Of a stretch of DNA of 64,000 nt, positions 1 to 64,000 are shown piece by piece; position 1 is the stretch's first letter, and the number at the start of each line of letters is the position of its first letter. The stretch is from an uncultured Acidobacteriota bacterium (GTDB taxonomy: Bacteria; Acidobacteriota; UBA6911; RPQK01; JAJDTT01): positions 1-64,000 of the forward strand of contig CATOST010000012.1 of the NCBI GenBank assembly GCA_951812665.1, read 5' to 3'. A program made the position numbers and the translations under genes. Under the pieces are notes generated by a model, which saw only the letters and a list, made by a program, of their open reading frames with translations, did no database searches and was not told the origin of the DNA.

Positions 1-2
1 GC

Positions 3-1448
3 GACTACAATATCCAGCAGCGTCTGGACATCCTCGGGTACGGATCGAGGGACGCCTACCTGGAAGCAGAGTCCACCATCGAGGCTAAGGCCAAAGACAT
101 GGTTGAGCACTACCTCGCGCACGTGTTCCCCAACGGCTACAAGGCGCAGGTAGTGGCGACCTCACGCGAGGCGGCCGTGCGCTACAAGAAGCATCTGGAC
201 GCCGCGCTCGCAACGGCGGTCGTAAAGCTGGAGCAGGCCAACACGGGCAAGCTGGACCTGGACCGGCTCAAGGCGATGAAGACGGACGTCGTGATCTCCG
301 GACGCCACAATGACCTGCCCCACCTCAAGGAGTATTCCGACTCATCACGGCACGAGGCGAGCATCAAGAGTTTCAAGCTTTCGTTCGGCGGTGAAGAGGA
401 CGGTGTCAACGGAGACATGGGCATCCTGATCGTCAACAACATGCTACTAACCGGCTTCGATGCGCCGGTCGAACAGGTGATGTATCTCGACAAGGTCGTC
501 GTTGCCCATAATTTGTTGCAGGCCATCGCACGTGTGAACCGCGTAGGCGGCGAATCCAAGGACAAGGGCTTCGTGGTTGACTATGTCGGCATCGGCCACC
601 ACCTCAAGAAGGCGATCGACTCATACGACGAGCGCGAACAGAAAGAGATCATCGACGCTCTGAGCTTCCCCGATGAGGAGTTGCGGGAACTCGAGGACGC
701 CCACGCCGCCGTGATGGAGTTGCTCAAGGAGCACAGGCTCACCGACATGACGGATCACGACGCCTTCTATGACGTGTTCTACGACGAGGATCTCCGCTTT
801 GAATTCATGCTGGCATTCAAGCGCCTGACTAAGTCGCTCAATCTCCTGTTCCCGGCCCGCCAGGCCCTTGAATTCATGGGCGACTACAAGGCGCTCGCCG
901 AGATTAATTTACTCGCCGGAAAGCATTTTCGCGACCAGCGGCTAAGCATGAAAGGGATCCCGGCGAAACTACGTGCAATCACGGATGCCCACCTCGAGTC
1001 CCGGGGCATCGATGTCAAAGTTCCGCTAATCTCGATCCTTGACGAGGATTTCGAGAAGGGTGTCGGCGAGCATCGCCGGACCAGGACCAAGGCGGCCGAG
1101 ATCGAGCACGCGATCCGCCACCACCTCGACGTTGACCTAGACGATGACCCGGACCTGCGAGCCTCCTTCGCCGAAGCCCTGGCGGTCATCCTTGAGCAAT
1201 TCCGCGACAACTGGAACAAGATCTACGAAGAACTAGAGAAGCTGCGGACGCGAATTATCAAAGCCAGCAACGAGCCAACGTACGGATTGCATCGGAAAAA
1301 GCAAATGCCATTTTTTCGAATGTTTCGGCGTGAGCTGTTCGGTGCAGATAAGGCGACTGTGAATCAGTCTCAGGTGGCTGAGGAGCGCGCTGTCTATGGC
1401 ATCGACGATGAAGACCGAATCAGCTATCTAGTAGATTTGACACAGTAG
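3..1448 (+). CDS. hsdR: Type I restriction enzyme HsdR, C-terminal half (5' truncated by window edge)
   Basis: This is the motor/C-terminal part of the ATP-dependent R subunit of a type I restriction-modification enzyme, which translocates and cuts unmethylated DNA. The frame is open from base 3, so the gene begins upstream of the window. Late superfamily 2 helicase motifs are visible: LLTGFDAP (444-467), then MYLDK and HNLLQAIARVNRV up to about 545, the usual motif V/VI region of HsdR. A long alpha-helical, charged C-terminal region follows. Translation stops at a TAG at 1446-1448, but the same frame continues after it with the expected last residues of the family (next entry), so this stop looks premature. 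HsdM and HsdS are not in the window and are presumably upstream. Family assignment is firm; whether the enzyme works is doubtful. Confidence 0.88.
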   Translation, partial: DYNIQQRLDILGYGSRDAYLEAESTIEAKAKDMVEHYLAHVFPNGYKAQVVATSREAAVRYKKHLDAALATAVVKLEQANTGKLDLDRLKAMKTDVVISGRHNDLPHLKEYSDSSRHEASIKSFKLSFGGEEDGVNGDMGILIVNNMLLTGFDAPVEQVMYLDKVVVAHNLLQAIARVNRVGGESKDKGFVVDYVGIGHHLKKAIDSYDEREQKEIIDALSFPDEELRELEDAHAAVMELLKEHRLTDMTDHDAFYDVFYDEDLRFEFMLAFKRLTKSLNLLFPARQALEFMGDYKALAEINLLAGKHFRDQRLSMKGIPAKLRAITDAHLESRGIDVKVPLISILDEDFEKGVGEHRRTRTKAAEIEHAIRHHLDVDLDDDPDLRASFAEALAVILEQFRDNWNKIYEELEKLRTRIIKASNEPTYGLHRKKQMPFFRMFRRELFGADKATVNQSQVAEERAVYGIDDEDRISYLVDLTQ

Positions 1449-1658
1449 ATCACTCTCGTTATTGAGAGAGAGTTGAAATTGGTAGGATTCTGGGAGAGCA
1501 TTCCGGCCCGCAACAAGCTGAAAGCAGAGATCCAAGAAATCTTGCTCGCGCCTGAGTTCGCCAAAGTGCCCAACCTTATCAAGAATCGTGCGCACATCAT
1601 TAGCCGAGTTATGGAAATCGCTGAAAAAAACAATGACATTATTCTTTTGGCGGACTAG
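1449..1658 (+). pseudogene. hsdR: Detached C-terminal tail of HsdR behind an in-frame TAG
   Basis: The frame that carries HsdR resumes directly after the TAG at 1446-1448 and stays open to the TAG at 1656-1658. The translation contains ELKLVGFWESIPARNKL, then a VPNLIKNRAHIISRVMEIA segment, which matches how HsdR proteins normally end: a phenylalanine-tryptophan pair, a helix, then a terminal helix ending in ELA or EIA. No ATG is present; the only candidate starts are TTG at 1473 or ATT at 1461. I read this as the true HsdR C-terminus cut off by one nonsense codon. Less likely it is a separately started small protein or is reached by stop readthrough. Its stop overlaps the GTG of the metalloprotease gene by one base, consistent with an original hsdR-metalloprotease operon. 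Confidence 0.7.
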
Positions 1659-2347
1659 TGACGATGGATATTACCTACTCGGTTAAAAGATCTTCAAAAC
1701 GAGCGAAGGTTACGATCACTATCGAGCGTGACAGAAAGATTGTTGTGCACGCTCCGAATCATGCGTCCGATGAAGCAATTGCACGAATAGTCGAAGCCAA
1801 GCGGTATTGGATCTACGAGAAAACACGGCATAGCCAAAAATACACGGACCGCCCTCATCCACCTGGCAAAGAACTCGTTAATGGTGAGTCTGCGCTATTT
1901 CTTGGGAAGAGTTATCGTATCGAACTCGTAGACAAAGAGACGGAATGTATTCGGTTTGACCAGCGTTTTCTGATTCCGGCATCGCGCGCGCCTCACAAGA
2001 AGGTTGCCATGCGAGGGTGGTATATCGCGCGAGCAAAGGAGCGAATTCTACCTCGCGTTGTGAAGCAGGCTCGAGAGCTTGGCGTTTCCTTTAGGCAGGC
2101 GCGCATCGTTGATAATCGATATCGGTGGGGCTCATGCACAGTTCGTGACAACATCAACCTGAACTGGCGGTTGATTAAGGCGCCGATCTTTGTGGTCGAT
2201 TACGTTATCGCCCATGAACTCGCCCACCTTTTGGAGCCCAACCATACGCCGCGATTCTGGAACATCGTGAAGACACAAGTCCCCACCATGGAAAGAGCGC
2301 GCGGCTGGCTAAAGGAGCACGGTCAAATCCTCGAGGAAGAGGTTTAG
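1658..2347 (+). CDS. YgjP-type (DUF45/M48-like) zinc metallopeptidase
   Basis: A 229-residue YgjP/DUF45 family protein, a SprT- and M48-like zinc metallopeptidase fold that is often encoded at the end of type I restriction operons. The zinc site is clear: HELAH at residues 186-190, with the third ligand probably His196 in NHTPRFW. The conserved RWGSC segment sits at 156-160 and the N-terminal KRYWIYEK region at 48-55. The length is normal for the family. The GTG start at 1658 overlaps the stop of the HsdR tail by one base; an ATG two codons later (1664) is an alternative. A broken paralogue lies on the opposite strand at 7207-7545, coupled to a different partner gene. The function in restriction operons is not known; a proteolytic control of the restriction subunit is only a guess. 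Confidence 0.82.
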   Translation: MTMDITYSVKRSSKRAKVTITIERDRKIVVHAPNHASDEAIARIVEAKRYWIYEKTRHSQKYTDRPHPPGKELVNGESALFLGKSYRIELVDKETECIRFDQRFLIPASRAPHKKVAMRGWYIARAKERILPRVVKQARELGVSFRQARIVDNRYRWGSCTVRDNINLNWRLIKAPIFVVDYVIAHELAHLLEPNHTPRFWNIVKTQVPTMERARGWLKEHGQILEEEV

Positions 2348-2653
2348 CCAGCGGGTAGTGCACGGTTTCGATGTGGGAGTCATGCGCCAGCAAGCATCTC
2401 CATTGCCCTACCAACGTCATCTTCCAAAGTGACGTTCCTGTTCCCAAGCTTTTATAGCCCGGATTATTCAATGCGCCGTGAATAGGCTCTGCTTCTCAGT
2501 GGGTGCGAATCCCACCCGCCAACGGTCGGTCCAGGCCGTACCAGTCGGAGCGGTTCAAAGAGGTAACGAATTGGAATGGCTGAAAATTAAGGCCATTAGC
2601 GACCTAACCTAAGCCACCCGATAGAATCATGGACTAGTCCGAAACAGTCCGAC
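2348..2653. other. Gene-free stretch, possibly a group II intron RNA fragment
   Basis: No coding sequence is supported here. The part from about 2490 to 2625 has the look of structured RNA. A GTGGG-loop-CCCAC stem-loop lies near 2499-2516 with a tRNA T-arm-like loop. It is followed by purine-rich and GGTCGGTCC/GGCCGTACC blocks and by GGCCATTAGCGACCTAACC, which remind me of domain I of bacterial group II introns. No reverse transcriptase ORF follows. The stretch ends where the duplicated glycosidase tail begins at 2654. The intron assignment rests on memory of such sequences and is weak. Confidence 0.3.
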
Positions 2654-2959
2654 TCAATCGCCAAAACGAAATGAAAAGAGCCTGCTCCGTTCGAGGTGGA
2701 ACCTCAACACGATGGTGCGCCGTTTCAAGCGGCTGACGTCCGAACCCCGGGTCCACTTCATGGTATGCCGCAGGCTGTCCCCCTTGGCCGCCACCGCGTC
2801 TTGCCGGCCGAATCCCTCGATCGGTGCTCCCCCGGGTTCCAGAATCTCCACCGCGACCGACCCGTCAGTGGCATCGGCGTTGACGACGAGCCGCTCTCCG
2901 GACATCCGGATCGGCTTGGTAGTCAAGACTCCGTTCCCGGCATCGACGGACACGAAACC
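2654..2959 (-). pseudogene. Truncated duplicate of the glycosidase-like gene's 3' end
   Basis: The reverse strand encodes about 101 residues that align without gaps to the C-terminus of the protein at 8329-9882. Shared stretches include VDAGNGVLTTKPIRMSGERL, AVEILEPGG, IEGFGR and the terminal RSRLFSFRF. Both reading frame and stop are kept, but everything upstream of the Gly-Phe-Val-Ser start of the homology is missing and is replaced by unrelated sequence. By eye the nucleotide identity is well over 80 percent. It is a partial gene copy in the same orientation as the intact gene 5.4 kb away, so the two form a direct repeat around the accessory region. No promoter or start is evident. Confidence 0.85.
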
Positions 2960-3214
2960 GTTGGGGCACGCCCCGTTGGGAGTCCGCCGAGCGGACTCTG
3001 CCCTGGCGTCGGCTCTTGGGGAACAACCATCGCTCACGAGTGTCCGTCGGAGGTCAAATGGCCCAGATATCGTCGGCTTACGGCGTTCGTCACCGCATTC
3101 GAGCAGGGAGGATGGCTATCGAATTCAAATGGATAAGAAAACCACTGAAACAACGTTAAACAAACCGATTATCGTGTCGTTGATGAGAAATTGTGGCTAG
3201 CGCGAAGCGACCGT
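2960..3214. other. Intergenic, no feature recognised
   Basis: Between the duplicated glycosidase tail and the end of the coiled-coil gene I see no supported gene. Short frames crossing this stretch have no recognisable motifs. The sequence turns AT-richer from about 3125 to 3200, immediately downstream of the two-gene cassette's last stop. No clear hairpin followed by a T-run is present. Confidence 0.4.
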
Positions 3215-4672
3215 CTACCGGCCCAATTGCCGTGCATCGGCGAGCAGCGCTTCCCATCCGTCTTCCAGCCGTTGTCGAATCAGCCGGTCGCGTTCTGCAG
3301 AGAGCTTCACCAAGGACAGCATTCGCCTGGCAAGGACTTCGAATTGGGCTAGGTTGAGCGCCATCGGGTTCCAGCCGTACAGCGATATCTTCAGAACGTT
3401 GGCGGACGCCAGCAGGGCATGGGTGAGGGCCAGCATCTGGTCCCGCTTCAACCTGTCCGGGATTCCGGCCCTGCTGGGCTCCAAGCCGGTCGCGCAGGCT
3501 CGCGCCCCATGGTACGCCCACAAGACGACCTCGGCGATGGCGGGCGAGATCTTCATCGTCATAAAGTGCCGGAGGTCGTAGCCGTTGCTGTACATGTACC
3601 GCGCGACATCTCTGACCGACACCGGGTCGCCCCCCTCCTTCAGGGTGAATCCGGACTTCGCATCCACGAACTGGAACGGCGCCAGAAAGGGTGGTGGAAG
3701 GCCCTTCGGCGTGAAGATATCCGAAAATCCGTGGACGACCACCTTCACGACCGCTTCGACGACATTGGATGTGCATTCATGGCCGGGCGTGTCGATGATC
3801 CGCCAAGCACCCGACTTGTCGATGAAAGAGCAAGTGCCGGAGACGATGTCTCCTACACCAAGCACGAGACCGAGGAGAGGATCGTGGCCAAGAGCCCCCA
3901 GCCGGTGGGCGTTCGGCGTCAGGCCGAGCTTAGGGCTGACAACATCGTATGGCACTTTGGCCCAGCGTTCCGCAGCGGTGGTCAGCTTGGCGATCCACTG
4001 TTGAAATGCGTTGCGCTCGACATTGTCCGCGCCCGCCATCGGAGCCAACCTCTTCGATTGCTCCTTCATCCATGCCGTCAGCGGGCTTCCGCGTTGAGGT
4101 TGCCCCTTGAAACTTCCCCCGGGCGTCGCGACCAGCAGGTAGTCGGTCATGGCCCCTACAAGCACGGCCAGCGCTACAGCGCCGTAGTCCCAGCGGTTCC
4201 ACGGTGCGCGGCCAAACTCGGCGTCGAACCGGCGTCGCATCTCGCCCGCCGCGCTTTTAGGCAACATTTGCACAAGGGGGTCCCGGGCGACGTCGATTAC
4301 GTGATCACCGATGTACCGCTCGACATTGCGGAGATATGCTTCCCAGTCCTCTCCCAAGTCCGACGGTGTGAAGTTGTCTGGCAGTTTGGTCCGTCGACGT
4401 ACAGCCATTGTCTCCCCAGCCGATGGGCTTGGACGGTCCGATACCTTGGTAGCGGTCGTCTCCTGAGAGCCAGGACGCACCATCCCGGCTTCGGTGTGGA
4501 GCCAGTTGATCTGCTCATCCAGACGTGACAGATCGGCGGATTGCCGGGCGGATTCCGATTCTAAGGCGGCGACGTGGCTTTCCAGCGTTCGCAGGGCACC
4601 GTGCAGGGCCTCCAGTTGGACCCGCTGGAAAAGAGCGGCATACTCAGCTTCCTTCTGCGGCTTCTCGTTCAT
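3215..4672 (-). CDS. Unknown protein with N-terminal coiled coil and HDPxLG motif (cassette gene 2)
   Basis: A 485-residue protein I cannot assign to a named family. Residues 1 to about 65 form an Ala/Leu/Glu-rich heptad region, likely a coiled coil. The rest is helical and moderately hydrophobic, with a short hydrophobic segment around YGAVALAVLVGAMTDYLLVA and a striking GHDPLLGLVLGVGDIVSGT block. Similar HDPxLGxxxG blocks occur, as I recall, in uncharacterised proteins of bacterial mobile and accessory regions. The ATG at 4672 overlaps the stop of the upstream gene as ATGA, so the two are almost certainly translated together. A role with the membrane-associated partner, perhaps in phage defence given the restriction and toxin genes around it, is inference from position only. 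Confidence 0.6.
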   Translation of the reverse strand: MNEKPQKEAEYAALFQRVQLEALHGALRTLESHVAALESESARQSADLSRLDEQINWLHTEAGMVRPGSQETTATKVSDRPSPSAGETMAVRRRTKLPDNFTPSDLGEDWEAYLRNVERYIGDHVIDVARDPLVQMLPKSAAGEMRRRFDAEFGRAPWNRWDYGAVALAVLVGAMTDYLLVATPGGSFKGQPQRGSPLTAWMKEQSKRLAPMAGADNVERNAFQQWIAKLTTAAERWAKVPYDVVSPKLGLTPNAHRLGALGHDPLLGLVLGVGDIVSGTCSFIDKSGAWRIIDTPGHECTSNVVEAVVKVVVHGFSDIFTPKGLPPPFLAPFQFVDAKSGFTLKEGGDPVSVRDVARYMYSNGYDLRHFMTMKISPAIAEVVLWAYHGARACATGLEPSRAGIPDRLKRDQMLALTHALLASANVLKISLYGWNPMALNLAQFEVLARRMLSLVKLSAERDRLIRQRLEDGWEALLADARQLGR

Positions 4673-5814
4673 GGTGCCGCGTGACCGGCAGTCTCTTCCT
4701 GCAGGTCGCGCTCGAACCTGTTCGCTCGGTTGCCAAGCCGGGCTAGCGCGCCGGCCGAACGGGACAGCAGGGTCACTTCGCGTGACAGCCGGTCGATGGC
4801 ATCACGATTGCTGTCCGTCTCCCTAGACAGGGCCGCGACGCGTTCGCCAAAGAAAGACATGTCCTCGCCAAGATTGATGATCGCCCCTTGGTGGATGCGC
4901 AAGAGTTCCTGCAACATCAGCTCCCGGAGAGACACCCGGTTTCGCTTGGAGCCGCCAAGAGCCCACCTCACGCCCTTGTAAGCGGCACCACCGGCAAGGA
5001 TGGCCATCCCGATGCCGGTGACCATGGCGGACAATCCGAGCACGCCACCCAGTCCAAGGGACGCGAGTCCAGAAGTGATGCCGGCGGCGCTGAGGCCCGT
5101 CACACTTCCGCTGATGTATACGGCACTAAGCGGAACGCCGACCGCCGTCGCTCGCGCTGCCATCTCCTTCACCGAGTTCGCGATGGCAGAGTCCGACACG
5201 TCGCCCTTGAGGATCGCCGACTCCTTCACGCAATTGGCCTCAATGAACTCTACCTTGTCCGCGTCCAGATCGAGCATCCTGGCCAGCGTGCGGATTCCAG
5301 GCTGCTCGCAGGCCGAACCCTTGGACGTTGCGCGGCAAATCCGTATCGCGTCCTTGATCAGGGAGCACTTCATCGCCAGTGTCGCGTCAGTCTCCTCCGA
5401 GGGAGCGAGTTGCACCATACGTTCGATCTGGGCTTCGGCCTCCCGGCTTTGTGGGTCCTGGATGTATGACCGAACGGAGCGACGCACGTCGGAGCTGCAC
5501 CGCAGTTGCGCCATCAGCACTTGGATCTCACACAGTTCCCGTTCGTCGATCTGCTGGTCGTCGAAGTGGACGAACCAAACGAGCACGTTCAGGTAACATT
5601 CCTTGAGCGCTTCCGGAAGGTCTTCGATGAAGACGTATTCTGGCGGTGAGACATCCTCCTCGCCCCCTATTCGGTCGAAAGCATCGCGGCCAGCATCAGA
5701 GAGCTTCCCGGCAGCCGTCGCGACGGCGTCCCATCCGGCTCGAACCGAGTCAGCTACACTTCGGGTGATTTCCGGTCCTGAAACCATCGATCTCCTCGGT
5801 CGCGATTTGGTCAC
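4669..5814 (-). CDS. TerB-like protein with glycine-rich membrane hairpin and C-terminal coiled coil (cassette gene 1)
   Basis: A 381-residue protein of unknown function. Residues about 70-130 (LPEALKECYLNVLVWFVHFDD, then IDERELCEIQVLMAQL) resemble the acidic helical TerB-like fold. Around residues 225-285 lies a long Gly/Ala/Ser/Leu-rich hydrophobic stretch (GLASLGLGGVLGLSAMVTGI, then GMAILAGGAAY), suggesting a helical membrane hairpin of glycine-zipper type. The remainder (residues about 300-370) is a heptad-patterned coiled coil. The order sensor-like domain, membrane hairpin, coiled coil is typical of proteins that act at membranes, including some abortive-infection effectors, but I recognise no specific family. 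It is the first gene of a two-gene unit, joined to the next by an ATGA overlap. Confidence 0.6.
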   Translation of the reverse strand: MTKSRPRRSMVSGPEITRSVADSVRAGWDAVATAAGKLSDAGRDAFDRIGGEEDVSPPEYVFIEDLPEALKECYLNVLVWFVHFDDQQIDERELCEIQVLMAQLRCSSDVRRSVRSYIQDPQSREAEAQIERMVQLAPSEETDATLAMKCSLIKDAIRICRATSKGSACEQPGIRTLARMLDLDADKVEFIEANCVKESAILKGDVSDSAIANSVKEMAARATAVGVPLSAVYISGSVTGLSAAGITSGLASLGLGGVLGLSAMVTGIGMAILAGGAAYKGVRWALGGSKRNRVSLRELMLQELLRIHQGAIINLGEDMSFFGERVAALSRETDSNRDAIDRLSREVTLLSRSAGALARLGNRANRFERDLQEETAGHAAP

Positions 5815-6388
5815 CTTGGTTTACTCGAATCCGGAACGGATTCACGGGAAAGAATCTTGCCTCATTGAGGAAGCTACACTGCGAGGAGCGCCGATGTCCA
5901 CCGACCCTGCGATCTAGCTCCGTCATTGGCTGGAGGAGATTCCTGCAGGAAGGTAGCTATAGCTAGCTAAGCTTTCCGATCTCGACGCTCGCCACCCAAT
6001 CGACTCGCGCGAGCTGTGTGCCGCGAAAACTCAATGTGCATCAAAGGCACGTGCCCGAAGGAGCGCGCACGGGGAAGCGCCCAGCTATGGCCGTGACTTG
6101 TCAGCCCGCGAGTCCGGCTGGCAATATGCGGGAGGAGGCGGTGGTGCACTGTGGACTCCGACGTCGCCATCCGGCGCGGTCGGAAACATGTGGAGGGACC
6201 GCGACCGGAGGAGGTATGGGGTAGGCTGGTTTATGACCGGTAGCGGGTCACAAGCCAGCACATCGGTCACGTGCACCGGACGGATTCCTCCGCCACCGTG
6301 GCGGAACGGCCGCAGGCTCGAACGGGGCCAATGGGCACTCCGGGGAAGTCTGGCGGTGCTGCCCGTTTACTGCTAGAGCGAATGGACC
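5815..6388. other. Intergenic region between cassette and toxin-antitoxin remnant
   Basis: About 570 bases with no supported gene. It must contain the promoter of the leftward two-gene cassette and of the rightward antitoxin. Small self-complementary words (AGCTATAGCT and AGCTAGCT) occur near 5957-5970, but I could not define -10/-35 boxes with confidence. Overlapping short frames on both strands have no recognisable motifs. Confidence 0.4.
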
Positions 6389-6589
6389 ATGGGCATCAAG
6401 GTGGAATACCGGGATGGGGTCTTCGCGCCCCTTCAGGAGGTGGAGGGACCCACACCCGATGAGGTCTACCAAGTCCTCTCAGAGAGCGAATTGAAACGGC
6501 TTGCGGCGGATGGTCCGTGGTTGAAGGGTTCGGAGCGCAGCTTCGAGTTCTGGGAGAACGAGGAGGATGCCGTCTACGATAGCCTATAG
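6389..6589 (+). CDS. Small antitoxin, DUF104/AF2212-like
   Basis: A 66-residue protein that begins IKVEYRDGVFAPLQEV, the typical opening strand-turn-strand of the DUF104 (AF2212-like) antitoxin family, and continues into an acidic helical tail with FEFWENEEDAVYDSL. Such proteins neutralise a co-transcribed toxin. The reading frame is intact and its 3' end overlaps the start of the toxin gene at 6567 by 23 bases. The toxin is frameshifted (next entry), so the antitoxin now lacks a full-length partner here. The family match is by N-terminal pattern only. Confidence 0.62.
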   Translation: MGIKVEYRDGVFAPLQEVEGPTPDEVYQVLSESELKRLAADGPWLKGSERSFEFWENEEDAVYDSL

Positions 6590-6918
6590 GCAGGGCGACA
6601 TCGTTCTCGTATCCTTTCCCTTCACCGAATCTCACTTCATCCAAGAGACGCCCCGCGCTGGTCCTTTCCCCGGATTCATTCAACGCCTCCGGAGAGGATC
6701 TCGTGTTGGCAGCCATTACCTCGCACATCACGTATGATCCGAACTCGGTGCATCTCCGGCGCGGCGACTTCGCGCAAGGTGGGCTTCCCAAGGCGTCGAT
6801 GGTGAAGACGACGAAGCTGTTCACGATGCACTCGCCGCTAATTGCCAAGCGAATCTGTGCTCTCCGGATCGAGAAGATGGAGGAAGTCCTGCAGTCGGTG
6901 AGCGGGTTCTTCTCCTGA
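6567..6918 (+). pseudogene. MazF/PemK-like toxin broken by a frameshift
   Basis: From ATG 6567 the frame reads MPSTIAYRQGDIVLVSFPFTE, the classic first strand of a MazF/PemK endoribonuclease, then runs out of homology. The next family blocks, RPALVLSPDSFNASGEDLVLA and VKTTKLFTMHSPLIAKRI, are found in another frame from about 6643 to 6918. The two halves join if one frame change is made between about 6630 and 6643. The combined length of about 115 residues is normal for the family. The toxin is therefore inactive as read, whereas the antitoxin before it is intact. A sequencing error is possible, but several other defence genes in the window are also broken. Confidence 0.75.
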
Positions 6919-7100
6919 CCCGAAACGCTGGCTGGAGGGACCGGATCGGTTGTCCATGATTCCGTGGCGTCGTTTTAACATGTCCGTAGGGCGGTAGGAC
7001 CGACTCGACGACCTCGGGAGGACGATCCCAGGCCACCAGCACCTCCGTCCGGTGGGATCGGAGCAACGGGGCTCGATGTCCGCCGCGGTGTAGTCGTGCT

Positions 7101-7182
7101 CGCGGCAGGCCGCGGAAAAATAGACTGTCCCTTTCTCGGTCCGCGGCAGGCCGCGGAAAAATAGACTGTCCCTTTCTCGGTC
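7101..7182. repeat. Two tandem copies of a 41-bp REP-like unit
   Basis: The 41-base unit at 7101-7141 is repeated exactly at 7142-7182. Each copy contains the GC palindrome CGCGGCAGGCCGCGG followed by AAAAATAGACTGTCCC. On the reverse strand this reads GGGACAGTCTATTTTT next to a GC hairpin, a sequence I associate with REP elements mobilised by RAYT/IS200-like transposases. No transposase is present in the window. The repeats lie downstream of the broken YgjP-type gene. Confidence 0.7.
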
Positions 7183-7206
7183 CGTCCGTTTCTCGATCCC
7201 GCTTTC

Positions 7207-7545
7207 TCGCATCATGTCGCGGCCGGAAGCGGCCTGCATTGAGCTTGAGCGGTACGTCCTGGTTGCAGACGACTAACAGCCGGTAGCTTCGTCCGAGGTC
7301 GCGGTAGACCTCGCTGGCCCCGTACTCTTGGCGCGGAACCTCCGGGGTGAGGGCTTTCTTCTCTGCGAGGTTGGTGTAAAGCCACAGTCTTTTTTCGCGG
7401 ACGACCTCCTCAAGCACGTTGTCGCTAGTCCCCTTTGGCGCCCACGGGACGAGAGACCCGTCGTGTTGACGGCCAACTCCAAGGTGTGATCTAGGATTGA
7501 AAGTCGTAGCTCAAACGCGAGGTCATCCACGGCCAGAGAGATCAT
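7207..7545 (-). pseudogene. Broken YgjP-type (DUF45) metallopeptidase, N-terminal half
   Basis: The ATG at 7545 opens MISLAVDDLAFELRLS, a typical YgjP/DUF45 start. After about 30 residues the homology moves to another frame, where EEVVREKRLWLYTNLAEKKA, then LGRSYRLLVV and QDVPLKLNAGRF match the family and the intact relative at 1658-2347. Homology ends near 7207 and the zinc-binding HExxH half is absent. The remnant thus has both a frameshift and a 3' deletion. Its start overlaps the stop of the DUF4268 gene as ATGA, showing that the two once formed a coupled pair, parallel to the hsdR-metalloprotease arrangement at the start of the window. Confidence 0.75.
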
Positions 7546-8264
7546 CCGACTTTCTCTGGATGGAGATTATTTACGCGTGGGGCAAAGACCTTATACATTC
7601 TGTTCAGACCCTCGGCGAGCCACGTGTGCTGCCGAGGCCAATCCGACTTGTTCCTGGGATCTGCATTATCAAGACAGGAGAAGATCCGCGATTCGATTCC
7701 GTGTGGCTGTTCTGCCCAATCCAACGGTGGTCCCAACTCCTGATTGATTTCATCCTGCTGATGATCGAGGAGCCCAAAAAACGACGTTGCGTTGGCTCCC
7801 GTGAGGGTCAGTTGCGCCCGGACTCGGTTTTCCCGGGTGTTCATCCCGGCACCAATATTGGCCAAATCCGTACGCACCACGCCGTAACCCATAAATGAGG
7901 CTGGTTGCGGGGTTCTGTCACCCGAAATCGGCCCGGCTACTTCTTTGAGCACCTCGTTTAAAGCGCACCAATATTTGCGTTGCAAAATTTTGGGTGGTGT
8001 AAGGCCAGCATCATCCGACAACCGTTGCCCCTTCTGTCCCAATGGAGTGTCCATTCCATCTCCTTCACTCAAGAGGGGCTCCATCGTCCCCTGGGCCGTA
8101 TTTTCCGTGAATTTAGGGGTGAACTTTCCTCGTCCGGCTTCCAGGATGTCCCAGGCTCCAAGACCAAGCGGCCACGGTGATGACGAAATGCGGAACAATA
8201 TCGGAGGGAACTTCTTGCGCCTGGCCAAGCAGGTGCTGGACAAACGTCCCTGGGGTCCCTTCAT
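7542..8264 (-). CDS. DUF4268-domain protein, possibly N-terminally truncated
   Basis: About residues 95-235 match the DUF4268 pattern: KYWCALNEVLKEV, a GYGVVRTDLANIGAGMNTRE segment, RAQLTLTGANATSFFGLLDHQ, INQELGPPLDWAEQP, then SDWPRQHTWLAEGLNRMYKVF and the final arginine-valine. DUF4268 is usually the C-terminal domain of longer proteins found among restriction and defence genes, so this 240-residue version may be the surviving end of a larger gene. The first roughly 60 residues have no clear homology, and the true start is uncertain. The stop overlaps the start of the broken DUF45 gene. Biochemical function is not established for the family. Confidence 0.68.
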   Translation of the reverse strand: MKGPQGRLSSTCLARRKKFPPILFRISSSPWPLGLGAWDILEAGRGKFTPKFTENTAQGTMEPLLSEGDGMDTPLGQKGQRLSDDAGLTPPKILQRKYWCALNEVLKEVAGPISGDRTPQPASFMGYGVVRTDLANIGAGMNTRENRVRAQLTLTGANATSFFGLLDHQQDEINQELGPPLDWAEQPHGIESRIFSCLDNADPRNKSDWPRQHTWLAEGLNRMYKVFAPRVNNLHPEKVG

Positions 8265-8328
8265 ATCCCGAGGCGAGGGCTACAATTGGGTGGCAACCTA
8301 GCAGAAGGCCAGGTGCAAGCAGCCCGGC

Positions 8329-9882
8329 TCAATCGGCGAAACGGAAAGAGAAGAGCCTGCTGCGTTCGAGGTGGAACTTCAGCACGATGGGGCGCCCTTT
8401 CAAGGCACTGACGTCCGGACCCCGGGCCCACTTCATGTTATGCCGCAGGCTGTCCCCCTTGGCCGCCACCGCGTCTTTCCGGCCGAATCCCTCGATCGGT
8501 GTTCCCCCGGGCTCCAGAATTTCAACCGCGACCGACCCTTCACCGGCATCGGCATTGACTACGAGCCGTTCTCCGGACATCCGGATCGGCTTGGTGGTCA
8601 AGACCCCGTTCCCGGCGTCGATCGACACAAAGCCGTCCAAGCGGAGTTTTGCCAGGCCCACCTTGCCCCCCTGGACTTCTTCCCGGCGGGTCGCCCAGTG
8701 GAGACCGCTGAAGCCGATGTAGTAGATCCAGATCTCATCTTCCACCACAACCGGGTGCTGCATCACGTAGATCATGCTGCGGTCAAAGGCTTCTGGCTGG
8801 GTTCCCAGAGGCAGGAAAACGTTGCGTCCTCCGGCGCGTTCCCAGTTCCGCCCGTCCCGGCTGAAAGCCAACTGGATGTCGACCGTGTCGAGCCAATCGG
8901 GTCCGGATTCGATCTGCCGTGAGGTCGCGGTCTCCAGTCCGGGCAGCGTGTGGTAGACCGCGATGAAACCGAAGTACACACCGTCGTAGGGCATCCACTC
9001 CATGTTGTAAAATTGCTGGTTCCAAGGCGGATCTGCCTGGTCGGCACTCATGATCACACCGCGGGGTTCCCATTTGAGGAAGTCGTCGCTCTCGCTTTGC
9101 AGAACCTCCCGCCGCAGGAAGCTTCCCTCCGCACCGGGCCACAACTCATCGCGGAGGTCTCGGCGGAGCTTCCAGTCCGGTGGAAGGTAGACAGGATTGA
9201 CCCGGGTGTGGGCGACGTACTTGCCCAATCGGGGATCCCACATCACCGAATTCGGGCTGTCGGCCATGGGAATCACCGGCTTGCCGGTGGCCCGCTTCCA
9301 GTGAATCCCATCCGCGGAGAAGGCGATGCCGATGCCGTTGCCCGAGGATTCCAATCCCGGAGAACCGTGCATGTGGTAGATCATCTTGTAGCGGCGTTCC
9401 GGGTCGGTTTCGATTGCGTCCTTGAAGACGCCTCCTGCAACCTCGCCCCTTCCGGCGGTGAAGACCAGGTTGTTGTCCTTGGATCCCTGGTGTTCCAACA
9501 GCCCCAGGTTGGGCAGTTCCCAGCGAATGCCATCCTTCGAGGTGGCGTAGCCGAGGAAGACCTTGCTCCAGTCGTAGACGGCCGCGTCGTACCACATCTT
9601 GAAGATCAGCTCTTCGGCGTCGTAGATGACGTTCCCCATGACGACGACCAGGTCCTGGCCTCCAACCTTCTGCTCCGGCTTCAGAGCGAGAATCGGATTC
9701 CCCTCGTACTTTACCGGTTGATTCAGCACCCGATAGGCTCGTTCCATGGAGCCGATGACGGCGTCATCGACGAACAGTTGCTTGGCGGTTCCGACATCCA
9801 CCACCCGGTCAGAATGCTCGGCCCAACCCAAATTTGAGAAGAGCGTAGTAAGGACCGTCGTCAGCAATACCTTCTTGATCAT
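8329..9882 (-). CDS. Secreted glycosyl hydrolase-like beta-propeller protein
   Basis: A 517-residue exported protein resembling the GH32/GH43-like five-bladed propeller proteins common in Planctomycetota and Acidobacteriota. The chosen ATG at 9882 follows an AAGGAAC Shine-Dalgarno-like motif and opens a signal peptide, MIKKVLLTTVLTTLFSNLGW, then A. Repeated blade-like motifs are seen: LGYATSKDGIRWELP, GIAFSADGIHWKRATGKP, and LAFSRDGRNWERAGG, the SxDGxxW signature of such propellers. The last about 100 residues form a beta-sandwich-like domain (GFVSIDAGNGVLTTKP to RLFSFRFAD), and this part is duplicated at 2654-2959. It probably acts on sugars outside the cytoplasm; the substrate cannot be told from sequence. 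It is oriented with the PhyH gene upstream, about 90 bases away. Confidence 0.72.
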   Translation of the reverse strand: MIKKVLLTTVLTTLFSNLGWAEHSDRVVDVGTAKQLFVDDAVIGSMERAYRVLNQPVKYEGNPILALKPEQKVGGQDLVVVMGNVIYDAEELIFKMWYDAAVYDWSKVFLGYATSKDGIRWELPNLGLLEHQGSKDNNLVFTAGRGEVAGGVFKDAIETDPERRYKMIYHMHGSPGLESSGNGIGIAFSADGIHWKRATGKPVIPMADSPNSVMWDPRLGKYVAHTRVNPVYLPPDWKLRRDLRDELWPGAEGSFLRREVLQSESDDFLKWEPRGVIMSADQADPPWNQQFYNMEWMPYDGVYFGFIAVYHTLPGLETATSRQIESGPDWLDTVDIQLAFSRDGRNWERAGGRNVFLPLGTQPEAFDRSMIYVMQHPVVVEDEIWIYYIGFSGLHWATRREEVQGGKVGLAKLRLDGFVSIDAGNGVLTTKPIRMSGERLVVNADAGEGSVAVEILEPGGTPIEGFGRKDAVAAKGDSLRHNMKWARGPDVSALKGRPIVLKFHLERSRLFSFRFAD

Positions 9883-9913
9883 GATTCCCAAGTTCCTTTC
9901 GTGAACGAGGAGG

Positions 9914-9931
9914 GGGGACATTCCTGTCCCT
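9914..9931. repeat. REP-like palindrome GGGACA-TTCC-TGTCCC
   Basis: A perfect 6-bp stem (9915-9920 with 9925-9930) around a TTCC loop, in the gap between the glycosidase-like gene and the PhyH gene. The same palindrome recurs at 57529-57546 and 63786-63805, so it belongs to a dispersed short repeat family rather than being a unique terminator. Confidence 0.6.
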
Positions 9932-9975
9932 TTCTTCATTTCCCACCGGGATGCCCTTCTCCCACAGCCGGAAGT

Positions 9976-10863
9976 TCAGCTCGCCAGTTTTTCCGGCATC
10001 GTCTTGCGTTTCCGGATCCGAAGCGGGATCCGGAAGTTGGCATCGGCGTCCGAATCGGTCTCCGTCTCCGGAGCCAGGAAGAGGGGCACGTCCTCCGCCG
10101 GGGGATTGGTGCGGTCATGGGCCGTGGGAAAGCTGCGCATGATGATCCGCTGCTCCCGGTTCAAGGTCTCGATCCACTGGGGATCGCATTGCCGGCGATC
10201 TCCCTCCCAGAGCCAGGAGGGGCAGTAACTCACGAAGATGTTCTTTCGGATCACGTCCGTGTCGTTGACGTCCACCCGGTGCCAGGTCCCGCAGTGCATC
10301 ACCGTCATGCTTCCGGCGGGAACCACCAGGGGGACTTCCCCCGGGACGCTCTCGTGAGTGTAGTACTGGTCGAATTCCTGGTTCCGATGACTGCCCGGCA
10401 TGTAGATGAAGTTCCCCATTCCGGCATGCGGCAGCTCCGTGAGCCAGAAGCCGATGCAAAGACGCAGAGGGAGTTCGGTCGAGAATACGGCATAAGGCGT
10501 GGGCCGAGGCGAGTCGGGGTGCCACATGGACTCGTCCATGTAGTCCCTGGGCCGGATGAAGATATCGGAGCGGTGGAGCTTCAAGAGCTCCCCGTAGAGA
10601 TCGTAGCCGTAGCCCACGTGGCGGGGGTGATCGATGAGCTCGCTCAGAACCGGATCTGCAGCGACACAGTGAGGCTGCCGGAAATCCTTTCCGGGAGCAT
10701 AGTTCGGATCGGAGGCGGCAACGCGATCGATGGCCTCGATATAGCGGTCCACGTCCTCCTGAGGAATGGCGTTCTCCAAGACCAGAATCCCGTTTCTTTG
10801 GAATTCTTCCCATTGATCCGAAGTGAAACCGGGTGGAGCCACACGGTATCCGTTCTCTGTCAA
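9976..10863 (-). CDS. Phytanoyl-CoA dioxygenase family (PhyH) Fe(II)/2-oxoglutarate oxygenase
   Basis: A 295-residue member of the PhyH family, which hydroxylates small substrates with Fe(II), O2 and 2-oxoglutarate in the cytoplasm. The iron ligands are visible as His115 and Asp117 in MWHPDSPRP and a distal His at 195 in the CGTWHRVD segment; a following RKNIFVSY carries the likely 2-oxoglutarate-binding Arg. I place the start at TTG 10863 because AAGGAGG lies eight bases before it; an upstream in-frame start would add 30 residues without family resemblance. The substrate is unknown. The gene is divergent from the PVC-heme gene, the two starts being about 75 bases apart, so they share an intergenic promoter region. 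Confidence 0.85.
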   Translation of the reverse strand: MTENGYRVAPPGFTSDQWEEFQRNGILVLENAIPQEDVDRYIEAIDRVAASDPNYAPGKDFRQPHCVAADPVLSELIDHPRHVGYGYDLYGELLKLHRSDIFIRPRDYMDESMWHPDSPRPTPYAVFSTELPLRLCIGFWLTELPHAGMGNFIYMPGSHRNQEFDQYYTHESVPGEVPLVVPAGSMTVMHCGTWHRVDVNDTDVIRKNIFVSYCPSWLWEGDRRQCDPQWIETLNREQRIIMRSFPTAHDRTNPPAEDVPLFLAPETETDSDADANFRIPLRIRKRKTMPEKLAS

Positions 10864-10937
10864 GCGAGTACCTCCTTGTAATTCTGGGTATCCTAGCAGT
10901 CCGTGGCGAAAGTTAAAGCAAAGGTGACTGGAATCTA

Positions 10938-13577
10938 ATGCCTGTAGTTTCACTCAAGGGTCATCAAATTGGTTGGTGGCGGCACTTGGCCGGCATCGCT
11001 ATTTGGATCGTGTCCGGTCTTTCCTTTTCTTGTACGAGCCAATTGGATCTTTCCCAACTGGGAGACTCCACGACATCCCACGACCAAGGTCTTCTCGAGG
11101 TAACCCGGCAGCTTCAGGTTCCGGATGGATTTGAGGTGGAGCTGGTCTATTCGGTGCCGCTGGAGGAACAGGGTTCCTGGGTGGCGTTGACCCCGGATTC
11201 CGCAGGGCGCCTGATCACCGCGGATCAACTTGGGAGTCTCTACCGGGTGACCCTCCGAGATGGAGATTCCGACCCACAAGTTGAGAAGTTGAATCTTCCC
11301 ATCGGCCACGCCCAGGGGCTTCTCTACGCCTATGACAGTCTGTATGTGACGGTCAACCTGTACCGCACCTCGAAGGAGAAGGTGGCGCAAGGCAGCGGCT
11401 TCTACCGGGTGCTGGATACAGACGGCGATGATCGGTTCGACAAGGTGAAGCTGCTGAAGCGATTGGAGGCCGTGGACAACGAGAATGGGCACGGAGAGCA
11501 CGGGCCTCACGCCGCGGTGCTCGGACCTGACGGTCTCATCTATCTCGTTGCGGGCAATGGCACCAAGGTTCCGGAAGGGTTGGCGCCAACTTCTCCGTTC
11601 AGGAATTGGGCCAACGATCTGCTGATCCCCCCCGAGCCGGGATTCGTGCCGGCCGGCTGGGTTGCCCGTACCGACGAAACCGGTTCTGTCTGGGAATTGA
11701 TTGCCGGGGGATTTCGGAACTCCTATGACCTCGCATTCAACCCCGACGGCGAACTGTTCGTCTTCGACGCGGACAGCGAGGCGGGCATTGGCAAGCCCTG
11801 GTACCGCCCCACTCGAATCAATCAGGTGGTTTCGGGAGGGGAATATGGCTGGCGCTACGACACGGGGCGTTGGACACCTTACGGAAAGTGGCCCGACTAC
11901 TACCCCGACAGTGTCGGCAGTGTGGTCGATATCGGGTTTGGGTCGCCGACCGGTCTGGTTTTTGGAACCGGGGCTCGGTTTCCAGCCAGATATCAGCGGG
12001 TGTTGTTCGCGTGCGATTGGGCGTCCGGAACGATCTATGCGGTTCACCTGAAACCGCAGGGAGCGGGTTATACGGCGGCCTTCGAGCCCTTCCTGACGGG
12101 AAGTGCCGTGCCCGTAACCGACGTCGTGATCAACCGGGATGGAGACATGTACTTCACCGTGGGCGGGAGAGAGGCCAAGTCGGGTCTATTTCGAATCCGC
12201 TATCGGGGAGACGAAGTCACCGATCCGGCCGGTCCCGTCGGCCACCCCGCAGCCGAGCGGGCACGACGAATCCGAAGGCGCTTGGAGCAGTTCCATGGCC
12301 AGGAGGACACGCGCGCGGTGGTGGAGGCGTGGCCTCACTTGGCCAATCCCGATCGCACACTCCGTTATGCGGCGCGTGTCGCAATCGAGCGGCAGGACCT
12401 CGCGGAGTGGCAGGATCGCGCACTGCGCGAGCACGACACCGTCGCGTCGATCCAGGCCATGCTGGCTCTGGCGCGAACCGGCCGGCCAGAGTTGCAGGAG
12501 GCGGTCTTGGCGAGGCTCGGCCGGCTCCTTCTGGAGCAACTTCTCGAGGATCAACTCCTGGAGGCGCTGCGCGCTTATAGCCTGGCTTTTATCCGCATGG
12601 GGGGTGCGCGCACAGGACCAGGGAAACGGGCCGTCAAACGGCTTGGACGGCTGTTTCCCTCCTCCAGCCCGGTACTGAACCAGGAACTTTGCCGGTTGCT
12701 GGTCTACTTGAAAGATCCGAGTGTCATCGACAAGTCATTGAGACTGATCGAATCCGGCGCGCGACAGGACAAGCTGTTTTATTTCGCCGCCTTGAGTCAT
12801 CTCAGAGAGGGTTGGACGTTGCCACAGCGCCAAACCTACTTCCGCGCCCTGAATTCGTCCCAGGGAGAGTATCTTCGTGCTGAGAAAGCATTCGGGAGGA
12901 AAGGCCTCAACAGCCGTTTCATCTACACTCTTCAGAATCTTCGGCAATCTGCCGTTGAAACCCTCAGCGACGAGGAACTCACGGCCCTGGAGGAGATCCT
13001 CGCAGATCAACGGGCCATGACGGCGGCTGACGAGGAACCGGTCCGTGGATTCGTGCGAGCTTGGCGGGTTGCCGACTTTCTGCCCCTGCTCAGGCAGGTG
13101 ATTAGCGGCCGTTCCTACGAGAAGGGGAAATCTGCCTACGAGGCCGCGGAATGCGCCCGGTGTCATCGCCTTGGCGACCAGGGAGGCACGACGGGGCCGG
13201 ACATCACTACAGCCGGAAATCGTTTCGATGCGCAGTACCTGATGGAGTCGCTGCTCGATCCCTCCAAGGTGGTCGCCGATCGCTTCTTCAACGAATCGAT
13301 CGAGATGGAAGACGGCCGTTTGCTTGTCGGCCGTGTCGTTTACGACGATGGCAGACTGCTGCGGGTTCGCGGGAATCCGTTCACCCAAAAGGTGACCGAA
13401 GTTGCCGCGGACCGAATAAAAGCCCGCACGGTCTCGAGAATTTCAGAGATGCCCGAAGGACTGCTCGATATCTTTACCGAGGAAGAAATTCTGGATTTGG
13501 TGGCTTACATAAGGTCGGGCGGAAATCCGGAAGATCCGGCCTTCCACACTCTACATCCAAAACCTGAGGAGCCATGA
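10938..13577 (+). CDS. PVC-type heme-binding protein: beta-propeller, HEAT-like region, C-terminal cytochrome c
   Basis: An 879-residue exported protein. An N-terminal hydrophobic segment (residues 14-32, ending SFSCTS, possibly a weak lipobox) is followed by a glucose/sorbosone dehydrogenase-like propeller (LQVPDGFEVELVYS, VYLVAGNGT-like and GGEYGWRYDTG segments, residues 55-410). A helical, HEAT-like region spans about 430-700. The end is a mono-heme domain with CARCH at 739-743, then GGTTGPDITTAGNRFD and a conserved LDPSKVVADRF block typical of the Planctomycete/Verrucomicrobia heme-binding proteins. Periplasmic oxidation of sugars is the usual suggestion for the family, unproven. The stop overlaps the next start as ATGA, so it leads a co-transcribed group with the DUF1080 gene. 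Confidence 0.85.
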   Translation: MPVVSLKGHQIGWWRHLAGIAIWIVSGLSFSCTSQLDLSQLGDSTTSHDQGLLEVTRQLQVPDGFEVELVYSVPLEEQGSWVALTPDSAGRLITADQLGSLYRVTLRDGDSDPQVEKLNLPIGHAQGLLYAYDSLYVTVNLYRTSKEKVAQGSGFYRVLDTDGDDRFDKVKLLKRLEAVDNENGHGEHGPHAAVLGPDGLIYLVAGNGTKVPEGLAPTSPFRNWANDLLIPPEPGFVPAGWVARTDETGSVWELIAGGFRNSYDLAFNPDGELFVFDADSEAGIGKPWYRPTRINQVVSGGEYGWRYDTGRWTPYGKWPDYYPDSVGSVVDIGFGSPTGLVFGTGARFPARYQRVLFACDWASGTIYAVHLKPQGAGYTAAFEPFLTGSAVPVTDVVINRDGDMYFTVGGREAKSGLFRIRYRGDEVTDPAGPVGHPAAERARRIRRRLEQFHGQEDTRAVVEAWPHLANPDRTLRYAARVAIERQDLAEWQDRALREHDTVASIQAMLALARTGRPELQEAVLARLGRLLLEQLLEDQLLEALRAYSLAFIRMGGARTGPGKRAVKRLGRLFPSSSPVLNQELCRLLVYLKDPSVIDKSLRLIESGARQDKLFYFAALSHLREGWTLPQRQTYFRALNSSQGEYLRAEKAFGRKGLNSRFIYTLQNLRQSAVETLSDEELTALEEILADQRAMTAADEEPVRGFVRAWRVADFLPLLRQVISGRSYEKGKSAYEAAECARCHRLGDQGGTTGPDITTAGNRFDAQYLMESLLDPSKVVADRFFNESIEMEDGRLLVGRVVYDDGRLLRVRGNPFTQKVTEVAADRIKARTVSRISEMPEGLLDIFTEEEILDLVAYIRSGGNPEDPAFHTLHPKPEEP

Positions 13578-14203
13578 TGAGAACCCTGAAATTGCCGTTT
13601 ATGGCCGCGGTGCTCGCCCTGGCTCCAGGATGTGCAACGCCATCGCACGACTCGCCGCCCGAGGGATTTACCAAGCACTTCAACGGCCACGATCTGACGG
13701 GTTGGAGGGATGACGGCAGCGGTCACTGGCGGGCCGAGGACGGCATGATTATTTACGACGGCGGAGGCTGGCAACCTGCACCTGATACGGTGTTCGAGCG
13801 CAATTTGCGCACGGAAAAGGAATACGGCAATTTCGTTCTGCTCATCGATTGGAAGATCGAGAAAGACGGCAATAGTGGAATCTATCTGCGTGGTGATCTG
13901 CAAGTGGAGATCTGGGACAGAACGGCACTCGTTTACTCATCTCCCCACGGGTCGGGTGGAATCGTAGGTTACAACCGCAAGGGGCAGATGCCGCTACGGA
14001 CAGTCGACCGTCCGCTGGGAGAGTGGAACCACTTTGAGATTCGCGTCGAGAATGAAATCGTAACCGTTCATCTCAATGACCAGCTTGTGGTCGACAGGTT
14101 TGCGGCCGATTTCAAACGGGCCCAAGGCCCCATCGTGCTCCAGCATCACGGCTGGCCGCTGTGGTTCAAGAACATCTACGTCAAAGAGCTGGACGGACAT
14201 TGA
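13574..14203 (+). CDS. DUF1080 (3-keto-disaccharide hydrolase-like) lipoprotein
   Basis: A 209-residue exported protein with a short signal and lipobox (LALAPGCATP, Cys at residue 20), so probably an outer-membrane or periplasmic lipoprotein. The mature part is a concanavalin-like sandwich of the DUF1080 family: HFNGHDLTGWRDDGSGHW, then WKIEKDGNSGIYLRGDLQVE, RPLGEWNHFEI, and a QHHGWPLWFKNIYVKEL ending. Some DUF1080 members hydrolyse 3-keto-glycosides. It follows the PVC-heme propeller gene with an ATGA overlap, a common pairing that fits a pathway in which an oxidised sugar made by a dehydrogenase is then cleaved. Start: ATG 13574 or the second ATG 13577, which is better spaced from the GAGGAG motif. 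Confidence 0.85.
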   Translation: MMRTLKLPFMAAVLALAPGCATPSHDSPPEGFTKHFNGHDLTGWRDDGSGHWRAEDGMIIYDGGGWQPAPDTVFERNLRTEKEYGNFVLLIDWKIEKDGNSGIYLRGDLQVEIWDRTALVYSSPHGSGGIVGYNRKGQMPLRTVDRPLGEWNHFEIRVENEIVTVHLNDQLVVDRFAADFKRAQGPIVLQHHGWPLWFKNIYVKELDGH

Positions 14204-14313
14204 GCAAGGCCCGGGGCCAGGGCTTACCCCAAATGTAGCGAGAATCTCTTTTTTGCCGGGTACGTGTGATACACTCCAATACTATCTCCAATTCGACAAC
14301 CGGAGAGTTCCGA

Positions 14314-16230
14314 GTGGTGAAAAGCCGGCAACACCATAAGCGTCCCGGGTTCGCGGGATTCGGTGCGTGTCTCTTTGGGGTGGCCTGCATCGCGCTGTTG
14401 TGGTTCGTTTCGTCCACGGGCCGACTCCAGGCGCAATCCTCCGGCGATGAGGCCCTTCCCGAGCCGACGTTGATCTCGGTCTTTCCTCCCGGCGGGCAGC
14501 AGGGATCCCGGATCGAACTCGAGATCCGGGGGGAAGCGCTGGACGGCGCCTATTCGGTTGTCTTCGGTTCCGCTGGCATGGAGGCTCAGGTCGGCGAAGT
14601 CGAGCAGCTTGAGAGGCGTGAACCGGCACGCCCGTCTCCCAAGAAGAAATCCTACCCCCTCTTTCGAGTGACGGCGCGCCTCACAGTGGACTCACCGGTT
14701 CCCACCGGAACCCATCCGTTTCGCCTGGTCTCTCATCGAGGGGTTTCCAACGCGCTCCATTTCCGGGTCGACGAAGACACCGTCACCAGCGAGATCGACA
14801 CTCCACATCCATCGGTTCGGCAGGCGCAGGAGATCGACGTCCCTGTCATCGTCAACGGCCGTATCGGCGAGCATGGCGAGTTGGACGCCTACGGGTTCGA
14901 CGCGGTTGCCGGTCAGGAACTGACCTTCGAAATCACTCAGGCGGCGCACTTCGAGCCGCGCCTTGCCCTTTACCGGCCGACCGGGAGCTGGCTCGATCCC
15001 GACCGTCCCACCCGGCTCCTTTTCCGGGAGCAGGTGTCTTCCGACCTGATTCCGGTTCGGCACCGTTTCTCCTACCGTGTGGCGGACTCGGGACGCTACC
15101 TGTTGGAGGTTGGGTCGCTCTTGGGGAAAGGGGGCCCCGACTGTGGCTATCAGCTTCGGGTTCTGACCGCCGGCTCGGCTCCGCAGGCAACGTCTGAACC
15201 CACGTGGACCGAACGACACTTCACCCGGAAGATCGACGGCGATTGGCCCGACCGTCTCCGATCCCGAACCGTCCTCCAGGAGCAGCCGCGTTCCCAAGGC
15301 CGCGAGACGGCCACCGGAGCCGGCAGCCTGGCGGTCTCCCCGGATGCCTCACCGTCGGAGACGGATCGAACCCCCCAGGGTCTGGCCCGACTCCTGGAGC
15401 GCGAGCCCAACGAGCTGCGCACACAGGCATTGCCGGCTTCCATAGGGGCGCTCATCGACGGCACTATCGGCGCGCCGGGCGACCGGGACACCTACGTCTT
15501 CGAGGGGGAGGCGGGTACCCGACTGATTCTCGAGCTGGCGACCCCGCGGCTGGGACCGCCCCATTTCAACCCGCGCGTGGAGTTCTACGAAGACCAGGGC
15601 GGTCCGGTGCTGGCCAACGTCCACAAGTATGAAACGGTCTACAACGGCGGCGGTATTCCGAGTTCCTTTCTGAAGACGGTCGAACCCAAGATGGCCTACA
15701 CGCTGGAGCGAAGCGGCCGGTTCTTTGTGGAGGTTCGCGACGTCACCTCGCGGTACGGCGGTCCGGACTACGAGTACCGGTTGCTGGTTCGAACCCCGAT
15801 TCCCCATGTCGGGGCTTTCGACGTGGACCCCGTCGAACGCATCAACCTGGTCCCGGGAAAAGCCAGAAAGCTGAGCATCGTCACTCATCAGGAAGAAGGC
15901 TATGCCGGTGAAGTCCTCTTTGCCTGTTCCAATCTGCCGCCCGGTGTCCAGGTCTTCCCGGGTGCCGATGTGGAGAAGAAGAGTTCCGCACCCGTCAGCA
16001 AACAGGAGGAAAGCTTCCTGCCCGGAAGCAAGAAGACGACCCTGGTCCTTCTGGCCGAACCGGATGCTCCGGTGACCCGCATGCCCGAGTGGATTCGGAT
16101 CACCGCCAGACCCGTGGTCGGAGGACGGGTCGGCGCGGACCTGCCCGTCTTGGAAGTTCCGCTGATGGTGGTCACACCGGTCGATCCGGAGAGCAACTCC
16201 GGGGAAGGAGACTCCCAATCGTCGTCATGA
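14314..16230 (+). CDS. Secreted PPC/IPT-domain protein preceding the DUF1549 cytochrome
   Basis: A large exported protein. I choose GTG 14314 (or 14317), preceded by GGAGAG, which gives a basic start and a signal segment FGACLFGVACIALLWFVSST; an upstream in-frame GTG at 14266 lacks a ribosome site. After the signal comes an IPT/TIG-like sandwich (PTLISVFPPGGQQGSRIELE), a FRLVSHRGVSNALHF segment, and at least two bacterial pre-peptidase C-terminal (PPC) modules (IGEHGELDAYGFDAVAGQEL and GAPGDRDTYVFEGEAGTRLI). Such proteins precede DUF1549 cytochromes in Planctomycetota and Acidobacteriota. Its TGA overlaps the next ATG, so the pair is coupled. Role probably structural or binding at the cell surface; no catalytic residues are recognised. 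Confidence 0.75.
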   Translation: MVKSRQHHKRPGFAGFGACLFGVACIALLWFVSSTGRLQAQSSGDEALPEPTLISVFPPGGQQGSRIELEIRGEALDGAYSVVFGSAGMEAQVGEVEQLERREPARPSPKKKSYPLFRVTARLTVDSPVPTGTHPFRLVSHRGVSNALHFRVDEDTVTSEIDTPHPSVRQAQEIDVPVIVNGRIGEHGELDAYGFDAVAGQELTFEITQAAHFEPRLALYRPTGSWLDPDRPTRLLFREQVSSDLIPVRHRFSYRVADSGRYLLEVGSLLGKGGPDCGYQLRVLTAGSAPQATSEPTWTERHFTRKIDGDWPDRLRSRTVLQEQPRSQGRETATGAGSLAVSPDASPSETDRTPQGLARLLEREPNELRTQALPASIGALIDGTIGAPGDRDTYVFEGEAGTRLILELATPRLGPPHFNPRVEFYEDQGGPVLANVHKYETVYNGGGIPSSFLKTVEPKMAYTLERSGRFFVEVRDVTSRYGGPDYEYRLLVRTPIPHVGAFDVDPVERINLVPGKARKLSIVTHQEEGYAGEVLFACSNLPPGVQVFPGADVEKKSSAPVSKQEESFLPGSKKTTLVLLAEPDAPVTRMPEWIRITARPVVGGRVGADLPVLEVPLMVVTPVDPESNSGEGDSQSSS

Positions 16231-18812
16231 AGGTCCGGGTGTCCGATTGGATCACTTCCCAATGGAATCGATGCGGGCGGAGGCCCGGCCCCATTCTCTG
16301 CTCGACGGTCATCGTCGTTTCCTCAGTCTTTGTTTGCGCGATGGCCGCCTTCGAGGCGCCGGCGCCGAGCCACTCCCCGACACTGCTCGCTCTGAGATTG
16401 GTCCCGGAGCAGGCGCACTTGACGGGTCCGGAGGCTGCCCAGCGTTTCGTCGTCATGGGGACGTTCGCCGATGGTCTGGAGAGGGATCTGACCTCGGACA
16501 GCCGGCTTCGAATTTCCGATCCTGAACTGGCGCGCGCGAGTGACGCCGGCAGGGTCGTCGCCCTGGCGCCGGGCGAGGTGACTCTCCGGGCCCGGATCGG
16601 GGAGCGCGAAGCCCAGTCCCGGATTCGAATCGATCCCGGCGCGGCTCAGAGACCCTTCCGTTTCGACCGCGATATCGCCTCCATTCTGACCAAACGGGGC
16701 TGCAACGCCAGCGAGTGCCACGGCAGCGTCAAGGGAAAGGGAGGTCTCAAGCTCTCCCTCGACGCTCTCTATCCGGAAGAGGACCACGAGTGGATCGTGA
16801 AAGGGGGGATCTACCAGGTCCTGGTCATGGAATCGGGCGGTCCGCGGGTGCCGCGCGTGAATCCGGAGCGTCCGGAGGAGAGCCTGCTGCTGCAGAAGGC
16901 CGCCATGCAGGTGATCCACGGCGGCGGTGAGCGCCTGGGCGCCGACTCTGCGGACTACGCCGCCCTTCTGGATTGGATCCGGGAAGGGGCCGAATATGGC
17001 GACCGAAATGAAGATGGGCGGATAGTCCGGGTGACGGTCTTCCCGCAGGAATCCGTCTTGGACGGCAAGGGTGTACAGCAGCTTCTGGTGACCGCCTACG
17101 GACCCGACGGCCGTGGCGAGGACATCAGTCACCAGGCTCGCTACGTCTCCCAGAACCCCCACGTCGTGACGGTCGACGAAAACGGCCGGGTCACGGCCGC
17201 CGGAAGGGGAGAGACGACGGTGCTGGTCCGCACCGCCGGTCATGCCGTCAGCGCACGCTTCGGAGTGGTGGATGCGTCGGCCCCAGTCGACTTCAGAATC
17301 GAGCCCCGCAATCTCATCGACAAGCACGTCTTCGCCAAACTGCGAAAGTTCCAGATCCGTCCTTCTGCGCTTTCCAGCGATTCGGAATTTCTGCGCCGCG
17401 TCTGTATGGACATCACCGGCACCCTGCCGCCGCCGGATCGCGTCCGGGAATTCCTGGCCGACCGCGACCCGCGGAAACGGGACAAGCTCATCGAGACTCT
17501 CCTGGACTCTCCCCAGTACGTGGACTATTGGAGTTTCCTGTTCGGGGACCTGTTCCGGGTGACCTACACCTCCGTGGGCTCGCTCAAGGAGGTCAAGGCA
17601 TACGGCGACTGGGTCCGCAACGGCATCCTCCAGAACAAGCCCTACGACCGCATGGCGCGGGAACGTATCGCCGCTCAGGGGTACGCGGCTCCCACCCGTC
17701 ACTTTTTTCGTTATACCGAACTGGTTGTGCCCCACGAGATCATGGCCGAGCAGGTCCGCGTCTTCATGGGGCGCCGGCTGGATTGCGCCCAGTGCCACAA
17801 CCATCCCTTCGAGACCTGGAGCCAGGACCAGTTCTGGGGAATGACCGCCTTTTTCGGCAACGTCACGCAACTTCTGGATTCCCAATTGGTTTTCGACAAT
17901 CCGGAGGGTGGGCGATCCTACGACTTGAAACGGGAGGGCATCAAAACCGTCCATCCACGCCGGAAGGAAGAAGTCCGGGCCGGGTTCCTGGACGGGTCAT
18001 TCCCGACAGGGGAACAGGAGCGCGATCCGCGCCTGGCTCTGGCCGACTGGATCATCGCCCAGCCCGCCTTCGCCCAGACCGTCGTGAACCGGGTCTGGGG
18101 CTATTTCTTCGGCCGTGGAATCGTGGACCCGGTGGACGACTTCAAGGTGTCCAACCCGCCGACCCATCCCGAACTGCTGTCGGCGCTGGCGGAAGACTTC
18201 GTGGAGCACGGCTACGACCTGAAGCACCTGATGAGGCGGATCGTCCGGTCGCGGACCTACCAGACTTCGGGAGTCCCCAACCGGACCAACCAGGAAGATG
18301 GAATCAACTATGCGCGGGCTTTGGCCCGGCCGTTGCAGGCCACCGTCCTGCTGGACGCCATCTCCCACGCCACCGGAGTCCCGGAGGAGTTCCCGGTGCA
18401 CCCCAAGACCGTGCGCACCGGCGCGGCTCGTCCGGGGGCCCGTGCCATCGACCTGATTCCCGAGCTGTTTCCCTGTCATTTCCTCGACGTCTACGGACGG
18501 TCCATGCGCAAGTCGCTTCCGGAAAAGCCGTCCCTGACCTTGACCCAGGCCCTGCACATGTGGGCGGGGTCGACCTATACGACCAAAATCACCCAGGAGG
18601 GCGGACGTCTCGACCGGGCGCTGCGGGACGGCCTGTCCGATGTCCGGATCATCGAAGACTTCTACCTGGCAGCGCTTTCGCGCTATCCGACCGAACGGGA
18701 ACGATCCGACCTGGAAGCGTATGTCCGAGAGGGATCCTCCCCGCGGCCGGAGCAATTGGCGAACCTGATGTGGGCCCTAATCAGCTCGCGGGAGTTTGCA
18801 TACAATCATTGA
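16227..18812 (+). CDS. DUF1549/DUF1553 planctomycete-type cytochrome protein with Ig-like domain
   Basis: An 861-residue exported protein starting at ATG 16227 inside the ATGA overlap with the previous gene. After a signal-like segment it has a BIG2-like Ig domain (residues about 50-140), a heme-like site GCNASECHG (159-165, spacing C-x4-CH as usual in this family), a second BIG2-like domain (VTAAGRGETTVLVRTAG), then DUF1549 (DKHVFAKLRKFQIRPSAL onward). A further CAQCH motif at 520-524 is followed by NHPFETWSQDQFWGM, and DUF1553 (RLALADWIIAQPAFAQTVVN onward) closes the protein. The family is widespread and uncharacterised, presumed periplasmic electron-transfer or degradative. It is always partnered by DUF1501, here the next gene. 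A palindromic repeat follows the stop. Confidence 0.88.
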   Translation: MKVRVSDWITSQWNRCGRRPGPILCSTVIVVSSVFVCAMAAFEAPAPSHSPTLLALRLVPEQAHLTGPEAAQRFVVMGTFADGLERDLTSDSRLRISDPELARASDAGRVVALAPGEVTLRARIGEREAQSRIRIDPGAAQRPFRFDRDIASILTKRGCNASECHGSVKGKGGLKLSLDALYPEEDHEWIVKGGIYQVLVMESGGPRVPRVNPERPEESLLLQKAAMQVIHGGGERLGADSADYAALLDWIREGAEYGDRNEDGRIVRVTVFPQESVLDGKGVQQLLVTAYGPDGRGEDISHQARYVSQNPHVVTVDENGRVTAAGRGETTVLVRTAGHAVSARFGVVDASAPVDFRIEPRNLIDKHVFAKLRKFQIRPSALSSDSEFLRRVCMDITGTLPPPDRVREFLADRDPRKRDKLIETLLDSPQYVDYWSFLFGDLFRVTYTSVGSLKEVKAYGDWVRNGILQNKPYDRMARERIAAQGYAAPTRHFFRYTELVVPHEIMAEQVRVFMGRRLDCAQCHNHPFETWSQDQFWGMTAFFGNVTQLLDSQLVFDNPEGGRSYDLKREGIKTVHPRRKEEVRAGFLDGSFPTGEQERDPRLALADWIIAQPAFAQTVVNRVWGYFFGRGIVDPVDDFKVSNPPTHPELLSALAEDFVEHGYDLKHLMRRIVRSRTYQTSGVPNRTNQEDGINYARALARPLQATVLLDAISHATGVPEEFPVHPKTVRTGAARPGARAIDLIPELFPCHFLDVYGRSMRKSLPEKPSLTLTQALHMWAGSTYTTKITQEGGRLDRALRDGLSDVRIIEDFYLAALSRYPTERERSDLEAYVREGSSPRPEQLANLMWALISSREFAYNH

Positions 18813-18818
18813 GGAACG

Positions 18819-18848
18819 GGAGCGGCGGCTTTCTTGCCGCCGGACTCC
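18819..18848. repeat. REP-like hairpin, GGAGCGGCGGC-tttctt-GCCGCCG type
   Basis: A strong hairpin (CGGCGGC with GCCGCCG around TTTCTT, extended by GGAG and CTCC) seven bases after the DUF1549 stop. The same sequence recurs at 38308-38331 and, inverted, at 59394-59416, so it is a dispersed repeat. It may incidentally weaken readthrough into the DUF1501 gene. There is no T-run. Confidence 0.65.
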
Positions 18849-18922
18849 AATGCAACTAATGGGCCAAATAAGGAACGGACGACCGCAACGTCGCCCCCCC
18901 AAGGACTGACGGAGAAGGAAAG

Positions 18923-20269
18923 TTGAACGAATATAGATGTTTCCAGTGCAGGCGGACCAAACTCGGGCGCCGCGACTTCCTCCGCGTAGGTTCCCTGAGC
19001 TTTCTCGGGATGAACGCCGGCGACCTCCTCAGTCTGGAGCGTCTCCAAGCGGCGGCCGGCGCCAAACCTCCCGCGGGCAAGGCTCAGGCCTGCATTCTCC
19101 TCTTCCTGGAGGGCGGCCCCAGCCAGATGGATACCTGGGATCCCAAGGGGAACACCAACTTCGGCTCCATCGCCACCAACGTCGACGGCATCCGGATCTC
19201 CGAACTCCTGCCCCGGACGGCCGGGCACCTGGACAAGCTCTCGCTGATCCGGTCCATGCGGACGCAGGAGACCAACCACCCCCAGGGGACCATCGAGTCC
19301 CTCACCGGCCATCGGCCCAGCCCCACCATGAAGTTCCCGGGGTTCGGCTCGATCGTGGCCAAGGAAATGGGTCCCCGCAACGGCATGCCGCCGTTCACCA
19401 CGGTCCCCATGCCTTGGGAGAACGACTTCTACAACTACGAGGAGGCCTTCAAGGGCTCGTACATCGGCGCCGAGTACGACGCCATGGTCCTGCCGGACCC
19501 CAGCGGAGAGGAATATGTCGTACCCGACCTCCGGTTGCCCAAATCGGTCTCCGCCGCGGCCATCGAAGACCGGAAGACCCTGCTCAGCATCGTGGACCGG
19601 CATTACCGGGCCACCCAGGAGGTGGCCGAGTTCGGCAAGATGGACACTTACCGCGAGCAGGCGCTGGGCATGATCTTGTCGTCTCACGTCCAAGAGGCGT
19701 TCGACCTCTCCAGCGAATCGGAGAAGACCAGGGACGCGTACGGACGCCACCGCTTCGGCCAGAGCGTTCTGATGGCCCGGCGCCTGGTGGAGGCCGGGTG
19801 CCGCTTCGTCACGGCGGCCGGTTACAAGCACGGGCAGTGGGACACGCACGGGAGCAACGACAAGCGGCTCAAGGAAGACCTGACTCCTCCCCTGGACCAG
19901 GCGCTCTCCGCGCTGTTGGAAGATTTGGAACAGAGGGGTCTGTGGGAATCGACGGTGGTGCTGGTCATGGGTGAGTTCGGGCGGACTCCCCACATCAATC
20001 CCGGCCTGGGTCGGGATCACTGGCCCCACTGCTGGTCGTTGGCCCTGGGAGGCGGCGGTATCCAAGGGGGGCAGGTCATCGGCGTCAGCGACGACCGGGC
20101 CGCCTTCGTTGCGGAACGCCCGATCTCCATCGGCGACCTCTACGCCACCATCTACAAGGCGCTGGGTATCGATTGGACCAAGACCTACATGGCCCCCGTG
20201 GGACGTCCCGTCTACATCGCCAACGGTTTCGACGACACCATGGGGCAGCCCATCCCGGAATTGATCTGA
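18923..20269 (+). CDS. DUF1501 family protein, Tat-exported
   Basis: A 448-residue DUF1501 protein, an alkaline-phosphatase-like fold related to sulfatases, partner of the DUF1549/DUF1553 protein just upstream. The N-terminus has the twin-arginine motif LGRRDFLRVGSLSFLGM, so it is probably exported folded by Tat. A CFQCRR cysteine pair lies before it. Family blocks: ACILLFLEGGPSQMDTWDPK, TGHRPSPTMKFPGFGS, VTAAGYKHGQWDTHG, VVLVMGEFGRTPHINPGLGRDHW and a GVSDDRAAFVAERPISIGDL end. The start is TTG 18923 with GGAGAAGGAAAG before it. Catalytic activity has not been shown for the family. Confidence 0.88.
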   Translation: MNEYRCFQCRRTKLGRRDFLRVGSLSFLGMNAGDLLSLERLQAAAGAKPPAGKAQACILLFLEGGPSQMDTWDPKGNTNFGSIATNVDGIRISELLPRTAGHLDKLSLIRSMRTQETNHPQGTIESLTGHRPSPTMKFPGFGSIVAKEMGPRNGMPPFTTVPMPWENDFYNYEEAFKGSYIGAEYDAMVLPDPSGEEYVVPDLRLPKSVSAAAIEDRKTLLSIVDRHYRATQEVAEFGKMDTYREQALGMILSSHVQEAFDLSSESEKTRDAYGRHRFGQSVLMARRLVEAGCRFVTAAGYKHGQWDTHGSNDKRLKEDLTPPLDQALSALLEDLEQRGLWESTVVLVMGEFGRTPHINPGLGRDHWPHCWSLALGGGGIQGGQVIGVSDDRAAFVAERPISIGDLYATIYKALGIDWTKTYMAPVGRPVYIANGFDDTMGQPIPELI

Positions 20270-20282
20270 CGATTCGCGCGTT

Positions 20283-23036
20283 GTGACCGCCGCTGATCGC
20301 CCCGATTCGCCCTGGCCGCTGGGCTCCTGTCCGACTCTGGCCCGATCCGTTCCGAAACGGATGCATGCCCTGACCCTGTACCGGGACCGATACGGTCCGC
20401 CCCGGGACGTGGTCCGGCTGGAGCAGGTCGAGGTTCCACGCCTGCGCGCCGCCGACGCCCGGGGTGTCCTCGTATCCGTGCTGGCCAGCGGACCCAACTT
20501 CAACACCAATTTTGCGGCTCTGGGGCTGCCGGTTCCCGTCTTCGCCCGGGGCGACAGCGCCACCCTGCACATTCCGGGAAGCGACGCCCTGGGCATCGTG
20601 GTGAATGCGGGCCCGGCGGTCGGGTCGGTGAAGGTGGGACAGGCCGTCATTCTCGATTCCTGGACCGGCCACAACATCCGCGGCTACGAGACCCACGACG
20701 GCTTCAATGCCCAGTTCGCCCTGGTCGACGAAGAGCGCGCCATTCCGCTGCCCCCATCCCTCGGTGGCCATAGTCCCGAGCAGCTTTCGGCGATGCTGCT
20801 CACATACGGCACGGCCTACCGCACCGTGGTGGAGCGCCTGGCCGTCGGTCCGGGAGATTCCATGCTGGTCCTGGGAGGCGGGAAGGGAACCAGCTTCGCC
20901 GCGGCGCAACTGGGAAAGGCCCTCGGAGCCCGCGTCGTCCTGATGGGTTCCAATCCGAAGTTGGGCCGATCCCTCATCGAACGGGGAATCGCCGACGCCT
21001 TCGTCGACCGGCGGCAGATCCCGGCCGAGGTCTTCGGCGTGGTCGACGTCGGGGAAGAATATGATCGGTGGCATGCCCGGACCGAGCCCTTTCGCCGGAT
21101 CGTGCTGGCCGCCAACGAGGGCCGGCCGGTGGATACGGTCTTCGAGCATACCGGGGGCGCCAACTTTCCTCTGCTGGTTTCGGTTCTCGGTCCAAAGGGA
21201 CGACTCGCCTTCTTCGGCGCCACCGGGCGGGGCCTCAAGGGCGAATACAAGGAGACCTTCTTCTACGACGGACGGCGCTTCGTTCTGGATGCTCGCTGGG
21301 TCTGGATGCGCCAGAAGCAGGTCCTCTTTCGGAGCGGGACACCAGCGGAGATATTTTCGGAGATCGGCCTGCTGCCGGGGCGAAGAGGGCTGGTTTGGGG
21401 CGCCGACCGGTACGCGCGGGAGTTCGTCGAGGCGGCGCTGCAGCGGCGGGCGGACCTGGCGGTGGTCGCCTCTCGCACCCGGGAGTCGAAGGGACTGGCC
21501 GCACTGTTCCGGATGGGCCTCACCGAGTCGCGGATCATCGATCGCGATCGGTTCCGACTACCTCCCGACATGCCGGACCCCTTGACCGACGAGGGGACCC
21601 CGAATCCTGCCTACATGACGGAATTCATGCTGGACGCCCGGGCATTGGGGCGGGCCATCTGGGAGGTCTTCGGCCCCCGGATCAACCCGGACTTCATCGT
21701 CGAGCGTCCCGATCAGAGTACGCTCCATTTCAGCACCTTCCTGTTGAGGGACCATGACGAGAAGGACGAGATGTCGTGCGGCGTCGTCGTCGCCCGCGGG
21801 TCGTCCGATCTGACCGTCTCCGGGTCCCACATGTATCGAGCGGCCCAGGCCCGGGAGACCGTCCGCCTCCTGGCCCGGAACCGAATCGTCATGGACCAGG
21901 AGGACCTGGAGGTGGTGAGTCTGTCCGGACTGCCGGAGATCCAGCAGAAGATGCTGGACGGCACCATGGCCAAGCCCAAGGGGGTGGCTCTGGTTCAGGC
22001 GGACGCCCCCGGCCGGAAGGTCTCCGACTACGAAGCCGAGTACCTGGGCAAGACGCTCCGCGAAGCCGACCCGGAAAACGGCCGGTTCATCGCCTTGAGC
22101 CTGATCGACGAAGTGGGCATCCTCACCCTCCAGCGGCCGGACGCTTTGAACGCCCTCAACCAGGAACTGCTGGACCAGCTGGCCGGGTTGGTGGAAGAGG
22201 TCGAGAAGCACGGATCCCTCCACGGAGAAAAGACGAGCGCCCTGATCCTGCGCGGCTCGGGACGGGCGTTCGTGGCGGGCGCCGACGTCCAGGGCTTCGT
22301 GGGCGGGGACGCGGAGGCCATCCGGCGTCTGGCGGCGGAGAACATGGCGCTCTTCCGGCGGCTGGAAACCCTGCCTTTTCCGGTGCTGTCGATCGTGGAC
22401 GGCTTCGCGCTGGGTGGCGGCAACGAGCTGGCTATGAGTACGCACTATCGGATCGTCACCGAGAACGCGGTCATCGGACAGCCGGAAGTGAAGCTCGGCA
22501 TCATCCCCGGATACGGGGGCATGCAGCGGCTGCCAAGGCTCGTCGGTCCGCGGAGAGCCGCCGAAATGGCGGTCAACGGAGAGTCGGTGGACGGACGAAC
22601 GGCGGTGCGGATCGGGCTGGCCCACGAGTTCCATCCCGCCTCGACCGCTCTGACCAGGGCGTTCCGGGTAGCGGACGAACTCCGGTCCGGTGTGCGCCGA
22701 TTCCAGGCGTCCGATTGGGACGAGCTTGCTGCCGGTCAAAGCCGGGAGTTGGACGCGCTTTACGGAAGCGACGCCGTGAACGGAATCCTGCAATCACCCA
22801 CGCCCATGGGTGAAACGGCGGAAGACTTGCGGACCGCTCGCCGGTTCGCGGCGCGGCTGGCGCTGGAGGCCATGCGGTTCGGATACGAACGCGGATTCAC
22901 CCAGGGCATGGGCAACGACGCGAAAATGTTCGGTGAAGCCGTGGCGTCGGGTTCCGGTCAGTGGTGGGTGCGGCGCTTCCTGGCGAAAGACCCCAGGCAG
23001 TCCGCTTTCGTGACGTTGCTGCCGCCTGAGCGTTGA
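20283..23036 (+). CDS. Fusion: crotonyl-CoA reductase-like MDR dehydrogenase + enoyl-CoA hydratase
   Basis: A 917-residue fusion. Residues about 27-430 are a zinc-type medium-chain dehydrogenase/reductase related to crotonyl- and acryloyl-CoA reductases: GPNFNTNFAALGLP, then HIPGSDALGIVVNAG and a nucleotide-binding MLVLGGGKGTSFAAAQLGKA. A linker region follows (about 430-600). From about 615 there is a full crotonase domain: oxyanion segment GRAFVAGADVQGF, Glu715 in GGGNELAM and Glu735 in QPEVKLGIIPGYGG, both catalytic glutamates kept. The order reductase-hydratase is the reverse of the hydratase-reductase order in propionyl-CoA synthase. A likely reaction is dehydration of a 3-hydroxyacyl-CoA and NADPH reduction of the enoyl-CoA. 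The start is GTG 20283; ATG 20361 is possible. It lies 13 bases after the DUF1501 gene but is functionally unrelated to it. Confidence 0.8.
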   Translation: MTAADRPDSPWPLGSCPTLARSVPKRMHALTLYRDRYGPPRDVVRLEQVEVPRLRAADARGVLVSVLASGPNFNTNFAALGLPVPVFARGDSATLHIPGSDALGIVVNAGPAVGSVKVGQAVILDSWTGHNIRGYETHDGFNAQFALVDEERAIPLPPSLGGHSPEQLSAMLLTYGTAYRTVVERLAVGPGDSMLVLGGGKGTSFAAAQLGKALGARVVLMGSNPKLGRSLIERGIADAFVDRRQIPAEVFGVVDVGEEYDRWHARTEPFRRIVLAANEGRPVDTVFEHTGGANFPLLVSVLGPKGRLAFFGATGRGLKGEYKETFFYDGRRFVLDARWVWMRQKQVLFRSGTPAEIFSEIGLLPGRRGLVWGADRYAREFVEAALQRRADLAVVASRTRESKGLAALFRMGLTESRIIDRDRFRLPPDMPDPLTDEGTPNPAYMTEFMLDARALGRAIWEVFGPRINPDFIVERPDQSTLHFSTFLLRDHDEKDEMSCGVVVARGSSDLTVSGSHMYRAAQARETVRLLARNRIVMDQEDLEVVSLSGLPEIQQKMLDGTMAKPKGVALVQADAPGRKVSDYEAEYLGKTLREADPENGRFIALSLIDEVGILTLQRPDALNALNQELLDQLAGLVEEVEKHGSLHGEKTSALILRGSGRAFVAGADVQGFVGGDAEAIRRLAAENMALFRRLETLPFPVLSIVDGFALGGGNELAMSTHYRIVTENAVIGQPEVKLGIIPGYGGMQRLPRLVGPRRAAEMAVNGESVDGRTAVRIGLAHEFHPASTALTRAFRVADELRSGVRRFQASDWDELAAGQSRELDALYGSDAVNGILQSPTPMGETAEDLRTARRFAARLALEAMRFGYERGFTQGMGNDAKMFGEAVASGSGQWWVRRFLAKDPRQSAFVTLLPPER

Positions 23037-23045
23037 CCGCGGCCG

Positions 23046-23588
23046 TCAACGGTTGCTGGTCGGATCCTCCAGGAACAGCTTGAAGCGGACCTGCTCCCAA
23101 TCACCCCAATTCCTTCGGCGTTGGAAGAGGAAGTGGACCTCCGTATCCTCCGAGCCGCGGAAGGACCGGAGCGTGTTCTCCCAGTTCTGCTCCTGGTCCT
23201 GGTATTGGGGCCGGCCCGTCTTGCTCAGCTGCCTTTCTTCCGCCGTCCCCATGGGAACGGCCGTCGACCGGAGATACAGAGTTCCGACCAAGGGAATGAC
23301 TCGATCCGTCTCCGTTTCAGCGCCCTCTTGGCCCGCGACAGTGGCCACGACCTCCTCGCCCTGCAGAAAGACCAGGGAACAGCCCTCCTCCTCGCGGCGG
23401 ACTTCCAGATCGAAGCCACCCCGGTCCAAGCGCCGGCCGTCCTCGGTGTAGAGATCCCGATCCAGCCGGATCTCGGTCAAATAGACCTCGGCGGCTGCCC
23501 GCACCTGCCCCACACCTACAGCCAGGATCGCAATCAGGTGGATTCCGGCGACGAATTGCCGACATCGGAGTAGACGGGTCCCATTCAT
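23046..23588 (-). CDS. Hypothetical secreted protein
   Basis: A 180-residue protein with a probable signal peptide (FVAGIHLIAILAVGVGQVRA, cleavage near residue 32) and a charged mature part with many Arg and Glu (YLTEIRLDRDLYTEDGRR, then FRGSEDTEVHFLFQRRRNWG). I recognise no domain; a small beta-sandwich is conceivable. The ATG 23588 overlaps the stop of the HicB-like gene upstream as ATGA, an odd pairing since HicB is usually next to HicA. It is convergent with the reductase-hydratase fusion, their ends nine bases apart. Confidence 0.55.
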   Translation of the reverse strand: MNGTRLLRCRQFVAGIHLIAILAVGVGQVRAAAEVYLTEIRLDRDLYTEDGRRLDRGGFDLEVRREEEGCSLVFLQGEEVVATVAGQEGAETETDRVIPLVGTLYLRSTAVPMGTAEERQLSKTGRPQYQDQEQNWENTLRSFRGSEDTEVHFLFQRRRNWGDWEQVRFKLFLEDPTSNR

Positions 23589-23821
23589 GAGACGACGACC
23601 GTTTCTCGCATGGCTTCAGGGGGCACACCGCGCAATCCCTCCTCGCGGCGTTCCTCGAGGATGAGCGCTATGGCCTCCGACAGATTGTCACGAGCCTCAT
23701 CCTTGGACTTGCCCTGACCGTTGGCCCCGGGGATTTCCAGGCAGTAGGCGATATGCCACGCTCCGTCGCGCTCGATAATGGACGTGAACTGATTCTTCAC
23801 CGTCGAAGTCTCCCAAAACAC
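23585..23821 (-). CDS. HicB-like antitoxin domain protein without adjacent HicA
   Basis: A 78-residue protein with the HicB partial-RNase-H pattern: FTSIIERDGAWHIAYCLEIP followed by GANGQGKSKDEARDNLSEAIALILEER. The usual C-terminal DNA-binding helix-turn-helix is missing, as in short HicB2-type proteins. The start may be ATG 23821 or GTG 23800, the latter matching family starts better. No HicA gene lies next to it. The downstream coupled gene encodes a secreted protein, so a toxin-antitoxin role here is uncertain. It sits just beyond the leader-distal end of the CRISPR array. Confidence 0.6.
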   Translation of the reverse strand: MFWETSTVKNQFTSIIERDGAWHIAYCLEIPGANGQGKSKDEARDNLSEAIALILEERREEGLRGVPPEAMRETVVVS

Positions 23822-23985
23822 CGCCCCTCAGGTCAAAGGGCGATTTGGTTCTCAAGGTGAATCTCATCGGGCTCACGAGGCGACTCGCCATGCGTCATCC
23901 GAAGAATCCAATGAACCGTATTCTAATTGACGTCCCACTAATAGAGGGTGACTCAGGCTGGCGACGCAGCAATAAAGGACAAGGT

Positions 23986-25342
23986 GTTTCAATCCACGCC
24001 CCCGCGTGGGGGGCGACGCTTCGTCCCTTCCGATTCGTCCACCACCTGGCGGTTTCAATCCACGCCCCCGCGTGGGGGGCGACCGTGGGGCACTGTCACC
24101 GATGAGGCGAGTATCCGGTTTCAATCCACGCCCCCGCGTGGGGGGCGACACGGATTACTGGATCAGCCGATCAAGCAACAACACGTTTCAATCCACGCCC
24201 CCGCGTGGGGGGCGACTCGGTTCTGCTTCGGAGCCAGTTCCCAATGGTAGGTTTCAATCCACGCCCCCGCGTGGGGGGCGACAGGACTCATCGGCGGCCA
24301 TGATCGACTCTATGAGGTTTCAATCCACGCCCCCGCGTGGGGGGCGACCCGTGAAGTGAGACTCAGCCTCGGCCTGAGTCTTGTTTCAATCCACGCCCCC
24401 GCGTGGGGGGCGACTCGGCGGGTGCTGCGCAAGGATGGCACTTGCTTTTTGTTTCAATCCACGCCCCCGCGTGGGGGGCGACGCGCAGGGCCTCGTTGAT
24501 ATCAACGTGCCAGACGGAGTTTCAATCCACGCCCCCGCGTGGGGGGCGACTTGCTTTCCAGTTGGAACTTGATCCCGCTCAGTTGTTTCAATCCACGCCC
24601 CCGCGTGGGGGGCGACCGGCCTGCACTGGGTAGCTGGCGCAGAACATGCTGTTTCAATCCACGCCCCCGCGTGGGGGGCGACATGAATAACGGATGAATA
24701 TCGGTGAATACGCACGTTTCAATCCACGCCCCCGCGTGGGGGGCGACGATCACGGGGGCAAAGGCCCAGATGAAGGGATGGGGTTTCAATCCACGCCCCC
24801 GCGTGGGGGGCGACGACCGTCACTCGACCGGCTCCCCCGTGAGCTTCTGTTTCAATCCACGCCCCCGCGTGGGGGGCGACTTGCCCCAAAACCGCACCTT
24901 GTTCCCAGGGGTCAGTTTCAATCCACGCCCCCGCGTGGGGGGCGACGGGGTTACCGAATTGAACGCGGAGGTGACTCGAGTTTCAATCCACGCCCCCGCG
25001 TGGGGGGCGACCGGCGGCCTCCCGGCGGGTTGCCATCCTCCAGGCGGTTTCAATCCACGCCCCCGCGTGGGGGGCGACTCGAGGGCAAATTGTCATCGTG
25101 GCATCTTCACTGTTTCAATCCACGCCCCCGCGTGGGGGGCGACGAGGAGCGATTGCCGGGCTCGCTCCGGTAGATGGATGTTTCAATCCACGCCCCCGCG
25201 TGGGGGGCGACTGGAGCCGACCAAGTGCATCTCCATCCACCTGACGTTTCAATCCACGCCCCCGCGTGGGGGGCGACGTGGGATCAACGACGATCCGTCG
25301 TCCGTTTCCAGTTTCAATCCACGCCCCCGCGTGGGGGGCGAC
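23986..25342 (-). CRISPR. Type I-C CRISPR array, 21 repeats and 20 spacers
   Basis: 21 copies of a 32-base repeat, all identical as far as I can see, separated by 20 spacers of 33-36 bases. On the plus strand each repeat begins GTTTCAATCCACGCC and ends GTGGGGGGCGAC. Read from the cas side the repeat ends in GTGGATTGAAAC, the type I-C signature. The repeat is internally palindromic (CGCCCCC pairing with GGGGGCG around ACGC), giving the crRNA hairpin that Cas5c cuts. Repeat starts: 23986, 24052, 24118, 24185, 24251, 24317, 24383, 24451, 24519, 24585, 24651, 24716, 24783, 24849, 24915, 24980, 25047, 25112, 25180, 25246, 25311. The array follows cas2 on the minus strand, so the newest spacers should be those near 25300. 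No decayed terminal repeat is visible at 23986. Confidence 0.98.
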
Positions 25343-25523
25343 CGTGGCCACTCTATCTGATTAATAAAAAACGTGAATTTCACCCGTTTGCGCGAACCGG
25401 ACGTTACAGGTCAAGAAAAACGCTTCCGGCGTCATTTGAGCAGGCCTTAATGCTGCAAAATCACTATTTGTAGAATGTGCGAACTTGCTAGGAAAAACGT
25501 GGGCGCTCTGGGTTCGCGCGCTC
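25343..25523 (-). promoter_or_regulatory. CRISPR leader
   Basis: The 181 bases between the cas2 stop and the first repeat on the minus strand are clearly AT-richer than the surroundings (for example TGATTAATAAAAAACGTG next to the repeat at about 25358-25375). Position and composition are those of a type I-C leader, which holds the array promoter and the signals that direct new spacers to the first repeat. Individual promoter boxes are not assigned. Confidence 0.75.
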
Positions 25524-25814
25524 TCAGAATACCAGCGGTCCATCCGGATCGTACGATGGCTTGCTGCCCACGTGTTCAACACGTGAGCGCCAATTGGATC
25601 CGAGCCTGTAAAAGCGAAGACTATCCGCCTTTTCGTCGATTTCGTCCTTGAGTCGTGAACGTAACATTGCCCATTGCGCCGGATTGACTTCGCACTCGAA
25701 TACGGAATACTGAACCCGCTGTCCGAGGTCCTGACACAGTCGAGCGACACGGCGTAACCGTCGCTTTCCTGGCGTATCGCTGGTAGCGATATCGTAGGTG
25801 ATGAGCATCAACAT
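25524..25814 (-). CDS. cas2: CRISPR-associated endoribonuclease-fold Cas2
   Basis: A 96-residue Cas2, the dimeric scaffold that holds two Cas1 dimers in the spacer integrase. The first strand MLMLITYDIA carries the conserved aspartate at residue 8, followed by the RLRRVARLCQDLGQRVQYSV segment typical of type I-C Cas2. Length and motifs are normal and the frame is intact. It is the last cas gene, nine bases after the cas1 stop, and adjoins the leader. Confidence 0.95.
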   Translation of the reverse strand: MLMLITYDIATSDTPGKRRLRRVARLCQDLGQRVQYSVFECEVNPAQWAMLRSRLKDEIDEKADSLRFYRLGSNWRSRVEHVGSKPSYDPDGPLVF

Positions 25815-25823
25815 TGTTGTCCC

Positions 25824-26864
25824 TTACTTCCAGACAAATGGAGGGTATCCGTCAAGGTCACCGCGCAACCGCCGGGCCATCAGAGTCGCTTGTACGAACG
25901 GAACGATACCGAGCATCATCTTTTCCTTGAGAAACGGGTGCGTCAGTTCGTCTTTCTTTCGCCGCTGGTATGCGATCAGGACCGTCTTCCGTGCATCTTC
26001 ACGTAATGACACCGCGCCACTGACCGCCGTCGTGAAGTCATCGGCCGAGATCTGCCCACGATTGATCAGCGATAAGACCAGACGGTCAGCGAGAACGGGA
26101 CGCAACTCTTCCATGAGATCGAGGGCGAGGCTCGGGCGACCTGGCCGGTCTCGGTGCAGAAATCCCACTGCGGAATCGAGCCCTACCGTTTCCAGAGCCG
26201 ACCGGCAATCGTGAACCAGAAGTGTATACAGGAACGAGAGTAACGCGTTCACCGGATCGAGTGGTGGTCGGCGTGTGCGGTGTGTGAACATGAAGGCTGG
26301 TTCTTTCCGCAGCACCAGATCACTGAACACTTTGTAGTATGCCCGTGCGGCTTCTCCTTCGATTCCCCGCAGTGTGGCCGTCGTTTGCGATTGGGTCGTG
26401 CGTCGTACCGTGCCACTCAAACGTCGCTCGCAAGTTTCCAGGCGGCCGCGTGCATCGGGCTTCATGTTCCTACCGTGATCACGTAGTGCCCGCCGCACTA
26501 CGGTACGCTGGTTGAGTAGCTTTCCCGTCAACAAGTTGCGCACCGTTGTTGTGGTGTTCCTCGCATCATCGGCAGCGCGATATTGGCTCCTTCGCAGCAG
26601 CACGTTCCCAGAGACGGGGCCTTCGACGCGGGCCAGAAAGCGGCCGTATCGGGTCATCAGTGAGATGCACACACCCCTTTCGGCGCAATGCCCCATCAGT
26701 GCCGGCGTCAGTCCGATCGAACCGAAGCAGACGATGCCACCGAGCAGATGTACGGGGACGCGGCCAGTTTCTGCGCCGTCTACTTTGACAACCACGTTCT
26801 CGCCGTCTTTGTGCAGCCAAGCGTTTTCCGTCGTCACGTATAGCGTGTTCAGGTGACGGCGCAT
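25824..26864 (-). CDS. cas1: CRISPR-associated integrase Cas1 (type I-C)
   Basis: The start at ATG 26864 gives MRRHLNTLYVTTENAWL, the usual type I-C opening; an upstream in-frame start at 26885 would overlap cas4 and add seven residues. The 346-residue protein has the N-terminal beta domain and a C-terminal helical domain with the metal ligands: Glu in GIEGEAARAYY, His in the SAVGFLHRDRPGRPSLALDL stretch, and acidic residues in MEELRP. Cas1 catalyses spacer integration with Cas2. All expected active-site residues are present and the frame is intact, so adaptation could still be functional even though the interference genes are damaged. Confidence 0.95.
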   Translation of the reverse strand: MRRHLNTLYVTTENAWLHKDGENVVVKVDGAETGRVPVHLLGGIVCFGSIGLTPALMGHCAERGVCISLMTRYGRFLARVEGPVSGNVLLRRSQYRAADDARNTTTTVRNLLTGKLLNQRTVVRRALRDHGRNMKPDARGRLETCERRLSGTVRRTTQSQTTATLRGIEGEAARAYYKVFSDLVLRKEPAFMFTHRTRRPPLDPVNALLSFLYTLLVHDCRSALETVGLDSAVGFLHRDRPGRPSLALDLMEELRPVLADRLVLSLINRGQISADDFTTAVSGAVSLREDARKTVLIAYQRRKKDELTHPFLKEKMMLGIVPFVQATLMARRLRGDLDGYPPFVWK

Positions 26865-26874
26865 CGTACCTGCC

Positions 26875-27519
26875 TCAACTCTCAACGGCGCGCTTTAGCC
26901 AGCGATCGACGATACCCGGTCCGCCGGGGCTTTGCGGTTGGCATATTTCCTTGAGCGAGCAGGCACTGCACTTGCGCGCTTCGAACTCCGGCGGCGGCGT
27001 CCGGCCGGCGGCGAGCATGCACCGCGTATCGGCGGCGACGACCTCGGTAAGCGCTCGCAGCCCGGCATCAAAGGCCACTACCTTGCGGCGCCGGTTGCGA
27101 CCATAGAACAAAGCGCCCGCCGGAACCGGCGTGTCCAGCATTTCCTCCAGACAAATCGCTTGCGCACAGAGCTGCACTTCGTCGGCTCGGTGTTTTTTGG
27201 GCCGCCCGCGCTTGTACTCCACCGGATAGGGGCGACGGCCGCCATGCATCTCGATCACATCGGCGACGCCGAATACGCCAAGCCGCAACGAGCGCAGGAG
27301 AACGCTACGCTCGATTCTTACGCTCCGTCTGCGTTCGCCGCTTCCGGTGTCGGTGCGCCGGTGCAGGATGCTTCCTTCGGCGGTGAAGCGGTTGTCGGCC
27401 CAGCGTCGCTCGACATGGATGAGCGCGCATTGACGCGCGCAGTAGAGCATGTGCTGCAGGGCCGATATCGGCACCAAGTCGTCTTCGGCGACTAGTTCAA
27501 TATCCTCCGCCCCCATCAA
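26875..27519 (-). CDS. cas4: CRISPR-associated exonuclease Cas4 (type I-C)
   Basis: A 214-residue Cas4, which trims and orients PAM-containing prespacers for Cas1-Cas2. The iron-sulfur cysteines are visible: one pair in YCARQCALIH near residue 27-31 and the C-terminal CSACSLKEIC. The RecB-type nuclease core shows GVADVIEMHG, PVEYKRGRPKKHRADEVQLC and AICLEEML, with the aspartate, glutamate and lysine of the active site. The start is one of two adjacent ATGs (27519, 27516). It lies one base after the cas7 stop and ten bases before the cas1 start. Confidence 0.94.
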   Translation of the reverse strand: MMGAEDIELVAEDDLVPISALQHMLYCARQCALIHVERRWADNRFTAEGSILHRRTDTGSGERRRSVRIERSVLLRSLRLGVFGVADVIEMHGGRRPYPVEYKRGRPKKHRADEVQLCAQAICLEEMLDTPVPAGALFYGRNRRRKVVAFDAGLRALTEVVAADTRCMLAAGRTPPPEFEARKCSACSLKEICQPQSPGGPGIVDRWLKRAVES

Positions 27520-27520
27520 A

Positions 27521-28462
27521 TCAGATCCTGTCTACGATCGTGATCCCGAATGGCAAATCGGCCTCGTCGATGTGGACCGAATAGTCGGCATAGGCTCGAG
27601 CTGGCGGCAGTTTACGGGCGTCGCGCGCGCCAGGTTCGTATTCTTCACCCTCGAACACCCGCTTGATTGTGACCCGCTCGAACAACCGGTGGGCGGCCGC
27701 ATTGCCCAGTGCGCTCTCGTGCCTGAACAGGATCAGCCGCCTCGCGGCCATCTCGCCCCGGGCCGCCGAGCGGTCATGATCGAACATCTGCTCGAGCGCC
27801 GTCCACAGCAGCGCCAAGTCGTCCTCGGAGAAGCCGGTGCCCTTGCCACCCCCGCCGGCGAGGCAGGCGGAGACGTAACCGTGGGCGCGGTACAGTCCAT
27901 AGGGTACGATGTGCTTGCGCCCCATGGTGCGGATGTCGCCCTTGGACTTGGCGTCCGCTTCGGTGGTCGCGGCCATCCGCGTGATGGAAATCTCCAGCGG
28001 CAGGATCGGATCAATCGAGCGCGCAAACGCGAACTGGACGGGCCCGCGCACTTGGCCGCAGTTGGCGCCCCTGGTGGACATGACCGCGCCGAACGTGCGG
28101 ACGTCAAAGAAGTTCGCGCACATCCAGCGGGTGATCTCGCGGGCTTTCTCCGTGTCCTTGGGGAGCTTTGCCCGATCCTTGGCCGTGGCGTCAGGGATAA
28201 TTGCGTCCCAGGCGCGCTTTTGCTGCAGTTCGAGGATGGCGCGCTCTGTAACGTAGATCTCGTGGCCCGGCGCGTCGGCTTTGGTCAAGGCGACATAGTT
28301 GCGCACCTTGCGCTTCAGGCAGACATCCGAGACGAGTCCCTGATTGGTTTCCGGGTCAAGACGTGGCAGGTTACCCGCGTCCGGGTCGCCGTTCGGATTG
28401 CCGTTGATGACATCGAACAGATAAACGAAGTCGTAGCGGTTCTTGATGGTAGTCATAGTCAT
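27521..28462 (-). CDS. cas7: Type I-C Cascade backbone protein Cas7 (Csd2)
   Basis: A 313-residue Cas7c/Csd2, the subunit that polymerises along the crRNA in the I-C Cascade. The family start is clear: KNRYDFVYLFDVINGNPNGD with PDAGNLPRLDP, and later DVRTFGAVMS, GPVQFAFARSIDPI and KHIVPYGLYRAHGYVSA. The length matches the usual about 290-315 residues. The gene overlaps the cas8c stop by four bases. A short cytosolic protein with no signs of damage. The ending ITIVDRI is close to the family norm. Confidence 0.95.
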   Translation of the reverse strand: MTMTTIKNRYDFVYLFDVINGNPNGDPDAGNLPRLDPETNQGLVSDVCLKRKVRNYVALTKADAPGHEIYVTERAILELQQKRAWDAIIPDATAKDRAKLPKDTEKAREITRWMCANFFDVRTFGAVMSTRGANCGQVRGPVQFAFARSIDPILPLEISITRMAATTEADAKSKGDIRTMGRKHIVPYGLYRAHGYVSACLAGGGGKGTGFSEDDLALLWTALEQMFDHDRSAARGEMAARRLILFRHESALGNAAAHRLFERVTIKRVFEGEEYEPGARDARKLPPARAYADYSVHIDEADLPFGITIVDRI

Positions 28463-30237
28463 TCCTCATCTTGGACTGTGGCGTCCGCGCCTTTGCGTCC
28501 TTGGTCTGAAGCCGCGCGTTTCTTCGCTCGTTGGTGGTGATAGCCGATTGCGAAACGCCCCTGGTCCTCAAGCCGCAGACTGCGGGGAAAGGAGGCGTCC
28601 AAGCCGTCGAATATGGAGTCGATCTCTTGCTCGAACCAATGAGCTAGACCGCCTTTGCCGCCTTTGCGGAGCGTCGCAAGATGATTCGTGGAGTTGCGCT
28701 CAAGCAAGGGGAAAACTGACGCCGGCGTGGCGGAAGCGGCGCCAAAAAAGCGATCCTTGATCGTCGTATTGACATTACCCAAGGCAGTGTGTTGCACGCC
28801 CTCGTACACGGCAAACAGTCGTCCAAGGCGATAGGCTTGGTTGGTCTCATTGGGGTTCAGGCTCACTGGTACGTCCTCCTTTTCGAAGCCGAAGCGGTGG
28901 TCGCGAGCAAGACATGCCTTGCAGATCGCGGCCCTGGCGGCAGTGATGTCTCTGTCCGCGCGCATCCGCGCAACCACAGCGGCAAACAGCGAGTGCGGAT
29001 AGCGGCCACCGGTCAGTATCGAACGCATCAACGCGCCACCGAGGTTTGGCGGAATGTTGTCGGATTTGCGCTGCACGGCCGTTTCGTAAAGCAGGCGCCA
29101 CGCGCCAGGGGGTGTGGTCCACGGCGGCGGATCGAGGCGCAAATCACGCCAGTGCTCGCTAATCCGCCGCGCAATCGCTCCGATGCTGTCCGCGTGCCAG
29201 AAGCGGACGGACAGCCGGGCTGCGTTGGGTGCGAGGCCGAGTACGTAGAAGCGTGTGTTCTCGTCCAATTCGGGCTCGACATCGACCAGCGGCCTGCCTG
29301 CCGCAACGGCTGAGAGTTTGTCGCCCACCTTGAGGGCTTCTTCCGCATCGGTCGGCGGTTCGGCCAGCATCGAGAACAGATCTTCTGCCGCCGTGGCACG
29401 CGCTTCGTTACCAGCCGTCGCGGCCCAGAAGACCGTACTGGCGTCGCCGACCTGAATGCGCCGCGCGCTGCCACGAGCCAGCAACGTGTTCAGAGCGGTT
29501 GTATAGGCGAATGCGGCTCGCTGCGATACAGGAGCATTGGCGCCCTGCTTTCTACCGAACGACGTAAAAGCATCAAGGTTAAAGGAGACCATGGACGCGC
29601 CAGAAGATTGCGCCCCCCTGACGCCCTTGATCTTCGGATGGAGTCGTTCGATCGGCGCCTGCTCACCGGAGACAAGACATAGACCTGTCGTATTGTCCTG
29701 TCCTGCCAAATAGTCTTTCCAGACACTTCGGGCAGCCAGCCGCTGATGAAGGAACCCCTGCTCGCTGTCGAGCCGGAACACGATGTTGGAATCCAGCATG
29801 TCGTCTGCGTGTTGAAGGCTTGGGTAGTTTTTGGGGTGCCATCTGTCCAAGAAGCTTTTCAAAGCTTTCAGCCCCTCGTCGCCTGTGCCTGCGAGCAGGT
29901 TCTCGTGCAATTCCTTGAACGCAGCGTGTTCGCGCTCTGCGGGTATCGACTGCTTCGTGTCCCGGTCAAGCTTCATGCCGAGCGTATAGGCGGTCTTGTC
30001 CCACAGGAAATTGGAGACGACGTTCGACGAGCGCGTGACGGATTGGGGTACCGGGCGCACCGATGGCCGCGGGATCCTGCCTGATGTATCTCGCATGTCG
30101 ATGACATCAACGGTTTCACCATCCGGCGACAACACGATGGCGTAGGATACCGGCTCACGGGAATACCCGTAGTCTGGCGCCTCCCCGTTGGCGACAAGGC
30201 GGGCGTAGTGGCCGGCAAGAGCTTGAAGGATACTCAT
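28459..30237 (-). CDS. cas8c: Type I-C Cascade large subunit Cas8c (Csd1)
   Basis: A 592-residue Cas8c/Csd1, the large subunit that recognises the PAM in the I-C effector. I start it at ATG 30237 (MSILQALAGHYARL), which is the usual opening and lies in an ATGA overlap with the cas5 stop; a longer in-frame start at 30315 would overlap cas5 further. Characteristic segments are PDYGYSREPVSYAIVLSPDG, SNFLWDKTAYTLG, LCLVSGEQAPIERLHPKIKG, VSFNLDAFTSFG and AYRLGRLFAVYEGVQ. The internal methionine that yields a separate Cas11c small subunit in some systems was not identified. The frame is intact. Confidence 0.94.
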   Translation of the reverse strand: MSILQALAGHYARLVANGEAPDYGYSREPVSYAIVLSPDGETVDVIDMRDTSGRIPRPSVRPVPQSVTRSSNVVSNFLWDKTAYTLGMKLDRDTKQSIPAEREHAAFKELHENLLAGTGDEGLKALKSFLDRWHPKNYPSLQHADDMLDSNIVFRLDSEQGFLHQRLAARSVWKDYLAGQDNTTGLCLVSGEQAPIERLHPKIKGVRGAQSSGASMVSFNLDAFTSFGRKQGANAPVSQRAAFAYTTALNTLLARGSARRIQVGDASTVFWAATAGNEARATAAEDLFSMLAEPPTDAEEALKVGDKLSAVAAGRPLVDVEPELDENTRFYVLGLAPNAARLSVRFWHADSIGAIARRISEHWRDLRLDPPPWTTPPGAWRLLYETAVQRKSDNIPPNLGGALMRSILTGGRYPHSLFAAVVARMRADRDITAARAAICKACLARDHRFGFEKEDVPVSLNPNETNQAYRLGRLFAVYEGVQHTALGNVNTTIKDRFFGAASATPASVFPLLERNSTNHLATLRKGGKGGLAHWFEQEIDSIFDGLDASFPRSLRLEDQGRFAIGYHHQRAKKRAASDQGRKGADATVQDEE

Positions 30238-30905
30238 GCCCGGACTTCCTCGGAGTCCAACGGTGGCACGTCCATCACGCCGTTTCGCAGCTTGGCGCGG
30301 AAAAAACGGGGGCACCGGTCATCTTCGAAGTCGATATCGTGCAACATCCAACCCAAGTCCAGATCCTGTTGGTCGGGAGGCAGGCTGGCCTGTGGCATCA
30401 GGTTTTCCACTAGTGCGAAGTTGGCGGCGAACTCGCGGGTACCGAGATAGGGTCGATGAAAGCACTGGCCTTTGAAGGCGCGCCGGTTGAACATGGACAG
30501 ATGCTTGGCTGCAGTATCCTGAGCCGTCGAGGACTCGGTGAGGACGAAGTGCGCCTCGATGACGTAGGCCACGTCACGTAGCAGGGTCGCGGCTCGCTGC
30601 TGGCGATTCTCCTCGACCACGGTGTGCAATCCCTCCGTCGTTCCGCGCTTCATCGCTGCGCTGACTTTTCCCGCCGGAATCTTGCGCCCCAGTTCGTTGC
30701 GGCGCAGGTTCTCGAAGCGGATCGGTCTCAAGACGTGGATGCGGTCGATCACCCAACGAATGGCCGGCTTCCAGTGAATCGCTTCAAGGATGCCGCGCGC
30801 CGCAGAGGGCGTCATCGCGTCGTACGACACACGCTCAACCTTCATCTCGGGTCGTGTGAAGCAGGCGTAATCCCCTTACACGTGCAACTTCACTCCGTAT
30901 GGCAT
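30234..30905 (-). pseudogene. cas5c: Type I-C crRNA endonuclease Cas5c with an in-frame TAA at codon 10
   Basis: Cas5c (Cas5d) cuts pre-crRNA and caps the crRNA 5' end in type I-C. From the natural ATG at 30905 the frame reads MPYGVKLHV, then TAA (30878-30876), then GDYACFTRPEMKVERVSYD and the rest of a normal Cas5c. Family members have a tryptophan at the stop position (HVWGD). Translation from the internal ATG 30845 would give 203 residues lacking the first beta strand of the RRM fold. Later parts look intact, including SAARGILEAIHWKPAIRWV and the FKGQCFHRPYLGTREF segment. Either the gene is broken, or translation restarts internally, or the base calls are wrong. A full-length protein is not encoded as read. 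Confidence 0.85.
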
Positions 30906-31000
30906 AAGACCCCCTCGGGTTCGCGGATGGCGATGCCATGCAGGGGAGGCCAACCTATGGTACTTTGATGAGTGATGTCGCTTCTGACCACGCGCAATCC

Positions 31001-31324
31001 ATGGAGTCGACTGTGACCCTTGACCTCAAGTGCTATGCGTACCGCGAAGGTGACGGCTGGGAAGCAATCTGCGTCGACCTGGATATTGCGACCTACGGCC
31101 CATCTCTCGACGAAGTCAAGAAATCGCTTGCCGACGGTATCGAACTCTACTTGGAGCGGGTTGCCGAGTTGCCGGCACACGAACAAAGCTACTTCTTGGC
31201 GCGCAAGTCCCCTTGGCATCTTCGTGCCAAGCTTGGGTTCACGACTTGGCTGTCTTGCCTTCGAGGTGCAGCCGGTCGATTTCGGGGTTTCTCGTTCCAA
31301 CATAGCCTGCCTGCGCTTCCCTAA
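31001..31324 (+). CDS. hicB: HicB-family antitoxin, convergent with HicA inside the cas operon
   Basis: A 107-residue HicB-type protein (from ATG 31001; in-frame starts at 30968 and 30938 are alternatives). The HicB fold is clear in YREGDGWEAICVDLDIATYG followed by PSLDEVKKSLADGIELYLER. The C-terminal part (ARKSPWHLRAKLGFTTWLSC and a basic end) is an extension seen in some longer HicB-like proteins. It is on the plus strand, opposite to every cas gene, between cas3 and cas5. It meets hicA tail to tail with a four-base overlap, whereas hicA and hicB are normally co-directional. A role as antitoxin for the facing HicA is likely but not certain. Confidence 0.7.
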   Translation: MESTVTLDLKCYAYREGDGWEAICVDLDIATYGPSLDEVKKSLADGIELYLERVAELPAHEQSYFLARKSPWHLRAKLGFTTWLSCLRGAAGRFRGFSFQHSLPALP

Positions 31325-31527
31325 CGGAACAGCACTTTCGGCAACCCTGCCTGCCGACGGATTGCGGATAAGGTTCCTGCCCGCACATCGTCGCCAACCT
31401 TTCCGGGTACCGGCACGATCCGGCGTTTTCCGCCTACCCATCCCTCAAAAAGCCTGTGGCTTCCGGTCTGCCGGTCCAAATGGAAACCATTGTGCTCCAG
31501 AGTGCGTATGACATCGCGGACCTTCAC
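31321..31527 (-). CDS. hicA: HicA-family mRNA interferase toxin
   Basis: A 68-residue HicA toxin, a double-stranded-RNA-binding-fold ribonuclease that blocks translation. The family pattern is complete: KVRDVIRTLEHNGFHLDRQ, then TGSHRLFEG with the catalytic histidine, RIVPVPGKVGDDVRAGTL and SAIRRQAGL. The length is typical. It lies on the cas strand downstream of cas3, with about 215 gene-free bases between. It overlaps the end of the convergent HicB-like gene by four bases. If cas3 transcripts read through, the toxin would be co-expressed with the interference genes while its antitoxin would be made from the other strand. Confidence 0.82.
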   Translation of the reverse strand: MKVRDVIRTLEHNGFHLDRQTGSHRLFEGWVGGKRRIVPVPGKVGDDVRAGTLSAIRRQAGLPKVLFR

Positions 31528-31742
31528 GGCAGAATCCGACTCCCCGCACTAAATTCATATTCTTCGCTGGACTGTCTGCCGACCCATGTCCGCGTTACAG
31601 CAAGGGACGACGCGCTACGACATAATGGACCATGTGCACGTTGCAACCCGCGTTGGTAGTCCTTGGCCAACGACAATCGGTAGTATTGCACATCTGGATT
31701 TTCCGTCCATGTGACAGAGCGCCTGTATAGTTTGTTCAGCAT

Positions 31743-33263
31743 TCACAGCAGAAGGCTCTCAACTTGTAGGAATGTGGGATCGTCCCACGTCAGGCCAACG
31801 TCCCCTTGGTACAGGTCGACATTGGTCAAAACCACGAATTGTTCGCCGAAGTTGGCTTGCCGGACAATCCGCGCGGCTCCGGCGCCGAGCAGGTCCATCC
31901 TTGCCCGATGCGGAACCGGAACGACGTAGGGCTGAAGCAGACGTGCGATGCGACCCGGGCGCTCGACCCACTCCAGTTCGTCGAGCAAGCGCGCGACACT
32001 CGCGCCGTCGGAACCGGCGCCGCGATAGGGCACGATCACCGGCTCCATGACGGTCTCGATCAAGCGGAATTCCCGGGCGATAGTCTCAAAGGGAATGTCA
32101 AGGGTATTTCGCCGTTCACGGAGCAGCCGCAGGATGTGTTTGGCGTCGAGAGCTTCGTCGCCCTTGATCCAGTAAAGTTCCCGAAAGTAGTCGTCGATTG
32201 CCTCAAGGGACATAGGGTCGTCATGGCGGCGAAGGACGCTCTTCGCCACTGCTGCAAACTGAGAGATCTCCGGCGGGGGCTTGCGCCCTTCACCTGCCTC
32301 CGGTTCGAACACGAACACTTCGGCAACGGAAACGCGCCCTTCGCGGTTGCACCGCCCGGCGGCCTGGATGATCGACTCCAACCCGGCCTCTGCGCGCCAC
32401 ACTACAGGGAAGTCCACATCGACCCCGGCTTCGACGAGGGATGTCGCGACCAGTCGCACTGTTGAGCCTTCCTTCAATCGCAACCGCACGGTGTCGAGCC
32501 GCTCTCTCCGGTGGCGGGCGCACATCATGGTGGTCAGGTGGAAGGCGCCCTCGACATCCGCGAGCGCTTCGTACAACTCGCGCGCGTGACGGCGAGTGTT
32601 GACGATGCACAGCGCCTGTGGGGCCCGACGCAACCGTTCGGCGAGTTCGGCGTCGCTCAACCGACCCACGCGGCGTATCTGCGTACGCTTCAGGGTCCGG
32701 TAGAGACGCCGCGGCTCGGGAGCGAGCTCGCGCAGGTTCTCCAGGCCACGACGGAAGCCGGACATCTTGCCCAGGGCCGGCTGAGTGGCCGTGCAGAGCA
32801 CGATGCTGGACCGCCAGTTGCGGGCCAACTCGTCGAGGGTAGCGACACAGGGGAGTAAGAACTTCAGGGGCAGGGTCTGCGCTTCGTCCAGGACGATGAC
32901 GCTGTTTGCGATGTTGTGCAGCTTCCGGCAGCGTGCGGGGCGGTTGGCGAACAGGCTCTCGAAGAACTGCACGGCGGTAGTGACGATGATGGGGGCGTCC
33001 CAGTTCTCCATCGCCAGGAACAGCTTTTCCTTGGCCTCCCTGCTGCAGGTCCGGTCTTCAAACGTACTGTGATGTTCGACAACGAAATCCACTGCATCGG
33101 TCGCGCCGTCACGGAACGCCGCGCGAAACACGGCAGCCGTCTGCTCGATGATACTGATGTAGGGAATAACGTAGATGACGCGCGCGAGCCCATGGCGCAC
33201 GGCGTGGTCCAAGGCGAAGGAGAGGGAGGTCAACGTCTTGCCGCCGCCTGTGGGTACGGTCAT
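31743..33263 (-). CDS. cas3: Cas3 helicase part, separated from the HD part by a frameshift
   Basis: A 506-residue superfamily 2 helicase segment of Cas3, which unwinds and degrades DNA marked by Cascade. It begins abruptly at MTVPTGGGKTLTSLSFALDH, so Walker A lies at residues 3-9 and the usual region before it is in another frame. Other motifs: VIVLDEAQTLP (DExx box), VLCTATQPALG (motif III), TSLVEAGVDVDFP and SIIQAAGRCNREGR (motif VI). In ordinary I-C Cas3 the HD domain runs straight into ALPPGLFTMTVPTGGGKT-like sequence. Here that joint (PPGLFTM) is readable only in this frame, upstream of the ATG. The ATG overlaps the HD gene's TGA as ATGA, so restart by translational coupling could yield two Cas3 pieces. 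Confidence 0.88.
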   Translation of the reverse strand: MTVPTGGGKTLTSLSFALDHAVRHGLARVIYVIPYISIIEQTAAVFRAAFRDGATDAVDFVVEHHSTFEDRTCSREAKEKLFLAMENWDAPIIVTTAVQFFESLFANRPARCRKLHNIANSVIVLDEAQTLPLKFLLPCVATLDELARNWRSSIVLCTATQPALGKMSGFRRGLENLRELAPEPRRLYRTLKRTQIRRVGRLSDAELAERLRRAPQALCIVNTRRHARELYEALADVEGAFHLTTMMCARHRRERLDTVRLRLKEGSTVRLVATSLVEAGVDVDFPVVWRAEAGLESIIQAAGRCNREGRVSVAEVFVFEPEAGEGRKPPPEISQFAAVAKSVLRRHDDPMSLEAIDDYFRELYWIKGDEALDAKHILRLLRERRNTLDIPFETIAREFRLIETVMEPVIVPYRGAGSDGASVARLLDELEWVERPGRIARLLQPYVVPVPHRARMDLLGAGAARIVRQANFGEQFVVLTNVDLYQGDVGLTWDDPTFLQVESLLL

Positions 33264-33991
33264 GGTGAACAGACCCGGAGGAGCCGCTGCCTGGCTCCGG
33301 CGTGGAGCAACACCTCTTGTCGCAGCCTGTTCAGGTCACTCGGCTCGGCGTTCTCGGCAAGCGTTTCGAGGTATACGTCGAGGCGCCCAGACAACTCCCG
33401 CAGGTCCGGGTGCTGTCCGCGCGCCTTCCGTGTTCCGGCCAGCGCGGTGTAGTGGGCCTCCGTGTCCAGGTAGTCGGCGTCCACGAGAGCGGAAAACACC
33501 ATACGGGTGAAGAAAGAGGCGCAGAAAGCGGCACCGTCGATATCACGTGGTTTCAGGGGTGGATTGGACAGATCCGGAAGCGTGATCTCCTCCTGCCACA
33601 CTGGGTCGAGTTGCGGGATTTGTTTCCCAAGACGGTCTGCCAGGGCGGAGATTCGGTCGCCGTTCACGCCGTTGGCGAGGCCAGCGTGATGACCGGCGAT
33701 ACAGAACGCCAACATCTTGCCAAGTATTTCCCCGTAACTCGCGACCGACTCCTTGGCCCCGGCAGTGGCGTGGTCAACACGTCTTCCACCGTCGAGCCGC
33801 TTTTGGAATTGAGGCGTGTATTTGCCGAGATCATGCAGCAATCCAGCTGCGTATCCGAATTCCGCTACACCCACGGGCGTGAGAAACACCGCCGCGCGGG
33901 CTGCCGTGTCTTCCAAGTGCTTCGCCAGCGGGTGCCACCGGTCCCGCGGTGCCGATTCAGCGCTGTGTGCGTAATACTTTGGCCGAACCAC
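33260..33991 (-). CDS. cas3: Cas3 HD nuclease part
   Basis: A 243-residue HD-nuclease domain of type I-C Cas3, starting at GTG 33991 (MVRPKYYAHSAES). Metal-binding residues are present: His in KHLEDTAARA, the HD pair in AGLLHDLGKYTPQFQ, and the pair of histidines in FCIAGHHAGLANG. Near its end it reads HAGARQRLLRVCSP and stops, while the sequence expected to continue into the helicase lies in the next frame. A single-base shift at about 33285-33300 would join them. Natural split Cas3 (Cas3'' plus Cas3') exists in other subtypes but is not usual for I-C. This is the first gene of the cas series. Confidence 0.88.
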   Translation of the reverse strand: MVRPKYYAHSAESAPRDRWHPLAKHLEDTAARAAVFLTPVGVAEFGYAAGLLHDLGKYTPQFQKRLDGGRRVDHATAGAKESVASYGEILGKMLAFCIAGHHAGLANGVNGDRISALADRLGKQIPQLDPVWQEEITLPDLSNPPLKPRDIDGAAFCASFFTRMVFSALVDADYLDTEAHYTALAGTRKARGQHPDLRELSGRLDVYLETLAENAEPSDLNRLRQEVLLHAGARQRLLRVCSP

Positions 33992-34124
33992 TCTGTCTCT
34001 CTCGGTGATTGTTCTGGACAGCGGATGGCGGGGTCACAGGCTCGGGCCACATCGCGATCCAACAACGTAGCACGAGATAAGTGTGCTCTGCTCTTTATCG
34101 TGCTGTTGGTTTTCCGACTGAAAC

Positions 34125-35594
34125 TCAACTTCGCTGGAGTAGCCGCCGTGAGAGGTCGTTGTACCCCCCCACATCGGTGAGCCGCCGGTCTCGTCCCTGG
34201 AAGAAGTAAGTGAGTCCTTCGTGGTCCAGGCCCAGCAACGAGAGAATGGTGGCGTGCAGGTCATGGACGTGGACCTTGTCTTCGGTCACCTTCATTCCCA
34301 GGTCGTCGGTGGCGCCGATGGCCTTTCCTCCCTGGATTCCGGCTCCCGTCATCCAGCATGAGAATCCGTACGGGTGATGATCCCGGCCGAGTTTTCCCTG
34401 CACGAACGGAGTCCGGCCGAACTCACCCGAACAGAACACCAGGGTGCTTTCCATCAGCCCGCGCTGCTTGAGATCCTGCAGCAGGCCGGCGATGGGCTGG
34501 TCCACCTTCCTGGAGTTGTCCCAATGGTTGCGGGAGCACTGCTCGTGGCCGTCCCAGTCGGTGCTGATCAGGTGCACGAAGCGGACGCCCCGTTCCAACA
34601 TGCGCCGGGTCAGCAGGCACATCCGCCCGAACTTCCGGCTCTTCTCCTCGTCAAGGCCATATAGACGGCGGATGTGGTCCGGCTCCCGGGAGAGGTCGAC
34701 GAGTTCCGGCGCGGCGGTCTGCATCCGGAAAGCCAGCTCATAGTTGGAGATGCGAGCCGCCAGCCCGGTATCGTCGGAGCGGCTCTGATAATGCCGCCGG
34801 TTCGACTTCCGGATCCAGTCCAGGAGGTTCCGCTGATCCGCCGGGGTCATCTCCTGGGGAGGAGTCAGGTCCTTGAGGGGGGCGCCCTCGGAGCGGAGCA
34901 GGGTGCCCTGATAGATGGCGGGCAGAAACCCTGACCCGAAGTGGTTCCGGTTGGTCCGACCCCACAAGTTGCCGTCGGTCATCACCATGTAGGCGGGAAG
35001 GTTGTCGTTCTCGTTCCCCAGGCCGTAGAGGATCCAGGACCCGACGCTGGGATGCCCGGTCAGGATGGAGCCGGTGCAGAGATAGTTGCTCGCCGGGCCG
35101 TGGACGAAGGAGTCGTGGTAACAGGAGCGCACCACGGCCAAATCGTCGGCGTGGGTGGCCACGTTCCGCATGAGATCCGAAATCTCCAGTCCCGACTCCC
35201 CGTACCTGCGAAAGGGGATGTCCGAACCCATCAGCTTGGCATCTCCGGCGGCGATATTGGCGAAATTGAGATCGTCTGAGGCGAAGCTCTGGGGAAGGTT
35301 CTGACCATCGAAGCGGGTCAGGACCGGCTTGGGGTCCAGGGTGTCCACGTGGCTGGCGCCTCCCTGGAGATAGATGAAAACCACGTTGCGGCCACTGGCG
35401 CTCTGGTGAGGCGGCTTGGGTGCGAGCGGGTGAAGGACCGGTTCCCGGGTTCCCTTGGCGGAAGCCGTCCGGAAGAAGGATTCCCGCTCCAGCAGATGGA
35501 TCAACGGCAGGGAGCCGAAGCCCATTCCCCACTTGCTCAGGAACTCGCGTCGTGAGCCGGCCGGTTCATGGCGATGGCAACGGAAGGGATTCAT
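34125..35594 (-). CDS. DUF1501 family protein (second set)
   Basis: A 489-residue DUF1501 protein, alkaline-phosphatase/sulfatase-like fold, with a Tat-like start RHEPAGSRREFLSKWGMGFG. Typical blocks are NVVFIYLQGGASHVDTLDPK, CYHDSFVHGPASNYLCTG, SWILYGLGNENDNLPAYMVM, RFVHLISTDWDGHEQC, LVFCSGEFGRTPFVQGKLG and GATDDLGMKVTEDKVHVHDL. It follows the DUF1549/DUF1553 gene by 15 bases on the same strand, so they form one operon. It is only distantly similar to the DUF1501 protein at 18923-20269 and belongs to a different branch, the two sets having separate origins. Function unproven. Confidence 0.88.
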   Translation of the reverse strand: MNPFRCHRHEPAGSRREFLSKWGMGFGSLPLIHLLERESFFRTASAKGTREPVLHPLAPKPPHQSASGRNVVFIYLQGGASHVDTLDPKPVLTRFDGQNLPQSFASDDLNFANIAAGDAKLMGSDIPFRRYGESGLEISDLMRNVATHADDLAVVRSCYHDSFVHGPASNYLCTGSILTGHPSVGSWILYGLGNENDNLPAYMVMTDGNLWGRTNRNHFGSGFLPAIYQGTLLRSEGAPLKDLTPPQEMTPADQRNLLDWIRKSNRRHYQSRSDDTGLAARISNYELAFRMQTAAPELVDLSREPDHIRRLYGLDEEKSRKFGRMCLLTRRMLERGVRFVHLISTDWDGHEQCSRNHWDNSRKVDQPIAGLLQDLKQRGLMESTLVFCSGEFGRTPFVQGKLGRDHHPYGFSCWMTGAGIQGGKAIGATDDLGMKVTEDKVHVHDLHATILSLLGLDHEGLTYFFQGRDRRLTDVGGYNDLSRRLLQRS

Positions 35595-35609
35595 GGACGT
35601 TACCGCTTC

Positions 35610-38231
35610 TCAGTCAACATGGCTGAACTCGTTGAGATTAAACAGGCCCAGGCAGAACTGGGTCAAGGCCGCCGCCCGGCGCCGCGGGATTTTCTCGAGA
35701 TCGGCCGGTAGCTCGGACCATTGCTCTTCCTTCGCCTCACGGGTCCGGGCCGATATCAGTTCCAGCGCCTCCTTCTTCTCCGCGGCGGACGGCGCCCGGC
35801 TCAGGGCCAACCGCCACGCCTTCTCCACCCAGGCTCCCGGGTCGTCCCCCTCGCTCTCCACCAGTCGGGACGCAAAGGCCACTGCCTGCCGGAACGCCAT
35901 CCGGTTGTTGAGGAACCAGAGGGCCTGCGGCGCCACCGTGGTGACGTCACGGCGGGGGCAACTCACGGCGTTCTGGGGGCTGTCGAAGACGTCGAACATG
36001 GGAAACCGGAGATTGCGGCGGCTGAGGATATAGACGCCCCGGCGGAATTGGGAGAGGGGGTCCGCGACGGTCAGCCAACCTTTGGGACCTCCCAGGCTTT
36101 CCATCTCTTCAACTCCCAGTGGCGGCGCCGCAGGACGGCCGTACACCCCGAGATTCAGGGTGCCGGCCACCGCAAGTGTGGCGTCCCAGAGGACTTCCGC
36201 TTCCAACCGCCGCCGGTTCATCCTCCAGAGGAGACGGTTATCGGGATCCAGCGAGAGAGCGGCCGGGTCGCCGTGCAAGCTGGACATGCGGTAGGTGTTG
36301 GAGTTCAGGATCAGCCAGTGCATCGCCTTGAGGCTCCAGTTCCGGGCCGTGAACTCGACGGCCAGCCAATCCAGGAGCTGCGGATGACTGGGCTGCTCTC
36401 CCTGGCGGCCGTAGTCGTTGGGAGTTCTCACCAGTCCTTGTCCGAAATGCCATTGCCAGAGCCGGTTCACCATGACCCGAGCGGTGAGAGGGTGGTCCGG
36501 ACGGCTCAGCCAGAGCGCCAACTGCTTGCGGGGGCGGTTCCCCATTGATCCCGAGAAGACGCCATTGGGATCGGTCTCCCGGCTCAGCACCGCCGGCAAG
36601 CCGGGTCCGACCCGTTCCTCCTTGCGTCTGAACTCGCCTCGACTCAAGACGTGAACGGGTGCGGAAGCCTCCCGGTCGTAATGATCCAGCACTGAAGCGG
36701 TCGGTAACTCAAGCAGTCCTTCGAACCGGACCAGATTGGAGCCCTCGATCTCGGAGACCTTGAGTACGGCCCGGGCCAGCCCGAAGAGCAATTTTTGGTG
36801 TTCGTCCTGCTCCGGCTCGGTCAGAGCCTCCTCGAATTTGACGGCACGGACCGCCTCCATCAGGAGTTTGGCCAATTCTTCCTGCTCCGGGGTCCGCCGA
36901 TCCTTGTCCGTCTCGTAGGCTTCCACCACATCCGGTGGAAATTGCGCCTTCTTCTTCTGTTCGATCCTCTTTTTGACCCGTTTCTCGAATCGGCGGTAAG
37001 CGGAACGGCTTTCGTCCACGGCGATGACGGCGGGGTAGTCGATGTTCCGCGAAACCGCCTGAATGGGACTCATGATGGGGATGTCGACCTTGTGGCTGTT
37101 GGCGAACAGGGCCTGGAAGGCGTAGTAGTCCCTCTGGCTGATGGGGTCTGCTTTGTGATCGTGACAGCGGGCGCAGCCCAGAGTGAGCCCCAGAAAGGCG
37201 GCGCCGGTGGTGTCCGCCCAATCGGTCAGTTCCTCGGCGCGCAACTGCCGGGCGTCCTGCATCGACTCCAGCACCTCGGGCCCGAATGTGTAGAGGCCGG
37301 TTCCGACCCGTGCTTCCAGGTATTCGTTCTTCTTCAGGGGAATGGTCCGGCTCCCCAGGAGCTCGAATCGTTGGGGCCAGAGCTCGTCGCCTGCGACCTG
37401 CTCCTGCAGGAAACGATCGTAGGGCTTGTCCTCGTTGAACGACTTGATGACGTAGTCCCGATACCGCCAGGCGTTGGGGTAGTAGTGGTCCGACTCGTAT
37501 CCGCTGCTGTCGGCGTAGCGGACCACGTCCAGCCAGTGCCGGGCCCAGCGCTCGCCGTAGCGTGGCGATTCCAGCAGCTCGCCCACCATCTTGTCGTAGG
37601 CCTCGGGCGAGTCGTCTTCCAGGTGCCGTTCCACCTGCTCCGGCGTCGGCGGAAGTCCGATGAGATCGAAGTACGCTCTTCGGATCAAGATTCTCCGGTC
37701 GGCCTCGGGCGCCGGTTTCAAGCCCTTCTCCTGCAGCCGGGCCAGCACGAAGGCGTCGATGGGGTTCCGGACCCAGGCGTCCGCTTCCGACTCTGGAACG
37801 GGTGGCCGCCGGAGCTTCCGGAACGACCACCAGGAGGGCGGGGAGGGGCCATCTTCCCGGACGCCGGTCCAAGGCAGGCCGGCGTCGATCCAGCGGCGCA
37901 AGACCTCCAGATCCGCCGCCGCCAGCGGAGAGTCGCCCGGGGGCATTTTCAGTTCGCCGTCATGGGATGCGGCCAGGAGCAGCAGACTCGAGCCGGCGTC
38001 TCCGGGAATCGCCGCCGGACCCCGGTGGCCGCCCTGTAGCAGAGTCTGCCGGCTGCTCAGATCAAGCCCCCCCTGACGCGCCACGCCGTGGCAGGCAAGG
38101 CAGTCCCGCCCTAGAATCTCGAGAGCGGCTCCCGTCGCCGATCCGTCCGATTCCGTAGCGATAGAACTACCGGTCAGGAATGGCAGCGACCAGAAAACGA
38201 TGGCCAGGAAGGCATACAGCCGGTTGATCAT
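35610..38231 (-). CDS. DUF1549/DUF1553 planctomycete-type cytochrome protein (second set)
   Basis: An 873-residue exported protein. After a signal peptide (YAFLAIVFWSLPFLTGSS) comes a planctomycete cytochrome c domain with CLACHG near residue 43-48 and KMPPGDSPLAAADLEVLRRW. Then DUF1549 (NPIDAFVLARLQEKGLKPAP and SPRYGERWARHWLDVVRYAD), a CARCHDHK heme-like motif in FLGLTLGCARCHDHKADPIS, a charged coiled-coil linker, and DUF1553 (RKQLALWLSRPDHPLTARVM, then NRLWQWHFGQGLVRTPNDYG). Unlike the first set it has no Ig domains and carries the cytochrome domain at the N-terminus. It leads an operon with DUF1501. The long linker (about residues 395-500) is unusually rich in Glu and Lys. Confidence 0.88.
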   Translation of the reverse strand: MINRLYAFLAIVFWSLPFLTGSSIATESDGSATGAALEILGRDCLACHGVARQGGLDLSSRQTLLQGGHRGPAAIPGDAGSSLLLLAASHDGELKMPPGDSPLAAADLEVLRRWIDAGLPWTGVREDGPSPPSWWSFRKLRRPPVPESEADAWVRNPIDAFVLARLQEKGLKPAPEADRRILIRRAYFDLIGLPPTPEQVERHLEDDSPEAYDKMVGELLESPRYGERWARHWLDVVRYADSSGYESDHYYPNAWRYRDYVIKSFNEDKPYDRFLQEQVAGDELWPQRFELLGSRTIPLKKNEYLEARVGTGLYTFGPEVLESMQDARQLRAEELTDWADTTGAAFLGLTLGCARCHDHKADPISQRDYYAFQALFANSHKVDIPIMSPIQAVSRNIDYPAVIAVDESRSAYRRFEKRVKKRIEQKKKAQFPPDVVEAYETDKDRRTPEQEELAKLLMEAVRAVKFEEALTEPEQDEHQKLLFGLARAVLKVSEIEGSNLVRFEGLLELPTASVLDHYDREASAPVHVLSRGEFRRKEERVGPGLPAVLSRETDPNGVFSGSMGNRPRKQLALWLSRPDHPLTARVMVNRLWQWHFGQGLVRTPNDYGRQGEQPSHPQLLDWLAVEFTARNWSLKAMHWLILNSNTYRMSSLHGDPAALSLDPDNRLLWRMNRRRLEAEVLWDATLAVAGTLNLGVYGRPAAPPLGVEEMESLGGPKGWLTVADPLSQFRRGVYILSRRNLRFPMFDVFDSPQNAVSCPRRDVTTVAPQALWFLNNRMAFRQAVAFASRLVESEGDDPGAWVEKAWRLALSRAPSAAEKKEALELISARTREAKEEQWSELPADLEKIPRRRAAALTQFCLGLFNLNEFSHVD

Positions 38232-38307
38232 GGATTCGATTCCGGCGCCGGAAATAGGTCTGTCTACAGCGGCAACAGTCTACCAAGTCCAGGCAGGTCT
38301 TGCTGAT

Positions 38308-38331
38308 GGCGGCGGCTTTCTTGCCGTCGCA
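38308..38331. repeat. REP-like hairpin (GGCGGCGGCTTTCTTGCCG type)
   Basis: A diverged copy of the repeat at 18819-18848 and 59394-59416, sharing GCGGCGGCTTTCTTGCCG, with one arm changed (GTCGC). It lies between the start of the DUF1549 gene and the end of the VapC gene. Confidence 0.55.
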
Positions 38332-38371
38332 CGCCGGTGGTCCGCGGGTAGGACAGCCTGAACACTTCCGC

Positions 38372-38794
38372 CTACGGCATCACCTGGAGACCCTCCAATT
38401 CGGCGGCAATCGACAGCCGCTGGTCAAGACAGACGAATGTGAGAGGGGAACTCAATTGTTCTTGAACCAACATCGCGGCGGCAAGCTGACCGGCATCCGC
38501 TGCGCGCAAGGGATGCCGTGCCAACAGCAGGTTCGCTCGCGCTCGAACGGAGAGGATATCCGTTACCTCATCCCATTTGTTGGCGAAGGCTTCGAACACT
38601 CTGAGCAGGTTGCGGCGCTCCAAGCGCGCAAGCGCCCCTTCACGTGTCCGACGTTCAATCGCGCTGACAATCTCGGTTCTTGTCCAGGCCCAGGTAATGA
38701 TCCGGTCGTCTTCCGCCAATCGATCACGTGCCCAGCCGCTTTCGGCTTCAGCAATGATCAGCGGCACCAACGCAGATGCATCCCAGTACCTCAA
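38372..38794 (-). CDS. PIN-domain toxin (VapC-like)
   Basis: A PIN-domain ribonuclease of about 140 residues. The first motif is RYWDASALVPLIIAE with the metal-binding aspartate. Other acidic positions follow in WTRTEIVSAIERR, the HPLRAADAGQLAAAMLVQEQ region and FVCLDQRLSIAAELEGL. I place the start at TTG 38794, whose bases overlap the antitoxin's TGA and which is preceded by GGAAGGAC; an in-frame start at 38836 lies deep in the antitoxin gene. With the Phd/YefM-type antitoxin upstream it forms a complete type II toxin-antitoxin pair. All expected motifs are intact. Confidence 0.82.
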   Translation of the reverse strand: MRYWDASALVPLIIAEAESGWARDRLAEDDRIITWAWTRTEIVSAIERRTREGALARLERRNLLRVFEAFANKWDEVTDILSVRARANLLLARHPLRAADAGQLAAAMLVQEQLSSPLTFVCLDQRLSIAAELEGLQVMP

Positions 38795-39072
38795 AACCGG
38801 TCCTTCCGATCCTCGGCCAACGCCTCGGAAATACACACCGGCAACTCCAACGGAGGCTCGTCCAGAATAGCGGCAGCACCGCCTAGACCCGGTCTTATCA
38901 CACCTTGGCTGATCAGCCGTTCTCGGGCTCCCTGGTCTTCCCCGGCTGCGGTTGCAACAAGTTTCGCGACCGGCTTGCCGCGGTCGAGAATCTGGACCTC
39001 GCCTCCCCGGCGGACCTCCCGAACAAAGTGCGAGAGATTCGCCTTCAACTCGGAAATCGACACAGTTGTCAT
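38791..39072 (-). CDS. Phd/YefM-type antitoxin
   Basis: A 93-residue antitoxin with the Phd/YefM opening TTVSISELKANLSHFVREVR, then GGEVQILDRGKPVAKLV. The remaining acidic C-terminal part (EDQGARERLI to AEDRKDRF) is expected to wrap the toxin. It is the first gene of the pair, overlapping the toxin gene at its stop. Two short palindromes just upstream (39076-39088 and 39099-39111) are likely operators for autoregulation by the antitoxin or the toxin-antitoxin complex. Confidence 0.85.
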   Translation of the reverse strand: MTTVSISELKANLSHFVREVRRGGEVQILDRGKPVAKLVATAAGEDQGARERLISQGVIRPGLGGAAAILDEPPLELPVCISEALAEDRKDRF

Positions 39073-39075
39073 AGT

Positions 39076-39111
39076 GACTATTCTAGTCTTTTATTTCTGA
39101 CTAATTAAGTC
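39076..39111 (-). promoter_or_regulatory. Putative toxin-antitoxin operators: two GACTA-type palindromes
   Basis: GACTA-TTC-TAGTC (39076-39088) and GACTAATTAAGTC (39099-39111) are palindromes sharing GACTA half-sites, centred 23 bases apart and immediately before the antitoxin ATG. Phd-type antitoxins bind palindromic operators in this position and repress their own operon. The AT-rich spacer may hold the -10 region. Confidence 0.6.
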
Positions 39112-39205
39112 CGAAAGAGAGATGTGGATGAGAATGGAGGAATGGGGAGCTTCGGCACCGGACAGTATCCAGCAAATTCCTGGCTGCTTTCTCTCCTGCC
39201 ACGGT

Positions 39206-39225
39206 TTGTAGTCATTTGGCTACAA
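39206..39225 (+). promoter_or_regulatory. Inverted repeat TTGTAG-N8-CTACAA before the HigA-like gene
   Basis: A 6-bp inverted repeat with an 8-base spacer ends eight bases before the ATG at 39233. HigA-type antitoxins are Cro/C1 helix-turn-helix regulators that bind such repeats, so this is a candidate operator that would cover the core promoter. Assigned by position and symmetry only. Confidence 0.5.
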
Positions 39226-39232
39226 TATTGGC

Positions 39233-39562
39233 ATGATCAAAGTCGTCCACTACGTCGCGGAAGACGGAACGGACCACATGCCCGTGAAAGAACACAGAGC
39301 TGACCAATACCTTCAGACACCGGAAGACATCGCCGCGTATCTGAACGCTGCGATCGAGGAGTTCGACGGCGATCCTCGATTGTTGATGAAAGCCTTCCGT
39401 AACGTGGCGGCGGCGCAGGGGGGCGTCTCTGAGATCGCACGTCGAGCCGATATCGACCGTGTGGGCCTCTCACGCAGCCTGTCGGGCAGGAGGGATCCTC
39501 GGCTGGGCACGGTGACCAAGATCGCGTCCGCCTGTGGCGTGAAGCTTCAGTTTGTAGGTTGA
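39233..39562 (+). CDS. HigA-like addiction-module antitoxin without a toxin gene
   Basis: A 109-residue protein of the addiction-module antidote family (COG3636-like, HigA-related). The sequence TPEDIAAYLNAAIEEFDGDP leads into a Cro/C1-type helix-turn-helix: LLMKAFRNVAAAQGGVSEIA, RRADIDRVGLSRSLSG and RRDPRLGTVTKIASACGV. Its usual partner is a short RelE/HigB-like killer gene directly upstream, but the about 130 bases before it contain no such frame. It is therefore an orphan, perhaps a free regulator. Start ATG 39233, or an in-frame ATG at 39278 that matches shorter relatives. Confidence 0.75.
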   Translation: MIKVVHYVAEDGTDHMPVKEHRADQYLQTPEDIAAYLNAAIEEFDGDPRLLMKAFRNVAAAQGGVSEIARRADIDRVGLSRSLSGRRDPRLGTVTKIASACGVKLQFVG

Positions 39563-39652
39563 AGGATCTGGACAAATGCCGCGCCGTGGCAGAATCGACT
39601 TTATCCAGGTTTCCTGTTAGTCTCGCCGGGTTTCCAGCGGGCGGTCGCCGGC

Positions 39653-40693
39653 GTGATGACGGCTCGGAGCGAATCCCATCCAACACCAGAGGCGCTCATG
39701 GCGTTGACAACTGAATCGACCCCCTCCCAAGGCCTCGATGCCACCGCCCGGCTCGACCTGCTGCGCCAGATGCTCACGATTCGGGCGTTCGAGTACCGGG
39801 TGGGGGAATTCTACGAACGGGCCGAGATGCCGGGTATCACCCATCTCTCCATCGGACAGGAGGCGGTGGCCGTCGGCGTTTGTGCTCACCTGAACCACAA
39901 CGACTACATCACCAGCACCCATCGGGGGCACGGCCATTGCTACGCCAAGGGCGCCGGGCTCGTCCCCATGTTCGGCGAGCTGCTGGGCAAGGCCAACGGA
40001 TACTGTCGCGGCAAGGGCGGGTCCATGCACATCGCCGACCGGGAGACGGGCCACCTGGGAGCCAACGCCATCATTGGCGGCGGCATTCCGCTGGCGACCG
40101 GCGCGGCCCTCTCGGCCAAGGTGCTCCGGAACCGGGGCGTCGGCGTCTCTTTCTTCGGTGACGGAGCCCTCAACGAGGGCATCCTGCTGGAGTCGATGAA
40201 TCTGGCCGCCATCTGGAGTCTGCCCGCCATCTTCGCCTGCGAGAACAATCACTACGGGGAGTACACGCCCACGGAGCAGGTCACGGCCGGCCGTCTCACG
40301 CTCCGCGGTGAAGCCTTCGGCATTCCCTCCGCCGAAGTGGACGGCATGGACGTCCTGGCCGTCTACGACGCCACCTATGCGGCGGTTCAGCGTGCAAGAG
40401 ACGGTGCTGGCCCCAGCTTCTTCGTTTTCGACACCTACCGCTATCTGGGTCACGGCATGTCGGATCGAACCCGGCCCTACCGCTCGCGGGAGGAAGAGGA
40501 CGAGTGGCGGAGCCGGCGGGATCCCATCGAGCGATTGAGGCGGCAACTGCTGGAGGCCGGGCACTACACCGAACCGGAACTGGATGCCGTTGGAGAGGAG
40601 GTCCGGGCCGAGGTGGAGGAAGCCGCACGATTGGCGCAGGAAGCGCCGTTCCCGGACCCGGAAGAGGTGGACCGACATGTCTTCGCAGACTGA
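39653..40693 (+). CDS. pdhA: Pyruvate/2-oxoacid dehydrogenase E1 component, alpha subunit
   Basis: The thiamine-diphosphate E1 alpha subunit of a pyruvate (or acetoin/branched-chain) dehydrogenase complex, 346 residues. Diagnostic segments: MLTIRAFEYRVGEFYERAEM, GITHLSIGQEAVAVGV, the STHRGHGHCYAKGA loop, and the ThDP/Mg motif VSFFGDGALNEGILLESMN around residue 167-185, followed by FACENNHYGEYTP. The start is GTG 39653 or more likely the ATG at 39698 (MALTTESTPS). The E1 beta gene begins 17 bases before this gene's stop. E1 alpha plus beta plus E2 follow in order; E3 is not in the window. Pyruvate versus acetoin substrate cannot be decided. Confidence 0.88.
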   Translation: MMTARSESHPTPEALMALTTESTPSQGLDATARLDLLRQMLTIRAFEYRVGEFYERAEMPGITHLSIGQEAVAVGVCAHLNHNDYITSTHRGHGHCYAKGAGLVPMFGELLGKANGYCRGKGGSMHIADRETGHLGANAIIGGGIPLATGAALSAKVLRNRGVGVSFFGDGALNEGILLESMNLAAIWSLPAIFACENNHYGEYTPTEQVTAGRLTLRGEAFGIPSAEVDGMDVLAVYDATYAAVQRARDGAGPSFFVFDTYRYLGHGMSDRTRPYRSREEEDEWRSRRDPIERLRRQLLEAGHYTEPELDAVGEEVRAEVEEAARLAQEAPFPDPEEVDRHVFAD

Positions 40694-41678
40694 AACTCGC
40701 CAACTCACCTTCAGCCAGGCCGTCAACGAGGCGATCCGGGAGGAGATGGATCGCGACCACCGGGTGATCCTGTTCGGTGAGGACGTGGCGGCGGCGGGCG
40801 GGGTCTGGAAGGTGACCGAGGGACTCCTGGACCGGTTCGGGGCGGAACGAGTCCTGGATACGCCCATCTCCGAAGCCGGAATCGCCGGCCTGGGCGTGGG
40901 GGCGGCCATGACCGGTCTGCGGCCCATCGTAGAGATCATGTTCGGTGACTTTCTGCCGCTCGCCTCCGATCAGATCGTCAACCAGGCGGCCAAGACATAT
41001 TACATGTCAGGCGGGATGACCAGCGTCCCCATGGTCTTCCTCACCTCCATGGGCGCCGGGCGCCGTTTGGCGGCCCAGCACTCTCAAAGCCTGCAAGCCT
41101 GGTTCGCCCATATCCCCGGGTTGAAGGTGGTGCTGCCGTCAAGCTCCCACGACGCCAAGGGCCTGATGAAGACCGCCATCCGGGACGAGAATCCAGTGGT
41201 TTTCCTGCAGGACAAGGTGGACATCTACCGGAAGGGTCCGGTTCCCGATCCTTCCCACGAGTACACCATTCCTTTCGGTCGCGCCGACGTGAAGCGGGAG
41301 GGGGACGATCTGACCCTGATCGCTACCTCCAGCATGGTCTGGCAGGCTCTGGACGCGGCTTCGGAGTTGGCGGACGAGGGCATCGAGTCGGAGGTCATCG
41401 ATCCGCGCACGCTGGCGCCGCTGGACGAAGAAGCGCTGCTGGACTCGGTCCGAAAGACGGCCCGGTGCCTGGTGATCGACGAGGGCTACCAACGCTATGG
41501 GGCGGGAGCCGAGATCGCAGCTCTGATCGGCGAGAATCTGTTCTACGACCTGGAGGCGCCGGTTCGCCGGCTTGGCGCCATGGACGTTCCGGTTCCTTTC
41601 TCGCCGACGCTGGAGGACCTGACCATTCCCCGCAAGGAGCAGATCGTCGACATTGCCCGCCAGATGTTCGAAGACTAG
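40677..41678 (+). CDS. pdhB: Pyruvate/2-oxoacid dehydrogenase E1 component, beta subunit
   Basis: A 333-residue E1 beta subunit starting at ATG 40677, inside the end of the alpha gene. Family landmarks: FSQAVNEAIREEMDRDHRVI, LFGEDVAAAGGVWKVTEGL, TPISEAGIAGLGVGAAMTGL, PIVEIMFGDFLPLASDQIVN, then GPGSSHD-like VVLPSSSHDAKGLMKTAI, and a transketolase C-terminal domain (ATSSMVWQALDAASELADEG, IDPRTLAPLDEEALLDSV). Together with the alpha subunit it decarboxylates the 2-oxoacid and transfers the acyl group to E2 lipoyl. An alternative start further upstream in the same frame would overlap alpha by over 100 bases and lacks homology. Confidence 0.9.
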   Translation: MSSQTETRQLTFSQAVNEAIREEMDRDHRVILFGEDVAAAGGVWKVTEGLLDRFGAERVLDTPISEAGIAGLGVGAAMTGLRPIVEIMFGDFLPLASDQIVNQAAKTYYMSGGMTSVPMVFLTSMGAGRRLAAQHSQSLQAWFAHIPGLKVVLPSSSHDAKGLMKTAIRDENPVVFLQDKVDIYRKGPVPDPSHEYTIPFGRADVKREGDDLTLIATSSMVWQALDAASELADEGIESEVIDPRTLAPLDEEALLDSVRKTARCLVIDEGYQRYGAGAEIAALIGENLFYDLEAPVRRLGAMDVPVPFSPTLEDLTIPRKEQIVDIARQMFED

Positions 41679-41746
41679 CCGGTCGTCTACAACCGGGCCT
41701 CGCCATTGCCGGGAAGTTTCCATCGATTCCAATTCGGAGAGGACTT

Positions 41747-42916
41747 GTGGCCACTGAAGTGATCATGCCTGCGCTGGAGATGTCCCAGGAGCAGGGCGTC
41801 CTGGTGCGTTGGCTCAAGTCCGAGGGGGAGTTCGTGGCCCGTGGCGAACCCCTGATGGAGATCGAGACCGACAAGGCGGTCATGGAGATCGAAGCCGCCG
41901 CATCCGGGGTCCTGTCCAACCTCACGGCCCGGGAGGGGGACGAGATCCCGGTGGGCCAGGGGATCGCGTGGCTCCTGAGCGAAGGTGAAGCGGCGCCCTC
42001 GCCGACGGTCGGTGCGCCCAGGAAGCAGCGACCGTCCACTCGCCCCGCAACCGCCCGCCGCGCCCGCCGCATTAAGACCGGAACCCGCACTCGCTCCCGG
42101 CGGGGAAGGGTACGGGCGTCCCCCCGAGCCAGGAAGATGGCCCGCAAGTTGGGCATCGATCTGGCCACCGTCACCGGATCCGGCCCCAAGGGCGCCATCC
42201 TTCCCCGGGATCTTGAGGCGCAGGAGGCGGCTTCCAAGAAAGACGCCGCTGCGGAATTGGAATATCGCGTTATTCCCATCCAGGGAACGCGACGCTCCAT
42301 CGCCCGTCGCACGAGCGACAGCTACCGGAATGCCCCCCACATTTCTCTCTCCCTCTCCCTGGACGTGACCGACCTGCAAGCCAGGACGACTCCGCAACGC
42401 CGTCTCACGCCTTGTCTACTCAAAGCGGTCGCCGCTGCGCTCATGAAACACCCCCGGCTCAACGCCCATCTGGTGGAGGAGGAGATCCGCGAGTTCAAGG
42501 CGGTTCATCTTGGGGTCGCCGTCTCTCTGGAAGACGGTCTAGTGGTTCCGGTTCTGCGGAACCTGGAGCAGAAGGGAATCGAACGGATCCAGACAGAACT
42601 GGCGGATCTGGCCGATCGATCCCGAAAGCGGAGGCTCCAGCCCGAAGAGATGAAGGGAAGCACCTTCTCGGTCTCCAACCTGGGCATGTACGGCATCGAG
42701 CAGTTCACCTCCATCCTGAATCCGCCCGAAGTCGGGATCCTGTCAGTCGGGACCGTCCGTCCCGTGCCGGTGGTGGTGGACGGGCAGGTCGCCGTCCGTT
42801 CCAGGATGCAGGTGACCGTAAACGCGGATCACCGGGCCGTGGACGGCGCCGTGGCGGCCCGGTTTCTGCAGACCCTCAAGGAGTCCATCGAATCCGCCGC
42901 CGAGGCGGAGTCCTGA
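41747..42916 (+). CDS. pdhC: 2-oxoacid dehydrogenase E2 component (dihydrolipoamide acyltransferase)
   Basis: A 389-residue E2 starting at GTG 41747 after a GGAGAGGAC motif. Domain order: one lipoyl domain (residues about 2-78) with the lipoylated lysine in EIETDKAVMEIEA, an Arg/Pro/Ala-rich linker (about 85-120), a peripheral subunit-binding domain (ASPRARKMARKLGIDLATVT, GSGPKGAILPRDLE), then the acyltransferase core from about 175. The catalytic HxxxDG is present in NADHRAVDGAVAARF. Just one lipoyl domain and a shortened linker are seen. It forms the core on which E1 and an E3 from elsewhere assemble. Confidence 0.9.
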   Translation: MATEVIMPALEMSQEQGVLVRWLKSEGEFVARGEPLMEIETDKAVMEIEAAASGVLSNLTAREGDEIPVGQGIAWLLSEGEAAPSPTVGAPRKQRPSTRPATARRARRIKTGTRTRSRRGRVRASPRARKMARKLGIDLATVTGSGPKGAILPRDLEAQEAASKKDAAAELEYRVIPIQGTRRSIARRTSDSYRNAPHISLSLSLDVTDLQARTTPQRRLTPCLLKAVAAALMKHPRLNAHLVEEEIREFKAVHLGVAVSLEDGLVVPVLRNLEQKGIERIQTELADLADRSRKRRLQPEEMKGSTFSVSNLGMYGIEQFTSILNPPEVGILSVGTVRPVPVVVDGQVAVRSRMQVTVNADHRAVDGAVAARFLQTLKESIESAAEAES

Positions 42917-42924
42917 GGCCAAAT

Positions 42925-44676
42925 TTGCGGAGGTCGACTCTGCAGCTCGTTTTACTGATCCTGCTGATTCACGCCGGCGTTCTCACCGGATATCCCCAGT
43001 CCCAAGACGACACACCCGGCATTTTCTCCGACGAAACGGACCAAGCGGGCCTCGACTTCGTCCACTTCAATGGGATGTCGGGCAGGTTCTACTACTGCGA
43101 GATGGTGGGCGGCGGCGGCGCCCTGTTCGACTACGACAACGACGGCGACCTGGACCTATACGTGGTCCAGGGGCATCTGCTGGGGGAAGGCAAGCCGCCA
43201 GGCGGCACCGGCGTTTCCCGGACCGAACCGGCTCCCATGGACCGGCTCTACCGGAACGATATGGTGGTGCAACCGGACGGAACCCGCCGGGTCCGCTTTA
43301 CCGACGTCACCGTCTCCAGCGGGATTCGGGCGCTGGGCTACGGGATGGGAGCGGCTGCCGCGGACTTCGACAACGACGGCTGGGTCGACCTCTACGTCAT
43401 GAACTTCGGTCCCAATCAGATGTTTCGGAACCGGGGGGACGGCACCTTCATGGAGGTTACCGCGCGGACCGGCACCGGCGACGGGAGATGGGGCGTGAGT
43501 GCGGCTTTCCTGGACTACGACCGGGACGGTTGGCTCGACCTCTTCCTGGGCAACTACGTCGATTTCAGATTCTCCAACCAGAAGCTCTGCCACGCTCCTA
43601 GCGGAGCGGTCGACTACTGTGGCCCCATGGGTTATGAGCCAGTACCCAATCGCCTTTATCGAAACCGGAGGGACGGAAGCTTCGAGGACGTGTCGGCCAG
43701 GAGCCAGATCTCGAGGGAGTACCACGGAGCGTTGGGCGTGGTGGCGGCCGACCTGAACTCCGACGGATGGCCGGACGTCTACGTGGCCAACGACCAGAGA
43801 CCCAACGACCTCTGGATCAACCAAAAGGACGGGACCTTCGTGAACGAGTCCCTGCTGGCCGGCGCCGCCTTCAACCGGGACGGGATGGCCGAGTCCAGCA
43901 TGGGAGTCGACGCGGCGGATTTCGACAACGATGGCGATGAAGACCTCTTCATGACCCATCTCAAGAGTGAGAAGAACACCCTCTACGCCAATGACGGCAC
44001 CGGATTTTTCAAGGACGCCTCATTGGAAGCCAACCTGGCCGTCTCCAGCCTCCCGTTCACGGCCTTCGGCACGCGATTCTTCGACTACGACAACGACGGC
44101 TGGCTGGACCTGTTCGCCGCCAATGGGGAGGTCAGGACCATCGAGACCCTGGCGAGACGGGGCGACCCGTATCCTCTGCATCAGACGAACCAGCTCTTTC
44201 GCAACCTGGGCGACGGGCGGTTCCAGGAAGTGACCGGTGAGGCGGGATCGGTGTTCCGGCTCTCGGAAGTCAGCCGCGGCGCCGCCTTCGGGGACGTGGA
44301 CAACGACGGGGATATGGACCTGCTGATCTTCAACAACAACGGCCGCACCCGGCTGCTGATCAACCGTGTCGGTACGGCGAATCGCTGGCTGGGGCTGAGA
44401 TTTGTCGGCCGTGAAAGCAATCGGGACGCCTTGGGAACCTGGGTCGGTGTGTTCAGGGAGGGCAAGCCGACGCTCTGGCGCCGCGTCCGGACCGACGGCA
44501 GCTATGCCTCATCCAATGATCCCCGAATCCTCGTGGGATTGGACGATTCCGCCGCCATGATCCGAGTTCGAGCCCACTGGCCGAGTGGTCTGGTGGAGGA
44601 GTGGACCGGCATCGAAACCGGCCGCTACCTCACGCTCAGCGAAGGCAGTGGGGAAGAATGGGACGAGCCGAGATAA
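42925..44676 (+). CDS. CRTAC1-type secreted protein: FG-GAP/VCBS repeats with ASPIC/UnbV domain
   Basis: A roughly 583-residue exported protein. I start it near TTG 42925, after the E2 stop, which gives a signal peptide RRSTLQLVLLILLIHAGVL; in-frame starts farther upstream lie inside the E2 gene. Many FG-GAP/VCBS calcium-binding repeats are visible, with ALFDYDNDGDLDLYVVQGHL, AAADFDNDGWVDLYVMNFGP, VAADLNSDGWPDVYVANDQR and GDVDNDGDMDLLIFNNNG. The C-terminal ASPIC/UnbV domain begins NRWLGLRFVGRESNRDALGT and includes LVGLDDSAAMIRVRAHWPSG. The family is abundant in Acidobacteriota and Planctomycetota, exported, probable beta-propeller with Ca2+, function unknown. Position after PDH is incidental. 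Confidence 0.85.
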   Translation: MRRSTLQLVLLILLIHAGVLTGYPQSQDDTPGIFSDETDQAGLDFVHFNGMSGRFYYCEMVGGGGALFDYDNDGDLDLYVVQGHLLGEGKPPGGTGVSRTEPAPMDRLYRNDMVVQPDGTRRVRFTDVTVSSGIRALGYGMGAAAADFDNDGWVDLYVMNFGPNQMFRNRGDGTFMEVTARTGTGDGRWGVSAAFLDYDRDGWLDLFLGNYVDFRFSNQKLCHAPSGAVDYCGPMGYEPVPNRLYRNRRDGSFEDVSARSQISREYHGALGVVAADLNSDGWPDVYVANDQRPNDLWINQKDGTFVNESLLAGAAFNRDGMAESSMGVDAADFDNDGDEDLFMTHLKSEKNTLYANDGTGFFKDASLEANLAVSSLPFTAFGTRFFDYDNDGWLDLFAANGEVRTIETLARRGDPYPLHQTNQLFRNLGDGRFQEVTGEAGSVFRLSEVSRGAAFGDVDNDGDMDLLIFNNNGRTRLLINRVGTANRWLGLRFVGRESNRDALGTWVGVFREGKPTLWRRVRTDGSYASSNDPRILVGLDDSAAMIRVRAHWPSGLVEEWTGIETGRYLTLSEGSGEEWDEPR

Positions 44677-45167
44677 CAGAGGAGCCACCATAACACTCAC
44701 CGCACAGACCCACCCAGGCAGGTCCGCCGAACTCATGGTCGTCCCAGCCAAACTCGCCGCCCATTGTGTTGCCGCTGCGCTGAGAGCCGGAGACACTGCG
44801 GAACGGATCAATGGCGTGCCGGCCGCAGTCACCCGCGAGACGGCGGTATCGGATGCCTTGATGGTCTCGAAACCGTCGAGACAACCGTAAGAAAATTGTC
44901 TTAACTGGGTCGGGCTTATCCCGCCGTTGCCCGGGAATCTCTTTCCTAATTATTGCCAAATTACAGGTGCATTATGACTATTGTCATATGCTCAGTATGC
45001 CCGGGATGAACGCAGTTTGAGGACATTCCGGCCTCTGTACTAGCTGTGTTCTGGAAAACAACAAACAGTCCAAACTACTACAACAAAAGGATAATTTCCA
45101 CTTGGGAAAAGTGAGAGGCAGACCTTGTCGGAAAGGGGACTTCTGGTGTATGGTGGGGGCTGTGAGC

Positions 45168-45201
45168 GAGCCAGCCGGGTGCGGCAACACCCGGCTGGCT
45201 C
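45168..45201. repeat. Perfect 14-bp hairpin GAGCCAGCCGGGTG, 6-nt loop
   Basis: 45168-45181 pairs perfectly with 45188-45201 around CGGCAA. The stem is very GC-rich and followed by TAAACCG, so it is not a standard terminator, which would end in a T-run. No other copy is seen in the window. Confidence 0.75.
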
Positions 45202-45211
45202 TAAACCGACT

Positions 45212-45289
45212 CGTCCTATGCTGGAGGAAGAGCCAGCCTGAGTCTTATTCTACTCGACCCAAATTCCGGTTTCAGTCCAGCATAGGACG
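45212..45289. repeat. Perfect 14-bp inverted repeat with 50-nt spacer
   Basis: CGTCCTATGCTGGA at 45212-45225 is repeated inverted at 45276-45289. The 50-base spacer contains AGAGCCAGCCTGAG, which shares AGCCAGCC with the neighbouring hairpin. The arrangement resembles ends of a very small element or an RNA stem; no target duplication is evident. Confidence 0.7.
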
Positions 45290-45592
45290 TCCTCTCCAAA
45301 GTGGTGGCAGGAAAAGTGCCCGTTTGTCTCCGGTTGGCGACGTCATCTTCAAGATCGACTTTCGAGACGTTCAGGGATCTACACTGGAGTTGGCCGTTAC
45401 GGATTCCTCCTGGTGTCACTCCTCCTGCAAGTTGCCGGCGGCGCATAGATTAATTCGGCGCCGGCATCACCGACCGACCAGATCCACACCCCACCTGCAG
45501 GAATGACGCCGGCTGTTGCGGCAGTACCGGCTGAATGGGGCCGGAGACGCTGGCTGAGTCGACCGGACGCTGAATCAATATTTGGAAGTACG

Positions 45593-45847
45593 ATGATGTC
45601 GGAGAATCGAAAGCTGTTCGGCTTGGATGACATCCAAGCCATCCGCTTGATCTGTCTCAGTTGCAACGAAGAGATCCTCTTCCCGAAACATATTCCGGCG
45701 AGCGATCATTGCCCCCACTGCAAGGTCCGCTTAGACGCGAGAGGTCTGGAACCGGTCACCGAACTGAACCTGGCGCGGATCATCCGGCAACTCACTCAGG
45801 ATCCAAGCGGGCTCCTGGACATCCGGTTCGAGGTCATGGATCCGTGA
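45593..45847 (+). CDS. Small zinc-ribbon protein
   Basis: An 84-residue protein from ATG 45593 (a second ATG follows directly). Two CxxC knuckles, CLSC and CPHC, in IRLICLSCNEEILFPKHIPA, then SDHCPHCKVRLD, give a rubredoxin-like zinc ribbon. The rest is a helix (ELNLARIIRQLTQDPSG) and a hydrophobic end. An in-frame start at 45503 would add 30 residues without clear homology. Small proteins of this style are common in Acidobacteriota; function unknown, possibly nucleic-acid or protein binding. Confidence 0.6.
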   Translation: MMSENRKLFGLDDIQAIRLICLSCNEEILFPKHIPASDHCPHCKVRLDARGLEPVTELNLARIIRQLTQDPSGLLDIRFEVMDP

Positions 45848-45930
45848 ACCAGGATCGCGCAAACGACATCCGGGATTTCGGGGTTTAATAGAAAGCCGAC
45901 GAATACCAACCGGAGTCGAGCGGAGGAAAC

Positions 45931-46812
45931 ATGATCGGAAACTTGATCTCACGGTGTCGGCGCGGGATCGCGGCCGGGTGGACTGGACTCCTCCTCGCTG
46001 GGGGCCTGGCGGCTCAGGAAGAAGCCTCAACGCCGGCAGAGTGGAGCAACAGGATCGGAATGGAGTTCGTGCGGGTACCGGTCGGCGAGTTCCGGATGGG
46101 GTCGGAGAGCGGGTTGGCGGACGATGACGAGAAACCGGTGACTCGGGTGAAGATCAGCCGGGCGTTTTATCTGGGGAAATACGAGGTGACTCAGTCTCAA
46201 TGGGAGGCGGTGATGGGATCGAATCCCTCGGATTTCAAAAACTGCGGTCGAGATTGCCCGGTGGAGAGTGTTTCGTGGGACGACGTGCAGCAGTTCGTCA
46301 GGAAACTGAACGGCATGGAGGGAGGAGCGAAGTACCGGTTGCCGACGGAGGCCGAGTGGGAGTACGCGGCGCGGGCGGGAACTCGGACGGACACGCCGGC
46401 AGGAGATTTGGATTTGGTGGGGATCAATAACGTGCCGATGTTGGACAGGATCGCGTGGTACGGCGGCAACAGCGGGGTGAGGTACGATGGCGGGGTCGAT
46501 TGTTCGGACTGGAATGAAAAGCAGTACCCGTCAACGTGGTGCGGGACCCATCCGGTGGGGGAAAAGGCTGCGAATGATTTCGGGTTGCACGACATGCTGG
46601 GGAACGCGTGGGAGTGGGTAGAGGACCGATACGGGAAGTACCCTGGAGGCAGTGTCACAGATCCCAAGGGTCCTGCGACGGGCTCCCTTCGGGTCCGTCG
46701 GGGGGGCGGTTGGAGCCACGACGCTCTCGGCAGCCGGTCGGAGTATCGCGCCGGCGTCGTCCCCGGCAATCGCTATCATTACCTGGGTTTCCGCCTCCTG
46801 AGGGTCGAATGA
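45931..46812 (+). CDS. SUMF1/FGE-like domain protein, exported, lacking FGE cysteines
   Basis: A 293-residue protein with an N-terminal hydrophobic segment (GWTGLLLAGGLAAQE), probably exported. The SUMF1/formylglycine-generating-enzyme-like fold is clear from FVRVPVGEFRMGSESG, RAFYLGKYEVTQSQWEAVMG, SVSWDDVQQFVRKLN, YRLPTEAEWEYAARAGT, HDMLGNAWEWVEDRYG and RRGGGWSHDALGSRSEYRAG to GFRLLRV. Genuine FGEs carry two catalytic cysteines in the last block; none is present there, so it is unlikely to activate sulfatases, and no sulfatase is nearby. The middle part has G-rich codon use unlike neighbours, with many NGG codons. Function may be binding or another oxidation. Confidence 0.82.
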   Translation: MIGNLISRCRRGIAAGWTGLLLAGGLAAQEEASTPAEWSNRIGMEFVRVPVGEFRMGSESGLADDDEKPVTRVKISRAFYLGKYEVTQSQWEAVMGSNPSDFKNCGRDCPVESVSWDDVQQFVRKLNGMEGGAKYRLPTEAEWEYAARAGTRTDTPAGDLDLVGINNVPMLDRIAWYGGNSGVRYDGGVDCSDWNEKQYPSTWCGTHPVGEKAANDFGLHDMLGNAWEWVEDRYGKYPGGSVTDPKGPATGSLRVRRGGGWSHDALGSRSEYRAGVVPGNRYHYLGFRLLRVE

Positions 46813-46945
46813 TCCCTCCCTGCCACGCCGCGATCAGTCGCTGAACCCGGGTAATCACTCCAATTCATGGACGCCGAGTCGTTCAGACTCGCCGCTCGGC
46901 GACGAACTCATGGGGCCGGATTGGTTCTGCCCGCCTGCTGGACCC

Positions 46946-47064
46946 GGGCAACCGCAATGGTTGCCCCGATGTCGACACGGCATGGCCGGCCGGCCTGTCC
47001 GGTCCCGGTGGGGCAGGAGATTCCCGCGACGAGAATTAAGGAAGGGCAATCACGAGGGTTGCCC
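46946..47064. repeat. Two REP-like GGGCAA...TTGCCC hairpins
   Basis: GGGCAACC-gcaat-GGTTGCCC (46946-46966) is a perfect 8-bp hairpin, and GGGCAA...TTGCCC recurs at 47044-47064 with CCTAC after it. Both lie in the 250-base interval between the convergent SUMF1-like and VOC genes. They look like one more small dispersed palindrome family, and could act as bidirectional transcription stops. Confidence 0.55.
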
Positions 47065-47069
47065 CTACG

Positions 47070-47579
47070 TTATTCGCTCCACTCGAAATCGTGGACGATC
47101 TGGCCGCCGGTGCCGGTCTCGTTCAGCTCCAGGAGGTTGCCGTCGGGATCATAGAAGAAGAGCACGTGCCAATCCCCCTCACCCGAGAAGCGGACCGGAG
47201 GCGAGATGAACTCGACGCCCTCCGCCTTCAATCGTTCGTAGATCGCGGGCAGGTTCTCCACACCGAAACAGATGTGCGCGCTGGGCACGTGGTGGACCTC
47301 GTATCTCGCCCGGGGGCTCTCCGGCTCCAACCACTGGATGATGTCGAAGGTCAACGCCACCCCTTCGTCGTTCCGGTCATAGCCCTGGACGCCCTCCGGA
47401 GCCCGCATGCGGTATTCGCGCATGTGGCAGCCCGGCTTGTCCACCATCTCCGCCACCGGGCCCGCGATGTGCTCTTCCGGAGTCACCACCTCCAGGCCCA
47501 GCAGATCGCGATAGAAGTGCAGGGATTTCTCGATGTCGCTCACCATGACAGCGATGTGGTCGATCTTCTTCAGGTACAT
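47070..47579 (-). CDS. VOC family (glyoxalase-fold) protein
   Basis: A 169-residue vicinal-oxygen-chelate protein, one full two-module unit. Metal ligands fit the pattern: His in KKIDHIAVMVSDIEKSLHFY, His in HHVPSAHICFGVENL, and Glu in FFYDPDGNLLELNE; the middle has EYRMRAPEG. It resembles glyoxalase I/methylmalonyl-CoA epimerase-like enzymes, but the reaction is unknown. It lies next to an SDR dehydrogenase on the same strand, and a close paralogue with its own SDR neighbour is at 63270-63773. The pairing suggests a common substrate class. Confidence 0.83.
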   Translation of the reverse strand: MYLKKIDHIAVMVSDIEKSLHFYRDLLGLEVVTPEEHIAGPVAEMVDKPGCHMREYRMRAPEGVQGYDRNDEGVALTFDIIQWLEPESPRARYEVHHVPSAHICFGVENLPAIYERLKAEGVEFISPPVRFSGEGDWHVLFFYDPDGNLLELNETGTGGQIVHDFEWSE

Positions 47580-47643
47580 CCGATCTGACTCCTTTCGGTT
47601 CGTATTTCCCGGGCGCCGGCCTCGGCAGCCGGAGGTTCCGGCA

Positions 47644-48393
47644 TCACTTGGTGGTATAGCCCCCGTCGGCCACCAGAACCGAGCCGGTGACGAAGGAGGC
47701 GTCGTCGCTCACCAGAAAGAGAATGCAGTTGGCCACCTCTCCCGGATCGGCGAACCTCTCCAGCAGGTTGCTCTTGCGGTAGGGCGCCAGGTGTTCCTCC
47801 GGCACCCCGTCCAGCATGGGTGTGTTCATGGAGCCGGGACAGACCGCGTTCACCCGGATGCCCTCCAAGGCGTGGTCGTGGGCCATGCACTTGGCCAGGC
47901 CGATGAGGCCGTGCTTGGAGGCGTTGTAGGAAGCCTGTTCTCCGTTGGAAACCACGCCGGAGAGGGACGAGATGCAGACGATGTTCCCCGACTTCTGCCG
48001 GCGCATCTGCCGGATGGCGTATTTGGAGCAGAGGAACGGCCCTTTCAGATTGACGCCCAGGACGAAGTCCCAATCCTCCTCGGTGGTCTCGGGCACCGCC
48101 TTCTCCACCTGGACGCCGGCGTTGTTGATGAGGATGTCGATCCGGCCGAATCGGGCGACGGTCTCCTCCATCAGGTTGCGGGCGTCGGCCGCCGACGAGA
48201 CATCGGTCTTGACGAAGAGGGCTTCGGTCCCGTCATCCCGGAGGGATCGGGCCACCCCTGTTCCCGCATCGACGTTGACATCGGCGATGACCACTTTGGC
48301 CCCTTCGGCCGCGAAGAGTCTGGCGGTGGACGCGCCCAGGCCACTACCGCCGCCGGTGATGATCGCCACCCTGCCGTCCAGCTTTCCGGGCAT
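47644..48393 (-). CDS. Short-chain dehydrogenase/reductase (SDR)
   Basis: A 249-residue classical SDR. The nucleotide site TGGGSGLG is at 13-20, D64 in VKTDVSS, NNAG at 90-93, Ser142/143 in CISSLSGVVS, and Tyr156-Lys160 in SYNASKHGLIGL. The ADVN after the second strand suggests NAD(H) preference. C-terminal pattern PGSMNTPMLDGVPEEH and SFVTGSVLVADGGYTTK. It is 64 bases upstream of the VOC gene in the same direction and likely co-transcribed. Substrate unknown; sugar or secondary alcohol oxidation is plausible given the sugar transporter nearby. Confidence 0.9.
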   Translation of the reverse strand: MPGKLDGRVAIITGGGSGLGASTARLFAAEGAKVVIADVNVDAGTGVARSLRDDGTEALFVKTDVSSAADARNLMEETVARFGRIDILINNAGVQVEKAVPETTEEDWDFVLGVNLKGPFLCSKYAIRQMRRQKSGNIVCISSLSGVVSNGEQASYNASKHGLIGLAKCMAHDHALEGIRVNAVCPGSMNTPMLDGVPEEHLAPYRKSNLLERFADPGEVANCILFLVSDDASFVTGSVLVADGGYTTK

Positions 48394-48603
48394 GCTGCTT
48401 TCCTCTTTCCGCGCCGCTCGTCCCCGTTCGATTGGGCGCTCCGGCTGAATGGGTTCGACTTCCTAACCGGCCCGCTTGGCGCCTTTGGCCAAGCCGTCCG
48501 GCACTCGACTTAAGGTATTGAATCCGGTGCCGTGAGGCAAGCCGTATCGCCGTCCGGGGAATCCTGCAAGGGGCTCCCGGAACGTGTTAGTGTCCGGCTC
48601 GTC

Positions 48604-49743
48604 ATGACCCGATGCCAAGCAGCCCGTGGAAAAAGTCGTCACGGCATTCGACCGCCCCTGCATCCCGGCGGACTGCGTTGCTATCGGCTCACATACTCCG
48701 GGGATGCTCCCTCATCGCGCCTGGTCCGGCGGGCGCAGGAACGGTCTCGGTGCTCATGGGACTTTTCCCACGGACTGCTAGCGACCCTGCTCCCGCTACT
48801 GCTGCTCTGGGCCTGCGCGGTGCCGGGTCCCGATCCCGCCCCCGACGGACGGCTGAGGATCGCCTTCATCTCCAAGTCCTACACCGATCCCTTCTGGCTG
48901 GACGCCATCGACGGCGCCCAACGGGCGGCAGAGGAGCTGGGGGTCGAACTGCTGTTGCACGCCGCCAAGAACGAGACTCAGGTCGTGGAGCAGGTCCAGA
49001 TCGTGGAGAACATGATTCAGTTGGAAGTGGACGGCATCGTGCTGGCGCCCTGCGATTCCAACGCCCTGTCGCCGGCCGTGTCGAAGGTGAACCAGGCCGG
49101 AATTCCCATCACCGTCATCGACACCGGGATCGCCGAGGGGGACATCGTCACCTTCGCCGCCACCGACAATGTCCTTTGCGGCACCGTGGCCGCCGACCGG
49201 CTGGCCGACCGCCTTTCGGCTCGAGGGAAGGTCGGCGTCATCGCCTGTCCACCCAGCATTCTGCCCTGCCGGGAAATCATGAACGGTTTTGTGGAAGGCC
49301 TGCGCAAGTATCCCGATCTGGAAATGGTGGGGTCTCCGCTGGGTGTCCCCTACTGCGACCAGTCCTTCAACGCCACCACCGATCTGCTGACAGCCCATCC
49401 CGATCTGGCGGGTCTCTACATCTTCGGAGGTCCCGCGGTTCTCTGCGCCGCCCAGGCGGCCGCAGCTTTCGGCAAGAACCTGGGGGGGGACCTGATGGTA
49501 GTGGGCCGCGGTTCCATCGGCAAAGCGGGGTTGGGGGACCTGGAGGCGGTCAAGCGTGGCGAGCTGGACGCCATGGTCGCCCAGTTTCCCGCCAAGATGG
49601 GCTATTCCGGCGTCGACAGTCTGGTCAAATTCCGCCGTGGAGTCGAATCTCCGTCCTTCACCGACACCGGCGTGGTCCTGGTGACGCAGGAGAACGTGGA
49701 CGAATTCATTCGGCAGATCGAGAGCGGGGAGCCGCTCTTGTGA
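48604..49743 (+). CDS. Sugar-type ABC transporter substrate-binding protein, N-terminus overlapping a dispersed repeat
   Basis: The mature part is a Peripla_BP_4 (ribose/galactose-binding type) solute-binding protein: LRIAFISKSYTDPFWLDAI, GAQRAAEELGVELLLHAAKN, IQLEVDGIVLAPCDSNAL, GIPITVIDTGIAEGD, a cysteine-containing DNVLCGTVAADRLADRL, and HPDLAGLYIFGGPAVLC. A lipoprotein-like signal LLATLLPLLLLWACAVPG ends in a lipobox Cys. The signal begins at the end of a 162-bp palindromic repeat, and the only in-frame ATG near it is at 48604, just before that repeat, so the first about 55 residues would be repeat-encoded. The real start is therefore uncertain (48604 or a non-ATG codon near 48760). It leads a transporter operon. 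Confidence 0.78.
   Translation: MTRCQAARGKSRHGIRPPLHPGGLRCYRLTYSGDAPSSRLVRRAQERSRCSWDFSHGLLATLLPLLLLWACAVPGPDPAPDGRLRIAFISKSYTDPFWLDAIDGAQRAAEELGVELLLHAAKNETQVVEQVQIVENMIQLEVDGIVLAPCDSNALSPAVSKVNQAGIPITVIDTGIAEGDIVTFAATDNVLCGTVAADRLADRLSARGKVGVIACPPSILPCREIMNGFVEGLRKYPDLEMVGSPLGVPYCDQSFNATTDLLTAHPDLAGLYIFGGPAVLCAAQAAAAFGKNLGGDLMVVGRGSIGKAGLGDLEAVKRGELDAMVAQFPAKMGYSGVDSLVKFRRGVESPSFTDTGVVLVTQENVDEFIRQIESGEPLL
48618..48779. repeat. Dispersed ~160-bp palindromic element, copy A
   Basis: The 20-base ends (AGCAGCCCGTGGAAAAAGTC and its near-complement at 48760-48779) pair with two mismatches, and the inner parts are also complementary (GGCATTCGACCG... with CGGTCTCGGTGC). The whole 162 bases could fold as one long hairpin. 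Copy B lies at 56095-56260. Copy A overlaps the 5' end of the sugar-binding protein gene. No transposase is encoded. A MITE-like or large REP/BIME-type element is likely. Confidence 0.85.
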
Positions 49744-50546
49744 GCGTTCCGGAAAGCGCCTCCGGAACTGCGACCGGACCCGCTGGCGGGGCCGGCCACA
49801 CAGCTCTCCTGGAGGCGGTGGGCGTCACCAAGCGATTCGGCGCGCTGGCGGCGGTCGACGGTGCCGATCTCACCGTCGGCCGGGCCGAGATCGTGGGCCT
49901 GGTGGGCGGCAACGGCGCTGGAAAATCGACACTGATCCACCTCATCTCCGGCGTCGATCTGCCCGATGTGGGACGGTTCCTGATGGAGGGCCGGCCGCTT
50001 CGAACGGGAAGCCCCGCCGAGGCCCGTCACCACGGGATCGAGACCGTGTACCAGGACCTGGCGCTCCTGGGGGAGCTGGACGTAACCGCCAACATCTTCA
50101 TGGGACGGGAGTGGCGCCGGGGCGTCCCCGGACTCCGCTGGCTGGCGGAGAAGTCGATGAAGACCGAGGCGGAAGAGTTGATCCGCAAGCTCGGTTACGA
50201 CTTCCGCGCTTCAACCCGGGTGCGTTACCTTTCGGGAGGACAGCGCCAGGCGGTAGCGCTGGCCCGTGCCCTCCTGGCCCGCGCCAAGCTGATCCTCATG
50301 GACGAACCGACGGCGGCCCTGGGGGTCGCGGAGACCCGAAAGACGCTGGATCTGATCCGGAGGTTTCGGGACGAGGGAGTCTCCCTGATCGTGATCGGTC
50401 ACGAGTTGGACGACATCTTCTCCATCGCCGACCGGATCGTGGTCATGAGGAAGGGGCAGACGGTGGCCGACCTGAGGACCCGTTCCACCAACCAGGACGA
50501 GGTCGTCAACCTGATGCTGAAGGGCCCGCTTCCCTCCAGGAGTTGA
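49740..50546 (+). CDS. Sugar ABC transporter ATP-binding protein, single domain
   Basis: A 268-residue ATPase starting at GTG 49740, overlapping the previous stop as GTGA. Walker A GGNGAGKST (56-64), Q-loop VYQDLALLG, signature YLSGGQRQ (163-170), Walker B LILMDEPTAALG (184-195) and the switch His in VIGHELDDIF are all present. It resembles RbsA/XylG ATPases, but those normally have two ATPase halves of about 500 residues. This is a single-half form, which acts as a dimer in the ribose-type branch of some Gram-negative phyla. Part of the importer with the genes on either side. Confidence 0.9.
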   Translation: MSVPESASGTATGPAGGAGHTALLEAVGVTKRFGALAAVDGADLTVGRAEIVGLVGGNGAGKSTLIHLISGVDLPDVGRFLMEGRPLRTGSPAEARHHGIETVYQDLALLGELDVTANIFMGREWRRGVPGLRWLAEKSMKTEAEELIRKLGYDFRASTRVRYLSGGQRQAVALARALLARAKLILMDEPTAALGVAETRKTLDLIRRFRDEGVSLIVIGHELDDIFSIADRIVVMRKGQTVADLRTRSTNQDEVVNLMLKGPLPSRS

Positions 50547-50553
50547 CCGGCCC

Positions 50554-51561
50554 GTGGATTGGAAGGGTTCGCTTCAAGTCTTCGTCTCCCGCTTGACGAG
50601 CCGGGGTCAGCCTCCCGCCTTGCTGAAGCTCACCCGTCTCAAGGCTCTGCTGGCGGCCACCCTGATTCTGGTGGCCGTCGTGTCCATGATCTCTCCCGTC
50701 TTTCTCACCACTCGAAATTTCCTCAACATCCTGGAACAGCTCTCCATCAACGCCATCGTCGCGGCCGGCATGACCTTCGTCATCATTGCCGCCGGGATCG
50801 ACCTCTCGGTGGGCTCGATCCTGGCCCTGGGGAGCATGGGAACGGCCGGACTTCTGGTCTCCGGGATCCCGGTCCCCGCCGCTATCGTGGGAGGATTGCT
50901 GGTGGGGACCGCCGCCGGTGCGGTCAACGGCGTCGCCGTGGCCTACGGCAAAATCCCAGCCTTCATCATGACCCTGGGGATGCTCAACGTCGCCCGGGGC
51001 ACCGTCATGTTCCTGACCAGCGGCAACTCCATCGTCGGCCTCCCGGAGAGCTTCCTGTTTCTGGGCAAGGGCCGCATCGGTCCGATCCCCGTGCTGGTGT
51101 TGATCACCGCTGCGGTCTACCTGATCGGCCACCTGGTGCTGGTGAAGACCCGCTTCGGGCGCTACACCTTCGCCATCGGAAACGATCCCGAAACGGCCCG
51201 CCGCCTGGGGGTCCGCGTGAAGCGCCACCAGTTCCTGCTCTATGCCCTGAGCGGCGGACTGGCTTCTTTTGGGGGGATATTGCTGGCGGCCCGTCTGAAC
51301 TCGGCCCTCACCCTGGCGGGGACCGGAGCCGAGCTGGACGTCATCGCGGCGGTCGTTATCGGGGGGACGAGCCTGTACGGAGGACGGGGCTCCATGCCGG
51401 GGACGCTGTTGGGCGTGATCTTCTTTCAGATCGTCCGCAATGCCCTGAACATCCTGGGCATCTCGGTCTTCGTGCAGCAGGTGGCTGTGGGGGCCCTGCT
51501 CATCTTCAGCGCCCTGGCCGACTTTCTCTACGACCGCTGGGGACGGCAGGGAGGAAGTTGA
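50554..51561 (+). CDS. Sugar ABC transporter permease (RbsC/BPD_transp_2 type)
   Basis: A 335-residue integral membrane permease with about 8-10 helices, starting GTG 50554 seven bases after the ATPase. Family segments are NFLNILEQLSINAIVAAGMT, FVIIAAGIDLSVGSILALGS, GVAVAYGKIPAFIMTLGMLN, FGRYTFAIGNDPETARRLGV and the EAA-like loop, with VVIGGTSLYGGRGSMPGTLL and VQQVAVGALLIFSALADFLY near the end. Completes a substrate-binding/ATPase/permease set for a sugar or sugar-like solute. The next gene, a convergent aldolase, could use the imported compound. Confidence 0.9.
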   Translation: MDWKGSLQVFVSRLTSRGQPPALLKLTRLKALLAATLILVAVVSMISPVFLTTRNFLNILEQLSINAIVAAGMTFVIIAAGIDLSVGSILALGSMGTAGLLVSGIPVPAAIVGGLLVGTAAGAVNGVAVAYGKIPAFIMTLGMLNVARGTVMFLTSGNSIVGLPESFLFLGKGRIGPIPVLVLITAAVYLIGHLVLVKTRFGRYTFAIGNDPETARRLGVRVKRHQFLLYALSGGLASFGGILLAARLNSALTLAGTGAELDVIAAVVIGGTSLYGGRGSMPGTLLGVIFFQIVRNALNILGISVFVQQVAVGALLIFSALADFLYDRWGRQGGS

Positions 51562-51577
51562 TTCGCTTGGCGCGGTG

Positions 51578-52366
51578 TCAGCCGCTCTCCGGCCTCCCGG
51601 ATTGGGAGGCCCGAAAGGTTTCCAAGGCGGACCTGGCCCCGCCGAGCAGAAGGCTGTAGTCGCTCCCGTAGCCCAGGAAGGTGAACCCCTGCTCCAGGCG
51701 GTGCGCCAGGTCTTCCGGGCTCCCGACGCCGATGCCGATGGCCACACCGGTCTCCCGGCCCACCTTCAAAGCCTTGTCGATCACGGCGTCCGTTTCCGGG
51801 TTCGGCTGACGCCTGGGGTCCACGCCCAGAGCCAGCGACAGGTCCCACATGCCCATGTAGAGCAGGTCGACCCCCGGCACGGATGCGATCCGCTCCAGGT
51901 CCTCAACCGCCTCGGCAGTCTCCAGCAGCAGGCCCACCAGGATGTTCCGGTTGGCCCGTTCCAGGTAGTCGTCGTAGTCGAGGGTGTAGCGGGACGCGCG
52001 CAGGGGGCCGAAACCCCGAGTCCCCTCCGGGGAATAACGGGTGGCCGCCACCACCGCCTCCGCCTCCTCCACGTTTTTCACCATGGGAACGATGATCCCC
52101 ATGCCGCCAATATCCAGAGCCTTCTGAATGGCGAACAGATCCGAGGGCGGGACCCGGACCATGGGCATGGCGCCGGAGCCGTCGATGGCCATCAGCATGC
52201 GCTCGACCTGGGCCGAGTCCAGGGCGTTGTGCTCGGTCTCGACCAGCAGCCATTCGTAACCGGAGTAGGCGAGGAGTTCGGCGACGGAGGGACTTCCGAG
52301 TCCCAGAAAACATCCGACGGCGGTTTCGCCGGCGATGACCTTGTGACGAACCTGGTTTTCCTTCAT
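51578..52366 (-). CDS. HpcH/HpaI family 2-oxo-acid aldolase
   Basis: A 262-residue class II aldolase/citrate-lyase-beta-like TIM barrel. Start ATG 52366 with GGAGG upstream; longer in-frame starts run into the antitoxin region. Key segments: VGCFLGLGSPSVAELLAYSG, WLLVETEHNALDSAQ, GMGIIVPMVKNVEEAEAVVA, YSPEGTRGFGPLRASRY, LLLETAEAVEDLERI and DLLYMGMWDLSLALG. The catalytic Glu and Asp of metal binding are in LLETAEA and MWDLS, and the basic residue in RGFGP. Reaction is probably retro-aldol cleavage of a 2-keto-3-deoxy sugar acid to pyruvate plus an aldehyde. Convergent with the permease gene of the sugar importer, 16 bases apart. Confidence 0.88.
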   Translation of the reverse strand: MKENQVRHKVIAGETAVGCFLGLGSPSVAELLAYSGYEWLLVETEHNALDSAQVERMLMAIDGSGAMPMVRVPPSDLFAIQKALDIGGMGIIVPMVKNVEEAEAVVAATRYSPEGTRGFGPLRASRYTLDYDDYLERANRNILVGLLLETAEAVEDLERIASVPGVDLLYMGMWDLSLALGVDPRRQPNPETDAVIDKALKVGRETGVAIGIGVGSPEDLAHRLEQGFTFLGYGSDYSLLLGGARSALETFRASQSGRPESG

Positions 52367-52518
52367 TTGTAGGAGCCTCCGTTGAGCTTCGATCCGCAGA
52401 AGATATGGGACGGAGAGAGGTGTGTCAAAGCCGTTCGAGGCATCACGCCAAATGTGCGCAACGAGTCCGGTTGAACTCCGGGATTGTGCCATTCCAATCC
52501 AACGGGCACGTCAGCGGG

Positions 52519-52743
52519 TCATGGCCAATCGCTAAGGACTTTCTGAATTTCCTCACTCGTGATCGGGGAAGCGCCTTCCTCAACCTGGAAAACGGGAATG
52601 TCCTCATCCCCGCTGGCCCGGCTTCGTCGGAAGCTCCGCCGCGCCAACACTGACAAAGCGCTCCCGAGGCTCACGCCTTTCCTTCGCGCGAGAGTGCGCG
52701 CCGCGGTCAACACATCGTCATCGATGGTGACTGTAGTTCTCAT
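52519..52743 (-). CDS. VapB-type ribbon-helix-helix antitoxin, orphan
   Basis: A 74-residue protein with the typical start RTTVTIDDDVLTAARTLAR, then RRKGVSLGSALSVLARRSF, the DNA-binding ribbon-helix-helix of VapB antitoxins. The tail is acidic (EDIPVFQVEEGASPITSEE). A VapC gene would be expected just downstream on the minus strand. The about 150 bases there hold no intact PIN frame, just a short stretch with weak resemblance to PIN fragments (MAQSRSSTGLVAHIWRD), too little to assign. So the toxin seems lost. Confidence 0.72.
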   Translation of the reverse strand: MRTTVTIDDDVLTAARTLARRKGVSLGSALSVLARRSFRRSRASGDEDIPVFQVEEGASPITSEEIQKVLSDWP

Positions 52744-52815
52744 GCGAAATGCGTACCATCATCCCATCAGTCCGAAATTAGACTTGGAGACTCCATTTGG
52801 TGCCGTATTCGTCGG

Positions 52816-53229
52816 TCACTCGTCCTTGCTCTCGGCTTGGAGGATGACCGCGGCCTCTCTTCCGCCGAACCTGGATTGGAACACGGTCATGCCGGCGAAC
52901 TCGTACTCGGGCGGCGCCTCGTTCATTTCCTTTTGCATCGTGCCGGTCCGGCTGGTCGCGAGCAGTATGTAGCGGAAACGCCGGCCTTCGGGGTCCAGCG
53001 ACATGACGACGACCACCTCGTTGCCGCCGAAAGCGGTCTCGCCTCCCTGAGTACCGGCAAAGCGGTAGCCTAGCGCGCCGGCTTCGTTGAGTTCCTTCTC
53101 CATGGTGCCGGTCCGGCTGGTGGCCAGAAGCAGGAACTTGTCCGGCTGCTTGGCCTCCTTTTCTCCAGCAAGAAGGTTCGGGGCGAACAGCACCAGGGCG
53201 GTCGTGAGAGAGATGAAAATCTTGGTCAA
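52816..53229 (-). CDS. Small secreted protein with an internal duplication
   Basis: About 137 residues, start at TTG 53229 after AGGAGGAAG, which gives a signal peptide MTKIFISLTTALVLFAPNLL, then AGEKEAK. The mature part has two copies of a module about 43 residues long: FLLLATSRTGTMEKELNEAG, then YRFAGTQGG, FGGNEVVVVM; and YILLATSRTGTMQKEMNEAP, then YEFAGMTVFQ, FGGREAAVIL. This is like the DUF4177-type beta-alpha-beta units, here arranged as a tandem. An upstream in-frame start at 53355 adds a non-homologous extension. Function unknown. Confidence 0.6.
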   Translation of the reverse strand: MTKIFISLTTALVLFAPNLLAGEKEAKQPDKFLLLATSRTGTMEKELNEAGALGYRFAGTQGGETAFGGNEVVVVMSLDPEGRRFRYILLATSRTGTMQKEMNEAPPEYEFAGMTVFQSRFGGREAAVILQAESKDE

Positions 53230-53652
53230 TGTTCTTCCTCCTGTTGGGACTGACGGGACATCAGGTGCATTCCGTGGTGCCAGTATGAGCGAAAACCCCC
53301 AGAAACGGGAGAGAGATGGCGAGCTGCAGGGGCAGCGCGGAATTCGAAGTTGCAAGATCGCGTGCTTCGGAACCTCGATTTTGGAATTTGCCCCGCATCA
53401 CTAACGGGGATGGGTCCCAGACCAGCCTGATCTTGGGAATTTCGATACAATTGAAACCGCTTCTTTATATGGGAATTCTATCGTCGACCACCCCATCCCA
53501 GACACCAAAAGCCGACATCGAAGCATCTCTGAAGGCCACAAACGATGATGGTCATTGAACTGACCGCACAAGACTGTGAGCGATGACGATTTAAGACCTT
53601 CGTTCGAGTAGACGAGCGGATTGCAAGCCTCAAGGAATGGAAAGGAGAGAAA

Positions 53653-54765
53653 ATGCGAAAGCAAAAAAGTTTGGCCTCCCGGCGAGTGTGTATGGTTCCC
53701 ATTTTGGCCATTGTACTCTTTCATATGGGTGTCGGCGCTCCGTCCGGCGAATCCTCAAAGGAAAATCCCGAGGGGTCATCCGGCGAGAAAAGTGTCCGCG
53801 ATGCCATCGTGGCCAGCCGGAACCTCACTCCTGAACAGGTCGCGTCGCTCGAAGAGAAACTGGCGAATGATCCGAGTGATGTAGCTGTGCGGACGCAGCT
53901 TCTCGCTTTTTACGGTGGGGTACGTTCGATTCGGAATCAGTCGGCAAAGGAAACGAAACGCGAACACGCGCTGTGGTTCATCCGGAACTCACCGGAGTCG
54001 GAAATCCTGGGAATGCCTCCTTCGCGGATCGACCACATCCTTGATCGAAACGGTTACGCGAAGGCCAAGGAAGCCTGGATGAGTCAGATCGACCGTGAAC
54101 CCGAAAACACGACGTTATTGGGACATGCGGCAGATTTCTTCATGTTTGGGGATCGCAGGACCTCCATCAAATTGCTCCAGCAGGCTCATTCGCTCGATCC
54201 CTCCAACCCGGAATGGCCGAGTAAACTCGGGCAAATATTTAGTTTTGGAGTCCGGGAACCGGGGGCAGGCGACCTGGAAATCGCTAAGAAGTCGCTAGAG
54301 AACTATGAAAGGGCATTCGAGCTATCAGACGATTCGGGTCGAGATTCACTTCTGGAAGATCTTGCAAAAGCAGCGTTTTCGGCGGACCGGCTGGACAAGG
54401 CCCGGAAGTATGCGGAACTCATGCTGCAAAATATGGAAGAGGGATGGAACTATGGGAACCGCGTCCACCACGGCAACCTCGTTCTGGGTCGCATCGCATT
54501 GCGGGAAGGCAAGATCGAAGCAGCGAAATCTCGTTTGATTGCCGCGGGGGAGACGCCGGGCTCGCCCCAGCTGAATTCATTCGGACCGAATATGGCACTC
54601 GCCAAGGCACTCCTTGAAATCGGTGAACGAGAGGTCGTTCTGGAGTATTTTGGGCTTTGCTCAAAGTTCTGGAACTCGGATCGGGCGAAGGACAAATTGG
54701 ACAAGTGGGGCGTTCTCGCGACGGCCGGCAGGATACCCGACTTTCGTGCAAATCTCGATTATTGA
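53653..54765 (+). CDS. Secreted TPR-like helical repeat protein
   Basis: A 370-residue protein from ATG 53653, preceded by AAGGAGAGAAA. A signal peptide (residues about 10-31, VCMVPILAIVLFHMGVG) is followed by TPR/SEL1-like helical pairs: LTPEQVASLEEKLANDPSDV and DRRTSIKLLQQAHSLDPSNP, then LENYERAFELSDDSGRDSLL and LDKARKYAELMLQNMEEG. Composition is more AT-rich than its neighbours, which might mean transfer. The final part is helical, ending near KWGVLATAGRIPDFR. It precedes another TPR gene, though separated by about 100 bases. Confidence 0.7.
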   Translation: MRKQKSLASRRVCMVPILAIVLFHMGVGAPSGESSKENPEGSSGEKSVRDAIVASRNLTPEQVASLEEKLANDPSDVAVRTQLLAFYGGVRSIRNQSAKETKREHALWFIRNSPESEILGMPPSRIDHILDRNGYAKAKEAWMSQIDREPENTTLLGHAADFFMFGDRRTSIKLLQQAHSLDPSNPEWPSKLGQIFSFGVREPGAGDLEIAKKSLENYERAFELSDDSGRDSLLEDLAKAAFSADRLDKARKYAELMLQNMEEGWNYGNRVHHGNLVLGRIALREGKIEAAKSRLIAAGETPGSPQLNSFGPNMALAKALLEIGEREVVLEYFGLCSKFWNSDRAKDKLDKWGVLATAGRIPDFRANLDY

Positions 54766-54880
54766 TTCAGGAGTACTCCAGCCAGTCGACCCTTAGGTTC
54801 CAAGCCATCCGAGGCGTGCTGTCCACTCTTTTGCCTGCATGGAGGAAATCCGGAATCGAACCGGTCCGTTTTTTGCCGCC

Positions 54881-56041
54881 ATGCTGATTCGCGGCCTCCT
54901 TCTCTGTGCTCTACTGCCGATCGTCGTAACCCCGGTGGCCGCCGGTCAGGAAACCGCGGTTCGGAGGCAGTTGCAGGGCGCCATAGAGGCGGAGGAGAGG
55001 GGCGACTTGCAGGCGGCCGAGGAGGGCTACAGCAGCATCCTGAAACTGCACCCGGAACGGGCCGACATCATGGTCCGGTTGGGGCTGGTTTACCAGTACC
55101 AGGGCCGGTTGGGCCCGGCTGTCGACGCGATCCAGAGCGCCCTGACCCTCGATCCCGATCTCCCCGAGGCCCACTTCTATCTAGGGCTGGCCTATTTCGG
55201 CCTCCACCGCTGCGCCGAGGCCTCAGTGGCCCTTCAAGAAGCGATTTCGCGGGACTCGAGAAACATCAAGGCTCAGGTCTATCTGGGCGTCTGCCTACTG
55301 GCGCTGGGACGGGTGGATGAGAGCATCGGACATCTGGAGGCGTTGACCCGCAGCCATCCTCGGGAGTTGGAAGCCTTGCAGACGCTGGCCCAGGCTTACC
55401 TGACGAAAGGCAGCGACGACGGCTTCAACCGGACCATCGCCCGGATCGACGAGGCCGAACCCAATTCCTTCCGGGCCCACCAGCTCAGGGCCGAGTTTTT
55501 CGCCGCTCGAGGACGCCTGAACGAGGCTGCCCAGGTGTACGAGAAAGCGGTTGCCCGGAACCCGGATGCGCCCGGAGTCAACTTCGCTCTCGGGGACGTC
55601 TACTTCGGCCTGGGGCAATACGACAAGGCGGAGCCGGTGCTGCGGAAGGAGCTGAAGATCGATCCGCATCACCCCATCGTCAACCTGGATTTGGGAATCA
55701 TCAAGAACTCGCGGCAGCAGTTCGACCAGGCGATTCGTCACCTGGAGAGAGCGTTGCAGGTGGATGTCAGGCTCCCGGACGCCCACGTGGCTCTGGCTTC
55801 GGCCTACGAGGCCAAGGGCCGACTGCGGGCCGCCGAAGGCGCCCTCCACCGGGCCGTCGCACTGGATCCCGGGGATCCACAACCCCACTACGAGTTGGCC
55901 CAGGTCTACCGGAAGCTGGGGCTGATGGAAGATGCCCGCGTCTCACTGGAACGTTTTCAGAGATTGGAAGAGGAGGGGAGCCAAGAGCGGCAGCGCGCTG
56001 CTGAGGGCCTCCGGGAGAAAAAACCGCGATGCCCGGCCTGA
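54881..56041 (+). CDS. Exported TPR protein
   Basis: A 386-residue protein; ATG 54881 gives a signal MLIRGLLLCALLPIVVTPVA, then AGQE (an in-frame ATG at 54839 adds 14 charged residues). About eight TPR units follow: AIEAEERGDLQAAEEGYSSI, IMVRLGLVYQYQGRLGPAVD, AHFYLGLAYFGLHRCAEASV, FALGDVYFGLGQYDKAEPVL, and VALASAYEAKGRLRAAEGAL. It probably serves as a protein-protein interaction scaffold in the periplasm. Charged C-terminus QERQRAAEGLREKKP. The downstream neighbour is the palindromic repeat copy B. Confidence 0.8.
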   Translation: MLIRGLLLCALLPIVVTPVAAGQETAVRRQLQGAIEAEERGDLQAAEEGYSSILKLHPERADIMVRLGLVYQYQGRLGPAVDAIQSALTLDPDLPEAHFYLGLAYFGLHRCAEASVALQEAISRDSRNIKAQVYLGVCLLALGRVDESIGHLEALTRSHPRELEALQTLAQAYLTKGSDDGFNRTIARIDEAEPNSFRAHQLRAEFFAARGRLNEAAQVYEKAVARNPDAPGVNFALGDVYFGLGQYDKAEPVLRKELKIDPHHPIVNLDLGIIKNSRQQFDQAIRHLERALQVDVRLPDAHVALASAYEAKGRLRAAEGALHRAVALDPGDPQPHYELAQVYRKLGLMEDARVSLERFQRLEEEGSQERQRAAEGLREKKPRCPA

Positions 56042-56094
56042 TTGACATTCGTCGACATGGAAGCGGTGGCGGACTCCTCGAATAGTTGTTTCCT

Positions 56095-56260
56095 TTAACA
56101 GCCCGTGGCAAAAGTCGTCACGGCATTCGACCGTCCCTGCATCCCGGCGGACGGCGTTGCGATTCGGGCACATACTCCCGGTATGCACCCGAATCGCGCC
56201 TTGTCCGGCGGGCGCAGGAACGGTCTCAGTGCTCGCGCGACTTTCACCACGGACTGTTAA
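56095..56260. repeat. Dispersed ~160-bp palindromic element, copy B
   Basis: The ends TTAACAGCCCGTGGCAAAAG (from 56095) and GACTTTCACCACGGACTGTTAA (to 56260, complement of the first with few mismatches) pair. The centre holds GATTCGGG...CATAC...GTATG...CCCGAATC as a second stem, so all 166 bases can fold. It is about 80 percent identical to copy A. The terminal AACAG/CTGTT here corresponds to AGCAG/CTGCT in copy A, a compensatory change. It lies between the TPR gene and the amino-acid-type binding protein gene. Confidence 0.85.
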
Positions 56261-56346
56261 CTCGATCTTGCCCTCCTACGGCACGGACTCGTTGGGACGC
56301 TTGAATCCTCATTTCGGCCTCGATCCGTTCCGCCGCTTTTGGTACA

Positions 56347-56360
56347 GTTTGTGAACAAAC
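56347..56360. promoter_or_regulatory. Palindrome GTTTGTGAACAAAC upstream of the amino-acid-type binding protein
   Basis: Six-base arms GTTTGT and ACAAAC around GA, 104 bases before the ATG at 56464 and in AT-richer sequence than the surroundings. This is the size and position of a repressor or activator operator. No -10/-35 pair is assigned. Confidence 0.4.
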
Positions 56361-56463
56361 TTTCACGTTCCTTGTGATCCGTGAGATATGTGTCCAACAA
56401 CATCCCTGGTGAGAAATCCGGGCTGGAGGTTGGAGTGAATCTTTACTTCAAAGGAGGTATCCG

Positions 56464-57342
56464 ATGCGAAGAAAGCAAGTAGTGTGTGGCTTAGTCGTCG
56501 TTGCCCTGATCGGCGGTGCCAGCCCTCAGGTGATGGCCCAGATTTTCCCCTGGTGGTCTTTTGAGAACAGCGTTAGCGTTCTTGAGGAGGTCCAGGACCG
56601 TGGGACGATCAGAGTCGGTCTGGGCCTGTTCGAGCCTTGGTCGCTCTGCAATGCCGACGGCGAGCTGATCGGCTTTGAGATCGATGTCGCGAGCAAATTA
56701 GCCGAGGATATCGGGGTAGAGGTTAAATTTGAGCGGGCGAACTGGAGATACATCATCACATCCCTGATCGAGGAGGATTTTGACGCCATCGTCAGTGGTA
56801 TGACGATCCTTCCAAGCCGTAATCTCAGGGTCAATTTCGCGTCACCGTACAACTTGACTGGCGTCTATCTGGTGGCGAATACAGCGGAAACCGCCGACTT
56901 GGAAACGCTGGAAGATTTCAACAGCTCCGATGTCACGATTGGGACCCGGAGCGGAGCTTCGTCCATCCCCGCGATCCAGAATGTTTTTCCCAGTGCCATG
57001 ATCGAGCTCTTTGATACCGACAACGACGTCCTCGATGCCGTGGTTGCCGGTGATGTCGATGCTGCGGCAGCGTTCGCGTCGACGGGGGCCACATGGGTTG
57101 AAGCCAACCCCGACACCCTGCACCAGCCCTCCGAGGAGCCGTTTGCCTTGGAACCGTTGGCGATGGCCGTGCGGAAAGGCGATCTCGACATCTTAAATTT
57201 CCTCAATGGCTGGATTACGGTCAACGAGTCGAATGGCTGGCTCGAGCAGCGCCGCCAGTATTGGTTCGAGGGCAGCGAGTGGGAGGATCAGAGGGCTACC
57301 GATGAGGACACCATCGCTGCGTGCGATCAATCCTTTCTGTAG
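56464..57342 (+). CDS. Amino-acid-type ABC transporter substrate-binding protein (SBP_bac_3)
   Basis: A 292-residue family 3 solute-binding protein with a signal peptide (VVCGLVVVALIGGASPQVMA). Typical: GTIRVGLGLFEPWSLCNADG, ELIGFEIDVASKLAEDIGVE, DFDAIVSGMTILPSRNLRV, FASPYNLTGVYLVANTAE, TIGTRSGASSIPAIQNVF and LAMAVRKGDLDILNFLNGWI. A near-perfect Shine-Dalgarno AAGGAGGT sits five bases before the ATG. No permease or ATPase is adjacent, so it must work with a transporter elsewhere or act as a sensor. The gene is lower in GC than its neighbours and may have been acquired. Confidence 0.87.
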   Translation: MRRKQVVCGLVVVALIGGASPQVMAQIFPWWSFENSVSVLEEVQDRGTIRVGLGLFEPWSLCNADGELIGFEIDVASKLAEDIGVEVKFERANWRYIITSLIEEDFDAIVSGMTILPSRNLRVNFASPYNLTGVYLVANTAETADLETLEDFNSSDVTIGTRSGASSIPAIQNVFPSAMIELFDTDNDVLDAVVAGDVDAAAAFASTGATWVEANPDTLHQPSEEPFALEPLAMAVRKGDLDILNFLNGWITVNESNGWLEQRRQYWFEGSEWEDQRATDEDTIAACDQSFL

Positions 57343-57488
57343 CCGGCTTGGCGTGGAGGGTAGGTGCGGCCTAATGGGTGAATACGGGAATCGACGGAGT
57401 CGATGGCTCGGTGGTCGTACACACGTCGGGCAAGACTGTAGTTCAGTCCGGACCACCCTTTAGAGCTTTCAGGAGGTCCGTGTCTCGT

Positions 57489-57610
57489 GGGATCGGCGGC
57501 TGTCCAGCCGCCGATCCCTCCGTTTACCGGGGACAGGAATGTCCCCGCTCCTGCTCATTTGTTCCTCCATGACAGACAGGAACCATAGGGACACCCCTTG
57601 TGGGTGCCCT
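57489..57610. repeat. Cluster of three hairpins downstream of the binding-protein gene
   Basis: 57489-57518 is a perfect 13-bp stem (GGGATCGGCGGCT with AGCCGCCGATCCC) around GTCC, the strongest in the window and about 150 bases after the SBP stop, possibly a terminator without T-run. 57529-57546 is GGGGACA-ggaa-TGTCCCC, kin to the repeats at 9914 and 63786. 57588-57609 is GGGACACCC/GGGTGCCC with one mismatch. The latter two look like dispersed REP elements. Confidence 0.65.
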
Positions 57611-57691
57611 CGTTGACAATCCACCGGCCCGTAGGTTGCCCCGCGGCCGCGTTGAACCCGGACCCGGCGCCCCGTAAAATAATCGGCAACG

Positions 57692-59335
57692 ATGCACATC
57701 TTCCAATCCCGCTTCCCGTTGTCCCTGGCCGTGTTCGCCCTGCTTGCCCCGCCGCTTTCCGCTGCGGCGGCCAAGGAGAAGAGGGACCGGAAGGATGACA
57801 GCCGGGTACAGGCCGAGGAGTCGCGGGATTACTTCCGGAAATGGCTCGACGAGGACGTGACCTACATCATCACCGAAGACGAGAGGGCCGTCTTCGAGGG
57901 ACTGACCAACGAGGCCGAAAAGGAGCAGTTCATCGAGCAGTTCTGGTACCGGCGGGACCTGGACCTCAGGACCCCCATCAACGAGTTCAAGGAAGAGCAC
58001 TACCGCCGCATCGCGTATGCCAACGAGCGGTTCCACAGCGGCAAATCGGGTTGGAGATCGGACCGCGGCCGAATCTACATCATCCACGGGCCGCCTGACG
58101 AGATCGAGGACTTCGGCGGGGGTGGCCAATATGTCCGCGAGTCCTACGAAGGCGGGGGAACCACCACCGTCCACCCCTTCGAACGGTGGCGTTATCGGAA
58201 GATCGACGGGCTCGGGAGCGACATCACCCTGGAGTTCGTGGACGAGTCCCGGACCGGGGAGTACCGTCTCGCCCTTCATCCCGACGAAAAGGACGCCCTG
58301 ATCGGCCTGCCCGGGTTGGGGCTGACCGACAGCGAAAGGTTGGGCCTGACCCAGAAGGGGCGGCGCTTGCATCCCGACGAGATGCACAACCCGTACCTCC
58401 GGGCCAATATGCGGCGCCAGGACCATCCCTTCACCCGTTTCGAGATCTTCGCCAAGACCCAGGCCGCCCGGCCCATCAAGTACAACGACCTCCGGGACTT
58501 GGTCAAAGTCACGGTGAATTACACGAATCTCCCGTTCCAGGTTCGAAGCGACTACTTCCGGTTGAACGAAGACAAGGTGCTGATTCCCGTCACCGTGGAG
58601 CTGCAGAACCGGGACATGACCTTCAAGCAGAAGGGCACCTCCCACTACGCCCAGATCGGCCTCTACGGCGCGATCACCAACATGGGAAAGAAGTTCATCC
58701 AGGAATTCGATCAGGACATGACCGTCGCCTACCCGGACAAATGGATCGAGTTGGGACGGCAGAGCCGGTCCCTCTACCAGAAGGTGCTGCTGTTGGACAA
58801 CAATACGCGCTACAAGCTGGACTTGATCGTCAAGGACCTCAACAGCGACAACGTAGGCGCCCTTAGTCACGCCCTGATCCCGCCCCCTTCGGTGAAGGAG
58901 ACCCGGAAACTGAGCGCCAGCTCCCTGGTTCTTTCCGACCATATGCGGGAGCTGGAGGAGTTGCCGGAAGGCGACGAGATGTTCGTCTTCGGAGACGTCA
59001 AGCTCCGGCCCAGCATCGCCCGCAAGTTCACCCGGAAGATCCCCCTCGGGATCTACCTGCACCTGTACAATTTCAAAGTGGATCAGACCTCCAACGCCCC
59101 CTTGCTGGAGATCTCCTACCGGATCCGAAACGGGAAGGGCCAACTGGTCAGGGACGTCAGCGACAGTGCCGGGGAGTCGATCCGGTTCCTCTCCGAGGAG
59201 AGGGTCGTCCTGACCAAGAAGCTGGATTTGAGCGATCTGGAACCCGGAACCTATCTGGCCCAGGTCGAGGCCCGGGATTCCTCCAGCGACGAGCGGGTGC
59301 AATTGGAGGACCGGTTTCGAGTCGTGGGGAACTGA
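57692..59335 (+). CDS. GWxTD domain-containing exported protein
   Basis: A 547-residue protein with a signal peptide (SLAVFALLAPPLSAAAAKEK) followed by the GWxTD domain that is typical of Acidobacteriota and related phyla: DYFRKWLDEDVTYIITEDER, FIEQFWYRRDLDLRTPINEF, KEEHYRRIAYANERFHSG, and the name motif as GWRSD at residues 120-124, then RGRIYIIHGPPDEIEDFGGG. Note Ser rather than Thr in the motif. The C-terminal part, beta-rich (VKVTVNYTNLPFQVRSDYFR; GTYLAQVEARDSSSDERVQL), looks like Ig-type modules. Function unknown. Start ATG 57692. Confidence 0.87.
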   Translation: MHIFQSRFPLSLAVFALLAPPLSAAAAKEKRDRKDDSRVQAEESRDYFRKWLDEDVTYIITEDERAVFEGLTNEAEKEQFIEQFWYRRDLDLRTPINEFKEEHYRRIAYANERFHSGKSGWRSDRGRIYIIHGPPDEIEDFGGGGQYVRESYEGGGTTTVHPFERWRYRKIDGLGSDITLEFVDESRTGEYRLALHPDEKDALIGLPGLGLTDSERLGLTQKGRRLHPDEMHNPYLRANMRRQDHPFTRFEIFAKTQAARPIKYNDLRDLVKVTVNYTNLPFQVRSDYFRLNEDKVLIPVTVELQNRDMTFKQKGTSHYAQIGLYGAITNMGKKFIQEFDQDMTVAYPDKWIELGRQSRSLYQKVLLLDNNTRYKLDLIVKDLNSDNVGALSHALIPPPSVKETRKLSASSLVLSDHMRELEELPEGDEMFVFGDVKLRPSIARKFTRKIPLGIYLHLYNFKVDQTSNAPLLEISYRIRNGKGQLVRDVSDSAGESIRFLSEERVVLTKKLDLSDLEPGTYLAQVEARDSSSDERVQLEDRFRVVGN

Positions 59336-59393
59336 CCCGCCGATCTCAGATGGTCAAATGGGAGTCCGGCGGGTGAAGACTGTCGCTCCCAAT

Positions 59394-59416
59394 CGGCGGC
59401 AAGAAAGCCGCCGCTC
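59394..59416. repeat. REP-like hairpin, inverted copy (CGGCGGCAAGAAAGCCGCCG)
   Basis: Reverse-orientation copy of the repeat at 18819-18848: CGGCGGC-aagaaa-GCCGCCG then CTCC. It lies in the 86-base gap between two convergent genes, the GWxTD gene and the TPR gene, where it may stop transcription from both sides. Confidence 0.65.
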
Positions 59417-59421
59417 CATAG

Positions 59422-61107
59422 TCATTGCAGCGTGAGGAGAGAGAAGGGGAGGGGCGTCGGCTGAAATACGGGATCGTTGTCCCGCCACGGCTGCCGGCAG
59501 GCTTCTTTGCGCTGATACCGGGTGAGGTTTTCCTGTAGCAGCGTGGCCAGCATGGAGCGTTGGGCCCGGGTCACTTCGGTGATCATCATCCTCTGCACCT
59601 GGACCGCCCGATCGAACAGGCCCAGCTCGGCGTAGACCATGGCCAGCGTCTCCACCTGCTCGAAATCGGGCGTCTTCACTCGTTCGAACACCTTCTGCAG
59701 GAGGCGCAGGGCCTGCTGCCCGTTCCGGATGGCGGCGTCGGGACAGGCCGCCAGCAGGCGGGCCATGGCGTGGGCCAGATCGGTGTCCTCGGGCAGAGCC
59801 GTCAGGCCAGCTTCCAACTGCGACCGGGCCTCCCTCCATCTCTGGGTCCTCACCAGGGCCATGGCGCCCATGAAGTGGGCGAAGGCATTGCCGGGGTCCA
59901 GCTCGATGACCCTGCCGTAGTGCAGGATCGCCTCGTCGACGAGTTCCCGGCGCATCAGCAGGTTGGCCAACTGGAAATGGGCTTCGGTGAAGTTGGGATC
60001 CGTTTCGATCGCTTGGCGGCAGTGCTCCAGGGCCTCTTCCTCACGACCGATCTGGATCAGTCCCATGGACAGGTTCAGATGGATCCGGGACTTGGAGGCG
60101 GTATGAGGCAGGGCGGCCTCGAATTGCCGGACGGCCTCCTCCACGCGGCCCATCTGCGCCAGGGCCGTGCCCAGGTCCACGAGGGCGAGGGCGTCGGTGG
60201 GATCCTGGGAAACCATCTGCCGAAAGAGCCGCACCGCCTCCTCGTGTTGTCCGGACTCGAGTAGACGGTTGGCCTGCTCGCGCTGCCGCCAGCGTCCCGT
60301 CTTCACTCTCAGCAGCTCCTCCAGCAGAGGATCGGGATAGTTCACGGCGCCGTCCCCCTGCTTGCCCAGATGCAGCCGTGCCTTGTCCACCTGCCTCAAC
60401 TGGCGGTAGGCCATGGCCAGCCGGTAGTGGAGGCTGCTGGCTTGAGGCTGGCGCCGGAGAGCCTCTTCGTAGTGTTCAACGGCCTTCGCGTAGTCGCGTC
60501 CGGCGGCCGCGATTTCGCCGAGACCCGCCATGGCTGCCGCGGATTCAGGGTCAAGCTTGAGCGCCTGCTGGAAATGTTCCGCCGCCTCCTCCGTCCGGCC
60601 TTGCTCCAACTCGATCCGGGCCAGGCCCAGCACCGCCGCCAGGTCGTTGGGGCGCAGGGTCAGGACGTGCTGGTACTGGACGCCGGCCCGTTCCAGGTCT
60701 CCTCTTGCCCGGTAACCGAGAGCCAGGTAGTAGGACCAGCGGTAGTCTCGGGGCGCCAGCCGCAGGGCGTTCCGATAACAGGATTCGGACGCATCCAGGA
60801 GGTCGTAGGTCTGGAGCATCTGGCCCATTCGACCGTAGGCCAGAGCCCGCACCTCCGGGTTGGTGCCGGGCCGCCGGGTCGTCTGCTCTAGCTCGGCCCG
60901 GGCGCGCTCCAGTTGCTCCCGCACGTTCGCGTCCATGGCGCTCAGGTTGGGGAAGGGAATCGGCTCCAGTTCGGAACCTGTGGCCTGGGCTGGCGGTGGT
61001 TCTGCCGGGGGGGCTTCCGGGGTAGCGGTCAGATGACCCTGGAAAAGGACGGACAGCACCACCATGGTGATCGAAACCAGCCGCCGTGCCGCCGACCTTC
61101 GTTCCAT
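59422..61107 (-). CDS. Large exported TPR protein
   Basis: A 561-residue protein with a signal-like start (LVSITMVVLSVLFQGHLTAT) and a proline/alanine-rich spacer (residues about 30-50). About ten or more TPR units follow: ALAYGRMGQMLQTYDLLDAS, YLALGYRARGDLERAGVQYQ, AVLGLARIELEQGRTEEAAE, AEHFQQALKLDPESAAAMAG, LVDLGTALAQMGRVEEAVRQ, IHLNLSMGLIQIGREEEALE, and more. The WRDNDPVFQPTPLPFSLLTL tail is proline-rich. No catalytic domain is seen. It follows the GH127-like gene on the same strand with about 45 bases between, so they may be co-transcribed. Confidence 0.8.
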   Translation of the reverse strand: MERRSAARRLVSITMVVLSVLFQGHLTATPEAPPAEPPPAQATGSELEPIPFPNLSAMDANVREQLERARAELEQTTRRPGTNPEVRALAYGRMGQMLQTYDLLDASESCYRNALRLAPRDYRWSYYLALGYRARGDLERAGVQYQHVLTLRPNDLAAVLGLARIELEQGRTEEAAEHFQQALKLDPESAAAMAGLGEIAAAGRDYAKAVEHYEEALRRQPQASSLHYRLAMAYRQLRQVDKARLHLGKQGDGAVNYPDPLLEELLRVKTGRWRQREQANRLLESGQHEEAVRLFRQMVSQDPTDALALVDLGTALAQMGRVEEAVRQFEAALPHTASKSRIHLNLSMGLIQIGREEEALEHCRQAIETDPNFTEAHFQLANLLMRRELVDEAILHYGRVIELDPGNAFAHFMGAMALVRTQRWREARSQLEAGLTALPEDTDLAHAMARLLAACPDAAIRNGQQALRLLQKVFERVKTPDFEQVETLAMVYAELGLFDRAVQVQRMMITEVTRAQRSMLATLLQENLTRYQRKEACRQPWRDNDPVFQPTPLPFSLLTLQ

Positions 61108-61152
61108 GGAATTATCGACCGTTCTGCTTGCGGCCGGAGCGTCGCCTACCCG

Positions 61153-63129
61153 TCAATAGGGCCAGTTCAAAGCAGGTGACGTAGCCACGAATTGCCGGCG
61201 CTTCACCCATCGGACCCGGTCTTGCCGGTAATGGTCCCGCTGGTAGAAGGGATAGTATTTTCCGGGTGGGTCGATGAAGACGACGCTGTTTCCCTTCACG
61301 ACCAGGTTGAAATCGACTCCCCACATCTTTTCCTTGACCGTACGCTCCTGGATGGGAAAGAAGAGTTCCACCACGTCCCCCGGTTTCACGCTCCCGACCT
61401 GGGCGTAGCGCCCCTCCCACCGCAGCTCTCGGGTCCGCTGGTTCACCTTGCAGACTGTCTTCTCCAGTTCGGTCCAATCGGGAATCCGAACCTGGAGGCG
61501 GATCGGCTGCTTGACCTTCACGTCGACCTGTCCTTCGTAGGGGATATAGCTCTGGACGTCCGCCCACGGAGAAACCCGGTTGAGAAGCAGATTGACCTTC
61601 AGGTCCCCGTCCCGGTGGTGGAGCAGGTGCCTCCAGGCGTACCAGATGGCCCGGGCGTGGTTGCCCGTGCAGCAATGCATGAGGAACAGGTGGTCGGAAT
61701 CGGGGCGGTCCGGCCAGGTCAGTGGATGACCCACGAAGTCGTTGGGGGAGGCCAGGCTCATGGCGGAGCCGATATTTCTTTCCACGGTGCGGTCGGAGGA
61801 CTCGAACTCGGGGCGGTTCCAGGTCTCGTAGCGATCCTCCGGCAGGAGCCGGTTGACGAAGTCGCCCTTCAACAACTGCATCTCGGCGAACTGGTTTCTC
61901 AAGTAGCAGTCGGCGTCGTCCCAGTAGTCCCCGGCCCCGGCGAGGCTCAGCTTGATGGCCAGCGCGGCCATGTCGGCCACCGTGCAGCCCTCCACGCCGT
62001 ATCTGGCCACCTGCTGGACCGTCTTGGCCGAGTAGTGCTGCCCGGCTCCCGGAGTGGAGGGAAAGAATCCCACTGTAGCGCTGCCGCTGGAGTCCCGGGC
62101 GTATTCGTAGGAGTTCTTCGAGTACTCGATGAAATCCTGATCCTGGCTGGCCATGGCGAATTCCAGCAGTCCGGAGATGGGGCGCGTGTGCAGATGGGTG
62201 TGGGGGACGCCGCGGAAACGCCCTTCCGAATCGTAGCAGCCGGAATGCCGGGTCATGTAGATGGCCAGCTTGCGGGCCAGGTCCAGGGCCGGCTGGTATC
62301 CGATGGCCAGGTAGGCTTGGCTCAGGCCTTGGATGATCCAACCCGCGGCCGCCCCGCTGGCTTCCCGGGTGCAGTCCGGGTCGACGACCTCCCGGTCTTG
62401 GGGAACCTCTGTGTTCGGGTTGACCGCCATCAAGGGGAAGTAGCAGTAGTTGTCCTTGTAGATCATCAGTCGGGCCACGCCGTCGACGAGTTTCTGCAGC
62501 CGTTCCTTCCAGAACTCGTCGCCGCTCAGCAGGTAGTAGAGGGCGAAGTTTCCCAGCCAACCCCCCTGAGCGACGGTGCTGGCCAACTGGGTCTCCTTGA
62601 GTCCCTTCTGCTCCAGCCAGTCGGCATGGAACCCGGCCCACGGGCGGCCCTCGAACGGCATGTAGATCAGGCCGTCCTCCCCCTGCATGCGAAGCAGGTT
62701 CTCCGGCCAGGCCTGATCCACCTCCAGGTTCTGGTCGCTGCCGCTGGCGTATCGGAGCAGGGGAAGGGCCTCCTGGAACTTGTACTGGACGTTCAGGTCA
62801 TGGAAGTCGTGCACCAGAACCGGCGGCTTCCGGTTCAGGAGCACGTGCCACCAGATCTCGTAGCCCGCTTCCGGGTCCGCCGACTCGGTCAGCGCGTTGA
62901 TGGACAGCCGGGCCCGCTCGGCCAGGTCCAGCGTGTCCGGGACCAGCCCTTCCTGCCACTCGCCCTTCAGCTCCGGGAAGGTCACCTTGGGAATCTCCGG
63001 CGAGATGTAGCCGATCTTCTGCGGCTTGGCCTCTTCCGGGGGGCCGGCCGCCAGCGTCACCGCCGCCGCCAGGATCGCCGCACCCATCCATGGAACTCCG
63101 AGTCTACTTGTCTTCAACTGCATTTCCAT
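61153..63129 (-). CDS. Exported GH127-like (DUF1680-type) glycoside hydrolase
   Basis: A 658-residue protein with a signal peptide (VPWMGAAILAAAVTLAAGPP). The long alpha/alpha-barrel-like middle shows helical segments, WWHVLLNRKPPVLVHDFHDL and GGWLGNFALYYLLSGDEFWK, then SGLLEFAMASQDQDFIEYSK. The beta part at about residues 483-560 has LMHCCTGNHARAIWYAWRHL and VNLLLNRVSPWADVQSYIPY, the CC-G-N and VNLxx segments reminiscent of beta-L-arabinofuranosidases of GH127 and relatives. The two adjacent cysteines (CC) could bind zinc, as in GH127. Substrate not known. Start ATG 63129 or the second ATG 63123. Confidence 0.7.
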   Translation of the reverse strand: MEMQLKTSRLGVPWMGAAILAAAVTLAAGPPEEAKPQKIGYISPEIPKVTFPELKGEWQEGLVPDTLDLAERARLSINALTESADPEAGYEIWWHVLLNRKPPVLVHDFHDLNVQYKFQEALPLLRYASGSDQNLEVDQAWPENLLRMQGEDGLIYMPFEGRPWAGFHADWLEQKGLKETQLASTVAQGGWLGNFALYYLLSGDEFWKERLQKLVDGVARLMIYKDNYCYFPLMAVNPNTEVPQDREVVDPDCTREASGAAAGWIIQGLSQAYLAIGYQPALDLARKLAIYMTRHSGCYDSEGRFRGVPHTHLHTRPISGLLEFAMASQDQDFIEYSKNSYEYARDSSGSATVGFFPSTPGAGQHYSAKTVQQVARYGVEGCTVADMAALAIKLSLAGAGDYWDDADCYLRNQFAEMQLLKGDFVNRLLPEDRYETWNRPEFESSDRTVERNIGSAMSLASPNDFVGHPLTWPDRPDSDHLFLMHCCTGNHARAIWYAWRHLLHHRDGDLKVNLLLNRVSPWADVQSYIPYEGQVDVKVKQPIRLQVRIPDWTELEKTVCKVNQRTRELRWEGRYAQVGSVKPGDVVELFFPIQERTVKEKMWGVDFNLVVKGNSVVFIDPPGKYYPFYQRDHYRQDRVRWVKRRQFVATSPALNWPY

Positions 63130-63269
63130 TCACCATCCGGGTCGGACTGATTCGTGATCTGTGGACTGCGCTCAGTCAGTCCCAATGAGTGTTTATTCTA
63201 GATGATGACGTTGTGTTTCGGTACCGACCGATTTCCGGGAGGGCCGCCTTTCCCGACGGAGGTGTCACG

Positions 63270-63773
63270 ATGGCTGGGATGAAGAAGATCCGGAGGATGG
63301 ACCATGTCGCCTTGATGGTGAGCGATCTGGACCGGTCGTTCCATTTCTACCACCATTTGCTGGGCTTGGAGGTGGAGGAGTACGTCGAGCACCCGATGCC
63401 GGGGTCCGAGAACATCCAGGGCGTCTCCAAGATGACCCGGTTCCCCGACGTGAGAATCCGGGAGTATCGCATGAAGATGCCCGAGAACCCGGGCATGACC
63501 CTCGATCTGATCGAGTGGATCACCCCCAAGAGCCCCGTGGGCCGGTACCCGTTGCACCATGTCCCTTCGGCGCATATCTGCTTCGACGTGGAAGACATCG
63601 AGGCGACGCACGAGTTCCTGAAGGGAGAAGGCGTCGAGTTCGTCTCTCCGCCCGTCTACTGGGAGGCGGAGGAAGGGGGATGGGTGGTCCTCTTCTTCTA
63701 CGATCCGGACGGCAACCTGCTGGAGTTGAATCAGCCGCAGCCGCACCACCAGAAGGCCGAATCCGGCGCCTGA
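63270..63773 (+). CDS. VOC family (glyoxalase-fold) protein, paralogue
   Basis: A 167-residue VOC protein from ATG 63270 with CGGAGGTG before it; longer in-frame starts upstream are unlikely. Metal ligands match those of the protein at 47070-47579: His in RRMDHVALMVSDLDRSFHFY, His in HHVPSAHICFDVEDI, Glu in FFYDPDGNLLELNQ, with EYRMKMPENPGM between. It is clearly a paralogue by shared EYRM, HHVPSAHICF and GVEF(I/V)SPPV blocks. It is convergent with a partial SDR gene, and divergent from the GH127-like gene. Reaction unknown. Confidence 0.84.
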   Translation: MAGMKKIRRMDHVALMVSDLDRSFHFYHHLLGLEVEEYVEHPMPGSENIQGVSKMTRFPDVRIREYRMKMPENPGMTLDLIEWITPKSPVGRYPLHHVPSAHICFDVEDIEATHEFLKGEGVEFVSPPVYWEAEEGGWVVLFFYDPDGNLLELNQPQPHHQKAESGA

Positions 63774-63785
63774 TCCTGCTGGGAG

Positions 63786-63805
63786 GGGGGACATTTCTGT
63801 CCCCC
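63786..63805. repeat. REP-like palindrome GGGGGACA-tttc-TGTCCCCC
   Basis: A perfect 8-bp stem 12 bases after the VOC stop, kin to 9914-9931 and 57529-57546. It lies between two convergent genes and is followed by C/T-rich sequence, so it might terminate transcription as well. Confidence 0.65.
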
Positions 63806-63849
63806 TCTTCCTCCTCGTCCTCCGATCCCATCGACGTTCACGGCACGGC

Positions 63850-64000
63850 TTACTGATTTGCAGACCGGGCCAGAAACCTGGCTTGGCCCACTTCCATCTG
63901 CCGCCCGGAGGGTTGGATTGCCGTCATCCCGCCGTCCACCATCATGACGGCTCCGGTAATGTAGGAGGCCTCATCGCTGGCCAGGAACAGGATGGCGTTC
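63850..64000 (-). CDS. Short-chain dehydrogenase/reductase, C-terminal end (truncated by window edge)
   Basis: The reverse strand is open from the window edge to a TAA at 63852-63850 and reads AILFLASDEASYITGAVMMV, then DGGMTAIQPSG and a basic tail. The A-x-FLASDEASYITG-x-x-x-x-VDGG block is the usual end of classical SDRs. Nothing of the nucleotide site or Tyr-Lys pair is within the window. It pairs with the adjacent VOC gene as the SDR at 47644 does with its VOC neighbour. Confidence 0.82.
   Translation of the reverse strand, partial: NAILFLASDEASYITGAVMMVDGGMTAIQPSGRQMEVGQARFLARSANQ

Follow-up and report, generated by a model that had tools for sequence, protein, structure and literature searches.

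Two copies of a 158-bp hairpin element

A stretch of 64,000 nucleotides from an uncultured Acidobacteriota bacterium, hereafter referred to as the window, carries two similar sequences that can each fold into a hairpin. This raises the question of what these repeats are and whether their folded form is under selection. A sequence-only reading of the window had described two copies of about 160 bp with approximately 80 percent identity. Both proved to be exactly 158 bp long and share 138 of 158 positions (87%). Copy A is located at 48620..48777 and the intergenic copy B at 56099..56256, both on the plus strand. The previously assigned intervals 48618-48779 and 56095-56260 include flanking target bases beyond the element proper. 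Terminal inverted repeats (TIRs) of 18 bp bound each copy. The left repeat of copy A (CAGCCCGTGGAAAAAGTC, 48620..48637, plus strand) matches the ends of an insertion sequence (IS) found on L071/L072 of the same genome, and that of copy B (CAGCCCGTGGCAAAAGTC, 56099..56116, plus strand) is identical to the IS end. The right repeats are located on the minus strand at 48760..48777 and 56239..56256, respectively.

The element forms a single imperfect hairpin over its whole length, and end-to-end folding of each copy, as proposed earlier, was borne out. Folded as single-stranded DNA with flanks, copy A reached -44.7 kcal/mol compared to a shuffle mean of -29.3 (z = -4.9) and copy B -61.0 kcal/mol compared to -30.7 (z = -8.9); none of 200 shuffles folded as well. 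A second stem reported at the tip of copy B, GATTCGGG/CCCGAATC, was found at 56161 and 56188. The central part of the hairpin is a conserved 77-nt core with the tip sequence GGTATGCT/CCC. It was located on the plus strand at 48660..48736 in copy A (81.9 bits) and at 56139..56215 in copy B (89.2 bits) using covariance model R1, which was built from 25 sequences including copy A itself.

Insertion sites and target-site duplications

Both copies had been placed upstream of genes for ABC substrate-binding proteins. This is correct for copy B, which ends approximately 0.2 kb before an ORF at 56464..57342 (plus strand) encoding an ABC-type amino-acid substrate-binding protein, a function named from sequence alone. 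Copy A, however, is located inside the 5' end of a gene for a sugar-type ABC substrate-binding lipoprotein (48604..49743, plus strand), which it interrupts after codon 4. The insertion adds 162 bases (54 codons) and the frame of the gene stays open. At this position the element is missing from two genomes of the same genus, G001 and G003. Their empty site reads MTRCLATLLPLLLLWACA and aligns with no sequence lost.

A search for target-site duplications revealed direct repeats of 4 bp. Copy B is flanked by TTAA on both sides (56095..56098 and 56257..56260), whereas the left duplicate of copy A (CAAG, 48616..48619) matches the right one (CTAG, 48778..48781) in three of four positions. Among 46 full-length copies from the same genus, 24 are flanked by an exact 4-bp direct repeat, compared to a mean of 3.1 and a maximum of 9 in 2000 shuffles; a 5-bp repeat occurred in none of the 46. 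The middle positions of the target are T in 40 of 46 and A in 40 of 46 copies, corresponding to NTAN. The idea that the two sequences are ancestral repeats or similar by chance, and not mobile, is refuted by these duplications together with the empty site; no observation spoke in its favor, and it retains practically no probability.

The duplications also bear on the original argument for selection on the fold, namely that the outermost stems differ in a paired manner (AGCAG/CTGCT versus AACAG/CTGTT). The difference is real, but it was rejected as evidence for the fold because the changing bases sit within the target-site duplication: the outermost changing pair is the innermost base of the 4-bp direct duplication around NTAN. 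It forms mainly with palindromic targets (CTAG, TTAA, ATAT), and in copies with a perfect non-palindromic duplication the outermost base pairs in only 4 of 13. Thus, seemingly compensatory changes at the edges of inverted repeats can be palindromic target duplications and call for caution.

Copy number and the putative mobilizing IS

The search for further copies yielded approximately 350 recognizable ends (349 end motifs versus 27 for a reversed control). Judged from 1.26 Mb of this genome's DNA and from the motif counts, the element numbers well over 100 copies. At 158 bp it is too short to code for a transposase. An IS with matching ends was found in the same genome: a resident element of 1.48 kb (1476-1478 bp) on L071/L072, bounded by CAGCCCGTGGCAAAAGTCC and its mirror, the same 18 bp that form the ends of the short element. 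The copy at L072:4559-6036 is flanked by a TTAG/TTAG duplication, and its target is likewise NTAN. Only the terminal ~18 bp are common to both, which rules out that the short element is a fragment of this coding IS derived by internal deletion. On these sequence features (TIRs, NTAN duplications, copy number, empty site and common IS ends), the element is classified as a MITE.

The transposase of the IS is intact in several copies and comprises 451 aa. It matches the Pfam families DUF772 (3e-17) and DDE_Tnp_1_6 (above cut-off). The best NCBIfam match is IS1182 (NF033551) with 170.6 bits, below the curated cut-off of 270, so that family membership is approximate and the IS is best termed IS1182-like. 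It is the likely mobilizer of the MITE. Its transposase would recognize the 18-bp ends, move the MITE in trans and cut the target with a 4-bp stagger. The same-genus genome G002 contains approximately 130 MITE end motifs, and the transposase was not detected there. Among ten other core-carrying genomes, an IS1182-type gene (E <= 1e-10) was not detected in six, and in the four with IS1182-type matches no IS was found with ends matching the MITEs of its own genome. In lineages without a detected gene of this type the mobilizer may have been lost, be unassembled or be of another kind.

A 1.67-kb unit containing an IS110 was considered as an autonomous partner and rejected, because the unit is an IS110 that has inserted into the tip of the hairpin. 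This resident IS110 was inserted twice at the identical nucleotide of the core tip. The IS parts differ at 2 positions in ~1.5 kb and the surrounding MITE arms at 11, and the two insertions are apparently independent. The core naturally serves as a target for an IS110, an RNA-guided element. This raises the alternative that the hairpin shape is kept as a landing site for IS1182-type or IS110-type elements and not as a passenger. Precedents exist, as IS1272, a member of the IS1182 family, uses stem-loops as transposition targets irrespective of their sequence and replaces them (PMC5678879), and some IS elements insert specifically into REP palindromes (PMC1525189). However, being a target offers no obvious gain to the element and leaves the target duplications and the common TIRs unexplained, and we regard this alternative as improbable.

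Conservation of the hairpin core among Acidobacteriota

Of the 297 Acidobacteriota genomes sampled, 45, representing 33 of 166 genera, yielded the 77-nt core in the covariance model search, and an exact pattern recovered it from 11 of 396 genomes, so that its distribution is patchy. It was not found in plasmids, phages or viral contigs with the queries used, and a common Clostridia motif was rejected, since only one MAG among 291 genomes tested harbored it. A fixed-register stack of 158-mers gave too few distinct sequences and model-based alignments were therefore used, with A3 aligned to the model. In 40 distinct cores, 105 two-sided changes were counted, compared to 38.4 +/- 4.5 after shuffling, a control that ignores relatedness; with the register slid, the count did not exceed 22. 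Individual pairs occur in several types, e.g. UA18/CG13/GC5 and GC18/CG13, and covariation was also seen in the smaller set A2. The core retains its pairing while the stem letters vary, and its internal loops are nearly invariant, including the specific unpaired positions of a GTTGC-side loop, a TT bulge and a TCA/CTC loop. Thus, selection on the folded form, for which the outer pair had been cited wrongly, finds its support in the covariation of the phylum-wide core. The length of the element is exactly 158 bp in 74 of 91 cases and 157-159 bp in 85 of 91. Nine end types were distinguished outside the genus, and the terminal sequences differ widely among lineages; over evolutionary time the core persists longer than the ends.

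A counter-point is that covariation in palindromes can arise by template switching from arm to arm without selection, and correction of palindromes by this route is established biology. The repeats could accordingly be copies of an ordinary MITE whose ends matter, whose interior is passive and whose inner covariation is a by-product. Its status as a MITE is well supported by the features listed above, and pairing is not maintained in resident copies: of the 143 paired cells that changed, only 13 show a compensating change. Arm correction is, however, expected to erase the very unpaired positions that the core keeps, and a passive interior does not agree with a length fixed across end types of widely different sequence or with a core that outlasts the ends. 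This explanation is therefore considered rather unlikely.

The folded form had been proposed to act as a DNA hairpin or RNA rather than through a protein. G.T and A.C mismatches are about equally common (17:14, 39:26 and 23:26), which favors DNA over RNA. An RNA element was rejected on this ground and because Rfam yielded no match at gathering score, the best weak matches being far below. The same observations speak against a hairpin domesticated by the host as a terminator, mRNA 3'-end stabilizer, gyrase or nucleoid-protein site, or small RNA. Such a function would be in line with conservation of the core over a phylum and with examples of MITE hairpins near genes that affect expression (PMC3733652). 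Yet the distribution is patchy, copy A interrupts a gene, and according to crude ORF calls in this GC-rich genome copies occur between genes in all arrangements as well as within ORFs. A host function is thus very improbable.

Comparison with known elements and implications

Bacterial MITEs such as NEMIS/Correia, RUP, ERIC and Nezha are likewise short and non-coding, with TIRs, target duplications, high copy number and a related full-length IS in the genome, but the element described here differs by a conserved 77-nt core whose stems covary and by a length that stays close to 158 bp over about nine end types, in many families belonging to a single phylum. For most MITEs, the sequence between the TIRs is regarded as passive. 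Integron attC sites resemble the element in being imperfect hairpins with free stem sequence and conserved unpaired features; they are not known to have TIRs or target duplications. Rickettsia palindromic elements are of similar size. They are palindromes able to sit in frame in genes (mentioned in PMC3733652), comparable to the 54 codons added by copy A, whereas the present element has a TIR-linked IS partner and target duplications, and in-frame tolerance was seen directly in one case only. Two plus-strand frames are open in 78 and 75 of 82 elements, respectively, although ORF calls are crude in this GC-rich genome. REP, REPIN and BIME sequences with RAYT are also dispersed palindromes and targets of some IS elements, but they are 20-40-bp units or doublets tagged with GTAG or CGTC, the GTAG kind being linked to tyrosine transposases (PMC3733652, PMC3116915). 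Membership in this group was rejected in view of the 158-bp size, the TIRs, the target duplications and the DDE-type partner.

The nearest transposase family by profile includes IS1272 of Staphylococcus, which reads stem-loop structure and whose terminal repeats can form a hairpin (PMC5678879). IS1272 deletes and replaces its target stem-loop without target duplication, whereas the present element is itself a stem-loop and is flanked by 4-bp NTAN duplications; these and the empty site of copy A, which aligns without sequence loss, led us to reject stem-loop replacement of this type. The preference of IS1272 for stem-loops fits a selfish hairpin MITE whose shape would be important during transposition. 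We consider it probable that the window carries two copies of a single non-autonomous MITE of this nature, 158 bp in length. The hairpin, as an extruded cruciform or as exposed single strands, may be recognized by the transposition complex or be needed to bring the ends together. As part of what the complex reads, it would be under selection in active copies, while inserted copies would afterwards decay.

More tentatively, these MITEs might belong to a superfamily of hairpin mini-transposons whose transposition machinery reads both the shape of the hairpin and a constant length of 158 bp, corresponding to about 15 helical turns. The folded core would have been carried through the Acidobacteriota and been re-fitted with, or slowly have evolved, different terminal repeats for different transposases. 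The core can be used as a marker of mobile elements in Acidobacteriota genomes. As the fold of the interior persists longer than the ends and the length is near-constant phylum-wide, a role of DNA shape in DDE transposition is directly testable with a 158-bp substrate. If the superfamily is real, it would be a DDE transposon defined by structure and not purely by sequence.

Target duplications and the MITE family

The pair of repeats described in the sequence-only reading lies at 48620-48777 (copy A) and 56099-56256 (copy B) of the window; each is exactly 158 bp long, and they are identical at 138 of 158 positions. The proposed end-to-end folding was borne out, as each copy forms one imperfect hairpin (z-scores of -4.9 for copy A and -8.9 for copy B, folded as DNA and compared with dinucleotide shuffles). 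The copies are members of a large family rather than an isolated pair. The best 40 of 192 candidates in their own genome are strong matches to copy A, and the end motif CAGNCCGTGGNNAAAGTC occurs there 349 times at up to two mismatches versus 27 times for the reversed control. Shortened 97-bp versions with both ends are located at loci L054:8571-8667, flanked by a TTAC/TTAC duplication, and L051:11477-11573. A lone element end at window 10893-10914 (CTAG plus CAGTCCGTGGCGAAAGTT) has no matching second end nearby and is possibly a decayed remnant.

Alignment of the copies with their flanks revealed 4-bp direct repeats outside CAG...CTG. The outer-stem change AGCAG/CTGCT versus AACAG/CTGTT, which had been taken as compensatory, is instead a difference between target duplications, CTAG-like (CAAG/CTAG) in one case and TTAA in the other. 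An exact 4-bp repeat is present in 24 of 46 full-length same-genus copies (mean 3.1 and maximum 9 in 2000 shuffles) and a 5-bp repeat in none; the middle target bases are T in 40 and A in 40 of these copies. Palindromic targets (CTAG, TTAA, ATAT) are frequent, and this largely explains the paired look of the flanks. Of the 13 copies whose duplication is perfect but non-palindromic, 4 have a paired innermost flank position.

Copy A lies within the 5' end of a gene for a substrate-binding lipoprotein (window 48604-49743) and interrupts it. Taking out the element and one target copy gives MTRCLATLLPLLLLWACA, a lipoprotein signal, and in two genomes of the genus, G001 (90% identical) and G003 (87%), the gene has no element at this exact site. 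Element and target copy amount to 162 bp, which places 54 extra codons in frame after codon 4 and ahead of the signal peptide; the reading frame is open throughout.

An insertion sequence with matching ends, a search for which the earlier reading had proposed, is also resident. These elements of 1476-1478 bp on contig 30 have the same 18-19-bp ends, and the one at L072:4559-6036 is flanked by a TTAG/TTAG duplication. Their 451-aa transposase carries DUF772 and DDE domains, and several of its copies in the genome are intact; the best NCBIfam match of the protein is IS1182, with a score under the family cut-off. Beyond the ends, nothing obvious in common with the repeats was found. On sequence grounds, terminal inverted repeats, duplication of an NTAN target, an insertion missing in relatives and matching ends on a resident IS show the repeat to be a MITE. 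The common ends and target rule indicate that the IS1182-like transposase would mobilise it in trans.

Covariation in the core

The conserved inner hairpin, a 77-nt core, consists of four short helices, and the intervening internal loops are nearly invariant in their letters. Two-sided changes number 45 in a set of 25 cores that share less than about 88% identity (18.9 ± 3.7 in shuffles that ignore relatedness, at most 17 in slid registers). In 40 distinct cores, many of them from genomes outside the model and aligned by fitting to it, there were 105 (38.4 ± 4.5 in the same type of shuffles, at most 22 in slid registers), affecting 14 of 20 pairs. G.T and A.C mismatches are similar in frequency (17:14, 39:26 and 23:26), which speaks against an RNA strand as the object of selection. 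In the resident copies of the source genome, only 13 of the 143 paired cells with a change show compensation, so pairing is not kept up after insertion. Together, core covariation, mismatch ratio and uncompensated resident copies suggest selection on active, moving copies.

In Acidobacteria MAGs (L156, L158, L169, L178, L194, L204, L208, L217 and L227) the core stem contains a second, nested GC-rich hairpin of about 50 bp (CACCCCAACGCGG...CCGCGTTGGGGACCCC), frequently in an identical position. An IS110-type element, whose 317-aa transposase exceeds the NCBIfam IS110 cut-off, occupies the same hairpin-tip nucleotide in two MITE copies (L031:7239-8913 and L070:7010-8683). With 2 differences between the IS parts and 11 between the MITE arms, the same target seems to have been hit twice, independently.

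Distribution, length and ends

The full element is present in all four genomes of the source genus and in G075 from another family (75% identity over all 158 bp). In G087 the match is limited to the central 77 bp, and the surrounding element, flanked by a CTAG duplication, has wholly different ends TCCCCTGGAACCGTG. The core was found in 11 of 396 Acidobacteriota genomes by exact pattern (no control matches) and in 45 of 297, covering 33 of 166 genera, by covariance model. Matches listed from a core-pattern scan of public genome contigs include Acidobacteria, Vicinamibacterales and Aminicenantes MAGs and one Clostridiales MAG. In the latter (L215:474-709) three tandem cores lie directly downstream of a T-box leader (first copy 57 bits, E 2e-12); 290 other genomes of its class gave no core, and the queries used detected none in plasmid, phage or viral collections either. 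Core-carrying genomes also contain IS1182-like ISs with other ends and NTAN-type flanks, namely L265 in G378 (CTGCCTGTGGCTAAAGC) and L264 in G087 (CTACTTTCCGGTGAAGAA, with TTAG/TTAG).

Length is exactly 158 bp in 74 of 91 distinct elements and 157-159 bp in 85. Ends were called by inverted repeats and target duplication at any length from 135 to 180, requiring a 3/4 target match and at least one central TA, which favours real ends and is neutral to length. Nine end types occur outside the own genus (e.g. CAGCCCGTGG, TGGCCCGTCC, TCCCCTGGAA, TGGTGTGTCC, TGCCCGGTCC), with nearly all targets NTAN and CTAG the most usual. Certain types resemble drifted relatives of each other (NNNCCCGT), which makes slow divergence as likely as swapping. 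Among 82 elements of 158 bp from all lineages, two plus-strand frames lack stop codons in 78 and 75, respectively; open frames per element number 3.4 of 6 versus 1.8 in shuffled sequence, a weak test as the sequences are related.

Proposed mode of transposition

Being a MITE by every testable criterion, the element is of a known kind. Neither the open-access literature searched nor Rfam yielded a MITE superfamily that spans a phylum and combines a covarying core and near-constant length with ends that differ widely. In the main competing explanation the MITE is an ordinary one and template switching keeps its arms similar; this is less likely given that specific unpaired positions persist and the length is fixed. 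In the favoured reading, the transposition complex may recognise the shape of the hairpin and its length of 158 bp, about 15 turns of B-DNA, or be helped by them to assemble, a step that is less certain than mobilisation in trans. IS1272 of the IS1182 family targets stem-loops whatever their sequence (PMC5678879). The MITE differs from it in making a target duplication, whereas the choice of stem-loops by IS1272 fits the proposed reading of hairpin shape.
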